Both the position numbers and the translations under genes were made by a program. Below the pieces are notes generated by a model, which made no database searches, was not told the DNA's origin, and saw only the letters and a program-made list of their open reading frames with translations. DNA of 64,000 nucleotides from Rhodamnia argentea (taxonomy: Eukaryota > Streptophyta > Magnoliopsida > Myrtales > Myrtaceae), in the NCBI RefSeq assembly GCF_020921035.1, contig NC_063156.1:25840283-25904282 (forward strand), given 5' to 3'. How positions within the stretch are numbered: position 1 is the stretch's first letter; every line of letters begins with the position of its first letter. Below, one piece after another: positions 1 through 64,000 of the stretch.

Positions 1-26
1 GCAAGACTCAGGCACAGTCGAGAACA

Positions 27-3000
27 ATGGCGAGCTCTCAGATCTGGATAGGAGTCGCTGCTCTGGCGTTGCTGCTAGCGTCGGCTTTCGCCGACGACGT
101 CATCGTGTTGACGGAGGAGAACTTCGATAAGGAAGTCGGTCAAGATAGAGGAGCTCTCGTCGAATTCTACGCTCCTTGGTACTGTCGGAATCTATCCTCT
201 GTAATCTACTGATTTTCGCGGCCTCGTCTGTTTTTCGAACCGCTTTGGTCTAGCGTGAATTTGTCTGATGAAGCGATTGGGTTTTAGTGGACGCATGGAT
301 CGCCATTTGATCGGTTGCTAGATCTGTTTTTAGGATCACCTGCTTCGGGTTCGCCGTGTGACTTGATTGTAGTGGATTCTTGTTGTGCGTGGAGCTGTAC
401 GATGTAGCGTCGTTGAGCAGAAAGTGTTGCTGAGTGTTGCGATTGCTTCTGATGCCGCTGTTGTCTTCTTGCAATTCATTTTCGTGCTTTCGATTTAGAT
501 TTTGATTAGGTTTGTCTGACGCACTTCCTGCTTTTTGGGCTTCTGCCGTGGCTCAAAATTTGGCTGGGTCTCTTTGGAAGTGGCAGTGTATTCTGCACTT
601 CATTTTTCTGTGCTACATGTTTTTCTTCTTCTTTTAGATTTCCTTGCATCTTCCAACAACAGAACAAGTCAAGGAGAATAAAATATCTTGGAGATATCCT
701 CTTGATATTCACGCATTTAGATCTTACCGATATCACTGGCGACTAAAGAAGTTTGGTTGAAATGAGGGCATTTGCACTAATAATTGGAACTTAAATGCAA
801 ACCTACGAGCATCCTACGTAAAGTTTTGCAGGGGTGTCAAACCAACGAAATGAACCTTTAAAACAAGCCATCGATATGTTTGGGCAACAGATAAGGGGCA
901 TATAAAAGAAACTAGAGAAAACTTATCAGAGGATCGCAATTTGCATGCTATCCTTTGTTGTGAAATTGTATATGAATATGTACAATCAGGATTACACTTG
1001 TCATAGTGTATTTAGTTCCAATTTTGAATTAAGGGGAATAGGAATGACATGAAATAGGTGTAATCATAAAAGGATAATGCCAGAGATAGAAGGATGGGTC
1101 CATAAAGCAATGTTGTGATAAACTCTTCTTGGTTGTTTGAATACTATGTACATGTTTAAATATTTGCTAAGCTTTACCTCATCATTGTGCAGATTATTGT
1201 ATTTGTCTCCCTTACATTGTAATAATTCTTAGTCATGTGTTTGTGGGGGCATGGAAAGTTTTAAGCGACTTATGCTGCAATTATTGTACAGCTTTCTCCA
1301 GACTAGGGTTGATTCTATGTTTAACTGTCTATGTTCATAAATAAAATGACGCTGTTTATATTGTAATCTTATTCATGTATTCGCTTGAATATCTCAATCT
1401 ATTCAAAATATTCCTGATACGGCGAGAGATTTGTGCCTTCAAGCTTTTAATGTTGCTCTTGAAGCTAATGAATCACGCAGTTAATTGTATTATGTAGAAG
1501 ATACTGTCATTTTGTAGAAAGATTCTCGATTTTATACTGTTCAACAACAACAGTTGTTTTAATAAATGCACAGATTGGAAGATCTCAATAATGCATCATA
1601 GTACTTTGGGAAAGTGGTTACCAAGCCTATAACTTGGAATCTCTAGCATGCTCTGAGGAAGCATGTGAATGAGATACTTCTTTCTGGTTCAAGATCAGAT
1701 TCTCTGGACCAGTCTTTGATGGCAAATTCAGCTTTGATTCATCAGTGGTTTTCTGTTTTACAGGTGTGGTCACTGTAAAAAACTAGCTCCAGAGTATGAG
1801 AAATTGGGATCTAGCTTTAAGAAAGCGAAGTCTGTTGTGATAGGAAAGGTACGCTTCAATTTCTATTGTCCCGTGTGTCTTATAATCAATATCTGCTTCA
1901 AGTTATATATTCATTTCTTCCTAGTGGCATTAGTAGGGTTCTGCGTTAATTGAACTCGCTTTTGTTTCTTCCTTTTCTGGTTTTGGTTTTGGGGTGGGGA
2001 GAGATGGAATTTGGAATTTCACTTTGCCTCCTTCATTCTTTAGTGCTCCACCTCTAGATCATGGGGAATATACAATTTCCGTTTTTTCTTTTTCACCTGA
2101 AATTGTGGAACTCTAATCTGGTGAAGATTCTTTTCTCTATTCAATGTTTTATGATCATATGGAAAATCGTACTTTTGAGTATTTCCCAGGAAATACTTAG
2201 CTGACTTATTGGAAGTTGATTTTGCATAGGTGGACTGCGACGAACACAAAACTTTATGCGGCAAATACGGCGTGTCTGGATATCCTACACTCCAGTGGTT
2301 CCCGAAAGGTTCCTTGGAGCCCAAAAAGTGAGACATTTGTTATCTCAGTCGAAAACTTTCTACCCTTGTGCACCTCCGATGATGGATGACTTTCAAAATG
2401 CTTATAATGTTTAGTTTCTCCAACGTTGTAGGTATGAAGGACCACGGACTGCTGAGGCACTAGCTGAGTTTGTGAATAGCGAAGGAGGTACGCATCTTTT
2501 TAGTACACTTTGTCTCGATCAAAATGCAGATTGTGCAGTGTTTTCATGTTTGCTGGACATAGATAACTTCCATTGATCCTTTCTGCTGGCTTTACATTCT
2601 GGATTCTGGTGACAATGTCAGTAACCTCCAATTGTGATCGTTTCTCTTACGAGAACTCGTGTATTTGCCTACGCATGGTGTGGGTTGGGGTGTTCTCTTA
2701 TGTTGTTACGACAGAACTTGCCCTGGAAATAGTCGATATCAGGGAGTTGATATTTCTAGTTGCAATAACAATTACCGTGGAACTTGTGATGAAATTTCAG
2801 CTTGAATGCCCTAAAAAATGATTGTGCGCAGGGACCAATGTTAAGATAGCTGCAGCACCGTCCAGTGTAGCTGTGCTAACATCTGACAACTTCAATGAGG
2901 TTGTGTTGGACAAAACAAAAGATGTTTTGGTGGAATTCTATGCGCCATGGTAAGCATGACTTTTTGGTGTTAGTTTTATATGCACATGCTTCTATAACCT

Positions 3001-4379
3001 CCTTAGCATGGGCACAATATGTCTTAATAGATTCCCTACAAAAAGCGGCTATTCATTCTGGCAATTTTTTGTTTTGTGCTAATTAAGTGTCTATGCATTC
3101 ATTCAGGTGTGGCCACTGTAAATCTCTAGCTCCTGTAAGTTAGAATTCTTCATAAACAGTATAGTATTATCATGAGTTTTTAGCATTTGCTTGAGTAATC
3201 CAACTTTCTGGTGTCTTGCAGACTTATGAAAAAGTAGCCGCAGCATTCAAATCTGAACAAGCTGTAGTTATTGCGAATTTGGATGCTGACAAGTACAAAG
3301 ATCTAGCTGAAAAGTAAGTAGATAATAATATGGTAATCAAGTTCATATAATTCATAAGGTTAAAAGCGCTCATGTTGAATGCTCATGGTATGTTGCAGGT
3401 ATGGTGTGAGTGGTTTTCCTACATTGAAGTTCTTCCCAAAGAACAACAAAGATGGTGAAGAATATGATGGTGGAAGGGATTTGGATGATTTTGTAAACTT
3501 CATCAATGAAAAATGTGGAACCAGTAGGGATGGGAAGGGACAGCTTACTTCAAAAGTCAGTTAATTTTCTTAGATATTGATGATTTGATATGAAATTTGA
3601 TCTCCTCGATCTTTGTTTCTTGTTTCAAGACTTAATCGATTGTTATCCTTTTGGACAGGCTGGGATAGTTGCCAGTCTAGATTCTTTGGTGAAGGAGTTT
3701 GTGGCTGCTACTGGTGAGGAGAAGACAGCAATCTTTTCCAAGATTGAAGAGGAGGTTGGGAAGCTTGAGGGCTCTAGCGCAAGGTAGTCATTTTGACCTA
3801 ATTCCCTAGTAACTCTTTCTTCTTCTTTTTTATTCTTACCTCTCTATCAATGACAAAGTGGATAAATTACTGAAATAACTACTGTTTCCTTTAGTCTATT
3901 AAGTGAGAATCTCGCGTTCCTAGAATTGAACCCCTGAAACGTTTGGTTTTATTGGACACAGATATGGGACGATCTATATGAAGGCTGCTAAAAGCTGTAT
4001 GGATAAGGGTGCTGATTATGCCAAGAAAGAAATCGAGCGACTTCACCGAATGCTTGAGAAGGTACCATAGCATATGAAGGAAAACGTAGTACATTTGAAA
4101 TTCTCAGTATCGAGTTCCCAACGTCACACAGTTTACGTCTGATTTTGAGACGATTCAGTATCTTGAGCAGTGTCGTTGTTTTCCCAATGAAGTCGTTTTG
4201 ACAAAAAGACTAAATGAAATAAGAGTTGTACATTTACCATATCACACTCCCGTACACACTGAACCTTTTTACATTTTTTCCACCTTTTTGTTTGTTTGTT
4301 TTTTTTTTTGCAGTCAATCAGTGCTGCCAAGGCGGACGAGTTCACCCTCAAGAAGAATATACTGTCGGCATTTGCTTGA
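27..4379 (+). CDS. PDIL2-1: Protein disulfide isomerase-like 2-1 (two thioredoxin domains plus ERp29-type C-terminal domain)
   Basis: Exons: 27-178, 1764-1848, 2230-2327, 2432-2487, 2832-2949, 3107-3134, 3222-3313, 3399-3555, 3659-3783, 3962-4061, 4314-4379. They join in frame to 358 residues, close to the usual plant PDIL2-1 length of about 360. The product is an ER oxidoreductase that forms and reshuffles disulfide bonds. Residues 1-23 look like a signal peptide (hydrophobic run ending ASAFA). Two thioredoxin domains follow, each with the active site WCGHC (Cys52/Cys55 and Cys171/Cys174). From about residue 262 to the end is an all-helical ERp29-like D domain. There is no KDEL-type tail (it ends ILSAFA), as is usual for this subgroup. 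Introns split the Trp codon of both active sites after TG. The start has only 26 bases of upstream sequence in the window, so promoter and most of the 5' UTR are missing. Identification is firm; redox activity is inferred from the family. Confidence 0.95.
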
Positions 4380-6256
4380 GCGTCAAGGAGTCGCAAAACT
4401 CCCGAAAGGATGCGGCATCTTACTGTCGTTCTCCAACGATTTGGCCCCCACCTCATCCCTCCTGTTTGATTTGATGTGCTCTGATACTGGGTGTAGGCCT
4501 CTCTGTTAACTAAGAGTACTTACTTGGTTAGTGAGGAAACTTCCCTTCAGATCCTTAAGTTAGTAATAATGTATCGATTTTGGCCGGGACGCGCTTCAGC
4601 TTTTCTGAGACAGAATTATTGACATGGCTTTTAGTTTTATTATACGGAATTATTAAATAGTTGACGAGTTCAGAATCCCGAATCTGCTTTGCTGTGTGAA
4701 ATCTGGCCGTTGTCCTCTTATAAGCAGCACTCATTCTGTATGGATTAGATATTTTTGGCCAACTCTAGATCGTCAGCTAAAAGATTTAAAATCTTCCCTA
4801 CTCTGAATGATAACGTCATATTCACATAGGTCGAGTGCTAGATAGATGTACGATGGTCTATCACACACTGTTAGAATTGGAGTTGAGTGCATGTTCCCTT
4901 TTATGCTCGTCCCGTGGCGCTACTCTTTAGCTCTGTGCTTGCCACGTGGCATGGCGCTTGACATTGTTTTGCCACGTGGCTCAGTCATCTTTCGTAATTA
5001 TAAATATTCAACCCGCGTTCCACATGGTGTTTCAAATGGTAAAAGTGATTGTTGATGGTCTTCCAGCACCATCTGAAGGTCTGTTCAGAGACATGGGTTG
5101 AGTACGTTTGATAAGGAAAGATTCAATTTCCATAGCATTGATTGTGAATGTCTAGAGAAATGTCACTGGACAGACGATTACGCTATTGACCTATGTAATT
5201 ACTTAATACACGCTTAAAGGACGCTCTTCGACAAAGTACTGTATATGCATGCTCATACGAAATTGCACTTCTCGTTGATTATGCACTTGTCTAAAGGGTT
5301 TACTATTTGCCTCTGGTCCGTGGTCGGATTGAAATTTCTTCAATTAGGCTCTTGTAATGTCTTCGTTATCGCTTCAGTAACTTGCAAAGTAAAATTTCCC
5401 TAGCAGACACTCGGAACCATATTCAACTCCCGGACTAGTGCAACTGTCTGCAACAAGATTAGCGATAGATGCTGTCAAGCAAACCTTACGTCCGGTTCCA
5501 TGCCAGAACAATTCATCCTGTCCCCACTACATGGATATGCAGATGTTCTTGGTGAAAGTTTAAGAGAGTTTAGGTAAGATCCAAACGACCAAATGGGAGT
5601 AGCTTAGTGACTCACCTCCATTCCCAGTTTATATCTGTAGATGCCAATACAGCATACTTTACTAAAGAGCCAAGGAGCCATAAGGTAGCGTGACATACTA
5701 AATCAAAAGCGATGACTTAAACATGGTTTTGCCATGGCGGAATGTAGAGGAGATTCTCTTTCTTCTTGCTGGTGTCTGCTATGCCGACGAGATACTGCAC
5801 TTAACATTAAGAGATGACCATGTGACAATTCCTCACAAGATCTGTTAAAAAAGTTCAAAAAGCTCATGACACAGGAGAAGCTTATCAAAAGTTGCCTTAC
5901 AAACCGAACAGATTGAAAGATGCACGGATGAACCATGCTCGAACTCACTAGCTACATTGCTGCTGAGATCAGCTATCGATTCCGATATCATGATAATGAA
6001 CTTCTGCCTAATGATTCCTGCCCACAGATCACATTAGAAAGGTGAGTCATACCAGGAAACCCACCGGTGCGTCAACCCGTCAAAAATCAGATTCGACCCA
6101 TAGATAGCTAAAAACTTCTTGAAGTTGCGCTGCATGAATCATTATGTATCTCTTGATGATGCGTTGATCCACATACCTTCACCATGTTCAAATCACTGTC
6201 CATACAGATCTCGAAAACAATGTTAACTCTGCCTCTATAACTCATGCCCCAAGCTT
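4380..6256. other. Intergenic region between PDIL2-1 and the convergent gene at 6257
   Basis: It holds the 3' UTR of the PDI gene and, on its right, probably the 3' UTR of the minus-strand gene ending at 6257. The only structured element I see is the G-box/TATA module at 4911-5006. The short open frames here (for example 5703-5948 on the minus strand) have no recognisable protein features. Confidence 0.5.
4911..5006 (+). promoter_or_regulatory. Tandem G-box array followed by a TATA box
   Basis: Two perfect 10-bp palindromes GCCACGTGGC lie at 4941-4950 and 4971-4980. A related core CCCGTGGCGC lies at 4911-4920, so the three cores are spaced exactly 30 bp apart. A TATAAATA box follows at 4999-5006. 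ACGT-core G-boxes bind plant bZIP and bHLH factors (established knowledge). No convincing plus-strand gene follows within 700 bp, so the target is unknown. It may be the promoter of a lost gene, a noncoding transcript or a transposon remnant. Confidence 0.45.
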
Positions 6257-8541
6257 TTATATCCCAGATTCAACCCTTCCAGTACTTGAATTTGGTGATC
6301 TGCAGGTTTTTTCTTCGTTGAAATGAGAAGAAGAGGCACCACTTGAAGGACACTCCTCTATCTGATAGTCCTTTTCATCGGATAGAGACTTCACGTCCTC
6401 TGACTCCATATTGGGCACAGCTTCATGCCCCGGAGCAAATGGCGATTCATACGGACAGTTGGGAGCAGGTTGTGTTCTCATCTGCACGGAGCGGAGGAGT
6501 GCAGCTCTCCTTAAGTCTGCTGAGTGGCATATGTCGCTGGGAGACGAGGGGAACCGGCCCTCAGAATCTGAGCCTCGTTGACGGGTCTGTGAAGATGTGG
6601 GTGCCACAAGGTTATGACTGTATGAAGGGGATGATGCGGCAAGAGAAGCAGATGATGGACAACCAAATGGTCTTTGACATCTGTAAGGAGAAACTGGACT
6701 AGTTGGGAGGCTGTCAGACTGGGATGAACAAGCATTGATCGGAATTTCACAAAATCGGGAGTCATCAGAATCTTCTGACATTGGTGAATATTGTGAGGAC
6801 ATGTCATCCCTGAAAGAAAATGTGCGTAAAAAAAAATATATTCACCAAAAAAACATAGAAAGGCAGGGAGGAGGGGGAATAACCCAAATTCAATGTATAA
6901 ATTTGATTCTTATCATGCAAATAGCATTCTAAGATGTGTTAAATCTAAACTTGTAATCCAGTTAACTGATGCAAGGAGCCATCCAACAACCACATAACCA
7001 CTGCATGAAGACACAAACCACATAAACATAATCTCGAACCAATAAAGCAGTGACACTCTAGTCCTCTCAATCAACTAAAAGATGATTAATATCACTTTGA
7101 GCAAACAAGAGAGGCTTGAGAGACACCTTTTCATGAATGTCCTTGAGCAACAGATAGAAGTATGTTTTAAGCACTTTTCGTGCACATTATATGGGGGATG
7201 TCCAATGTATGTTTTGTTGGTTAATGGAATGTGCATATTTAAATTCCAATATTTCCTTCCCCTATTCTTCAATGCCTGAAGCTGTTTTTCAGAACTCGTG
7301 TAACTTATAACTCCACCTCCTATGACACCTGCAGGCATCCAACACAAAATGCGTTCGCCTCCACCACAATCGCAACCTCCAACACGTGCCTCCTACACTG
7401 CAGTCTCGACAACTACTCGGCAGCCGGCAACAAGCAACCACTGCCATCAGTCAATTCTTCCAACTGCAGACAGCACTATAAAAACATCCCACTAATCATG
7501 CTAGGATTGATTTGAGTCCCAATACCCTCCAGAATGAAAGAATGATTTGGATCCCAGAAACCACCATAATGCTCATCTTCTCAGTTACGAGCCCAACTAA
7601 GAATGATTCAGTTGAATCACGGTTACTTGATGAGGGTGCAAGGGTAAACTTGTTGCTGTGTGACCTGGAGGTCACGGGTTTGACTCGTGGCAACAGCCTC
7701 TTACGAAAATTGCAAGGTAAGCCTGCATAACTCAGACCCGAAGTGGTCTGACCCTCCCCAAACCCCACTTTTAGCAGGAGCTTCCTGCCCCATTCTGCCC
7801 TTTTTTATGGTTACTTGATGAGGGTGCATAAACCCTAAAATTTAAATAGTGTGAAAAAAAAGACAATAAATTTACCTAAAATAAAACATGCTTTCAGATC
7901 TAGCAGGGGAATCCATATAGTTGTCGAGGGTGTCCCCAACGGTTAATCCATTTAAGCTGGAAGCCATCATCTGCAATGATCACAAATCAAAACATCTCAA
8001 CAGTCCAGTGCTTGGAAAATCACCAGTTCCAAGCTTTCCTGGAAAGCCTAGTAAACACATCAGAAAATAGAATTTTATGGAAGAGATAAAAGTCAACGAG
8101 CCACACACGATTCCTTCTCACTTCCATTTCCTGAAACTACGTAAAATCCCTATAGTAATAGACACGAGTCAACGACCAAGACAAAAATTTGCAATTTCAA
8201 ATTCGCCTCAAAGAAATCCACATTTCTGATAACACTCGCAACAATTAAGGACGGGGACATCCACAATGAACACAGACATTTCGTTTGAAGTGGAATTGAT
8301 TCCGAAACTATCGCAAGACCTTTTACCGAAAACGAGGAGACAAAGATAGAGGAATGGGGCGAGAGACAAAAACCTCGCTGAGATAGCGCTTGTGAGAGTA
8401 CAAATTGTCGAGATAAACCTCGTCGTCGGCGGGGTCTCTACTGCGTTTTCCGCTCGACGATCCCGTCACCGGCGGCGTCGATGGCGTCGACGTTGAGGTC
8501 GATGGAGAAGCCGAGTTCGAATTGTTCGAGCTCGAAGCCAT
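6257..8541 (-). CDS. Uncharacterised plant-conserved Ser-rich acidic protein
   Basis: Exons in coding order: 8541-8374, 7970-7876, 6809-6257. They join in frame to 271 residues. I recognise the family pattern but know no established name: a Ser/Thr-rich N-terminus, then KRSRDPADDEVYLDNLYSHK, a short block with MASSLNGLTVGDTLDNYMDS, PARSESMF, then SSQYSPMSEDSDDSRF and a long Ser/Pro-rich tail. The basic KRSRDP stretch and general low complexity suggest a disordered nuclear protein, which is inference only. An in-frame ATG at 8616 would add 25 residues; I chose 8541 because MASSS fits the usual low-complexity start. Intron 2 (6810-7875) carries a SINE. The gene is convergent with the PDI gene. 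Its promoter side abuts a duplicated, transposon-invaded stretch at 8758-9190. Confidence 0.8.
7621..7828 (-). mobile_element. Au-type tRNA-derived SINE with 20-bp target duplication
   Basis: A body of about 168 bp (7641-7808) is flanked by identical 20-bp copies at 7621-7640 and 7809-7828 (beginning GGTTACTTGA). The body contains the RNA polymerase III B-box-like stretch GGTCACGGGTTTGACTCG. It also has the downstream pattern typical of plant Au SINEs (GACCCGAAGTGGTCTGACCC, then a GGAGCTTC block) and ends in a T-run. As written, the element reads left to right on the + strand, opposite to the host gene in whose intron 2 it sits; strand is given for the host. The perfect duplication indicates a fairly recent insertion. 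Confidence 0.85.
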
Positions 8542-8757
8542 GCCTTCTTCCGGAAATTTATCTCGCTCGGTCGAAGCTCGTGGATGAACAAGTAGAATCT
8601 GGCTTTCTTCGAGCAAAAAGTGGGGGAAATGCCGCGGTGTCTCGTTCGATTTCTTCCTGCCTGGACGCCATTGGAGACGAAAGAGATGCGATGCGACTGT
8701 GAAGGGACGTTATGAGGTCGAGTGGGACGTTCTCATCTCGACTCGCGGCGGTAAATC

Positions 8758-9190
8758 CACACGCGCAGATGATGGTCCGGCGATTGGTGATGAGATGAAA
8801 ACTTAAATATGGGAAAAAAGGTATCATACCTAATATTTTTGTATAACGCTCATTTTAATAATAATAATAATTTTTTTATTACTTATATGATAAATCAGAG
8901 AAAAAAATGATCATTTAAATGTCAATCTGATCAAACGGCACACGTGGTTTTTGCCAAGAACCGCCCTTACATTGTTGGAATCGGGCCGGTCAACGGGCCG
9001 GTTCCGGGCCCACGGTTCATTTTGGCCATCTCTACGCGCAGATGATGGTCCGGCAATTGGTGATGAGATGAAAACTTAAATATGGGAAAAATGATGCCCA
9101 ATAGTCAATATTCATGTAATGACGCTCACTTTAATAATAAATCGGAAAAAAAATGATTATTTAAATATCAATTCTAATCAAACAACACAA
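8758..9190. repeat. Direct duplication of host flank plus transposon left end
   Basis: The stretch starting ACGCGCAGATGATGGTCC at about 8760 recurs at about 9034 with one mismatch over its first 55 bases. Beyond that both copies continue with diverged versions of the same transposon arm (GCTCA[TC]TTTAATAATAA, then AAATGAT.ATTTAAAT). About 80 bp of unrelated GC-rich sequence separates them. The right copy belongs to the element at 9085-10268. The duplication lies immediately upstream of the gene starting at 8541. Confidence 0.8.
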
Positions 9191-10277
9191 GTGACATTTT
9201 TTATTAATTTTTTAATAATTTGTGAAATTTTTTTTAAGAAAAGTCAGTCCACATGGCGTCCATGTGGCAACTTTTTTTAAAAAGTCGATTCACATAGATG
9301 CCGTGTGTAATATCTTTTTTACAAAATAAGCTAAGATATTTTTAAAAAATAAAAATAAAAATTTAGCTAAATAACTTAAAAAAAAGAATTTGATGTTACG
9401 GCGCCAAGCGCTCCTCAGCCCTCGCTGCTCACACCATTGCCAGCAATGGCCTACGAGGGTGGGGGGATGGCTGTGGGGCCTTGCCATCATTGATCCGGGT
9501 GAGGTCCAGCCTCACCGTGGCCGAGCGAGGCCAACCTCACCCAATGACAGCCGGGTCTCGCCCCCGTTAGGTCTGGCCAGCTTCTCCACATTGTAAACCT
9601 CAGGGTTCTGCTTGTGCAACCGATAAATCTCCGCCTTCTCAGTGTCCTTCAAATATGGCCCTCTAGCCCCTGGTTTCTGCACTTGCTTCAACAACACGTT
9701 GATTTCGCACAGCCTCTCGCCCCAAACATCCATTGACGCCCTGCTCTTCCTGTTTTCTTCGTCCATTTCTCTCAACCTATGCTCGATTTCTTGTAAATTG
9801 AAGATCATCATAGACTGGTAAGGGTTCGAGTTGAGGTTTTGACAAGGGATTGTGCTCACTTAGATCTGCGATGGCGAGGTCTTGCCATCCTTGGTGCTGT
9901 TTCGTTTGCGGCCGGTGGGGGTCGCCACTCAGCGACCTCGTCGGCCATCCTCCACCCTTGCTAGCCATTGTTGGCCATAGTGGGCGGAGGCAGCGAGGGC
10001 TTCCAAGCCTTGGCTGCTACAACACAGTTTTTTTTTTCTATTTAATTTTTTAGTTTTTAGTTTTTTTTACTTTTATTTTTTTTTTAATTGCTCACTTGAA
10101 AGTTTCGGCGAGCCACATAGATACCACATCAAATTTCCGGCGAAACTCACTGCAGTTAGCACTAAAATAATTATTTTTTAAAGAAACAACACTTAAGTGA
10201 TCCCCCAAAAATTAATACTAAAGTGAGCTTCGTACACAAATATTTACACTCATAGTGTCCTTTTGCCCTTAAACATG
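9076..10277. mobile_element. Pack-MULE-like foldback element carrying a host gene fragment
   Basis: The element body is 9085-10268. Flanking 9-mers are TTAAATATG (9076-9084) and TTAAACATG (10269-10277), 8 of 9 identical, the target-duplication length of Mutator-like elements. The ends are inverted: the left arm runs through GCTCACTTTAATAATAAAT, and the right arm read in reverse runs through GCTCACTTTAGTATTAAT. Arms are AT-rich. The interior (about 9400-10020) is GC-rich and contains the coding fragment at about 9575-9840. There is no transposase, so it would depend on an element elsewhere. Confidence 0.7.
9572..9842 (-). pseudogene. Captured host coding fragment inside the Pack-MULE-like element
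   Basis: An uninterrupted minus-strand reading frame gives about 90 residues of normal-looking protein, including EIEHRLREMDEENRKSRA, DVWGERLCEINVLLKQ and DTEKAEIYRLHKQNPEVYNV. It stops abruptly where the GC-rich transposon core begins (after EKLA). The EIYRLHKQNPEVY stretch reminds me of plant proteins of the eukaryotic mitochondrial regulator (Bot1-like) family, but I hold that only weakly. The absence of introns over the block and the sharp edges fit transposon capture of one or more exons. It cannot encode a complete protein. Confidence 0.6.
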
Positions 10278-10377
10278 AATCTATATTATTTTTCTTGAAG
10301 TTTCTTATAGGAAAGAACCACAAAAACTCCAAAATATACTTCTTCTTCCTTTTTCGTGAACCGATAGACTATGTTCA

Positions 10378-10642
10378 CTTGACACATTTATCTTAAACTT
10401 TTTTTTGTGATGTAAAAAATCCTAAAATTGTACATATGTGATACATTTACCCCATTCAAGATTTCATCAAATAATTTTTTAGCCACATGGGCATCATGTG
10501 AGCACCGTTTGCTTTCTGGCGTCCTTGTAGGCATATTTTTAATGGTTCTCATTACTTTAGCAGAGGATAAACGTGTCATATACGTGCAAGTTGGGAATTT
10601 TTATTTTTGTATAATAAAAATTTAAGGTAAATATGTCACAGT
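10378..10642. repeat. Inverted-repeat (MITE-like) element, second family
   Basis: The left end TTGACACATTTATCTTAAAC and the reverse complement of the right end (TGTGACATATTTACCTTAAA) match over an AT-rich arm of roughly 70 bp. Between them lies a moderately GC-rich centre of about 120 bp. A diverged copy of one arm recurs at about 61145-61215. I could not define a target duplication. Confidence 0.55.
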
Positions 10643-13610
10643 GAGGTAGTTTTAAATTTTGATGGTTTTTGCCATTTCTTAATTACGAAGCTACAACAAA
10701 TGTCGTTAGGATGTGCATGGATCTTGGTCTAACTCGGAAATCAAGCCGATCGTTTTTGAGTTGTTCCATGGAATCGGTCCGATTTTTAATTTTTAAGGAG
10801 GAGCCGTACCGATCGAAACAAGGGAAAAACAAAACACGATCAACGAGGGCAAGACAAAACCCTCAGATAGTAACAATCCTCAAAAGCCAGAACTTCTCCT
10901 CTCACCTAGAGCAAGTCATGCTCAACTTTAATGCCTAGTATTAACAAAGTAGCCATCCTGACGAGTGCTTAGCTAAATTCAGGATAAGGACAATATAAGG
11001 GCCATAATTTTCATACGATGATCACTTAAGTGCCTTATCTTATTTTTTGATTGCTTTAAGTGCCACAAATTATAGAAAAAATCACTAGAGTGCTAAATTT
11101 TTTAAAAAATTCATTTAAGTGAGCGCCGCACAAAAGTTATGTCACTTATGGTGTGCTTTTTCTACCAAATTTACAAGATGGGGGCACAACTTCCCATAGT
11201 AACAATATATGTGTCATCATTGCGTGATTTTGCAACTCGAGGGATCTTGAATAGCAGGTAAGAAGGAGATAAGAGTTTGAGCTACAATTGATTCAAGCCT
11301 TGTCGGTATAGTTACTTCTAGTGGGCACCGTAGGTTCTAGGGTGGATAAGGTCGGTTTTGAGTTCCATAAATGGGGAATCGACCCTATCCAATATGGTTT
11401 CTAGTTCTAGAGTGGGATCGACCTACCTCGAAATCGATTACTCCTAAATGGCACCCTATAATTTTTACGAGTACAGAAAAAATGACATAGTTGTCATCCT
11501 TTCCCAAAGGACATAGCCTTATATATACATACACAACTACTCAAGCTCGTACTTGAAATAAACCATAAAAGATTTTACACTTGTCCTAGTTATTGCTAGC
11601 TGCAAAGCTTGAAAATCATATAAGATATAACCACAATTCAGTGAATAATACATATATTTTCTAAGCGGATCGAGCATATTTGCGAAATAATTTCAAAATT
11701 CGTTTATTTAAATCCGATATGTAATATATGTACAATACCAATGGCATTATGTCATTCCTACATAGCTATATACATAGCGTACTTGCTCATTCAAATTGTA
11801 TCAAATCAAAACTCCATTGCTCATTTTCTATCAAATCATACATCTATTGATCATTCCAAGACCCGATATCCAATCATGGCCACGCCCAACGCCTTACGAC
11901 AAGGGCAACCAAGTTCTCATTGGGTAGGTCTGCACCTATATCTACGTGGCTCGACCCACGAGGTATCTTGAAATTAGTATGCATACCCATATAGACCTCA
12001 ATCGGTTCATAGCTACAAAAGCATCAAACCACTAATGAATTTAGCATTCCGTGTCATAAATCAAATCTATACACGAAAGCAAACGACCTTTGATAAATCA
12101 GCGCACTAATTTGAATATATCTTACAAGACATATCTCAAATTATTTCAAAATTAATTTATAAACTAGGTTTACACATCAATATGCATAATCTTTAGCAAT
12201 TCTTTTCATAAAACGTTTCTCACCATTGCCAAACAATCAAAACTAGTAAACGCTCAATTCGACTTTATACAATAGATTTGCCATTTCATATCTCATGATA
12301 TATCCAAGTCATGTCGGTTTTCAAAACACGAGTTTACAAATTTATTTAAGGGATAAGCACCACTACTAAAGACCAAATCGGCGACCTTGAATCGATTTTT
12401 AATAGCTAACTCTCCCTCTTATGTCGAAAGGAGCATTTTAAACTATTCACTATCTAAGGCTATTGAGGTGAGCTTAGGGTGCGTTTATTTCGGTAAAAAT
12501 TGAATAATTTAAAAAATATTTTTTCTATAAATAATCGTTTATATAACTTGAAATAGTTAATCGATGGAAATATTTATATTATCGATATTTATATTATCGA
12601 TAACAAATTATGTCTAAAACATTTTCACAAATAATAAAAATAATTTATATTAATATGTTTTTGTAAAAAATAATAATTAAATAATAATTTTTAAATAATT
12701 TATTCCGCGCAAAACTAATGGAGGCATATTCGGATAGAATTCTTTTGGGCAAATGACATGTGTCCAGCGTCAATGTTTTGTTTCAGCAGGCAAACGGGAT
12801 TCGTGTCTTATTCCGAGCATTTCCATGCACTAAGCCAATTATTTATTATAATTTGTTGGTAGGTCTAATTGTTACGTTCTGCTCTCCTTAAATGCTACGG
12901 CAACATTACATACTTAATTTCGCGCATTTCTTTACATTGACAAATCGGGTTCTCAGGAAAAGAACAGAAGCTAATAATCCAGTTCGTTTGACTTCAGATC
13001 CGACCAGTTGAAGCCGATGAGTCCGTTGAAGCTGATAAAACCAAACCCGAAAAGCTACACAATTTACGTTTAGACATTACCTTGTATAGCGAAAATATTT
13101 TTGTTTATTTATTCTTATAAGCGATACAAGTGACCATTTTTATAAAAACTTTTCTTAGATCGCTTTTTTTTTTTCACGAAATAAACGGAGTTAGTGTCGG
13201 TTTTTTTTTATTGCCCGAGACTTTTTGTGGATCTTCATGTTCGGAGCTCTTTAGCAACACATGCATCAAAGGATAGCTCACCGTGTCAAAGAGTCGTTCC
13301 TCCTCGTACTTTTGCCGGTTCCAGAAAAAAATTTTGCGACGCTTGCATTTTGACATTGTAAAAACTCGAAATCTTATTTCGCAGGAAAAGAGAAAAAGAA
13401 AATCACTCGAGACATTTCACAAAGCACAAATATCTGCACAAACGCTCACATCTATTTTTAATAAATTTTCAACTTTGGATAATGTATTAAATGTGGAGGA
13501 AAAGCTTAAAGATATATACTCTTCTTTACTTAAATTTTGATTCTAAAAAGACGAGCACTCAGCCGTTCCTGGAATCCATCCGACCAAAAAAACAAAAAAA
13601 AAATCAGATG
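10643..13610. other. Gene-free, transposon-derived stretch
   Basis: No credible gene is seen. At 10960-11170 there is arm-like sequence with repeated 'cacttaagtgcc' phrases, like the ends of the element at 9085-10268. At 11280-11460 is a decayed hAT-like stretch with ggtcggtttt-type words. At about 12477-12727 lies a probable MITE with inverted ends (GGTGCGTTTATTTCGG on the left, a decayed complement ending CCGCGCAAAACTAATGG on the right) around an AT-rich centre. The rest is anonymous AT-rich sequence. Confidence 0.5.
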
Positions 13611-13885
13611 CCTTTGCCTAGGAGTGTCAAAAAAGCCCGAGCCGGCATGGCCCGAGAATTCAACTAATTTTCGGGCCTTTTCGGGTCGGGCTTCGATACT
13701 GTCCACGTAAAGCTTGGGCCGAGGGCCTTGCCAGATCTGGCTTTTTTGACACCCACATTTTTAAAATTTTTTTTTTTTTTTTTATATTTTTCCTCGGGCT
13801 CAGGCCCGGTCTAATATGTAATTCGGGCTCAGGCCGGGCAGAGACTGGGCCCGACCCGGCCTGTTGACACCCCCCTGCCTTTGCC
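13611..13885. mobile_element. hAT-type MITE with 8-bp target duplication
   Basis: The element is 13619-13877 (259 bp). It is flanked by identical CCTTTGCC at 13611-13618 and 13878-13885. Ends are TAGGAGTGTCAA and, reversed, CAGGGGGGTGTCAA, the usual hAT terminal pattern. The subterminal regions are rich in GGGCC/CCCGA words, inverted relative to each other. There is no coding capacity. It lies about 530 bp upstream of the CTP synthase start. Confidence 0.85.
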
Positions 13886-14411
13886 CATGACCGGGTCACA
13901 TAAAGCCAACGCACATCGTATTCACGTGTCGACATAATTATCGCACGTGTCAACGACAGGGGCTGGGTGTCAACGTAATGTTAAGTTCTAAATATGTCCA
14001 TCGATGGTTAACCATATATAAAAGTAAAGTTTGACCAACATACCATAAGCATAAAGGCGACAAGACGTCTCTGATAAAAGCGACCACCACCCCATAACTA
14101 AAATGAAAAAGCATATGAACTTTTGACATTTCAACCGATCAAATCCTCCGTGGAGAGAAATGCCAATGGCACAGTTGAAATTTCTCTCGATTTCAAGGGC
14201 TTCTTCGCTCCTCCCCCGAACCCCTCCCCTGCGTCGCGTCAGTCTCTCGCCCCACAAGGCGCGTCCCGCCTCAGTCATTCCTCTCCGCCCTCCGTTTCCC
14301 GCTCGCGCATTTCGTCGAACCCCTCGCGCGCAGCACGAGCAGTCGGCGCCGATCGGTCGGGCTTCGGTTAGGGGCGAGTGGGGCGGAGAAGCGGCGAGGA
14401 AGGAGAGGAGG

Positions 14412-17400
14412 ATGAAGTACGTGCTCGTGACTGGGGGAGTCGTGAGCGGCCTCGGCAAGGGCGTGACGGCGAGCAGCGTCGGGGTCGTCCTCAAAGCTTG
14501 TGGCCTCCGTGTTACCTCCATTAAAATAGGTTCGCCAACTCGTGATGATACTTGCTGAGCATCGTATTTTATGAGCAGTTTCGTGTGTTTTGGGATGTTT
14601 CTTTGGTTGGTCAGGTGTTTGGTTTGGGTAACCGCCGATGTTTTGGTTGTGCTGACGAAATGTTTTCAGTGAGAGAGAGAGAGAGTGAGTTCTCAAAACC
14701 ACAGGAAGAAAGAAAGCTAGTGCTTTCGTTGAGTGCTTATTGTCGTTCACGAGTAGCAATGGAGATTTTGAAGTTTTGAAGTGCCTCTGTCTATCGTGTT
14801 TAAGTTAAGATAGAGGTAGCTTTCTTTTCTCGGTTTATGTAACTTATTTTGGATAAAACAGAGTATGTCACCATACTGATGCAGACAGCACCTTCTGATG
14901 GATTTCTCGGCTTTACTGGGTGTTGTTATTGTTAGTTTGGTTCCCCTTCTAATACCTTATAGTCTCAGTTGTTCTCAACAATTTCATGACTTGCAGATCC
15001 ATATTTGAACACGGATGCTGGTACAATGTCTCCCTTTGAGCATGGGGAGGTTTTTGTCCTCGATGATGGCGGAGAGGTTGCATGAATGTTCATTTCCTGC
15101 GAATGTCATTTTCTCAGTACTTCATGTTTCTTTGGCAAAAGATCGGCCTCCGAGACCGATTGTTTTCTTAATAACGTTGTGATATGCCATTTTACGCTTT
15201 TGCAACTCGCCTTCATTTCTTAGGTTGATCTGGATTTGGGCAACTATGAGAGATTCCTAGATATAACTCTAACCAAGGACAACAACATCACCACAGGAAA
15301 AATATACCAGGTGTTCTAATTTGCTCTGTTTTTGTTTAATTCTACAGTGACTTTACTACATTTCTGCTTCTCCATGTATTTTTGTTCACGTGCATGTGAA
15401 ATTATATTATGCTCGTGACATATCAATTCATCCCCACTTTTTATCAGTCTGTCCTTGAGAAGGAAAGGAGAGGTGATTACCTTGGAAAGACTGTCCAGGT
15501 AATCCCTGTGGTCTAAATGATTTTTCTGCTTTCTGTCATGAGATTACAGACTTAGAGTTAGTTCTTCCAATGTCTGCAATTTTCTAGGTGGTTCCACACG
15601 TGACGGATGCGATTAAAAATTGGATTCAATCCGTCTCTACTATTCCCGTGGATGGAAAAGAAGGCCCTGCCGACGTTTGTGTTATAGAGCTTGGGGGGAC
15701 TGTAGGTAAGATTCAAAGAAGGTTAAAGTTCTGTTTCACCAAAAAGACCTTGTTTATTATACAATACAGTTTTTCCTCCGGGGTAGAGCTGATAGACGTG
15801 CTTTGTCCAGGTGACATTGAATCCATGCCATTCATTGAGGCTCTGCGACAGTTATCCTTTTCAGTTGGTATGCTCTTTGACTTCTTTATCTGCTTTAAGG
15901 AACTAGGATGATGTTATCTCCCTTTGCCTTTTTTTTTTGTTAATATTAATTTTTTGGTTGCTCAATGTACTTAATTCAACACAGTATGGACCATATAGTG
16001 TCCATGCTGTGATCTGACCGACAATTGTCCTCTTTTATACGGTTGAATGCTGAGCGTTTTTATGATATTGTATCTGCATATCACTTAGTGGGTCTCACTC
16101 GTGGAAGCATGTGCATATGATGCCTGCAAAGTGATGAAATGAAGACATTTGTGCATTACATAACTTAACTAGTGTCGATATATTCCCAGGTTAGACAAGC
16201 TGCTTCTAATGTGTTTTGCCTGTGCCGTGCTGCTTTTATGTTTTTCTTATTTCATTTTTCTGAAACATGGAGAGCTTTCTGATGTTAATCTTCAGTTTCT
16301 CTTGTGTTATTGCCAGTGCCATGATGCTTTTTTGTTTTTCTTATTTCATTTTCTGAAACATGGAGAGCTTTCTGATGTTAATCTCTAATTTCTTCAGGCT
16401 CAGATAACTTCTGCCTTATCCACGTTAGCCTGATACCAGTACTAGGTGTTGTGGGAGAGCAAGTACACACTTCTTTCACTGAATCTCAATCGCACCGGAT
16501 CTAAAGAATTTCAACTTCTTTCTAAATTTTTTGTTGAACTCGGAGTATGAGATCCTCTCTCTCTTCCTCTCTCCCTCTCAGAAAACAAAGCCAACACAAC
16601 ATAGTGTCAGAGAATTGAGGGCACTAGGCTTGACTCCTCATCTTCTAGCTTGCCGCTCTGCTCAGGTATAAGACTTAATCTCAGTGAAATAATTTGGTCA
16701 AAGATTCATTTCTTCTGGATCTAGAGGCTGTAGGCAGATTCTCTTACTTGTCATTTGCTCTTTAATTGAACTCACTTCTGCATTAGTTCATGATTTGGGT
16801 GTGGTACAGCTGTCTCATAAACATCTCTAGTGAATTCTGTTTCGATGGGGTAATCATTGGCTTTTATAGCCTTTGCTAGCACAAGCCATCTTGAGCCAGA
16901 GTTCATTAGAGTGGTGTAGATGAGAATGCTTTGTTGGATGTATGGACACACAAGAAACGACATGATTAGAAATGAATCTATCCGGAACAAGGTAGGTGTG
17001 TTGCCCCCATTGAGGATAAGATGAGAGAAGGTCGTTTGAGATAGTTTAGTCACGTTAGACTAGGGCCTTCAGACGCCTAGTGAGGAGATGCCAGCAAGAG
17101 ATGGAAACACTGGTTAGAAGGGTCATGGGAAGACCTAAAAGGATGTTAAAAAGACGATATGGAAAGATAGGGGGTATTCAGAGCTTAAGGAACATTTAGT
17201 GCGTGATTGACCGCAATGATGGACTAGGATTCATTCTGCCGGCCTCACTTAGTGGGATACGACTGGTTTATTCTTGTCATACTTCTTGGAACACACGAAT
17301 GCTAATGCCACGAATGTTGGTACTTCGAAGATATTTCATGGTCGTCTCATAGCTTTTCTAGCATATACATGAGCCACAATTCATGATTTGCTTACTTTAA

Positions 17401-20400
17401 GCCAATTTTGAATCATGTCTCACCCTCCATATTGCAGCCCTTACTGGAAAATACGAAGGAGAAGCTTTCACAGTTTTGCCATGTTCCGGTAATTGGTTCA
17501 TTCTCTTTATTTTCATTTTAAATTGTATGCTTTCTCAATTTGGCTTATTGAGCACCTCTATTGATACCGTAGCTTTCGATCTTTTTCAGATTGGTAATAT
17601 TCTGAACATTCATGATGTTCCTAACATCTGGCATGTTCCGCTTTTACTTAGGGTGGGTTAAGATGCTGACAATGAATTCTTCTGAATTTTAGCAAATATC
17701 TTTTGAAGTCTCCTTAACATCTACTTTTGTTTGTAGAACCAAAATGCTCATATCTCAATCCTGAATCAGCTAGGCTTGGTTAGGTGAGTTCCGTTCGAAA
17801 TATTCAACCCGATAAGCATGATGTTTCGGCATAGAGCAATAAATCATGTAAATCTGCTTAAGACTTGTGTGTCGAGGCCACTTGTTTATGTATTTGTTAG
17901 CCAACTAAGTTTATTTTGGCCCATGCAAATTTTTTTTTTTGGTTTGGAGGCGCATAGAAATGCTAGACATATTTTTGTTATGAAATTATCTGAGTTGGAG
18001 AATATTCTCCTCTGAGACTTTTAATAATACAAGAAGTGCGCTGTCATCTATAATATGAGGTACTCTTTAGTTTTGGATGGATAGAGATGCTGTCTTTATA
18101 GAAAGGTGAAAGTGTAACATGATGAGTGCATTACTCACAATCATTTCTGGTGCCAGGCAAAAAACGTCTTATTGGAATGGACTTTCTTTACATTTTTGTT
18201 TTCTTTAGACCACTGGAACTCTATCCATCTTGGTCTCCTGTCTCTTTTCTTCCCCACTGGTATACGCATTAATATGCTGGATTTTCATAGTCTGAATTCA
18301 TTGGTCAGTCTTTCCTGTCTCTTCAGGTGCAAATTCTAGTATCTTTGATAGCCATAGAAATCTTCTCCGGATATATCGATTTATTGATGACCTTATTAAC
18401 AGCATTTTTGAACTGTGCCTTCAGCATTGCTAGCCCTCCGGATTTGCAAGATTGGACCAAGAGAGCTGAGAATTTTGATAATCTCACTAATTCAGTTAGT
18501 ATTATGGTTTCTTTATGAAATTTTCTGTCTGCATTTATACTAGTTAATTTGACTAGTTAGTGGTTAGAACTAGACTCTCAGATCTGTTAGATATTTCTAT
18601 TTGGGAGATTCTTAGATCAGAAAATACTGATTTGTGCAGGTGAGGATTGCGTTAGTTGGGAAATATGTTGGCCTGACCGATTCATATCTTTCTGTAGTCA
18701 AGGTGTGATTTTAATTTCTGTAACTTATTTGGTTCACCGAGATGACAATATCTGAAATTGGATCTTAATTTACTTGGATGCCTTTGACATGTATAAAAAA
18801 TATCCCACATTGCTGTGGCCTGATTGTTCATTCTAGAATCTTTTAGGTACACATGTTGGATCCTTATGAACGGTTACGAACTTAATAATGGTGGTCATGG
18901 TTCCGTTTTGAACATAAAGAAAGTTGGAAGGAGGTTAATCCCTTAGCAGAACTATATCTATTCAACTTTCTATTTTTTGGTTCAAGCATTCAAAACTATA
19001 ATGACTACCAATTTGGAGTCTAAGAACATCTGGGATTTGATCAATCTTCAATGCTAATTTGTTAACAGGCCCTGTTGCATGCTTGCATTGCTTGTTCTTT
19101 GAAGCCGTCGATTGATTGGATTGCAGCTTCTGACCTAGAAGAGGATAGTGCAAAATCGGTTTGTACTACATATCTTCATTCAAAATTACAAAGATGAAGG
19201 GTCTCTCCAAATGTTTCTTCATGGTATTTGTCTTCCTTATTTGCTATTGTTCGATGCAGACACCACAAGCACATGCAGCCGCATGGGAAACTCTGAAGGT
19301 GTTAATCACTAACTCTGGTCAAACTTGTTCTCTCTGTCTATGTCCTTTGGTATTTTTCGCTGGCATCACATGAACATTATTGCCATTTCAATGGATTAGG
19401 AGATAATGTTTTTAGTTCTTTCAACTATTAGTGTGCTCTTATGACAGAGGCGCATGGGTCCTATGACAGAAGGCATTTGTTGTGCTTACAGTGCAGCTGA
19501 AATAACAGAAAAAACCCTTTGTTGCACTTCCTGGCTTTTTCCGTTGTGCTAATGTTGATGTCAACCACAATTTTCAGTTACCAATTTTTTTTGTCATTTT
19601 TCTCTTTCTATTTTGATATGGCTTATTAGATCTGGTAGCTAAAATTCTTTCAGCAATATTGCTTGTGGCTTTATATAAGAACTTGTCATTTCATTATCAT
19701 GCGACTTTTAAGTCGATTGAATGCTATTGATGTATTGTTGAGGTGGGGTGCATTTTCGTCTGTTGTTTGAATAAATAATAGCTGTATGTCCTTTTTTGCT
19801 TGAATGTGCAGAATGCATCATGTATCATAGTTCCAGGTGGATTTGGAGATCGTGGTGTGAGAGGAATGATATTGGCTGCTAAGTATGCTAGACAAAATAA
19901 TGTCCCTTATCTTGGGATTTGTTTGGGCATGCAAATTTCTGTTATTGAGTTTGCCAGATCTGTAAGTACCTTAATTGGCCTTGATCATCCCTTCTTGTGT
20001 GCATATAGATTTTTACTAATGTTTGTCTGTGATTAAGGTTTTGGGCTTGGATACAGCAAACAGCACAGAGTTTGATGCTGAGACGCCCAATCCAGTTGTA
20101 ATTTTCATGCCTGAGGTGTGGCTTTGTGGTTTGTTTTAATTCTGACAAAGATTGTATGTGCAAGTGTGGTATGTGGTCTGAGGTCCTAATATGCAGTTAT
20201 GTGCATGCAGGGATCAAGAACTCACATGGGAAGTACCATGAGATTGGGTTCCCGTAGAACATTGTTCCAGACACCAGATTGCATCACTTCACAACTGTAT
20301 GCGATACATCTTCTAGTTCGTTTTTGTCTGTGGTACTTTTTGCCGATGTGCCTTTTAAGGGGAAAAAGAACAATTATGCATCTTGAAATCGGGGGGGTTG

Positions 20401-21986
20401 GGCACTGTGAAGGAAAAAGATTAAGCATTCCATCTAGTAAACATCCAGAGAATATTTCTTTGGGTCACTTGAGTTGAGGCTTAGACATTGATGTTCAGTT
20501 TCTAGAAGCCGAGGCAGTGGCATTGATATGGAAAAGAGAATATTTGCTAATATGATGGTCTATATCGAAATACTTGGTAATTAGAGGTATTTGGCCTTCT
20601 AGTGATTTTCAAGTAATGGCTGAAAGGTGACTGTTATTTGAAGTGTTATGAGGTTATAAACGGAACCATATATTCTCACGTTTCGCAATTTTGCTTGCTT
20701 ATATTATAGGTATTGCAACTCAGAATATGTTGATGAAAGACACCGGCATAGATATGAGGTTAGCTGGAAGCTAGTGTTGATTTTGCAATAATTGGAGTGT
20801 CATCAAGATCGTAAAGTTACTTTTGTGATGATCATGGGATGATGCAGGTAAACCCTGATGTGATTGGAATTCTAGAAGAAGCTGGATTAAAATTTGTTGG
20901 GAGGGATGAAACGGGTAGGAGAATGGAGGTAGGTCTTCTGCCGAATGATATTTTGGTTGAAGTACGTCTCAGCTCTGGCTATTTGATGACATATGAATTC
21001 ATTTTTGTTGGAGCTAGGATTTTTTGACACATAGAGAATCTCAATATATTTTCTCAAGTCCTCTTGTTAGAGTGGAATTGGTCAGAACTTGGCTTGGAAA
21101 CTATAAAATGAACTGATTTACTTGGTTTTTGCATGCAGATTTTGGAGCTTCCAACTCATCAATTTTATGTAGGTGTCCAGTTTCACCCAGAATTTAAGTC
21201 ACGACCTGGGAGGCCCTCAGCTCTATTTCTAGGTATCTTGAATGAGCAAGCTTTTTAATAAAAAAATAAAATCCCTTGTTCTCATTGAGAACTATTTAGT
21301 ATATAAGTATTCAGTTTGCATTGTGTTATCTACTAAAGAACAATGAACAATCAGGACCCATGGCCGTGCTCTTACATTCTAAGACTTGCTTTTTGTGCGA
21401 AAGGTTCAAGTTCATCTGTTTCCCTAGCAGCATACCAGGCTATGCATGGGCTTGCGATTTATAGTATTTCCAAAATAAATAAAATTCTAGGAATTGATGG
21501 GCGATAATTGAATTTACTGGCAACTTGATGCACTTTTCCTATCTTTTGGTTTGTATTTCTTATTTGGCTTTATTTTTATTGAAAAGGTTGACTTGGCTTT
21601 TATCTGGTTTAATGTATTGTTTACTTATGTGCTAGTTCTCATCATCCACTTATCTATTTTCCTTTAGCATTTTCTATTCTTTCTAAGAGACTTCATATTA
21701 AGGAAAGTAATAAAAGAAGTTAACTCGAGACTTTGTTATTAGTAAGAGTCATAGCAAAATGGGGAGAACCACCTGAATGGTTCCTCAAGTATACTTTTGG
21801 ATTTGTTGAAAGCTGAACTGTCTGGTTTTGTCTGCAGGTTTTGAATTGAAGAATATTTAATGCATGTTCCTAGTGCTTTGCAGGGACAACACATCTTTAC
21901 TTATGTTACTCTGTGATTCAGGATTTATCTTGGCGGCAACTGGGCAGTTGAAAGCATATCTTAGCCGGCATCAAAATGGGAATTGA
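14412..21986 (+). CDS. CTP synthase (glutamine-hydrolysing)
   Basis: There are 22 exons: 14412-14529, 14997-15076, 15224-15310, 15448-15498, 15588-15705, 15811-15867, 16398-16462, 16582-16665, 17438-17488, 17590-17652, 17737-17783, 18425-18494, 18640-18702, 19069-19158, 19260-19298, 19812-19961, 20038-20115, 20211-20296, 20710-20758, 20848-20928, 21139-21232, 21922-21986. They join to 561 residues, normal for plant enzymes. It makes CTP from UTP, ATP and glutamine in the cytosol (family knowledge). The N-terminal amidoligase domain starts [17 protein letters not shown], a nucleotide-binding loop, followed by [20 protein letters not shown]. The C-terminal class I glutaminase domain has PGGFGDRG, the nucleophile Cys398 in GICLGMQ, and His525/Glu527 in GVQFHPEF. 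All catalytic residues are intact. Intron 6 has a duplicated splice-acceptor region and intron 8 a LINE fragment. Which paralogue this is cannot be told. Confidence 0.96.
16216..16397 (+). repeat. 93-bp tandem duplication at the end of CTP synthase intron 6
   Basis: The stretch running from TGCC through GAAACATGGAGAGC to GATGTTAATCT occurs twice with a 93-bp period (for example GAAACATGG at 16262 and 16355). The duplicated block includes a branch-point-like TTAAT and a nearby acceptor: ATCTTCAG ends at 16295 in copy 1, and the real acceptor ends at 16397. Using the upstream acceptor would add 102 nt, in phase, but with a TGA after about ten codons. Confidence 0.75.
16866..17290 (+). mobile_element. 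Degenerate LINE (L1-type) 3' fragment in CTP synthase intron 8
   Basis: Plus-strand translation, shifting frames, gives the familiar C-terminal end of plant L1 reverse transcriptases: [18 protein letters not shown], then NKVGV, a broken RMRE-like block, GRPKR and a final W-rich tail. Stops and frameshifts are frequent. It is a 5'-truncated dead copy, as usual for LINEs. Confidence 0.7.
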
Positions 21987-23772
21987 TCTATCTGTTGGTC
22001 CCCATAACTAAACTCTTTACGAGGTAGGCAATTGGTAAAATGGTCAAGGATTCACCATATAGAAGAAAATTGCTGCTTTGTCCGGTTGAAAAATTGGCTT
22101 TGTAGTCATGCACGCGTCTCTTTGGCTAAGGTTAAGATTTTGTTTGGTCATGCAGATCATAGCTGAACCTCACACTCTTTGCGTCTGCTTAATAGCTCCT
22201 TGTAGGAACACCGGCTTGAATGAGCACTTCTTTTGGGTGCTGTGAGAATGCCTTTCTAACTGTTGAATGGGTTGTGGTATTTGCATTCACCTTGAATATT
22301 CCTTAGTGCCTCTCTAACCCTTAAATGGGTTGGGTATTTGCATTCACCTTGAATATTTAGTAAATTGTCATTATTTAGAACTTGACCGCAAATTGATGTC
22401 GGACAGATTTTGGCTTGAGTTAGATCCTAAAATTTCATAAAAGATGTGTGGAACTGAAGTTTTTTGCATGCTCTGCTCGCTGTGTTCTTTTGCCCAAAAA
22501 TATTTGTTCTTTATTAATGTTGCATCTCATTTTTATAGAAATTCTAACCCTTCGTCTTGTCCTTGATAGGATGTCAAAGACAATACCTCATTGTAGACTT
22601 CGGCTTCAATGGTTCTTGGACCAGACATTTTTCTTTCTTGATGATGTAGCACCAAACATCAAGGAGATATTCAATCCACAATTTTGTAGCTCAAGCTGAC
22701 GGAAACGTAGTTAGACTATGTTAGTTAGTCACGTCAAAGTGCTCCATAGTTGCTTCAATTAGGTTCTCAGCCCAGATCTTACTATTAAACTAGATGTTAT
22801 GGAGAAGTGTTTTTACCCCTTTCCCCTGTCCTAGTGAGGAGATTAGACATTTTGAAATTTAGTGGATGCTAAAATGCTGTGACTTCGCTCCATGAACTAG
22901 CTTTCTCCTGATGTTATGCACTGTGCTTTAGCACTTTTGGATATTTTTGTGAGAATGCAACAGAAAATAATGGCCAGAACTTCGTTAGTATGTGGATTTT
23001 GTTGGAGCAATGCGGAGTGATGCTTGTTTTTAAGTCGTCAGTTAGAGTTAAGAACATTACAGAGGCATTGCTGTGTATGCAAATCCTTGTGAGCCTCAAC
23101 TTCTTTTCCTGGCAAACTGTGTCTTTGATGCATTTTCCGTTTTCTTATTAGGAGTTGACTCCATGTGTAAGATTTTCAATTCTGTGTCCTCCCACACGTT
23201 CCTATCAGATCATTGCCTGAGTATTGAACTTCTGATCTTCAATCGGACGCACTGTGGCTGCGCCTCGGATCTTTTTTCACTACCAAATTCCTTATGATGC
23301 TTTCTTCTACGTAATTGATGAAGTGAAATTCCTTGGATAGAGTGAAGTCGATACCTAGGGGAATTCTCATTACTCATGTCATGTGGCAGAAAAAATGTAA
23401 TACAGTTCGTGAAAATTGTACGGAAGCCGGAGGGATTTCTTAATGTGTCGGCGACGGCATATGCATCTTGAGTGTGTTCCATCTATCCGTATACCACGTG
23501 TTGCGTCGAAGCGGTATTGCACCAAAGCTGATAGAGCCTTTTATTTTGACGACATAATTGGATCGACGTAAAGTTTCTGAATTCTAATACATGAATAGAC
23601 ATGATTGATTTGTGAATAGTATATCAGCAAGACACGTGACATCATCGTTGCATGATGTATGTTTGGACAGTTTATATACGATTAAGTAATAGTAAAAAAA
23701 AAAAAAAATCCGACCAAAGAAAAAAGTAATAGTAAAAAAATTGTGGTGCGGAGCGGAAATGATTACTACGAT
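21987..23772. other. Intergenic region after CTP synthase
   Basis: It contains the CTP synthase 3' UTR, with a short imperfect direct repeat around 22255-22360 (GTATTTGCATTCACCTTGAA twice). An A-run lies near 23695-23710. Short frames at 22448-22699 and 23210-23482 resemble nothing I know. No gene is called. Confidence 0.5.
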
Positions 23773-24336
23773 TCAGCTCGTGGCTTTGTTGAGCATCTCG
23801 GTGTACTGTAAGTATGAAATTTGCCTCTGCAGCCTCATCTGCTCGTAGAACTTTGCTATGAACTCCTCTGCTCTCTCATCAATCCCTTCTTCTTCGGATG
23901 ATTCCGACGCCCTTTCGTCGTACACACATTCTCCTCTGTCTCCATCGGCAACCAAGATCTTCCTCTCCCAGTCGCATTCGCCACTGTCCTCGTCGTCGCC
24001 GAAGCCGTCGTTGAAATCGACGTCCGGGCTGATGCAGGGGATGCGAGGGAGGCAAAAGTGGGACCTCATGGATCCTCTGGGTCGGTGCATCTTGACGCGG
24101 AAGATCGGAGTCTCTTCAAACGAGAGCTGGCGCTCCCCGTAGTGGATTCGACCTTGAGGCATGGAGCTGCTGTAGCCGCAGCGGCCACCGCCGATGCTCT
24201 TGAGGAATCTAGTCACGGCGACCCGGAACTTGACCGCAAGGAGCCGCCTGAACACGCCGCCTCTCCTCGCGCACAGCAGCGCGAGGCGGAGCACGTCCCA
24301 AGCTCTGCGGGCAATGCCGGAGTCCCTCCTCTCCAT
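23773..24336 (-). CDS. DUF761 domain protein (cotton fibre protein-like)
   Basis: This is a single-exon frame of 187 residues starting MERRDSGIARRAWDVLRLAL. The N-terminal third is basic and amphipathic, the middle carries an acidic stretch (GDDEDSGECDWE), and the C-terminus has EEFIAKFYEQMRLQRQIS, the signature of the plant DUF761 family (PF05553). The molecular role of the family is not established. A TATA-like ATTATATAAC lies on the minus strand at about 24445-24455, roughly 110 bp upstream of the start. It is one of two DUF761 genes within 5 kb, in divergent orientation, with transposon sequence between them. Confidence 0.85.
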   Translation of the reverse strand: MERRDSGIARRAWDVLRLALLCARRGGVFRRLLAVKFRVAVTRFLKSIGGGRCGYSSSMPQGRIHYGERQLSFEETPIFRVKMHRPRGSMRSHFCLPRIPCISPDVDFNDGFGDDEDSGECDWERKILVADGDRGECVYDERASESSEEEGIDERAEEFIAKFYEQMRLQRQISYLQYTEMLNKATS

Positions 24337-24619
24337 TTTCGGACAGGTCGAGTTGTAGCGATTGAGTCGAGTTGCGAGGCGAAAGAGCAGTGTGTAGCTT
24401 GCTTGATCTCTCTCGCTTTGGAAATGGCCGCATGTGATGCTGTTGTTATATAATTGAGTTGTGAAGAGGAAGCGGACACGGCCTCACGCGGATTAACAAA
24501 AGCTGGAGTTTACCTTACTGGCTTCCCCTGTTTTTCCTTATGGTGGACCCCCCATCCCTTGAGTTACCTTGACCCTTCTTATATCTATTTCGCGTTGGTT
24601 TTCAGGAGATGCTGATGAG

Positions 24620-25205
24620 TGTTACATCCCGTGTAATTGGGTTATTTTAATTATATCAATTGAGTTCTAAATCTTTTCGCGTTTTATCAATTGAGTCAAT
24701 TCGGATCAATTTTGATAGAAAATCGCTAACGTGGACGTGCTGGAGTTTTCGAATTTTTTTTTTTTTTTGTTGATGGTCGACAAGGTAAACCCTTGCTCGA
24801 GGAGGGCGGCCCTCACCTGGTGAAGGTCCGCTGTCGCCCACCCAAAAAAGGGTGACCCTTGCTAGGGGTCGGCGAGGGTGACCCTCACCCCTCGCCTAAG
24901 GTCGGCAACCTCTGCCGACCATCAACAGACCCGGCAATGGATGACGGAGGCAAAAAGAGAAAAAGACAAAAAGAAAAAAACAAATAAGGAAAACAGAAGA
25001 AAAGAAAAATAACAAATAATTCGGAAATAATATTATAATATTATTAAAATTGTTTACGTTAGTATCGGCCAACATTTATATCAATAATTTTTGAACAAAA
25101 TTAATCGGATGAATTCAATTAATAAAATGTGAAAAGATTTAATATAATTATCAAAATTAAAAAATTTAGATTGAATTAATAAAAATACAACAATTTCAAA
25201 CCTTT
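24620..25205. mobile_element. Foldback element with GC-rich core
   Basis: The left arm contains AATTGAGTTCTAAATCTTTT and GAAAATCGCTAACGTGGACG. The right arm is its diverged inverse. The core (about 24770-24935) also folds back: GTTGATGGTCGAC on the left against GTTGATGGTCGGC read in reverse on the right, with GGCGAGGGTGACCCTCACC inside. It has the same architecture as 51529-52329. Ends are approximate and no target duplication was found. Confidence 0.6.
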
Positions 25206-27771
25206 TTAAAAAAATTTCACCCTCGTTTGAATGGCACGGCTAACGTGGAGTCGAGCCTATCCTGTGCCTCGGATATGCACACGGCCCTCGCGTGGATCCA
25301 TCAGCATCGACCTCATTCATAGTCCGAGCGCACACCCCGAGGGAATGCGGGTACGGTATGATTGCTTGATTGAACATATACGCACATGTACAAACGTAGA
25401 CCCTCTTGGTCAAAGCTTCGTTAGTTTGACTTTTGGCCTGTCACTTATGTTTCCACCTCAATGTTCCCACTGAATGAAACGCCACAAAACATCTTCCCAA
25501 GCTTTCGATACGGAATATTCGGGACTCGCTTCATATTCTGATTCTTTTAAAGCAAATGTAAGATTATGACGTGTGTCCTCTCTTTTGGTTAGCTGGCAAG
25601 CCGCTTTCAAAGTTGTAATAAATTGTCCTAATACTATTACTATTAACTTTTCGTCTTTTATTACTATTTATTAATTCTACGTGATATTTTCACGTCGTTA
25701 ATAAATTATAACTCAATAAAAATGACATGAAAAAAATCCCTAATTTCTCTTTTATTGTACATTACTAGGAGTTATATAACTAGTCAAAACGACTCGTTTC
25801 GAATTCTTCTCGATACTCGACAGCCCTATGAATGGCTAGTCGTGAAAATTTGATTATTTAAATGAATAATTTCAAATTCCATCATTCTTGAAATTTATTA
25901 TTTCTAAATTTTAAAGATTTATTGGTAAATTTGGCGAGAAAATTTGATTTTTTTAAGACATCGTCTTTGTCGTGTTATGCGTAACCGATGCGGTAAAAAC
26001 AAAAGTATTCTTCGATTAAACACGATTGAAAGGGTTGTAAGACTCATTCATATAGAAAGTATCATATGATTTGTCCCCCACAACGCGATCAAGTGGGGGG
26101 AGGTGCGCTGTCTTCAACAAAACATAGATTTGCGGGCGCCTTTTGAAGACCCTTTCCAGCGAAGATGAAAAACAGCTGGACGTATCCAATTGGAATGGCA
26201 AGCGGTGCCCCCTCGTTTCTTGTCCCCATAGACTTCCACTGTATTCTGCCCGGAAACGCTCCTGGAAATCATTAAAGCTTTGTCTGTTCGGGGATTTTCC
26301 GACGTAGAAAACTTTCTATTAACACTTGGGAATGGGCAAATCGAACTGGTCAACGAAGGCGTGCAATTTTTCGTGGCGCAAAGCAGCCAACCACAATTGA
26401 TCTAAGGCAAACGGAACATGCTACGAATGAGACTCAACTGAGCAACTCCGACGAACGCTGCGAACCTAGAATATTCTCTTTTCGCACTTGATGATACGAA
26501 GAATCTGAATAAATGCCCTGTACTGAACCTATTCCGAAGCTTTTCTTATTGAGTCGGGCCTAACCCACGAAATTTGCGGGTAACTTACTTAAGTATCAAA
26601 AAACTTTCTTCAGCTCACTTAAGGCATGTATGGTAACACTCCTTGAAAAATGTTTCTGTTCCAAAAGTATTCTCGAAATACTTTCGAACATAAACATGTA
26701 TGGTTGAAAAATGTTTCAAAAATGTTCCAAAAAAAGAAACACTTTTGAAATAAAAAAAAAGAAACAAAAAAACTTGTTTATGAATTTTGAAACACTTTTT
26801 AAAAACAACTCGAGGGCGAGCTCGTGCAAGCCACCATCGCCCACCATCGTTAGCGAGGAGTTGAAGCGACCGCCGCCGGTCGTCGCCGCAGGTCACCGGC
26901 CGTCTCGGTCTCCGGCTGTCGGTTGCCGATCCTTCCTTTTGGTGAAAAAAGTATTTTTTTTTGTACTTGCTAAACGCGTTTCTATTCCCCAAAATCGTAA
27001 TCGGGAATAGAAACACAAAAAATGTCATTATTCCAAATATGTTCCCAGATAGGAAAAAGAAAAAGAAAAAAACAACCACTTTAAGTTCCTTCTGAAATTT
27101 GGTATATTAGTTATGCTTGTACATGCAAACTGTTGCCAATATCATTGGCTAATAATGGAGAGAGAGAGAGAGAGGAGGTTTTGTGTGTGGGAAACAAGAG
27201 GTGTTGGTTAATTCGTTTCCCCGTAAGCGCCGGTTCTTATGCCTGCGACCCCGCTGTCAACGTTGTTGTTCACTGCCTTTCCTTAACCGCCTCCTCCTCC
27301 TCGTCCTCTCTTTCTTTCCCCATTTGGCTCCTCCCATGCCTTCTCACTCCTCTCTCTCTTCAATTCGTTTTTGCCGTATTGCATCTGGACAAAATTTTCT
27401 CGTGACCATTTTGCCCTTCGCAATTTCTCATTATTGGCTACTCCCTCCCTCCCTACGCTTGGTTTCTCCTCGTTCGTGTCATGATGACCGTGCGAAAGCA
27501 AAAATTATGACAAACGAGCGCCCTAAACACAATAATCTAAAATGTCTATTGACCATTGTTTTGAATTTGATTGGAAAAGAATAAAACACCCCGAAGTCGT
27601 GGTGAAAAAACCAAATTGTACATTCAACTCATTTTTGACGATTTTTTTTTTTGCTTTTTAATTTAGCTTATTATTAATGCAAAGTTAACAGGTGTCCCTA
27701 GCATTAGCACAATTAGCAACATTACTAACCTTATAAAGGAGAGGAATAAAACACTCCCACAAAATTTCATT

Positions 27772-27802
<31 letters not shown>

Positions 27803-27990
27803 AAGGGATCGTTGCATGTATACGTAGTAGCCAACATAGAAATATTCAAACCGAGATGTCTAATTTCGTCAATTTGCCAAATGTCCTGCTAATAAAACTC
27901 AAAACGCTTTTAGAATATTCTCGACGGGACTACAGTTTGGCCAGCTTCTTTTGCGCGCGCATATGCCAACTTAGCAAATGAGACTTGTGT
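25206..27990. other. Gene-free stretch with unassigned fragments
   Basis: No complete gene is found. At 26016-26350 the minus strand has overlapping frames with coding-like text (for example HLPPLDRVVGDKSYDTFYMN) broken by shifts; I cannot assign it. At about 26627-27010 a transposon remnant begins GGCATGTATGGTAACACTCC, has a GC-rich middle (26810-26935) and AT-rich arms, and resembles the element at 57288-58155. From 27130 to 27990 is pyrimidine-rich promoter-proximal sequence of the gene at 28122. Confidence 0.45.
27772..27798. repeat. (TC)n microsatellite
   Basis: An uninterrupted TC dinucleotide tract of about 27 bp lies about 320 bp upstream of the DUF761 gene at 28122. Confidence 0.9.
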
Positions 27991-27993
27991 CCC

Positions 27994-28005
27994 TTTATAT
28001 AAATA
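27994..28005 (+). promoter_or_regulatory. TATA box of the 28122 DUF761 gene
   Basis: TTATATAAATAG lies about 120 bp before the ATG at 28122. This would place transcription start near 28030 and give a 5' leader of roughly 90 bp. The position fits, but the assignment is by motif only. Confidence 0.6.
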
Positions 28006-28121
28006 GCCCAATTGCTTGACCACCATCTCTCCAAGCTCTCTCCCAGCGCGCCCTGCATTTTTGCAGGGCCAACATAGGACGATCGATCCATCCCCTCCTC
28101 GCTTTCCCTTAATTTTCCCAT

Positions 28122-28766
28122 ATGGAAAGCAAGCCGAACACCATCGTAGCCTCCGCTGCTGCCCCCGCCCCTGTCCCGTGCAATGCCATCGTCATCAGAG
28201 ACGAGGCGAAACCGCCGCCGGTGCCGACCAAGAAGAAGCACGGGGCGATGCACCTCCTGAGGGCGGCGCTGTTCATGATACGCCGCGGGTCGGGCAAGAA
28301 GTCGAAGACGTCCCTCCAAATCGAGGTGGGCGCCAACGGCATGCTGAACAAGGTCGTGGGCTCGATGCGTCCCCTGCACATGCAGAGCCACGAGTCCCCG
28401 CTCCACGAGGCCGCCGCCGTCCCTGCCGCGGCGGTGCTCGCCCTCCCCTCCCCGGGCGACCACTTTGTGGATGTGTTCCCGGCATCCCCCATGTCGGCAC
28501 CGTCCAGGCCCTACTCGCCTTCCCACTCGTCCACCTCCGGGAGCACGAGCCGGTACGCATCCGCGGTCAATCTGCAAGAGCTCGTCGAGGGGGAATCCGA
28601 CGACGAGGACGAGGACGAGGACGACGGCGGCATCTACTGCACGAACGGCGGCGATGACATGATTGACGCCAAGGCCGAGGAGTTCATCGCGCAGTTTTAC
28701 CAGCAGATGAAGGCGCAGAACTACAACGAGATGATCCGTCGGCGCGGCAAGGGTCACGCTCCCTGA
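28122..28766 (+). CDS. DUF761 domain protein
   Basis: This is a single-exon frame of 214 residues. After an Ala/Pro-rich start comes a basic segment (KKKHGAMHLLRAALFMIRRG) like that found early in other DUF761 proteins. A Ser/Pro-rich linker and an acidic run (ESDDEDEDEDDGG) follow. The C-terminal signature is AKAEEFIAQFYQQMKAQNYN. GC content is much higher than in the neighbouring spacers, which explains the many open shadow frames across it. A TATA box sits 120 bp upstream. Function is unknown. The other DUF761 gene at 23773 differs greatly outside the C-terminal motif, so they are not a recent tandem copy. Confidence 0.88.
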   Translation: MESKPNTIVASAAAPAPVPCNAIVIRDEAKPPPVPTKKKHGAMHLLRAALFMIRRGSGKKSKTSLQIEVGANGMLNKVVGSMRPLHMQSHESPLHEAAAVPAAAVLALPSPGDHFVDVFPASPMSAPSRPYSPSHSSTSGSTSRYASAVNLQELVEGESDDEDEDEDDGGIYCTNGGDDMIDAKAEEFIAQFYQQMKAQNYNEMIRRRGKGHAP

Positions 28767-30200
28767 CAACCTGTGTCGGTACAGACAACAACATATGCTG
28801 CCATGCATGCACGTAATAATTAGGGTTTCCTAAAAAGCCAAAAGAAAAAAGATGGCAATCTTAGTTCGCATCTGGAAATTTATACAAAGAGGAGACGATG
28901 GTATCTACTTATATTATATATTGTTACGTTGGTGTTCGGTTTTAATTTTTCTTTTCCTTTTTTTTTTGGCAATTTTAGGACGTTAAATTAAGGGAGAAGC
29001 ACATGAAAATTGTTCAGATACAGGAGAAGAGTCGACGTTGTCCTTTTTTTTCGTTTTTTGCTACTTCTTCTATAAGTCTTTGGACTTCTTTCGTTGCAAT
29101 TGTAGTTGTTCATTGACGACGCTCTCTATCTCCTGATTATGAGAAAAATGTCGTCTCTACATCCTAATTACGGCAAGTGTCGTTCTTCAGATTTATCTCC
29201 ATACCCTTTATTTTCTTTCTCTCGATGATTAAATTTCAAGTGTAATATAGGCCAAATCCAAACATCATATGTGCAGTTTGGAATGTTAGAGCATTTAATT
29301 ATGTTAATACTTGCTAAGCTTTGATAATTGTCAATGATGAGTCCAGTCGGCGAAGCAATGCGATGCACAAAACCAAGCAGACCTTCCTTCTCAATACGCC
29401 ATTTGTGGAAAAAACAAACAAAGCTTTAGCAGAAAAGAAATGAAGAAGTTCTTTGTTGTCGATTGCAGCTTTTCATCGTTTATCCGCATTAGAAACATTT
29501 GGGATGAAAAATTTTCCACGTTAATTATGATTGCGACGGCTTTAAGTTGCTTAGTTATTAAAATTAATTAATGCCGGGTTCGAAAAGATTAGTGCATTGA
29601 GAAATGTAGGAGGCTACGTACGGTCGTATAGATAAGTGAATCATATTCGATGGAGAACCGAGATGCCGGAGTTAGAAGTGAGGCTAGAATCTTGGAATTC
29701 GGGATGTGTCAACCACGCCGCTTCCACTCTTCAAGGTCTGAGTGTACGCTTGAATAGCTGCTTTGAATGATGTTGATGCAAGTCGTGCATGCGATGAGAT
29801 GGACCAATTGAGGGCTCCGGGGCCGGAATGCGATACCTCACAATAACATTCAATCCATTTCTCGAAAGCATGAGTCAACAATTAAAAGTATCTATTTCAT
29901 TTCTGTCAAATAAGTAAATTGCCAAAAAAATAATAATTCTTGGGTTTTATGGCGTTTCATAATATCGATGTTGCTATTTTTTTTTTTGGGGTCAAAATCA
30001 ATGTTGCTATTTGCTATGTACAATTCCATGGGCGGGGCCGGGCCGGCCGGGCATTGATGACCTCATCGCTGGTAATTTTAATCTGACGGCCGAAAAACAC
30101 CTGTGATCAATCAACGATCAAACACCGCATCACCTCACGCTCAGCGCAAGATAGCTTTTTTCCTTATTCAAATGCTATCCTCCTCCGTGGATGCGCTCTG
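28767..30200. other. Intergenic region
   Basis: It holds the 3' UTR of the DUF761 gene and then AT-rich sequence. A minus-strand frame of 65 codons at 29684-29881 has protein-like composition but no recognisable family. Near 29965-30015 a short imperfect direct repeat (ATGTTGCTATTT twice) brackets a T-run. No gene is called. Confidence 0.45.
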
Positions 30201-30272
30201 CACACCTCCTCCATCCCCCCGAGTCCACCGGGCTTGTCCTTCGTCGCTCTGCGGAAAATTTTTTGCGCGAAA

Positions 30273-30341
30273 ATGAAGTGTTTCGAGATTCTACAAGCTC
30301 TCATCTTCTGTTGCTTGAGTCGCTCTTTCATCGTGCAGTAG
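30273..30341 (+). other. Possible upstream ORF in the 5' UTR of the FAR1-related gene
   Basis: ATG at 30273 opens a 22-codon frame (MKCFEILQALIFCCLSRSF...) whose TAG is immediately followed by a GTGAGT splice donor (30342). A matching acceptor TTCTTGCAG ends at 31321, 35 bases before the main start. If this leader exon is transcribed, it is an upstream ORF that could dampen translation of the main frame. Transcription is inferred from the splice signals only. Confidence 0.4.
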
Positions 30342-31355
30342 GTGAGTAGTTTCGTTCCGATTTCTCCGCGACTTTGTACGCTGATTTCGTTTCAAGTATC
30401 GATCAAATGACTCTTGAGTGATGAGCTGGTGTGATTGTGCATAGAGAAGTGTTTGCTAATGTACCCTGGGGTTATAGTTTGATTAACTTTCGCGCATTGT
30501 GTTGATTTAGTTGGATTGTGGGCTGTCGGAGCGGTGGATTGAACTTCAGTGTAATCATTTAGGAATAGTCAGTGCTTCTTTGTTGAACAGTCTTTTGAGA
30601 AGATTCAGATGTGCGGTGGAAGTTGGGCTTTGAAATGGCATTGATACCGGAGCGATGTTGTGAAGCTGAACTCACGTTGGGGCACGTTGGACCAAATTAT
30701 GCGTTCAATTATAGTTAATTTATTGATTAGAATGTAGTTCAGATACGAGTAATGCAGGCAAGATAGTCGTTTATGAGGAAAAACTATTCGGCTAACTTAA
30801 GATTTTTGTTCTGGACAGGCTTGTTTACTTCAGACGTGAAATTTCATGCAAAATGAAGTATTTAGGTGTTGTGGCACTTGTTTTCTCTGTTCAGACTGGG
30901 GTTATGTGATGTCAGCATGGGCATTAAGCCAGATTGATCCTGAGAATACTGTGGGATATTCGGTATGGTACCTTCAGTCTTAATTCAATCAGCAATGTAT
31001 TCGTGGTGATAGGAGGTAACTGCAGTTAACGTTGTGCGGAGAGAGTGGAGGTAGAATGTCCCGTAGTTAACTTCATTCCTTCAGTTTCACCACGAAATGA
31101 CTAAAGTCATGTTAAAAGCCAAATGCAAGTCATCCCAGAATTTTCCTCCATTTAGTTTCGGGACTTGTATGCACTCTTGCAAGATTTCCTGTAAAGAATG
31201 TATCACGGTAACAGGTGTATTAATGTCACGGGTCACTTGTGTTAACATCTTCTGTTTCTTATTAGTGGTTTATGTCCATGTCATATTCATAGTATCACCA
31301 TCTTCAAAGGTTTTCTTGCAGGTGTGCTCCAGCTCTGATTTATATATATGGTGCA

Positions 31356-32659
31356 ATGATGTCTGAATTAACAAGTGTGATGAAGGAAACTTCTGAAAAT
31401 AATACTGATTCATCCCCGAATGATTTTGGTACCATAGAAGAATCGCCTGAGGAAACCATATTGTCACGGCAAACTTCAATTAATCTTGTCCCATTTATTG
31501 GCCAGAGATTTGTTTCACAAGATGCTGCATATGAGTTTTATTGCAGCTTTGCAAAGCAGTGTGGCTTTTCAATTAGACGGCATCGAACTCGAGGGAAAGA
31601 TGGGGTGGGGAGGGGGATTACCAGAAGGGATTTCACCTGTCACCGTGGTGGCTATCCGCAGATAAAGCCTTCTGATGATGGAAAGCTACAGAGAAATCGA
31701 AAGTCATCTCGTTGCGGATGTCAAGCATTCATGCGAATTGTTAAAAGGGCTGATTTTGACACACCTGAATGGCGCATTACTGGTTTCAGCAACATCCACA
31801 ATCATGAACTTTCAAAATCAAGTGATGTGCAGCTGATTCCTGCTTACTGCACTATGTCTGCGGATGACAAGAGCCGGATTTGCATGTATGCAAAAGCTGG
31901 GATGTCAGTGCGACAAATGTTAAGATTAATGGAGCTGGAGAAGGGTGTCAAGCTTGGTTGTTTACCTTTCACGGAAATAGATGTCAGGAATTTGTTGCAA
32001 TCTTTTAGACGCGTGGATCGTGATAATGATGCTATAGACCTTCTCAAAATGTGCAAGGATAAGAAAGATAAAGATCCCAACTTCAAATACAACTTCCAGC
32101 TAGATGCAAATAATAGATTGGAATATCTTGCATGGTCTTATGCTTCTTCCATTAGATCCTATGAGGCTTTTGGAGATGCGGCAGTATTTGATACTACCCA
32201 CCGTTTAGAAGCTTATGATATGATCTTAGGGATTTGGGTCGGAGTTGATAATCATGGAATGAATTGTTTCTTTGGTTGTGTACTTCTTCGGGATGAGAAT
32301 TTGCAGTCTTTTTCATGGGCACTGAAGGTAGGTATTTATCTCATCTCTAGAAGAGCTATACCATTATGGACCATTTTTGTCATTGTGCTGTTGAAATGCA
32401 TGCTAGAATCTGATATCATATTTTTGCTGTTGCTGGTCATTAAGATTGCGGTCTGGCCAAATGCCTGAACTTCAGGCTAGTTGAATTGCTTTTCATGTTG
32501 ACAAGCGAAATTAGAGGCACACTTCATATTTTCTTAACTTGCTACTAAGTATTGCCACTTAGCTCAAGCAATCATATCATGAGCTTGAGTCACATGTTTG
32601 GGTTAGGGATCTAAAGGACCTTTTCTTGGGTTGGGGGGCGCGCGGGGGGTGGTATACAT

Positions 32660-32716
<57 letters not shown>

Positions 32717-34368
32717 TTTCTAAATTCATGCTGAAGAATAACTCTTTCGGTTCTTGTAGCTAGTGAATCCTAGCCTAAAGAGTTATAACAATCTAAATTG
32801 GTACTGCTTCTAGATGACAAAAGAGTGGGTAGATCTACTCTCCCAACCAATGCTCTCAAGATATGGCCATGTACCTAGCATCTTCACATGAGACATAACA
32901 GTTTTCTGACTCTAATACATGGAATAACTTATTTTTCTAGTTTTCATGGTTATCTCGTTTTTAGCTTGACACCTTAAATGCAACAGACTTTCTTGGGTTT
33001 CATGAATGGAAAGGCTCCGGGAACTGTTTTGACTGACCAGAACATGTGGCTGAAAGAAGCAGTTGCAGATCAGATGCCAAGGACAAAACATGCTTTTTGC
33101 ATCTGGCATATCGTTGCGAAGTTCTCTGATTGGTTTTCAGTGCTTCTTGGGCCACGATATGACAAATGGAGGGCAGACTTTCATCAACTCTATCATTTGC
33201 ATAGTGAGGAAGATTTTGAAGAAGGATGGAGGGAGATGGTCCGCACGTATGGGCTACATGGAAATAAGCATATCAATAGCTTGTACGCATTGCGTATATT
33301 TTGGGCCCTTCCATATTTGAGATCTTACTTTTGTGCTGGAATGACCAGCACTATGCAATCTGAGGCAGTCAGTGCTTACATCCAGAGGATTTTAAGTGCT
33401 CAATCAAATCTTGATAATTTAGTGGAGCAGGTGAGTTGTAGTAGCCTCTTTACATTCTCCATATTATAGAAGAACTTATAGTTAAGTCTATCTGCATCCT
33501 GATATTTTATCTCTCATTACAGGTTGCTGCTATAGTTGAACTAAAGGATGACACAGGAGTAAAGCAAAAGTTGCAACAAAAAATCCGGAAAGTCACCCTC
33601 AAAACTGGATCTCCAATTGAATCTCATGCTGCTTCTGTTCTAACACCATATGCATTTACCAAACTACAAGAGGAACTTGTATTGGCACCGCAATATGCCT
33701 CTCTAATGGTAGATGAAAATTATTTCATCGTGAGACACCACACGCAGATGGATGGAGGATGCAAAGTTCTCTGGATCCCTCAAGATGAATTCATCAGCTG
33801 CAGCTGTCACCAGTTTGAATTTTCAGGTATCCTTTGTCGACACATTCTCCGGGTTCTGTCAAACAACAACTGTTTTCACATTCCCGACCGGTATTTGCCT
33901 CTCCGCTGGTGTGGTGCAAAAGGCAGTGTGAGGACATCTGGGGAGTATGCTGGAAAAGTACAGCTATTGCAGTCTATGGTTTCATCACTAATTTCAGAAT
34001 CTGTTGAGTCTGAAGAGTGCTTAGACGTTGCCTGTGACCAAATAGGTGCAGCAATTTCCCGTATTAAAGAATTTTCTGGGCATCCACACGAAACCGATGA
34101 AATTGGCTATAATAGTCCACCAGACTCCTTGGTTCTTCCGGAGGTTGAAGAGTCTGATAGTATAGTTCACGGTTTTGCAGTCGGGAACCCTCACGAGTCT
34201 ATTGCCACTGGCAAAATGAAAGAGAGAAGAACAAGAGACGGTGTGGATTTCTATAGGAAAAGAAGACGTTGTTCCGTGCCTTGCTGTGGGCAGTTGGGAC
34301 ACGACACAGCCGAGTGCCCATTGATGCAGGGTGATGATTTGAACGGAGACGGGCTTGGCTTCCTATAG
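31356..34368 (+). CDS. FRS11: FAR1-related sequence protein, FRS11 type
   Basis: Exons 31356-32327, 32987-33430 and 33523-34368 join to 753 residues. FRS proteins are transcription factors derived from a Mutator-like transposase and related to the phytochrome A signalling factors FHY3/FAR1 (family knowledge). The N-terminal FAR1 DNA-binding domain covers about residues 55-150 (AYEFYCSFAKQCGFSIRRHR, then SSRCGCQAF and HNHEL). The MULE transposase-like core follows at about 275-370 (AVFDTTHRLEAYDMILGIWV, TDQNMWLKEAV, KHAFCIWHIV). A SWIM zinc finger has Cys565, Cys567, Cys577 and His579 (CSCHQFEFSGILCRH). Near the C-terminus is a CCHC knuckle-like motif (CCGQLGHDTAEC). FRS11 is the closest Arabidopsis member by my recollection of the sequence. 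Either of two adjacent ATGs (31356, 31359) may be used. Intron 1 holds a long TC repeat. Confidence 0.92.
32664..32712. repeat. (TC)24 microsatellite in FRS11 intron 1
   Basis: About 49 bp of uninterrupted TC dinucleotides lie in the first coding intron of the FAR1-related gene. Such tracts vary in length between individuals. Confidence 0.95.
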
Positions 34369-35824
34369 CTAACAGAGACATCAAGGACTGCTCTTTTGCG
34401 GTTATTCAAATTTTGTATGCACAGACCTACTCTTGTCCCAAGGTTGAATCATGATCTTGCGGGGACATTTCCTTTGGTCGACTCTCTTACTTGTAAATTG
34501 AGTTACTCAATAGATGATAGATACTGACAAGCATTTTTTAGTCAGTAGATGATGCTTCAAGTCGGATTATGTTATAGCTTGTAGTATATGTACAAGCTGA
34601 ACTGATCACATCACAAAAAGTGGTTTGTAGAATCAAATAATATAGTCTTTTCTTCAATCTCCTGCTGCTTCCCGTATTGACCTTTCCTGAACGAATGCGG
34701 ACTCGTCATTTTCTCCGTGGAAGCTTAAGTCTCCGAAGTGACGAAAGTGGAGCAGTGAATGATTAAATGTACAGGCTACAATCCAATGCACACGGATTTC
34801 CAAATGTTCATAACTTCTTAAGCATGGTCTGCCTCGTTATCCCCTAGCAGGAAGCAGCAGACAACGTAAGTTTGGAGCATACAGGCAACAATCCGGTGTC
34901 TCTCTCTAGCTCTGACACTACCGGAGTGCTGGTATGCAATGCATCGTGGATCACCATTTCATGATGGGAAAATGGGATAAATAATCTTTGAACTTTGGCA
35001 TAACTTGTAACGTCATTCCTGAAATTTTAATTCGCCTAATGTGCAATATCATCCTTAACTTTTAATTTATTTAATATGGTCCCTGAACCTTATATTAGTG
35101 TGCAATGTCATCTCTAAACTTTTGATCATAGACTATATTTGCCCATTAAGCCACAGTTCATGATCATTTGTGTACTTATCTCTTTCATGGTCAGCCTTGG
35201 GCCATGCCAATTTTTTTTTTTGCACCACCACGGAAGGGCAACGACAAGCCTGTTCTTAATGCAGATATTGATAAGCACAGAAACAAAGAACTTTGACCTG
35301 TAGAGTCGAGTTCAACTCAAGGTCGATACTGAAAGTCGATGCTCTCTGATTAATTCATGGATGGAGTTGCATACGGACGATACTGAAATCTTTACTTGTT
35401 GGGACTAGCCGAACCAGTCGGGTATTTCCTGTACTCTCCCGAGCAGCAACTAACAGTACGAAGATGCAAGAGGCGCTTTTCCATTTCAAATGTGGGTAGT
35501 GAATTAAAAGGAAAAGCCTCTAGCCTTGGGACGGAACTTTCATAACCTGAAAAATAGGAAGTACAGTATCTGGACTACATGACCCAACAATTAGAATTGC
35601 AACATCCATGACTATGGGTTCCAAATTCAGCATGCTTAAACATGAAGCGAGCAGTTTGGTGAAATAGAATACGAGGTTAGCTGATTTTCTGGGTGATTTG
35701 CAGTGCATTAATACCATAATTGAAAACTGATATTCGTGGCTCCAAATGATATTTACCTTTTAAGGAGGGAAATGCACAACAAAACCTTCCTCAATGACAA
35801 AGTTATACTCGAGCATTGTTTACA
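34369..35824. other. Convergent intergenic region
   Basis: It holds the 3' UTRs of the FRS11-type gene (left) and the acyltransferase gene (right). At about 34970-35150 there are stacked phrases such as GAACTTTGGCATAACTTG, CTTAACTTTTAATTT and CTGAACCTTATATTAG. This looks like one arm of a transposon of the tandem-unit style seen at 55926, without a matching right arm. No gene is seen. Confidence 0.5.
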
Positions 35825-38800
35825 CTACAGTCTGACATATAAGCGTTTCATATGGAGGAAACCAGCAACACAACCCCAAAACAGCATCTCAAGCATTACA
35901 AACACCAAAGTACCCCACTTCTTTGAATGAAATGCAGCCTGCAGTAATCTCTCAGTGGAATCAACCTGCAATATATATACGGCTTCAAGTTATTCTTCAC
36001 TAAGGAACGTTCCCACACAATCAACTGTAATATTTCAGCATCCAATATACGCAAGATGAGATTTAGTTAAATGATAAACTCCAGCTATCTTGTTTGACAG
36101 ACTATTGTTGCTCAAGCGTTCAGCTATCTAACTCTTTACGCAGACGGACAATGTCACTTCCCATATAACTTCTCATAACTTGAGCTAGTCACGGGGAATA
36201 GTAATGTATAAATGGAAGCCTTCCTTTTTCTCTTTCAGTTTTGGCTTGAGGCACTAATTCCAGACTAAGTTCTTCGTCTGTGCTAATCTTGAAATTCCAT
36301 AAACTATTAACAATCCACTCCCAATTTCTTCTGTGAATGGAAATATGGACGGGAACAGCAAAATCGTGAGAGCAGATAAACAAGAAAACCTACCAAGTTG
36401 TTTTCAGGGGAGCGCCAATAGAAACCTTGCATGGCTGCAGGGAAAAGCTCACAAGCTCCCAAAGCATAAATGATGAGAGCATTCATTCCCATCCACTGAA
36501 GAAAGACCGTCGGCATTCTCCAGTGCTTCACATCAACCTGCACCAAGTATTTAACGACCAACTCGTGAGAAAGAATTCTTCAACCTTAGAACTCATGCTA
36601 TTATGTGTACACAAGAGAAGACATCAGTTTACCCAATCGGAGGTGGCGAATGACTATTACATTTAGCTCATGTTTTATTTTTTCTTAATAGGATACTCCT
36701 ACTTCAAGATCTATTCATGCATTGAAAAACATTTTCATGGTGTAAACATTAAACACTATGCCTCTGCCCTTTTGTGCAAATTTTTCCACCATTCATGCAG
36801 GACAATAGAACAGAAGGAGAGGGAGATAGCCCCGTGTCTGGAAAGAGAGGGAGAGAGGAAGAAGTGGGATGAAGTCAGCCACTTGAACATTAGGGACCAA
36901 TGAAGAATCCATATAAAGATTAGCTTACCAGGTAAAACACCAATGTTAACAGCAAGCCAGATACTCCAGCTGTGATGCACATATAGCTAACTGTATATAG
37001 CGGTTTACAAAGAGGAATACCTGTTATAGCAAAAAGCCACAGCTTAGACGAAGTGAGGATTTTATCACATAAACCGAGTTAAAAAATATACCTAGGAGCT
37101 CCAAAACATATCCTGACATCAGTAGCGGTAAGGAAAACATGGACCAGAAAAGTATCCTCTGCCCACGGCTCTGTAGCAAAGAGACAATATGATAGTCACC
37201 ACTTAACCAAAACATCTACTTGCTAAACAACTTCCAAAACCAAAAGAGGGAGGGGGGAACGGAAGGATATGTTACAGTATAACAAATAGAAAGAAACATC
37301 ATACCTTGACATGAACAAGAATGTGTCCATACTGCAAACCCACGAAACATGTAACAGCAGCCATCAAAGAGCTGGAGATCCACTTATTAGGACCACGTGG
37401 CTATTGAATGTATAAGAAACTAAATCTTAATTATCCCAACATGAGTTTGTAGATCAACCTTAAAACACCCTCTGGGTCAAATGGAGCAAGGCACCAACCA
37501 GGTGAATTTGGTGGTAGGGGCCCATAGTCGGGAGAATTGACACTACATTCCTGTTGACAACAAGAGACATTGCATATAAGAAAATGTCCAGGAAGGTAAT
37601 TAGGAAGCACTAGGCAAGAGATATGACAATTTGTCAGAGCTAGCTAAAACCTTCGATCTTCTGTAGACAGGATGCTGGTAAAGATGACTCTCTCCAAGAA
37701 GATATCGATCGACAAAACCCACAGAATTGCATGGAGGTTCGAGACTGCCCCTAGTTTTGCAGTAAACCTGTCAATATTAAATGAGGATATAATATTACAA
37801 TGCAATAATTTGACATGAAACTATAACCAGGCACATACTCCAATCAAAGATCTCGACATAATCACGTAAAAACAGAAACTGCATTTTGATTTAGTTAATA
37901 TCTCATCGGTAGTTCTAATTAATCCACCGATCTGAAACGCATATAATCATCAAGCAAACTTCACTTCATAGGGAGAACTACTTTCTGAGCTGAATTAGGC
38001 CACATACCGCAATACATAACTTCGTCCAACAATCACCCACCCTTTTGTTCAAAAGTGATAAACTAGGCACAAAGGCCCAGAATTACATGATCACTTAGCC
38101 TGACACTATGCTTTTACTTGTGCTTTTAGTGCATAAACCAACAACCTAGAATACGAAAAAGGAGCGTCAACCAAAAAAAAAAAGAATAAGAAAAAGGAGC
38201 AGGAAATGCAGGCAAAAAACTTACTTTTTAGGCGCATTTCATCTGAAATTATTAGCAGAATCATGGTCAATTCGGATAAATACTGCTTCCTCACTGGAGC
38301 ATTATGAAGAAGCCAGGACACAGTGAATGGTTGGCAAACTTGAGAAACATATAAATGTCCACACTCCCATTCATTATTATCAATAGAAGATTAAGACACT
38401 GCATATGATTTAGTTCCCCCAGACATACTCCATATTAAATTCATTGTCGACTAATTTACCAACATATAACCTAAGAGAAGAGATGTGGCTGCGCAAAACA
38501 TGTCGAGGCAAGTACTTCCGCTATCCAATTCCGAAACCAACACATGATGCATAAGGAATAGGCTAAAAATCAGGTAAGAGACAGAATAGCAAACAGATGA
38601 ACAAACTTCAGTCAGGAAATACCAACAATTATAGTCACAATAACTCACATTTTGCAGGGATTGATTGCTAGAGAAGCTCATTCTGACGGCTTGATACTCC
38701 CAATCTGGAACGTAAAGCCCATAAACCATGCACAAGTAAAGTGCACATAACAAAATAGCCATTATCCTGCACAACATATCAAGAGCTCATATGGTAACAG

Positions 38801-41800
38801 CAGGGACAAATTCCAATCAGTATACTCAAAGCTCTTGAATTTGTTCCCTGTTTCTTTTTTATTCCGGTTCTCATACTTCCCTTACTTTCTTTAACTGAAA
38901 TCTTCATGTTGACCGAGTAGATCGTACAATAAATAAAAAACTGGGTTGTTCTTTGTGTAGCTGAGACTAAATTATTATTAACACACGTGATTGTTCCCAC
39001 AAGGTATAAAACACTTCAAAGGAGTAAGCATGAGCATACTTGAGGGTGGGTGTTTTGGGGGGCCAGAAGGGAGGGAGCCTAGATAAGCATCACACCACCT
39101 ATACCATGAATGTATGCAACACTATCAATATGAAGCACGAGATGCAACCTTCCCATCAAAGAAAATGCTCTAAGGATGTGGCATGCTTACCTGACAAGCT
39201 TGTCATACTTCTTTCATATAATCAATGGAAAAGAAAGACAAAGTCATCCTCTGTGATGATTAATTTGAAGGCTAGGTGATAAAGGCTGCAAGTAGCTACA
39301 TTAATGGTACATTCCATGAGGAGAATCTCTTTCTAGTTGCTCTGGAAAAATTAGGAGATTCTCCAATTGGAGAAGTTATTGAGTTTATTAGCGGATGAGA
39401 TAGAAGGCCCAATTCATCGGGTTAAGAATCCCATTCCACTTGTGCATCTAAAATATATGCTGGAGTGGAATATTCCCGGGAGTTAGTCTCCACCTGGATC
39501 CAAAAACCAATTTTCATAGAAGATAAAAGCTCTATGACATATGAAGAGAGATTGTCTCCTATATCTAGAGAAGGTGCATCATAAAACCCAGAGATGCCCA
39601 AATTCACTGACTATATGTATTGCACTTCCCACTCCCCTAAATTAAGTAAAAACTAGAGATTCATATTCCAAGCTCCCTATTTTGCTCCAATCCACCCTTC
39701 TTCTTTAGGTATCCAGTATGACATTTTCTCAAACTCTGGATAGTGAATAGATTTCTAAAGCTGTAGACGTTTCTTAATGAAAGAACCTCTCATCCTGATT
39801 ACAGTCTGACAAGTGTAGTTTGAAAAATCTAAAAACCACAAATTTCTATGCTTTGGTGAAATCTTGCATAAACACAGAATATGGACAGTTTCAATATTCC
39901 CCCACTCCCCTTTTCCATTTTTCTTCAGAGGAACAAGCAGCAACTGAAGGGAAACAATGGTAGGCACAGCTATAGTAAAGGTCCAAAAGACTGAACTAAC
40001 CACTGAATATAGTATTTCCTCACAAAGGCCAGTGTCGAGTCGACGGAGATGTTTCTAACAAGCCAAATCTCTGAGATCGAAGCCAAGAAGTATCCAATTG
40101 ATATCCTCTGCAGATGCAAAAATCATGGTGGAGAAATCATTCAGCTCAAAGAATGATTCAAAAAGCCAAATTGCTACAGATATACATCAGATGCTACAAC
40201 CACCGATTTCAGGTTAAAATCCTAAAAATTGAATCAGAAACTCTAGCAGGCAGGACATAAAAGTATTACTTGAGCCAACCATTCAATGTTGCTGCCACTG
40301 CGGATAAAACAAACGAAAATCAGTCATTGGTGAGGGGTAACATGCTAACGTGTTCAAAAGATATGATTGAAGTGGGAACTGGAATTAAATTAGAGTGAGG
40401 CTGCAATAAATGTTCTTAAGGTGACACATTCAATGTGTTCGCTGCAGTGATGAAAGAACTCCCTATCATCTTTAACTAACATGATATTACACTTTAACTT
40501 TGAACTTTAACACCCGTCACAGAAAACAAAATTCAACCAGAGAAGATCAAGGCATGCAACAACTGAACATAAACCAGAAATGCTACCTGTAACACCCCTA
40601 GCCAACGAATCTTGCCCACATCAACTCCATATGTCAACTGATTGCGCCCATGGAAGTAGCCGCCTAGTATGCCAGAAACATCAAGCAGTCCTGAGTTACC
40701 ACAGCAAGCATAATGTGCAAAAGCAGTACAAAAAATGGCACGTGACTGGGGAATTTTTACCTTGCAGTAACAAACCCAAAAGAAAGAGCTTAACAGTTCT
40801 TGTTACGACTTTCCTTGTGGCCAGTGATTTGCTAGATATTTTCTGCAGAGAGGTACAATATAACTAGAAGTGATTAGTAAATTTTTTAGGAGAAGGAAGT
40901 AGCCCCCAACATAAGTCTTATGGCGCATGCCAACTTGTAGAATCTGAGAATTGGGAGTTTGCTATGGGTTGGCCTCCAAAATTTAAGGGTCCAACTCAAG
41001 AAGCAATTGATTTCTTTTTGCAGAGACAATCTGTAGAACTCTTTCCCCATTTCAATATGCATTCTAGACTACATTATATCCTCATAAATTGTCCTTGTGA
41101 GTCTGAACTTTACGCTTCATGTTGTCAATTACTTATAAGATGATCACATATCAATGTTATTAGTGTCCCAAAATAGATCGCATCAATACATTATATACTT
41201 AGTCTATGTTGGTTTGCCCAACTAAGAGAGCCTTTCGACTTTTATGACGTTATTTCAAATAGTTGAAAGGCATTTCGATTTGCTTCATATACATCATCCA
41301 GCAAAACTGATGTGCATTTCATATTCGAAAAGCATCCATACCTTAAAAACTAGACCAACGGAGACGCCCACTCCAAAGAGGAAGAATGGCATCACGAAAT
41401 CTGCAAGTGTTACACCAAACCAAGGTGAGTGATTGATAGCTGGGAAAGCCCCTCCAGCATCATCAACTAATATCATCAACTGCAAGATACAGAAACATAA
41501 AGGAAGATTAAGATTAGTAAACAAAATGTATGAGCGACCTTGCCAACCTAAAACTGCAAACGCCAATACAGCAGTGACGTGATCAGATACTCGCGTCAAG
41601 CTAAAACGCAAGATCAGAGCAAAAGATACTGTGAGCTCGATGGCTGGAGGACCAGCACTTTCATGAAATGAATTCAACTCAAGCCACTACCTGGATCGAT
41701 CTTTATCTATAAATTGCACCAATCAATTCGCTCACACGATTATAAGCACATGCATTCTATCCGCTAAAGGAAATGGAAATAACTTCCCAAAATACTCAGT

Positions 41801-42228
41801 CTGGTGATGCAACAGCTGTGTGGTGCTTCTAGATAACAGAATGGCAAAGGCTATAAATTGCTAATTCAGCTGAAGCATGACTGAAAGGTGAAAACCGCTC
41901 AAGCATAACCTGACTGAGCACTTCAAACACTACAATCAGCAAAATGGGAAGAGGCCGCGTTCTGCATAAACAAGATGGAAAGGTTACAGAAGCGTACGGC
42001 GACGGTGAGGCCGCGGAAGACGTCGAGAGAAGCGAGCCGCTGATCGGAAGACACGGATCGAGTGTCACGCCCGTCGCCGGGCGACGTCGATGGCGTGATC
42101 TCCGGCTCGGCTTCATCGCGAGGCTCTCGCTGCGGAGGGGAAGGCGAGGAGGGATGGTGGAGAAGAGGCGTTCGCTGTTGGTGCTCGGAGTCTGCTGCTC
42201 CTTCCGCGACGTCGATCAGAGTTGACAT
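35825..42228 (-). CDS. Heparan-alpha-glucosaminide N-acetyltransferase-like membrane protein
   Basis: There are 13 exons in coding order: 42228-41998, 41479-41342, 40842-40761, 40663-40587, 40107-40001, 38766-38649, 37767-37651, 37550-37459, 37371-37305, 37170-37092, 37020-36929, 36537-36394, 35965-35825. All junctions keep frame and give 494 residues. In animals the family moves acetyl groups from cytosolic acetyl-CoA to lysosomal sugars; the plant substrate is unknown. Residues 1-65 are polar and Pro/Ser-rich. Next come RLASLDVFRGLTVALMILVD, with the conserved DVFRG, and NHSPWFGVTLADFVMPFFLF, containing the HxPW..D block. Many hydrophobic segments follow (about ten membrane spans expected), including QWMGMNALIIYALGA near the end. 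The product ends GFLHMKRLYVRL. The CT-rich stretch just upstream of the ATG (42229-42260) is probably 5' UTR. Confidence 0.93.
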
Positions 42229-42659
42229 CTCTCTCTTTCTCTCTCTCTCTCCCCCTCCCTCCCTCCGCTTCTCGCGCGCTAATTTGGTCTTTGGTCTGAA
42301 CTGTGTCCAAAGAACTCTAATTTTTTCTTTTCTAACAAAGAACTGTAATCTGACCAAAAAGAACAATGTATCGAAAAATCTAATTATTTCGCAAAAATTA
42401 CATAATTTAAAAAATATTTTTTTGTGAAAATAATGACTTGTATTGCTAATAACTAAGTAATAAAAAATAAAAAAACTATAATAATTATTTTTTAAAAAAA
42501 AAATTATATTATTAATTTTTCGAGCAACAAATCTTATGCTTTATTGCCATTGACTTCACATCAACCTGCTCCGGCTTCGAACAATTGGCATTGTAAGGAG
42601 CTTGAAATTCAAGTGCTTGATGTCATGTCGCAACATCACAAATTTTAACCGATTGTTTG
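42229..42659. other. Promoter side of the acyltransferase gene
   Basis: A TC tract lies at 42229-42251, then AT-rich sequence. I see no gene and no clear TATA box. The stretch 42300-42530 has the AT-rich, inverted look of a decayed MITE. Confidence 0.4.
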
Positions 42660-43338
42660 ATTCATATTTAATTGAGAAAAATATAAAAAAAATTAAATTT
42701 AGTGTGTGTATATATATATCAATTTACTTTTAAACTTTTTAAATGAATCAATTTAGTTTAAAATTTTTCATATTTGTACTAATTTAGGCTAAAAATTACT
42801 GATGTTGACGTCGTCCATCCTCTTGGCACGGTTTGCATAGACATGAACATTTTTATCTAATTTTTACATATCTTTTCGAATTTTTATTTTTTTTTCTTTC
42901 CTTTTTTTTTTTTTTTTTCCTTATTTCCACTCACCAACCTCCGTGATGGCTGGCAAACGACGCCATTAGCCAACGAGGGCGAGGACGAGGGCTAGAAAAG
43001 ACCGCCCCATGCTAGATCCGGCTAACTAGCCTCTAGCAATGGCGTCTCCGCCCTTGCCCCCGCCAGCGGCTAGTGACCTTCACCGGCCATCACAGAGGTT
43101 GGCAATTGGCGGCGGTAAATAAGAAAAAAAAAAAGAGAAAGGAGAGAATAAAAATTTGATAAAAATATTCACGTCGGCATCAATCACGCCGCGTAAGACG
43201 ATCGGTACTCCGCGTCAATAGTTTTAGACCTAAATTGGCCGAATAGGCTCAATTAGTATCAATATGAAAGATTTATGACTAAATTAATCTAATTAAAAAA
43301 TTTAAAACTAAATCGATACCAATGCAATAATAAATTTA

Positions 43339-43655
43339 TGTTGTAAAAGTAAACGGCGATCTTTGGAATCAACTCATAAACATAACACTAACTTGAAATA
43401 TGAGAGAAGAGATAAGAGAGAAGTAGGGAGCAAATGTTAACTCTTTTTCATTACTCAACAAGTTTACAAAAACCTCTATTTATAGGCTAGAGGGTATATT
43501 ACATTGGGAGAGGAAAAACCGCTCATGGGATGTGAAAGGTGCAACATCAATCCATATCAATGTACATCAATATACATCAATGTATTTGTAACATACATTG
43601 GAAGAGGTAATGGTGAAAGGTGAAGCATCCGCATATAATTAATATGTTTATAACA
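43339..43655 (-). repeat. 3' LTR of the copia element
   Basis: This LTR is 317 bp. It differs from the other LTR at six positions and has no length change, about 98.1% identity by hand alignment. Confidence 0.95.
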
Positions 43656-43666
43656 CTCCCCCTTGG
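43656..43666 (-). other. Polypurine tract of the copia element
   Basis: Directly inside the 3' LTR the minus strand reads CCAAGGGGGAG, the position and composition expected for the plus-strand primer. Confidence 0.75.
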
Positions 43667-43947
43667 ATGTTCACCATTTTTATTATACACTGTTTAAACT
43701 GCCTCATTAAAAACCTTGCCAAGAAAACCCAAAGGGACAAAAACTCGGCGAAGGGAAAAAGAGTACAAGTGTGTATAATACTCCCCTCATTGTAATAGTC
43801 ATTGCACGTAGGCTGCCTCATTCAAAACCTTTGGCAAGTAAAAACTCTATGGGAAAAAAAACTTACAAAGGGAAAAAGAGTACGACCTTAAACCTTCTGG
43901 GTTCCATCCTTCGAGGATGGTTAATTCGCTTCCCTTGATTGAAGTAG

Positions 43948-44792
43948 TCACCTAAGTCGACGCATTCCTATTCCATATAAAAGTTTTTCAAATGTGGAAG
44001 TAAGTAGGGATTTAGTGAACAAATCTGCAAGATTGTCACTAGAGCGAATTTGATGAATATCTATTTCACCTTTTTCTTGAAGCTCATGTGGATAAAATAA
44101 CTTAGGTGAAATATGTTTAGTTCTATCACTTTTGACAAATCCATCACGCACTTGTGCAATACAAGCCGCATTATCCTCAAAAAGTATAGTGGGGGCATCA
44201 TGAACCGAGGATAAGTCACATGAATATTGAATGTGGTGTATCAAAGTTCTTAACCAAACACATTCTTTGGCAATTTCAAATAATGCAATAATCTCTGAAT
44301 GATTTGAGGAAGTAGCAACTACACTTTGTTTTACCGACTTCCATGAAATTGCCGTACCTCCACAAAGAAACACATAACCAGTCTGTGACTTGGCATTATG
44401 AGGATCAGACATATATCCAAATCCGAATATCCCACCAATGTTAAATCTTTGTTTTTTTGGTAAAATAAACCAAGATCAATAGTTCCTTGAAGGTAACGTA
44501 GGATATGTTTAACGTCATTCCAATGTCTTCTGGTTGGATTAGCACTGTGTCTAGCTAGGACATTTATTGCAAATGCAATATCAGGTCTGGTGCAATTTGC
44601 AAGATATAAAAGTGCTCCTATAGCGCTAAGGTAAGGAACTTCGGATCCTAATCTATCCTCGCTTTCCTCTTTTGGTATAAACGGGTCTTTATCCACTTCA
44701 AGTGAACGTACCACCATTGGTGTCTTGAGAGGATGAGATCTATCCATGTAAAATGTCTCCAATATCTTCTTTGTATAATTAGACTGGTGCAA
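43948..44792 (-). pseudogene. copia RNase H region
   Basis: Two overlapping frames (44792-44331 and 44412-43948) with a shift between them encode the end of the reverse transcriptase connection (PYLSAIGALLYLANCTRPD) and RNase H (SQTGYVFLCGGTAISWKS, then LFEDNAACI). This order and text are standard for copia Pol. Confidence 0.85.
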
Positions 44793-44798
44793 TAAAAT

Positions 44799-45533
44799 TC
44801 ATTCTGGGAGGTGCTCGATCTCGAGGCCAAGACAATACTTGGTTTGACCCAAGTCTTTCATTTCAAATTCCTTCTTTAGGCAAGAACGAGCTTCTTCGAG
44901 CTCTTTTGGGGTTCCAATTATATTCAGGTCATCCACATAAACGGATATGATGGCAAAGCCATTTGATGACCTTTTTATGAACACACACGGATATATTACA
45001 TTATTTACATATCCCCGCTTCATGAGGTAATCACTTAGCCGATTGTACCACATACGACTTGATTGTTTAAGACCATATAATGATCTTTGCAATTCGATAT
45101 CGTACATGTTGCGATTTTCATTCTTTCCCATTTGAGGAATTGAAAATCCTTCAGGGACTTTCATATATATATCGGTGTCAAGTAACCCATATAAATATGC
45201 AGTCACAACATCCATTAAGTGCATGTCTAGATTCATACTTACCGCCATGTTGATCAAATAACGGAACGTAATATTATCCATTAATGGAGAATAAGTGACA
45301 TCAAAGTCTATACTTGGTCTCTGCGAAAACCCTTGGGCAACTAGTCTCGCTTTACATCTTACCACCTCATTATTTTCATTGTATTTTCTTACAAACACCC
45401 ATTTATATCCAACAGGGATAACATCTTTGGGTGTTCGGACAACAGGTCCAAAAACACAACGTTTATTAGCGAGTCTAGTTCGCCTTAATTGCCTCATTCC
45501 ATGTATTCCAATCTGAACGCTTCTGGCATTCAA
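44799..45533 (-). pseudogene. copia reverse transcriptase region
   Basis: A 244-codon open stretch contains the RT hallmarks VGYKWVFVRKYNEN, KARLVAQGFSQ, RSLYGLKQS and the catalytic box YVDDLNIIG, then LGLEIEHLPE. Its frame is cut from integrase upstream (about 45540-46050) and from the downstream part. Confidence 0.88.
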
Positions 45534-46051
45534 GAATGGATTTTGGTTCTGGATCCGGATTATCTTTTGAGACAGTTAGCACTACTCAAGCGGCAAAGCG
45601 ATCATCGACGACAGTTGTAATTCTATCATATCTCACTCCCGTGTTCATATAATTTACTGCAACCTCTATATTAATATCAACAAAATCCTCATCGTTTCCC
45701 AAATCAATAGGATTTGGCCGTTCCGTATTCCCGGAATTGTTATTTGGGGCATTGCACTAATTTCACCGGATTGCTTTCCTCTGCAGGAGGCGCATTAGGT
45801 GACTGAATGTTTTTTCTTTTCCACGGATTTATGTCTTTAGCCCCTGTGGGTCGTCCACGCTTCCGGCGTTGATTAGGCTCATCAAACATTTTTGGTCCCA
45901 AGGGATCTCCACTCTAGGTGGTGCTTTCGCGGAATATGGAACTTAGTCACCCCTTTATGATCGGAATGCATCGCGGTTTACTTGCTAAATGTTGCAAGTT
46001 AATAATCTTCGAACTTCAAGTTCATCATGCTTGTACGTGGATCAAGATAAT

Positions 46052-47459
46052 TCAATTGATCTTCCTTCCGGAAATTTCACGGCATTCTTTAAGCTTCGGG
46101 CTTTCTCCTCCTAATGCCGGGAAATGTGCCTCATCAAATATACAATCAGCGAACCGGGCAGTAAACAAGTCGCCCGTCTGGAGCTCCAAGTATTTTATAA
46201 TAGATGGAGATTCATATCCCACATAAATACCAAGTCGACGTTGAGGCCCCATTTTGGAACGCTGTGGAGGTGGTATAGGAACATATACGGCACAACCAAA
46301 TATTCGCAGATGGGAAATATCAGGTTCACATCCACGTACAAGTTGAATCGGGGAGTATTCATGATATGCATGGGTCGAATTCTAATCAATGATGCAGCTG
46401 CAATATCGCATGTCCCCATAAACTAAAGGGTAATTTAGCTCTCAACAGCAACGGTCTAGCAATCATTCTCAGGCGTTTGATTAAAGATTCCGCTAAGCCG
46501 TTTTGTGTATGAGTATGTGGCACAGGATGCTCCACGTCTATCCCAATAGCCATGCAATAGTCATCAAAGGCTTTAGACGTAAATTCACCAACATTATCTA
46601 ACCGAATCTTCTGGATCGGGTAATCGGGGAATTGTACACGTAATTTAATTAGCTGAATGAGTAATTTTGCGAAAGCCATATTACGTGTTGACAATAGGTC
46701 AACGTATGTCCATCGCGTTGAAGCATCAATCGGGACCATGAAGTATCTAAAAGGTCCACATGCAGGGTGGATAGGCCCACAGATATCTGCTTGAATTCTA
46801 TGTAAAAATATAGGAGATTCCACCCTTACTTTAGTAAGAGACGGCCGTACAATTAATTTACCCTCAGCGCACGCATCGCATACATAATCGGTGGGTGAAG
46901 GGAGCCCACGATTTGTTAATGAATGTCCAATTAAATGTATTAATATTCGGCGCATCATATTCGACCTTGGGTGACCCAAACGGTCATGCCATGATTGAAA
47001 ACCTTCTGGGTTTGTGAACTTCAGGTTCATCGCAACATGTTTATTACTCACATTTATGTAAATATAATATAACCTGGAGGAGAATGATGGTAACTTTTCC
47101 ATAGTTTGTTTTCTGTATCCACTCATCTGAGTTAGATACAAGTATTCTTTACCACCTTCGGTCTCGGTTTCAACGTGAAACCCATTGGAACGAATATCTT
47201 TAAAGCTAAGTAGGTTCCTTTTAGACCGTGGGCAAAATAAAGCATCATTAATAAAAATTTCTGTGCCCATTGGTAATATTACACGAGCTCTTCCGGAGCC
47301 TGTAATTATATTACTATCGCCTGAAATAGTGGTAATATTCTCTTCGCATTTTTTTAATGCCTCAAAGAACTTCCTCTGCTGGAGGATAGTATGTGTAGTA
47401 CCACTGTCTACAAAACAAAGAATACCATTGTTCTCCTCGAGATAATTGCTCAGCGTCAT
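46052..47459 (-). pseudogene. copia protease-integrase region
   Basis: The main frame 47459-46386 holds the aspartic protease motif FVDSGTTHTI and the pre-integrase motif HDRLGHPRSNMM. The integrase core follows with ADICGPI, RLDNVGEF (Asn where Asp-Asn-GGEF is usual) and HTQNGLAESLI. A second frame, 46252-46052, continues the integrase C-terminus (YVGYESPSIIKYLE). A shift separates them. Confidence 0.88.
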
Positions 47460-47566
47460 TGATGACTAACATAAAAGAATAAGAAATGAAATTATAATAT
47501 TAAACGTGAATATTATTCAAAAACTAAGAAAATACATGTGAATAAACATAAACTTATATATATGGC

Positions 47567-48502
47567 TTAATCTAAATCCAAAAAATGATCAATATCAAAG
47601 GATGTATTGTCAAGAGATGATTCTTTATCTTCCATAAAGGGCTTGATTGCAACATTGGCTTCCCTTTTTCTCTCATTTTGTTCCCTTTGATAGAGGTCAA
47701 CCAGGTGCTTTGGGGTACGACAAGTGCGAGACCAATGGCCTGTAGAACCACATCTATGACAAACATTGGCACCAACCTGGTTAGGTACTTCTGGACATTC
47801 TTTTCTTTGTGGACCACGTTTAGGTCCTTGTGAACCTCTATCTCGGCTCTTATAAGGCTGATTTTTCAAGTTACGCCCTTTGCCCTTCCAATGCCAGTGA
47901 CTCTTGTTTTTATGACGTGCGACATGTGCTTAGCACTGGTACGATCCGATGAGGACGGGAATTATGATTTTGCATCAACAATCGTTGTGCTTTTTCTACA
48001 AGTAGTGCGAAATTAATTCGAATGTTTTGAATAATTCTTTGTCCTATCTTGCTTGAGTACAAGGTTATTGGCATGAAAGGTAGATAATATTTTTTCCAAC
48101 ATTTCAATCTCTCGTGTTCGGTCACGAGTCTTAATTGTGATACAATTCGTGAATAGCGGAATTATATTCGCTACGGACTTAAAGTCCTGAAAGCGTAAAT
48201 TGATCCATTGAAACCTGGCATGAGGAAGGACCACTTCTTGTTAATGATCAAAGCGATCCTTGGGGATTGTCATAGAATTGCAGGGTCCTCCTCGGTTAGA
48301 TACTCGGCCTTTAAATCTTCATGTAAATGGTGGCGAATGAAGATAAGAGCCTTAGCCTTCGGGCCGGGTATAATTAGATTATGGGAGAATAGATCGATCG
48401 AGATCTAATGATGTTAAGTGTATCTTGACATCAAAACCCATGTTAGATAATTACTTCCGTAATATCTAACGTTGCAAACTCTCTCTTGGTAATGTTTGAC
48501 AT
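47567..48502 (-). pseudogene. copia gag region
   Basis: It starts near 48502 (MSNITKREFATLDI). Gag text is spread over three frames by indels and stops, with ARFQWINLRFQDFKSV and EMLEKILSTFHANN recognisable. The last frame, 47869-47567, holds the CCHC zinc knuckle CHRCGSTGHWSRTC, which binds nucleic acid. Confidence 0.85.
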
Positions 48503-48598
48503 ACTTAAAAGAAAATATAGAGATGTTAGATAATGAAGAGGTAAAGATGTGTTACCTCGAGTGATATCCAAGATTCTAATCGATTCGTGCTGATAACG

Positions 48599-48915
48599 TG
48601 TTGTAAAAGTAAACGGCGATCTTTGGAATCAACTCATAAACATAACACCAACTTGAAATATGAGAGAACATATAAGAGAGAAGTAGGAAGCAAATGTTAA
48701 CTCTTTTTCATTACTCAACAAGTTTACAAAAACCTCTATTTATAGGCTAGAGGGTATATTACATTGGGAGAGGAAAAACCGCTCATGGGATGTGAAAGGT
48801 GCAACATCAATCCATATCAATGTACATCAATATACATCAATGTATTTGTAACATACATTGGAAGAGGTAATGGTGAAAGGTGAAGCATCCACATATAATT
48901 AATATATTTATAACA
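48599..48915 (-). repeat. 5' LTR of the copia element
   Basis: This LTR is 317 bp, begins TGTTGTAAAAG and ends TATAACA as read on the plus strand. It is followed by the ATTTA duplication. Confidence 0.95.
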
Positions 48916-49214
48916 ATTTAGGATTTTTCTGTACTTTTTCCCTTTTCATCGAGTGCATGCGCCGGCTCGCTTAATAACTTTTCTTAAAGCCTTATTCAGA
49001 TTCAACGCCTTTGTGCAAATACAGGACTCTTTCGGGGAAATTATTAGCACATTCTCATCTCCATCACAATCACAAGGGAGACAAAAAACAGAAGGAAGGA
49101 AGACACAGTAGTCAGCTAGGTACACCAAACTACCTCAGTTAGCGTCAACTGTCAGCACAGCTAAATCCTACATCTCTAGCCTGAGAATGAATCAACAAAG
49201 CTCATGCCAGTGCT

Positions 49215-50917
49215 TCAAATCCTAAACCCTTTTCGCCGCTGACCGAGTTTATTGCACACAACGGCTAGGAAACCGAACAAGGCACCGAAGATCCACATCA
49301 GGCACGAGAACGCTGCGCACGCCCAGTCCCGGAAGTTGTTCTTAGGAACGTGACCTCTGTCCGAAATTAGCAACGCCCGGTAAACGACTTCGGCCAGAGA
49401 ATAGGCCGTGACGGGGTCTGCTTCTTCTGCGAGAAAGCCGTACTCGGTGAGGCACACGATGTCGTAGACACCGCTCGCCTCCGGTATGCCGAGGCTTTCG
49501 CATATCTTGAGACGGGCCTCGATCCTCTCCTCGGTTGTTAACAAATCGCCGTGCGTCAGGGTCAAGAGAGGACTCTCATCTGCAACCACAGGAGGCATCC
49601 ACAAAATTGACCGATGAATCACAGAATGTTCTTGAAACAATCTGAGAAAACAATGCAACTGAAGCTAAGGACTCACTGCATTTTCTCAAAGCAGGAGCTG
49701 AGAACAGCTCTTTGGTCGCTCTCAACGGCTCGAAATCCCCGGCTTTCATCGCTTTGTAGACCTCGGCTATGTTAACGACCACCACGACGCAATTCACTCT
49801 CCTCTTCACAAACTTGGAAGAAGACCTCGACGGGCAGAACTCAGATTCGTCCTCTGAGAAAGCTCGATCACCCGGCCTTGAGCAGAGCTGGTTGTGGTGA
49901 ACGCCTTGGCTCATCCAATCGGACAGCTCCTCCAAGGCCTCATCGACCTGGCTGTAGTCGAAGCCTCTCGAGTCGTAGACGCAGAAGCCGCTCCGCATCG
50001 ACCTCACGACATTGTGCTCTTCGAGATACATCGTCGTGTAGCTGGAAGATTTCCCTGCAGAGACATGGAAAACGCGCATGCTTACATTCTTTTCCCCTCA
50101 GAAATCTCTTGAAAAACATAATATCACACTGCAACACCTGCAATTTGAGTTAATTATGTAGAAAACTCATCACTTTGACCCGTCAAAGGCGTTTTCCATA
50201 ACTCAATCTTTATGTTCGCGTAAGGTCTTTCTGTGAACTCAAATGCTGATACTAACACTGAACTATACATCAATACTGGTAAAAATTCCCGCTTCTAATC
50301 CTTTCTAACCGATCAATATTATACCGAGAATTTCGCGATCTTTTCGTGGAAAATTGAACTTTATATCAATGACGGGTCGACAAGAAATGTGACAATCTTC
50401 TATGAAATGCAATTGCTTTAAAATAAAATAATATAAATGTGGCGAACAAGAATTAAAAGTGAGAACAAAATAAATATAAAAAATTAAGGGTGTGTGCGGT
50501 TTCCTCACCACACGAAGTCTGAGCGAACGGGATAAGCCCGGCCCGGCCCAACACGCTGTACATGAGATTGACGAGCGAGCTCTTGCCGGAGCCGGCGAAC
50601 CCCGCAAGGAGCACCGTGTTGGTGGCCGGGATGTCCATCTCCTCCTTGCTCAGCCCCCCCGTCGGCACCCAGAAGTCGCCGGCCCGGTACGCGAACAGCT
50701 TCTGCCTCACCTCGTCGAGCCCCTCCGGCGCCACCAGCGCCAGCCGCTCCATCTCCCTCAGCACCCTCACCCTCGGGCTCAGCCCGCTCGCGACGCTCGC
50801 CGCCGCATCCGGCCGCCCGGCGAGCATCTGGCACTCCTCGTACCCCGCCGCCGACCGCCACCAGAGGTAGGCGGCATGGTCGTCGTCGTCGGGGGAGGAT
50901 GAAATCCGGCTTTTCAT
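49215..50917 (-). CDS. P-loop NTPase-like protein with C-terminal membrane segment
   Basis: Exons in coding order are 50917-50509, 50054-49677 and 49579-49215. They join in frame to 383 residues. A Walker A loop GFAGSGKS lies at residues 106-113. A GTPase-like Walker B region (FCVYDSRGFDYSQ) follows in exon 2, then a hydrophobic strand VNCVVVVVNIAEVY. A hydrophobic segment near 355-375 (CAAFSCLMWIFGALFGFLA) is followed by a short basic tail (QRRKGFRI), so it may be tail-anchored. I recognise it as an uncharacterised plant P-loop superfamily protein and cannot name it; nucleotide specificity is unproven. Exon 1 is very GC-rich compared with its surroundings. An in-frame ATG at 51052 could extend it by 45 residues, but MKSRISSSPDDDD is the more natural start. 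Confidence 0.85.
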
Positions 50918-51519
50918 TTGAGGGGTTCCCGGAGCATCTATCTCACTGTTCTGACGAGGGTGGTGGTGCGAGCTTAAAAGGGGGGAGCTGCGGGCGGGCC
51001 CAAAATGGTCATTTCGTCGTGTGCGTGCAGGCCTATCTTGTTTCTTTGTCATCTCAGATTCTCAGCAATGATCAGAAAAACTCAGTTGGATGGTTCGGGG
51101 GAAGTTTCTCGAGGTTTGGACTCATTACTGCTCTCAGAACGTACTGTTTCGTGTCTCCTCTTCGGGACGAAACGGGCATGTCTCGTAGGGACGCGTGATG
51201 TTCTTTGCTCGTCATTAGGAGGTCAACAAGAAAAAAAAGACGAAGAAGAAGGGCTTAGTTGTGGATTGCTGTGTGCCGCTCGGACAAGGTTTTCACTTTT
51301 CACATAGATTCAGTCGTACTGAAGGTGGAAATTTTGTGTTGCTAGAGAACACTTTCGCTACTCAACGTACCGTGCATTGCGTGCTAACCTTAGGACACGA
51401 AGTCCCAACGAGTCAACGACCCTTCGTCCTAATCGGGCTTTGTTCTAGGACTGCCCATTGTTTATGGTGTTTACTGACGGTGTGGGCGGACTCTTCTCCT
51501 CCTCGCTAGTCCCCATGCT
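50918..51519. other. Upstream region of the P-loop gene
   Basis: No gene is seen. Open frames on the plus strand are shadows without protein features. Sequence near 51130-51500 is anonymous. Confidence 0.4.
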
Positions 51520-52338
51520 TTTTCTTGCGGGAAAAATTACCAAAAAAGGATGTTAGATCAATTCGTTTTTACTTTTTTTTTATTAATTGAGTCTTAAATC
51601 TTTTGCATTTGTGCCATTCAGTCTTTCTAGCCAATTTTGATGAAAAATCGCTGACATGAATGTTGACCGAGCTATATGGCATCGCCACGTGGACAATTTT
51701 TATAAATTTTTAATGATTTTTTAAATTATTCTTTTCTATTTTTTCTTTATTTGTTTTATTTTCTTCTTCCTCCCTGGTTGCTGGCCTCGGCAATAGGCAA
51801 GGGCCGACGAGAGTCGACCTCGCCCACAGATTGAGGCTCGCCCTCGCAAGGGCAAGGCCGGCGAGGGTCAACCCTCGCTAGTATCGTGGGCGGGCGAGTG
51901 AGGTTCAAAGTCTAGCTGCTTCAAGGTGGGCTCATTGAGGCTAAAGATGGGGTGAGCCCATTGCTCTATGGAACGGGCTTGCGTTGAAGACCTTCACACG
52001 AAGGTTCTTGAAGCTGGCGAACCCTCTCAGGGCGAGCATCACTCGGCGGGCAAGGTTGGCTCTCAACAGCCCTTGCCCATTGCCGGTCGTCAGCCTGGCG
52101 ACCAGGGAGGAAGAAAGGAAAAAAATTGAGAGAGAGAGAGAGAGGGGGAAGAATATATATTAAAAAAATCAGAAAAAATAAATAAACTTTATCATCGGGG
52201 ATGCCACATCAGCGATTTCAAGCTAAAGTTAATCGGAACAATTGAATTGGCATAAATACAAAAATTTAGGACTCAATTGATCAAAAAAAAATTTATGACA
52301 CAATTACGATTTTTTTCGATAATTTTCCCTTTTCTTGC
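51520..52338. mobile_element. MULE-type foldback element with perfect 9-bp target duplication
   Basis: The body is 51529-52329 (801 bp), flanked by identical TTTTCTTGC at 51520-51528 and 52330-52338. Ends are GGGAAAAATTACC and, reversed, GGGAAAATTATCG. The arms continue inverted through AATTGAGTCTTAAATCTTTT and AATTTTGATGAAAAATCGCT. The core (about 51770-52110) also folds back (CCTCCCTGGTTGCTGG against CCTCCCTGGTCGCCAG) and is GC-rich with repeated GCGAGG words. No coding capacity was found. Target length and hairpin ends fit nonautonomous Mutator-like elements. Confidence 0.85.
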
Positions 52339-53360
52339 ATGTTACGAGAATGACCGACAACGAGAGGTTCTAGTTGGGTCGCCAGGCTGGTGTTGTCGAT
52401 AAGGTCCCACTCCTTCCATGTTAAGTCCGAATCTTCTAACGGGCGACTTGTAACTAGGCGACTCTAATTCCCATTGCAGAAGAGGAGGGTGGATATTCAA
52501 CCCTTACTTTTAAGAAGGATTTGATGGGAACATGGTCTCTAATCCCATAAATACGTCAGGTGCTTCGTCTCATTATGACACAGTCTTCGAGGGTGAAAAA
52601 CTCGGGTAACTTTGAATTTTACCTATCTTTTCTCGAACCCTCCCTTAGAATATTGACACCTATACTGGAGAAATAGGATGACTCACATTTTTCTATTAAA
52701 TTACCCTTACTCAGTACACCTCTATTATGCCCTATCTCCTTGACCCGAAACTACCTCCACCGTGGGAGCTGTCGTATGTACCGCCACTAATTCGAAGTTT
52801 GGCCGCCAAATCACCGTAGTCCTCTGTCTCTGGTGCACGCGGCACCGCTACCAATGTCACACAGAGCCATGAGAGGTATGTTTGATAATGTTCATATTTC
52901 TCTTATTCCTATTCTTTTATTTTCGAGAACAAAAAGAAAAATAGAAATATGTTTAGTAACTTCACTTAATTTTTCTACTTTCGAGAACAAATCAGTGATC
53001 AGGAAAAGGAAAAAAAAAAAGAAAAAAAAAATCTATCTCTGTTCTCAGAACAGAATTCAAGGATTATTACCTAATAGGCCATAGAAGAGCGCTGTTCAAT
53101 TTTGTCAGGTGTCGATCCTCCTCCAAATTTTCATCTCGTGGGCGAGATGTGCTCCTCCATATCTCAACGTGCGGATCTCTTTAGGTATTAACCACCGGCA
53201 GCAACACCTCCAGATGTTGCCACCGTTGTTCGGTACTCTACCAGCAACGACAACTAGGAACGAAGCCCCCGTACAGGTGCGCGCTTAGTGGCGTAAAAGA
53301 AGCAATTGACGCATGACTAATTTCGAAATCATATTTACTTTTAAGGGCAAAAAGTTAGGT
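52339..53360. other. Gene-free spacer
   Basis: No gene is seen. Around 52870-53020 a partial inverted AT-rich stretch with the phrase TTTCGAGAACAAA repeated suggests a decayed MITE. Confidence 0.4.
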
Positions 53361-54556
53361 GGGAAAATAATCAAAAAATTCCTAAACCTATTCCGCTTTT
53401 ACAATTCAGTCTTAAATTTTTTAATTTTATCAATTCAGTCATAAACCTTTTATATTCGTGCCAATTCAATCATAAACTTTTTTTGTACCAATGTAATCAT
53501 AAACATTTTGCATTTGTGCCAATTTAATCAATCCTATCAATTTTGGCCAACAAGCGCTGATGTAGATACCAACCGACAATGATGTGGATGTCAGAGCCGA
53601 CGTGAATAATCTTTTATTAATATTATAATATTTTTTCATAATATTTTTTTAATTTCCTTTTTTTTTCTTTTCTTCTTTTCTTCTTTTTCTTTCTCATTCT
53701 TTTCTCTTCACTTCTTTTTCCTCCAGTCGGTTGCCACCAGCCTCAGGCTAAGCCGACCCTCGCCAGCCACCGGCGAGGGCGAGCCTCGCCGGCACTAGGC
53801 AAGGCGCAACCTCGCCCAAATCCGGTCTATGCGAGGTCACGCCTCGACCAACCATGGCAAGGCCCTACCTCACCCAAACCAAGTCCGAGTGAGGCGAATC
53901 TCCCTCAAAGATGACGAGGTGCGATCTAATCCGAGCGAGGTCGCGCCTCGCATAGCCATGGCAAGGCCCGACCTCGCCCATACTAGATGCGAGCGAGGCG
54001 AACCTCGCCTAGAGGCGGCGAGTTTGGCGAGGCGCGATCTGGGCTAGGTCACTGCCGACACAATGCAGCAGAGGACAGTGCGAGAGGCCAAACTATTTGA
54101 ATTGAGTCAAAATTCGTCATCAAATCCTGCGAAGCTCGAATGAAGCAGCATGTGAGCTGCTGAGGGTTTAATACGAGTACATCCAAATGGCAAGGGAAGA
54201 AGACGAAAGGGGTTGAGGGGAAACTTGAATCATCATCGTTGGCTAGATTCGTTCGTTTGGTTCCTTCTGTGACCAGAAAGAGACGGAGGAAGGAGAAAGG
54301 AAGGGAAAAAGAAAAAAGAAAATAAAAAATAATTTGAAAAAATATTATAACATTATTAAAAAAACTATCCTAGTTAGTGCCCGCGTCCACATTATCGCCG
54401 GCCGGTATCCATGTCAGCGTCGATTGGCCAAAGTTGATCGGATGGATTGAAGTGACACGAATACAAAAGATTTAAGACTGAATTGGCAAAATTAAAAAGG
54501 TTTATGACTAAATTGGCAAAAATGCAATAGATTATGACTTTTTTGACAATTTTTCC
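53361..54556. mobile_element. Foldback element with stacked terminal units and GC-rich core
   Basis: The left end is GGGAAAATAATCAAAAAATT; the right end reversed is GGAAAAATTGTCAAAAAAGT. The left arm repeats the terminal unit about four times (TTCAGTCTTAAA, TTCAGTCATAAACC, TTCAATCATAAAC, AATCATAAACATTTT). The right arm has two to three inverted copies. The core (53725-54060) is packed with GCGAGG/CCTCGC words. I found no matching 9-mers at the flanks. Confidence 0.7.
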
Positions 54557-54689
54557 TTGTATGAGTGACAAAATCAAAATCTCAGTTTCACATGAAAAAC
54601 AATGATATGAAGGCATTTTACAAGATTATGCTTATTCTAAAAACAAATTTACCATCACAATATCTCACATCTCTTGACTATGCGATTTA

Positions 54690-55250
54690 TATATGTTGAC
54701 TAGGCCCCTCCCAATTGGAGAGGCTAATGCAATGATGTATATATGTAGCAATACTATATTAGTGTACCCTCGAGTAGAGAGGCCAATGCAATGTATCTTT
54801 AGTAGAATATTTGTAGTAGGTGATGTGAGCCTGTAAAGGAAAATAAGGAAAGAAGGGAAAGAAAATCAAGAGAGATCGAGAGACAAATCAAAGTGATCTT
54901 CCCATATTGGACAATTTCAATTGGGATTGCATTTGCTCCTATAAATAGGAGTTCTTCTTAACGAAATAAAATGGACAAGAAGATCAGAGCCGAAAGAAAC
55001 CGTTCTTCTTCTTTCAAGAGAGTTTTCTTTGAGTGAGTTATTTAGTTTATGAAAGGTTTAGATCCACGTTTTGAAGAAGCTACAATAATGTACCGATCCA
55101 ACTTAGGGTGAAGTTGTATTCCATTATTTATCATTGGGGAAGCTTGAAGTGGACTATGATCCTGTAGTTTTTCCCTTCACCTTGAAGGGTTTTCTACATT
55201 AAATTCTGGTTTTATTTACTATTCATCTTTACCGCTTTCTTCCAATATGT
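54690..55250 (+). mobile_element. Probable solo LTR or LTR remnant
   Basis: The stretch has the layout of a copia-type LTR: a TATAAATAGGAG box near 54940, a purine-rich leader, and near its end the phrase GTTTTTCCCTTCACCTTGAA with GGGTTTTCTACATTAAAT, characteristic of many plant LTR 3' parts. No internal retroelement coding follows. Limits and target duplication could not be fixed. Confidence 0.4.
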
Positions 55251-55925
55251 TATCTTATTTAATTTTCATAGGAAAGTTATTTGGGCGTTCTCGGCAATAT
55301 AATTCCTCTTTCCCAATAACATACTCTTTATATACATATAATTTCTCTCTACCTATAAGTTTAAATTTTCTAGGTAGACTTTCTAGCACCGTGACATTTT
55401 TGTTCTGCCCATACCAAAATAAGCACATGCAATATTCCTCTCTTGATTTTTTTATCGGGTTTTCCCTTTTCTTCACAAAGTATTACTTTTAGGCATTCAA
55501 TAGACATTATGACGTTCGAACATTACCTCGTCGTGCAATGGATAAAGATAAAAAAGAATGGGTACAGATAATGATGGCTAGTCACCGAATCCAAGTTGAG
55601 TAATCTCCAATTAGTTTATCAGTGAAATTCTTGCTAAACTCTATTTTTGGTTTTTCACTCGTTTATTTTGATAGAGGCAGGTTAGTGTTACTTTCGAGTT
55701 CTCGGTTCTATGTGTCACCGAACACAAACCCTAATAATTCGAGCGTCGACATACCCCGACCGTGCCTAATACTATCTCTCCACGAGTACTCGCGAGTTTC
55801 GATAACCAAGAAAATTCCTCCAAACGATCATGTTCGGAGAGTCTTAATCAAAATATGTGTATCATCTGTGAATATACGATTAGTGGTGGCAAATGAGTAG
55901 ATTGGGTTGGGATTAATGGGGGGAG

Positions 55926-56462
55926 GAGATTACCAAAAAAGTCATAAACCTATTGTATTTGTTTCAATTTAGTCATAAACCTTTCAATTATACAATTCAA
56001 TCATAAACCTTTTAACAACTTGTCAATTCAATTTTAAACCTTTCAACTGTGTCAATTCGGTCATAAACCTTCTAAAAAAGTCTTAAACCTATAGTATTTA
56101 TTTCAATTTAGTCATAAACATTTTAATTATATCAATTCAGTCATGAACCTTTTAACAACTTGTCGATTCAGTTTTAAACCTTTTAATTGTGCCAATTCGG
56201 TCCTAAACCTTCTAAAATTTTGCTAATTTATTCCTAAATCTTTTGAAATTTTGCCATTTTAGTCATAAACCTATTATTTGAGTAATTTGCTGGAGAGACT
56301 AAATTGGTACTTCATGAAAAGGTTTAGGACTAGTTTGGCAAATTATTAAAAGGTTTAGGATCATATTCGCATAATTGAAAGGTTTAGGACTAAATTTGTA
56401 AGCTGTCAAAGGGTGTATGATTGAAGTGACACAATTAAAAGGTTCAGCCTAAATTTTTTCAT
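55926..56462. mobile_element. Arm-only foldback element made of stacked units
   Basis: From 55930 to about 56275 roughly nine diverged units of about 35 bp run in one direction (core GTCATAAACCTTTT, then AATT..CAATTCA). After a short spacer near 56290-56300, about five units run in the opposite orientation (AAAGGTTTAGGACTAAATT). The left end GGAGATTACCAAAAAAGTC matches the family terminus. There is no GC-rich core. Confidence 0.7.
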
Positions 56463-56643
56463 TGAACTCATATTGACCGTTATTTTTTAAACAATTTGGA
56501 TGGCCCGTACCCAACTCAACTCATCTCATATCAAACCCAAACCCACTCAAATAACCCATTTATTAAAGTATACCGCTTTATCTTTTAGCAAAATTTAAAA
56601 TGATAAAAATTAAGAAAAAATTGAGATGCAATCCTCCGCTTGG

Positions 56644-57234
56644 TATGAAATGAGGGGTGAGCGGTTTCAAAGTCGATCATGGTTTCACCTGGAACCTAGA
56701 ACCTACCCGTCGGAAGGTTCCTCATTTTTTGGAACCTGTAACCTATCATGCACGCTTTGAAAGAAGCTAGCCCATCAGAAGTTTCAAGGTTGGTTATAAG
56801 GTCAATCTAGGTTCCACCTATATTCTTAATTGAACGATTGCGGTGAATCGTCATTTTTAATTATCACCATTTGCTGCTACAATCAACTGACCGCAACTCA
56901 TATCTAGACACATGAAGAATATGAAATATTAACAAAGTAAAATTTCCAGTTGTGGATATAACTAAAAATGAAAACTCATACCAGTGATTCCATATTACAC
57001 ACTTATCAACAAATGCCATAAAATACCACGGAATGGCACGAAAACATAGAACATGAAAAATACAAAGATTTGTTACATGTTCCAAGTACCTAAAACTTAG
57101 AACCTACTTGTCGAAACCAGGTTCCCAATTTTTTAAACCTAGAACCTACTATGTATATACCCCGGAACCGGAGTGGTTCTCAATGGTCCGGTTCCCGATT
57201 CTTCCCTGGAACCATGCTCACCTCTATACAAAAT
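56644..57234. mobile_element. hAT-type MITE with imperfect 8-bp duplication
   Basis: The body is 56652-57226. Ends are GAGGGGTGAGCGG and, reversed, TAGAGGTGAGCATGG, a common hAT end. Flanks are TATGAAAT and TACAAAAT, 6 of 8 identical. Subterminal repeats of GGAACCT/AGGTTCC words are inverted between the two halves. Confidence 0.65.
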
Positions 57235-57284
57235 GAAATTTTCTTTGCCCTTAGAAGAGAGAAAAGGAGACCGGCCTCGATTGC

Positions 57285-58158
57285 TTAGGGCGCACATGAT
57301 AACCCTTTCGCCTCAGAAATCAACTTCTAGTCGAAAGTTGATTTTTCTACTTATGTTCTAAAAGTTGATGTCTAATCTAGAAATTCGTTTGATAATGGTC
57401 AAAAATTTCTACTTCTAAACATTATTAACAGAAAATCTTCTATGAAAAATTATTGTCAACCGTCAAAAAATTTCTTAAATTTCTTTAAAAACTAATTTTT
57501 ATTTTTTAAAAAGTAAAAAATATATTTATTTATTTTTTAATCCGCAACCAAAGACGGCGACTTGGTGGTGGCGGCCGGCGGAGGACGATGGGCAGCGATG
57601 GTGGTGGTCGGCGATCACGGCCGGTGGTAGGTGGTGGGCGATGGTCGACGATCACGGCCGACGGTGGGCGGCGGTTACGATCGGTGGTGGGCGGCGAGCA
57701 ACGGTCACGCTCGGCGGCGAGCTGTGGGAACAGACAAGCGATGGTCGACGGTTGCCGGTGGTTGCCGACAACGATTGGTGGTTGTCGGCGGCGGCGGTGG
57801 GTGTTGGTGATCGGCGGTGGGCGGCGATGGAAGTCGGCGGAGGTGGGCCCGATCAAAAAGAGGTTGATGGTATAATGAAAAGAAGGTAAGACGAGAAATA
57901 CTTTGTGAGGTCTTTTTTTTTTTTTTGTCCAAAAAGTATTTCTTGAGTTAAGAAGCTACTTTTTTTAGCTTCTCAAATTAGGAAAAAAATAACTTTAGAA
58001 GTGAAAATTCACTCCAGAAGTAGAAATTTCTTCCAGAAATAAAAGTTTTTACCAAACGGATTTCTGCTTCACAAGTTACATTACCAAACGGATTTCTTCT
58101 CCAGAAGTACTTCTTGAGCTAAAATTCACTTCCAGAAGTGTTACCATACGCGCTCTTA
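57285..58158. mobile_element. Tourist-like (PIF/Harbinger) nonautonomous element with GC-rich core
   Basis: The body is 57288-58155, flanked by TTA at 57285-57287 and 58156-58158. The left end GGGCGCACATGATAAC matches the reversed right end GAGCGCGTATGGTAAC. AT-rich arms contain repeated CTTCTAGAAGT-like words in inverted order. The core (57545-57860) is GC-rich with repeated GGCGG/GGTGG words, which create open shadow frames on both strands. No transposase is present. Confidence 0.7.
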
Positions 58159-58159
58159 G

Positions 58160-58610
58160 TGTGGTTGCCATTATTTGTTAGACTTGAAACTGAACTTGCA
58201 GGTGAAAAAAAGTCGCCTGATGTTTCCCAGGACATGAACCGGGGGTCCGCCTCCGTCTTCACATTCAAGTGGAACTGAGCCAAGGAAGATCCCTTCGTCT
58301 CTGTGCCGATGTTGATCCACTTGTCGAGGAACACGTAGGCCCTGAAATCTATCTAGTGGGGTCCAATGGCACTGAGACCTTCCCCAGTAGCCTCCCGGAG
58401 TTGGCGCCGCAGGTGGGCCCCCTCGCCGGCTCATGTAGACGGAAACCTGCAAGCATACCTCGCCAGAGAAGATGGAATTCCCAATGGGATTGTCCAGGTA
58501 AGACTTGCTGAGGCCGTGACGCTATCTCCGACGGCAGAGGGGCTCTGGGTGGCGGTCTACGCCCTCTCTCCCTTGGTGGAAGAAGAGAAGGCTTTTTCAC
58601 TATAGAAGAA
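58160..58610 (-). pseudogene. DUF1005 family pseudogene fragment
   Basis: Minus-strand translation, with frame changes, gives a run diagnostic of plant DUF1005 proteins: NPIGNSIFSGEVCLQVSVYM, then RGPTCGANSGRLLGKVSVPL, a shift, then AQFHLNVKTEADPRFMSW, another shift, and FFTCKFSF. Stops and frameshifts interrupt it, and neither end of the gene is present. It begins only a few bases beyond the Tourist-like element's right end. The assignment rests on the family text I recall. Confidence 0.72.
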
Positions 58611-59336
58611 GATATGTTCTTTTTTTATTTTTCTTCAGCTAATTACTGTTTTGGGTAAAAAATGAGTTTATTTTAAATCACCGAGACCCGCATCTAGCTG
58701 GGATTTTTCTTTTTCTTCTTATTATTTGTAGAATTATGGCCCACATTTTGAGTTGAAGTAAATTCATTCATGACCCACTTTCATTAATACGGATTAAATT
58801 ATGGACTTGTGACCTATTTTGACAACCCCTACGTACGATTAATGTTGAAATCTTTGACTCGCAAGTGTGTAAATGAATTGCACCTAGGACGCATCTTGCA
58901 ACTACCGCGTATCTTCGTCAACGTGAGCCTTTTCGAGACTGTGAACGGAATGAGACACTCGATCGCGATGGCGATGGCGATGGCGATGGCGAACGCTCCA
59001 CAAAAGATAAAACTACGTTTGTCGTCCCATGACCAACAAGGCAGCAACACGCGTGAGAGGTAATTAAAACTTTCCACGTGAAATTCGACGAGTGCTCGGT
59101 ATATTTATGACCCGCCAATAGAGAAAAATGCCAGATCCGATGCAATGACGGTGGGAAGAAAATGTTGATTAAGGAAAATGGGGTGCGTTCAAAGTCAAAT
59201 AGTCAACAACGTTGCATTGATACATACGTCTACTATGATATTATCTACAATTCAGAGAAAATCGTATCGTTTTTTTTTTTTTTTTTTTTTTTTGCGTGAG
59301 AAAAGACGCCTAGAGTGGCTTTTAACGTTAGGTGTA
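58611..59336. other. Gene-free spacer with a short hexamer repeat
   Basis: Four GCGATG units lie at 58965-58988. A T-run of about 20 lies at 59272-59293. No gene is seen. Confidence 0.5.
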
Positions 59337-59931
59337 TCTCGAAACGGGAAAATTATTAAAAAATTTATAAATTTATTATAATTGTGTCAATTCAATTCTC
59401 AACATTTTTTTCTTTTTTTATCAATTAAGTCTTAAAACTTTTCACATTTTGCCAATTGAGTCCATCGGCCAATTTTGGTCGAAAATTGATTACATGGACG
59501 TCGATCGTCCTATGTGGCGCTAACGACGCTCATGTGAAATTTTTATTATTTTTTTATTAAATTCTTTTGTCTTTTCTTTCTTTTTATTTTTTATTGTTAA
59601 GGTCGCTAGAAGGCCGCCAACCACTAGCCACTAGACGAGGGTTGCAAGTCTACGCCGGCCCACAACCGTTGCTAGCCATTGGGTAAGGGTTGCCGGGCCT
59701 CGATTTGTGGTTGACGGCCTCCTAGCGGCCTTAACAATAAATAAATAAATAAAACAAAAAAATTACATCAACACCGCCGGTGGCACATAGAATAGTTGGT
59801 ATTCATGTCATCATTTTTTTATCAAAATTGGCCGAAAGAGCTCAATTGGCCAAATTTAAAAATGTTTAGGATTGAATTGACACAATTATAATAGATTTTT
59901 TTACTTTTCTAGTAATTTTAACTCTTGAAAC
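59337..59931. mobile_element. MULE-type foldback element, 9-bp duplication with one mismatch
   Basis: The body is 59346-59922 (577 bp). Flanks are TCTCGAAAC (59337-59345) and TCTTGAAAC (59923-59931). The two arms match closely over about 60 bp: both, read inward, carry TATTATAATTGTGTCAATTC. The core folds too: GTTAAGGTCGCTAGAAGGCC at about 59598 against GTTAAGGCCGCTAGGAGGCC reversed near 59728. No coding capacity was found. Confidence 0.85.
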
Positions 59932-60063
59932 TAGCTCAAATGGACGAAATCTCAAGTAAGATTGTTGGCTTCAAGGTTGGTGCCAGAAGAATTGATGAAG
60001 TTCTAATTGGTTCCAAGTTTTCCCAATCGAAGCCCACGATCAAATTGATTCGGCAGATTTTCA

Positions 60064-60745
60064 AAGGAAGATTGCCAAAAAAGTCCTAAACCTATTGCAA
60101 TTGTGTTCATTCACTCTTATTTTTTTTTTTTTTGCCGATTCAGTCCTCAATACTTTGTAATTGTGCTAATTCAGTTTTGGCCAATTCCAGCGTCGATCGT
60201 TCGGCGACAAAATATTTTAATATTCTTTTAAATTTTTATTTTTCATTTTTTTCTTTTAATTTTTTTCCCCTTCCCTCCTCCTCTTCTTCTTCTTCTTCTT
60301 TTGGCAAGCGCTGGCTAGAGGCAATGGCTAGCAAGGTCCACTTCGCCGGCCTCAAGGGAAGTTCGTCATCACTAGGCGAGGTTGGCCTCGTCAGGGGCCG
60401 GGCAAGAGAGGTCTCGGCCGACCTCGCCAGATCTGATCTGCCTTAATGATCTTCTATGTGATTATTCCGTTCCTCCGTTGATGGCTGTTTCAGTGATCTT
60501 TCCAAAACTCTCTCTCTCATGTTGAGAATCGAAGCTCGGCCTTTAATAGAGAGAACGAATGAAGAAGGCAACAACCCATGCAAGAATCTCACGCTCCATG
60601 GCTAATCGCTGGGAGGAAGAAGTAGAGGGGGAAGGAAAAAAATGAGAGAAAAAAATATAAAAAAAATATTAAAATATTATGTTGTGGGACGGCCGACGTT
60701 CACGTTCATGTCCATGCCAACCGGTTAAAATTGATTGGATGGATT
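60064..60745. mobile_element. Foldback element, right end truncated
   Basis: The left end is GGAAGATTGCCAAAAAAGTC, then CCTAAACCTATTGCAATTG, a near-perfect family terminus. The left arm continues with GATTCAGTCCTCAATACTTT and the TTTTGGCCAATTCCAGCGTC block. The GC-rich core is about 60300-60430. The right arm is present only from the AAAATATTAAAATATT block to TTGATTGGATGGATTAAATT and lacks the terminal units. Confidence 0.7.
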
Positions 60746-61969
60746 AAATTACCACTCATGCATGTATCGAACTTCCTCGAACTAATCTCTATAGTTGTTT
60801 TCATTCTTGGATCCCTATGCATCATATGCGAGCATCAAGTAATTATTTTCCTACAAGAAAGCGTAAACTGTAAGGCATCCGACCATGTCCAGCTTTCTCC
60901 TCCATGCACGAAACGGTGCAACAGCGCGAAACGTGCCATCGTTGCATTGTTTCTTGCTTAATTTGCGATACAGATGCTGCCCAGGCGTTTCCATCATCTC
61001 AACTCGCGGTGGTCGAGCTGGCCTCATCAAACTCTTCAGCACCTTTACGTGGCAAATATATTGTGGCAGAGAGAAACTCAAAAGGCACCAAAAATGCCAC
61101 CATCTTCTTCTACGCACATTTAGCCTAAAAAAATCTAAAACTATACTTATCTTGACATATTTATTTTAAATTTTTTCACAACATAAAAAATCACAAATTT
61201 GTACGTGTGTGACACATTTACGATACGCCAATACTCTGTCAATAAGTGCCTTTAAAATTTGTCTTCGTACCTACGTGACTTATGCGAAACGAAACAAAAC
61301 CAAAAAAATCATTTGACTGAACATTGATGCATCACATTGGTACAAATTTTGGGTTTTTAGGTCAAAGTTGAGAATAATGCGGAAGAGAAAAATTGAAAAT
61401 TTCTGTATATTTTAATGTGTCCAGAAAAGAATACATAGAGCCTATTTGTAGGTTTTATTAGAAGACTAACTAAGGTAATAAGATGAAGATAATATCAAAT
61501 ATAATCAACCAAGAATATGCACTATCAAAAGATATATACGCATAAACCCGAAAGATATGTTGAATCAACTAGATTTCATAATATCGCTAGCACAATTGAA
61601 AGTTTAGAGCAAATGTGTATAAAGTTTGAGGTTTTTGGTGATTTTTTTTTTTCCTTTCTTGTTTTGCAATTTTCAAGGTAATTATAACATTAATGCCGTA
61701 GAAGACTTGTACGCAAGCTTCCAGAGCTACTCAATTCGCTACGGCAACCAAATATGTTGCGGCTACCACAACACGTGCCCTCATGATCTCATCCTCTCCT
61801 TCTCTGTCTCTCTCTTTCTCTTCCCCTCCTTGAGAATCCTCCAGTTTCTCACGTCTTTCCAAATCATCCAAATTCAGTGCCCCTTCTTCTTCTTCTTCTT
61901 CTTCTTCTGCTTCTTCTTCTTCATCACCAGAAATTTTTTTCGTCTGTTCTCCGTTGAAACGCAGCAATA
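60746..61969. other. Upstream region of the proline-rich gene
   Basis: No further gene is seen. One arm of the second inverted-repeat family (see 10378) lies at about 61145-61215 (TTGACATATTTATTTTAAAT). A TTC-rich tract at 61883-61920 just before the ATG is probably 5' UTR. Confidence 0.45.
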
Positions 61970-62575
61970 ATGCTTGACCTGAGAAAGGTCTCGCCGCTTC
62001 ACTTGTTTCTCACCTTCCTAGTCTTCGGCTTCGCGACCCCATCGACCACGTCAACAGCGACGGCGGCCGCGGACAAATCTGAAGCGTTTGTAGTCTCCAG
62101 AGACCAGGTTACATGCACAATGTGCGCCGCATGCGAGAACCCGTGCCAGCCCGTGCCTTCGCCCCCGCCGCCCTCGCCGGCCCCGCCGGAAGTCGAGTGC
62201 CCGCCGCCGCCTTCTCCGCCGCCCGCTCTCCCGCCACCCTCGCCTCCAGCCCCGGAAGCCGAGTGCCCGCCCCCGCCGATGCCGCCGGCCTGCAGCGCGT
62301 GCGAGTCGCCAGGAACTGGAAGCATCTACGCTTCCCCGCCTCCACCAGCCACGAGCGGCGGTGGCGGGGGGGTCTATCCGCCGCCGTACGGCGGGTACTA
62401 CCCAATGCAGCCTCCGCCGAACCCCATGGTGCCGTACTTCCCATACTACTACTACAGCCCTCCGCAGGCTTCGGTGGCCTCCAATAGCTTCCTCCACTTG
62501 GAGAAGAACGCCGCTGGTTTTGCCACTTCTCTGGTTTTGGGCGGGCTTCTCTACGTGCTACTGCTACGTTTCTAG
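61970..62575 (+). CDS. Proline-rich, extensin-like secreted protein with GPI-type tail
   Basis: This is a single exon of 201 residues. Residues 1-33 look like a signal peptide (LHLFLTFLVFGFATPSTTS). A Cys-containing segment (CTMCAACENPC) precedes Pro-rich repeats of the PPPPSP type (about residues 60-105), interrupted by VECPPPP and AECPPPP. A Gly-rich link leads to a Tyr/Pro-rich block (FPYYYYSPP). The C-terminus is hydrophobic (FATSLVLGGLLYVLLLRF) after a small-residue stretch, as for GPI-anchored cell-surface proteins. Proteins of this build lie at the plasma membrane/cell wall; the exact role is unknown. The high GC makes shadow frames on both strands. The start is the first ATG after a TTC-rich leader. 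Confidence 0.85.
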   Translation: MLDLRKVSPLHLFLTFLVFGFATPSTTSTATAAADKSEAFVVSRDQVTCTMCAACENPCQPVPSPPPPSPAPPEVECPPPPSPPPALPPPSPPAPEAECPPPPMPPACSACESPGTGSIYASPPPPATSGGGGGVYPPPYGGYYPMQPPPNPMVPYFPYYYYSPPQASVASNSFLHLEKNAAGFATSLVLGGLLYVLLLRF

Positions 62576-64000
62576 CAACCGCCCCCGATAAGAATTTCTT
62601 CCCTCATCGTACTCGTTTCTTAGGCCAAAAAAAAAAAAAATACAGTCACCTTTTTTTCTTCTTCTCTGTTTTAGGGTTTCATTACCAAATGATGCTTCAA
62701 TCGGGGTACAACAACCCCATTCTAGAAGGGTATATTTGTGCGGCACAATAATGAGAAAAGTATCCTCCCCTTAGTATGAATTATAATATCATACTCTCCC
62801 CTTCAAATTCTTACTTTTGTTAATACATATTGTCCGTTTTCCGCTCAGAGTTCTTTGTTTTTGATCGATGTGGGAAGAGGGAAGGGGTTCCTGACGATAC
62901 GATCGAGAGGGTTGGGCGTTCGTATTGATTAGGGTTGTTCGAGTCCAAAACGGATCACGCCTGCCATGTGCTCTTTCGATCGGTAGTGTGTATTTGAAGG
63001 TAGCGACCCTACGATAGCGTCGAGCTTAAGTTTCTCCCTTTTTTCAAAATAAGGTAGGGTTGCACATGTCTGCCATGCGTTCTGATTCGCCTAATTCCGG
63101 GAAAAGATCGATTGAGGTGAAAGATTGACATGATTCGAGTCGAGTCCACACGAGTTCATGATGGAAGTGGATCGAGTCTATATAAAAATAACAACAATGT
63201 GTCCTAATGGGAAAATAATACTTAACCGATGAAGGGTATTTGTTGGTTCGTGCCTTCGTTGAGTGGAGGTGACAATTGTGATTGAGCCATGTTCAAACCC
63301 TAGTAATTTGTTACCAATCTCTCGTATTGAACGTTTTTTTTTTTTTGGTCCATGGAGCTACATTAACGTTGTCAAACATTTGTAATGGATGAGCAGGCTT
63401 ATTAGTAATTGAACTTTGCGCTCTTAATTTGCTAGAATTGATCACAAACCTAATTGTTTAGGGACACGCTTGGGTCAAATAGGCTCGAAGGCCATTTGGA
63501 ACAGGCTTGAGAATGGATATTTGGGGTGGGTTTGCTTCACGGAATACTTAAGATTTAGCCTATAAAAATGAATGCATCGAAAATGTTTTCAATCACCCAC
63601 GATTAGGTATATCTTATTGTCGATGATTAGAACATATTTCTATTGTCTGATTTTTCTAAACGAAAATCAATTATTCTTTGAAAAATGTTTTCTCAAAGTT
63701 AGGTTATGCGGAAAAGAAAAAGGAAAAAACAATGCACCCTCAGTTATAAAAGCCCGATCCCAACCTGCTAAGGTCGAGCCGGGTAGGCCCAATTGATATT
63801 GTAAATATTATTGTTGGTCGAACCTTTGCAATACGTTCGGCCTGATCCAGTAAGCCCGACTAGGCCAATCTTGTGATCACCTCGCCATTGACTATTGATC
63901 CGCCCAATATCAACTATATATGTACAGATTTTATTCTAAATCAGCAAAGCTAGTTCATACGCAGAGCAAAACGCCGGGATATATATATAAAATAAAATAA
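62576..64000. other. Gene-free right end of the window
   Basis: It holds the 3' UTR of the proline-rich gene and then anonymous AT-rich sequence. At 63760-63880 words such as GCCCGA and GGCCCAA suggest a decayed hAT-like piece similar to 13619-13877. No gene is seen. Confidence 0.45.

Follow-up and report, generated by a model that had tools for sequence, protein, structure and literature searches.

Gene capture by Mutator-like elements (MULEs) is well known, and plants also carry foldback elements dominated by inverted repeats, such as FARE in Arabidopsis and Tnr8 in rice, to which the element described here can be likened by description only. MULEs are characterised by target repeats of 8-11 bp and by long ends (PMC6446971), and the acquisition of gene pieces by Pack-MULEs has been described as not yet understood (PMC3310237). 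In animals, single-copy Pack-TIRs have been attributed mostly to transposition-independent gap filling, with breakpoints skewed towards the inside of elements; this in-place filling prefers nearby donors, and the plant case of capture by gap filling was left open (PMC8277862). For capture within foldback elements, at least one precedent exists in animals, the Drosophila foldback Pack-TIR Ssk-FB4, which is present in several copies and is reported to be expressed and under selection (PMC8277862). Among root-knot nematodes, the Tm1 Mutator/foldback family has a transposase-encoding member that resembles the Phantom subclass; its authors suggested that it acquires host sequence, and the sections of that paper considered here describe no exon fragment for which a donor gene was identified (PMC3169594). 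Finally, some MULEs carry multiple terminal inverted repeats (TIRs), and one such family includes a gene fragment (PMC3310237).

The locus described here lies in a window of Rhodamnia argentea DNA (the whole stretch analysed, 64,000 nucleotides at C7:25840283-25904282), and the genome searched amounted to 346.7 Mb in 74 contigs. An element of 1183 bp occupies positions 9085-10267 of the forward strand of the window. Like Pack-MULEs, it is non-autonomous and combines long inverted ends and a 9-10-bp target repeat with a piece of a host gene that lies elsewhere in the genome. Unlike Pack-MULEs, it has a core that is a long palindrome shared by its family, the fragment sits near the centre of that core and is single copy, and a partial search found no transposase belonging to the family. 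With Ssk-FB4 it has in common the capture of gene sequence by a foldback element, for which template switching was proposed in the Drosophila case (PMC8277862), but it differs in residing in a plant, in existing as one copy and in apparently decaying. Target repeats in the 8-10-bp range and what look like foldback-type composite ends are points of resemblance to Tm1 (PMC3169594), for whose transposase-encoding member the partial search found no counterpart in the family here. An extra copy of one end, at 8812-8946, recalls the MULEs with multiple TIRs (PMC3310237), although our locus additionally shows a duplicated outer flank, and its two ends are separated by foreign repeat DNA.

The limits of the element were set by the family TIR consensus, GGCAAAAGGACACTAGGAGTGTCAATATTTGTG, relatives being present elsewhere in the genome. 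An earlier note on this DNA had given the span as 9076-10277, which is nearly exact; in the register of the family consensus, the element proper is 9085-10267 and its final base is 10267. It is flanked by a target-site duplication of 10 bp, CTTAAATATG on the left (9075-9084) and CTTAAACATG on the right (10268-10277), identical at nine of ten positions. The flanking repeat had previously been taken as 9 bp matching at 8/9; the repeat is real, and only its length and score change. By our own arithmetic, with equal base frequencies, a match of at least 9/10 at two fixed places arises by chance about 3 times in 100,000, an estimate that rises in AT-rich DNA. The right terminal inverted repeat (10142-10267, reverse strand) reads GGCAAAAGGACACTATGAGTG inward and agrees with the family consensus, with 81.5% identity over 130 columns. 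Its left counterpart (9085-9196, forward strand) is more worn and has a gap relative to the consensus. The inverted ends proposed earlier are thus borne out, as is the GC-rich core, which a 50-bp GC profile places at approximately 9403-10028.

At least 107 pieces matching the family were found in the genome, with 40 of 833 candidate places scored. The family terminal repeat starts with GGCAAAAGGACACTAGGAGTGTCAATATTTGTGTACG in an alignment of 39 end rows, made up of both ends of 18 loci and three ends from the window; the ends of locus L020 stayed in this alignment although L020 is a different, related element. A pattern search allowing up to three mismatches located 57 genome copies of a 37-base end (25 forward and 32 reverse), and the reversed control gave none under the same conditions. 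By eye, a CACTTWAGTGCCAAT-like unit is repeated within family ends. Twenty-five relative loci were considered (L003-L028 minus the parent locus L009). One end was missing from L003, L006, L010, L018, L021, L027 and L028, which served as comparison sequence only, and L020 was excluded from the scan for core inserts, its best end pair being that of the related 395-bp element; the scan set was therefore the element and 17 both-ended relatives, 18 members in all. With target repeats scored as the best among several offsets and lengths, nine of these 17 relatives have a perfect repeat of 9-10 bp (one, that of L007, is a run of T) and three more match at 9/10, which makes 12 with at most one mismatch; in the remaining five the repeat is weaker or shorter. 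The two ends of the relatives pair at 71-84% over 63 to 144 columns, a pairing that is weak in the element itself, the left end of which is worn. A literature search of general scope, rather than one aimed at mS45 or at the family sequence, returned no report of this TIR family.

Within the core, positions 9574-9857 on the reverse strand carry 94 codons without a stop that match C1:420670-420953 at 86% identity (245 of 284 bases, no gaps, E 3.5e-91). Roughly 90 antisense codons had been noticed here from the sequence alone, and they are real, with the extent now 9574-9857 instead of 9572-9842. A DNA search of the genome with the piece alone, using a method that skips very common words, returned two places only, the piece and its parent. 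At the protein level, the search yielded the parent, the copy and one distant paralog, an mS45-like reading frame at C5:5871604-5871867 that shares 41% identity with residues 138-236 of the parent exon. The parent gene, on a different chromosome from the copy (C1 as against C7), reads as an exon of 238 codons, then an intron with GT and AG borders, then the beginning of exon 2. The exon encodes the mitoribosomal protein mS45, as judged by its matches to the plant proteins 6xyw_BD (E 1.9e-63) and 9evs_e (E 5.5e-62). A Pfam match to MRP-L20 (PF12824) scored 16.7 bits, below the cut-off of 30.4, and was not used.

Both borders of the piece fall inside exon 1 of the parent, and no part of the second exon is included. 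When the 30 bp outside each border are compared with the parent without gaps, only 9/30 and 11/30 bases still match. A tblastn match to the parent continues for about 32 bases past the right border, running through a stop codon; we take this to be chance similarity of GC-rich DNA, but because the match runs on, the right border may be about 32 bases off, and both borders were measured against diverged relatives. The coding stretch does not end at the edge of the core, as had been thought, since 9403-9573 and 9858-10028 are largely family core. To the left of the piece, the inner GC-rich core (9472-9573, forward strand) is mostly family-like, and comparison with family members identifies 9858-9943 (forward strand) as inner GC-rich family core to its right. 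The earlier reading of a Pack-MULE-like element with a host exon fragment gains support from these results: the same genome holds a single close, intron-containing parent, and the DNA alignment to that parent stops within the core on both sides and does not run past the core borders. The element thus holds in its interior host-gene sequence whose parent has been identified, and its 1183 bp consist of the ends, the family core and the captured mS45 fragment, a size and content from which we take it to lack a transposase of its own.

The hairpin shape that had been proposed for the element is also confirmed. A long core palindrome has its left arm at 9344-9471 and its right arm at 9944-10065 (both listed on the forward strand), which pair at 69%, and a single-strand fold of 9344-10065 (722 nt) beats 20 of 20 shuffles (z = -7.0). 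In the left part of the element, a subterminal imperfect palindrome at 9197-9360 pairs at 67% over 164 columns, and its fold beats 200 of 200 shuffles (z = -4.9); relatives have such a palindrome too. Most of the element therefore folds on itself, the property by which foldback elements are recognised. A core inverted repeat or arm pair spanning at least 250 bp was present in ten of the 14 elements listed, namely the element itself and L005, L007, L012, L013, L014, L016, L022, L023 and L024, the core arms of L007 being weak (59%), while L004, L011, L015 and L017 have shorter inverted repeats only. Long core palindromes are thus a family trait, and the hairpin architecture is not peculiar to this element.

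Where the mS45 piece sits in that palindrome could be examined in several ways. A blind scan of the 18 members for stretches of at least 60 bp found in at most one other member picked out 479-765 (element numbering) in the element, essentially matching the piece at 490-773. Three of three relatives aligned better with the element when the piece was left out (L005, 575 to 691; L012, 575 to 695; L022, 611 to 678), which is a weak test because the relatives are shorter than the element anyway. When the piece was removed in silico, the remainder gave one self-complementary alignment over approximately 260-700 (472 columns, 60.6%, E 3e-16), whose centre, at about 480, is some 9 bp from the joint at 489. 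Excising 284 bp at 30 places (29 and the true one) gave palindrome scores that peaked at 490 (79.7 bits) and 489 (71.1 bits), with 61.1 bits or less elsewhere. In all seven relatives on which the joint was mapped, its distance from the palindrome centre is 0.5 to 44.5 bp, these seven having been picked out of the 17 for their long core palindromes. By our own arithmetic, a random place would come as close to the centre as about 9 bp roughly 2% of the time on a 900-bp element, and roughly 6% of the time if captures were confined to the GC-rich core. The near-central position, being that of one event in one element, is suggestive only.

The same scan returned two other members, L019 and L007, with core segments of at least 60 bp shared with at most one other member, and in both cases gene capture was considered and rejected. 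The L019 insert (L019:1191-1582, about 390 bp) is a nested copy of another repeat found at no fewer than 40 genome places including itself (40 scored of 414 candidates). Three other places, L069, L070 and L071, also contain the L007 core, and no gene was recognised by eye in the translations of these cores. Oriented positions 399-759 of L007 represent a second core type of the family, of about 360 bp. L069 has this core as a full sibling of L007 (74.65% over 1215 columns), and at L070 and L071 it is not accompanied by clear family arms. A central position is not evident for the L007 core insert, the joint of which falls 13 to 169 bp from the centres of the same seven relatives.

We consider it probable that 9085-10267 is an old, non-autonomous, foldback-shaped Mutator-like element into which a piece of mS45 exon 1 was patched at a break in its palindrome. 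Under this proposal, a Mutator-type transposase would have catalysed transposition in trans, and the palindrome would have been extruded or have stalled replication. A break near its tip might then have been repaired by template switching, in which a stretch of the mS45 exon was copied as filler before synthesis returned to the element; the piece would not have been amplified after its capture and would since have decayed without function. A more general idea, that the palindromic core acts as a capture device whose tip breaks, is patched with exon DNA and so sets the position of captured sequence at its centre, we put forward only tentatively. The location of donor and copy on two chromosomes counts against in-place filling, which in animals favours nearby donors (PMC8277862).

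The strongest competitor is that the piece was acquired during transposition, through gap repair after excision or through fork stalling and template switching, and that the finished chimera was then inserted. In its favour, the 10-bp target repeat flanks the whole chimera, but the repeat would look identical if capture had come after insertion. The inter-chromosomal donor is also more easily accommodated here, in view of the nearby donors of animal gap filling (PMC8277862), while the single-copy state of the piece speaks the other way, single-copy cases in animals being mostly transposition-independent (PMC8277862). We regard capture during transposition as a possibility to be taken seriously, but not as the favoured one.

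The left edge of the element offers a second alternative. The left terminal repeat occurs once more, as a solo third TIR, at 8812-8946 (forward strand); this copy matches 9085-9190 at 84 of 102 aligned bases and is possibly part of a longer structure with three TIRs. The mobile element would then be larger and begin at 8812, as in the three-TIR (type 3) elements of tomato (PMC3310237), and the presence of this left-end copy with the same CTTAAATATG before it is what one would expect. However, a 51-bp flank is present twice, at 8761-8811 and 9034-9084 (50/51 identical), the second copy repeating the outer flank directly before the inner end. Positions 8974-9035, between the two flank copies and thus between the two ends, are a piece of another high-copy repeat, and in the tomato case the inner ends were without a recognisable target repeat (PMC3310237). 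On this evidence, a larger three-TIR element is unlikely, and 8761-9091 looks like patchwork repair at the left edge of an element that begins at 9085. The terminal repeats that follow the two flanks are only 82% alike, so that flank and terminal repeat within 8761-9091 do not match in divergence. Two further repeats were seen nearby. The repeat at 8600-8732 recurs at 82-88% in four other copies (two on C1, one each on C2 and C9), and at approximately 10981-11163 a stretch of about 180 bp has family-like terminal repeats inverted at both ends and is probably a worn, short relative of the element.

We infer that the family is Mutator-like from the length of its target repeats and from its ends, and the name MULE rests on these traits because a partial search found no transposase near family ends. 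No family TIR was found within 1.5 kb of 30 transposase loci, and no transposase was found within 20 kb of the 57 best TIR ends or of 38 members (150 of 474 candidates scored). The 10-bp duplication around the element, with nine of ten bases identical, falls in the 8-11-bp range of MULEs, and long terminal inverted repeats are present in the relatives and weak in the element. The family could instead belong to another DNA-transposon superfamily with 9-10-bp target repeats, a placement with which the failure of the partial search to find a Mutator-type transposase with these ends would agree. Since target repeats of 8-11 bp together with long ends are traits of MULEs (PMC6446971), we think such a placement quite improbable.

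Next we turn to the fate of the copy. The 39 differences between copy and parent are distributed 12, 11 and 16 over the three codon positions. From parent to copy, 19 are C:G to T:A and 8 are in the opposite direction, and the number of CpG sites is 18 in the parent and 9 in the copy, with only 4 of the 18 parental CpGs reading TG or CA in the copy. Loss of CpG and an excess of C:G to T:A changes are expected of methylated transposon DNA. At the protein level, 21 residues differ between copy and parent, 16 of which can be compared with two solved plant mS45 sequences: nine changes fall on the copy, two on the parent and five can be assigned to neither.

It might be supposed that the captured piece is functional, either as a conserved peptide or as the source of hairpin small RNAs that regulate the mS45 parent, and we consider this very unlikely. 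The 94 codons are open, but the frame stays free of stops in 17% of random sets of 39 changes, so that its openness says nothing in favour of function. The pairwise dN/dS of 0.25, taken over both branches, is low for a plainly neutral copy and led us to consider selection on the copy, which we rejected: relative to a neutral copy, the excess of silent changes fails to reach significance once the transition bias is 2 or higher (for a bias of 2, P is 0.10 to 0.28) and is borderline when there is no such bias (P 0.03 to 0.12). A lost paralog that served as donor in place of today's parent would also explain the low dN/dS. Nine of the 11 changes that can be assigned to a side are on the copy, at residues where both solved plant mS45 proteins agree with the parent. 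Strong folding of the element speaks for function, but the copy and its parent share a single identical run of at least 21 bases, 23 bp long. Overall, the copy looks near-neutral, decaying and non-functional. Least probable of all is that the piece is a processed, RNA-derived mS45 insertion into the element: it contains no intron, but it is wholly within exon 1, and for this reason intron content is uninformative and cannot separate DNA from RNA capture, while the second exon is absent and both borders are intra-exonic.

Capture inside a hairpin had been singled out as unusual for this element. The near-central position of the piece is indeed noteworthy, but capture as such has foldback precedents in Ssk-FB4 (PMC8277862) and in what was suggested for Tm1 (PMC3169594). 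Taken alone, the element adds a further, apparently non-functional example to the gene fragments carried by transposons. What deserves more attention is that the piece lies so close to the palindrome centre. With many relatives that are empty and one that holds a clear capture there, the family is one in which plotting capture positions across the genome could put the hairpin-break route to a direct test.
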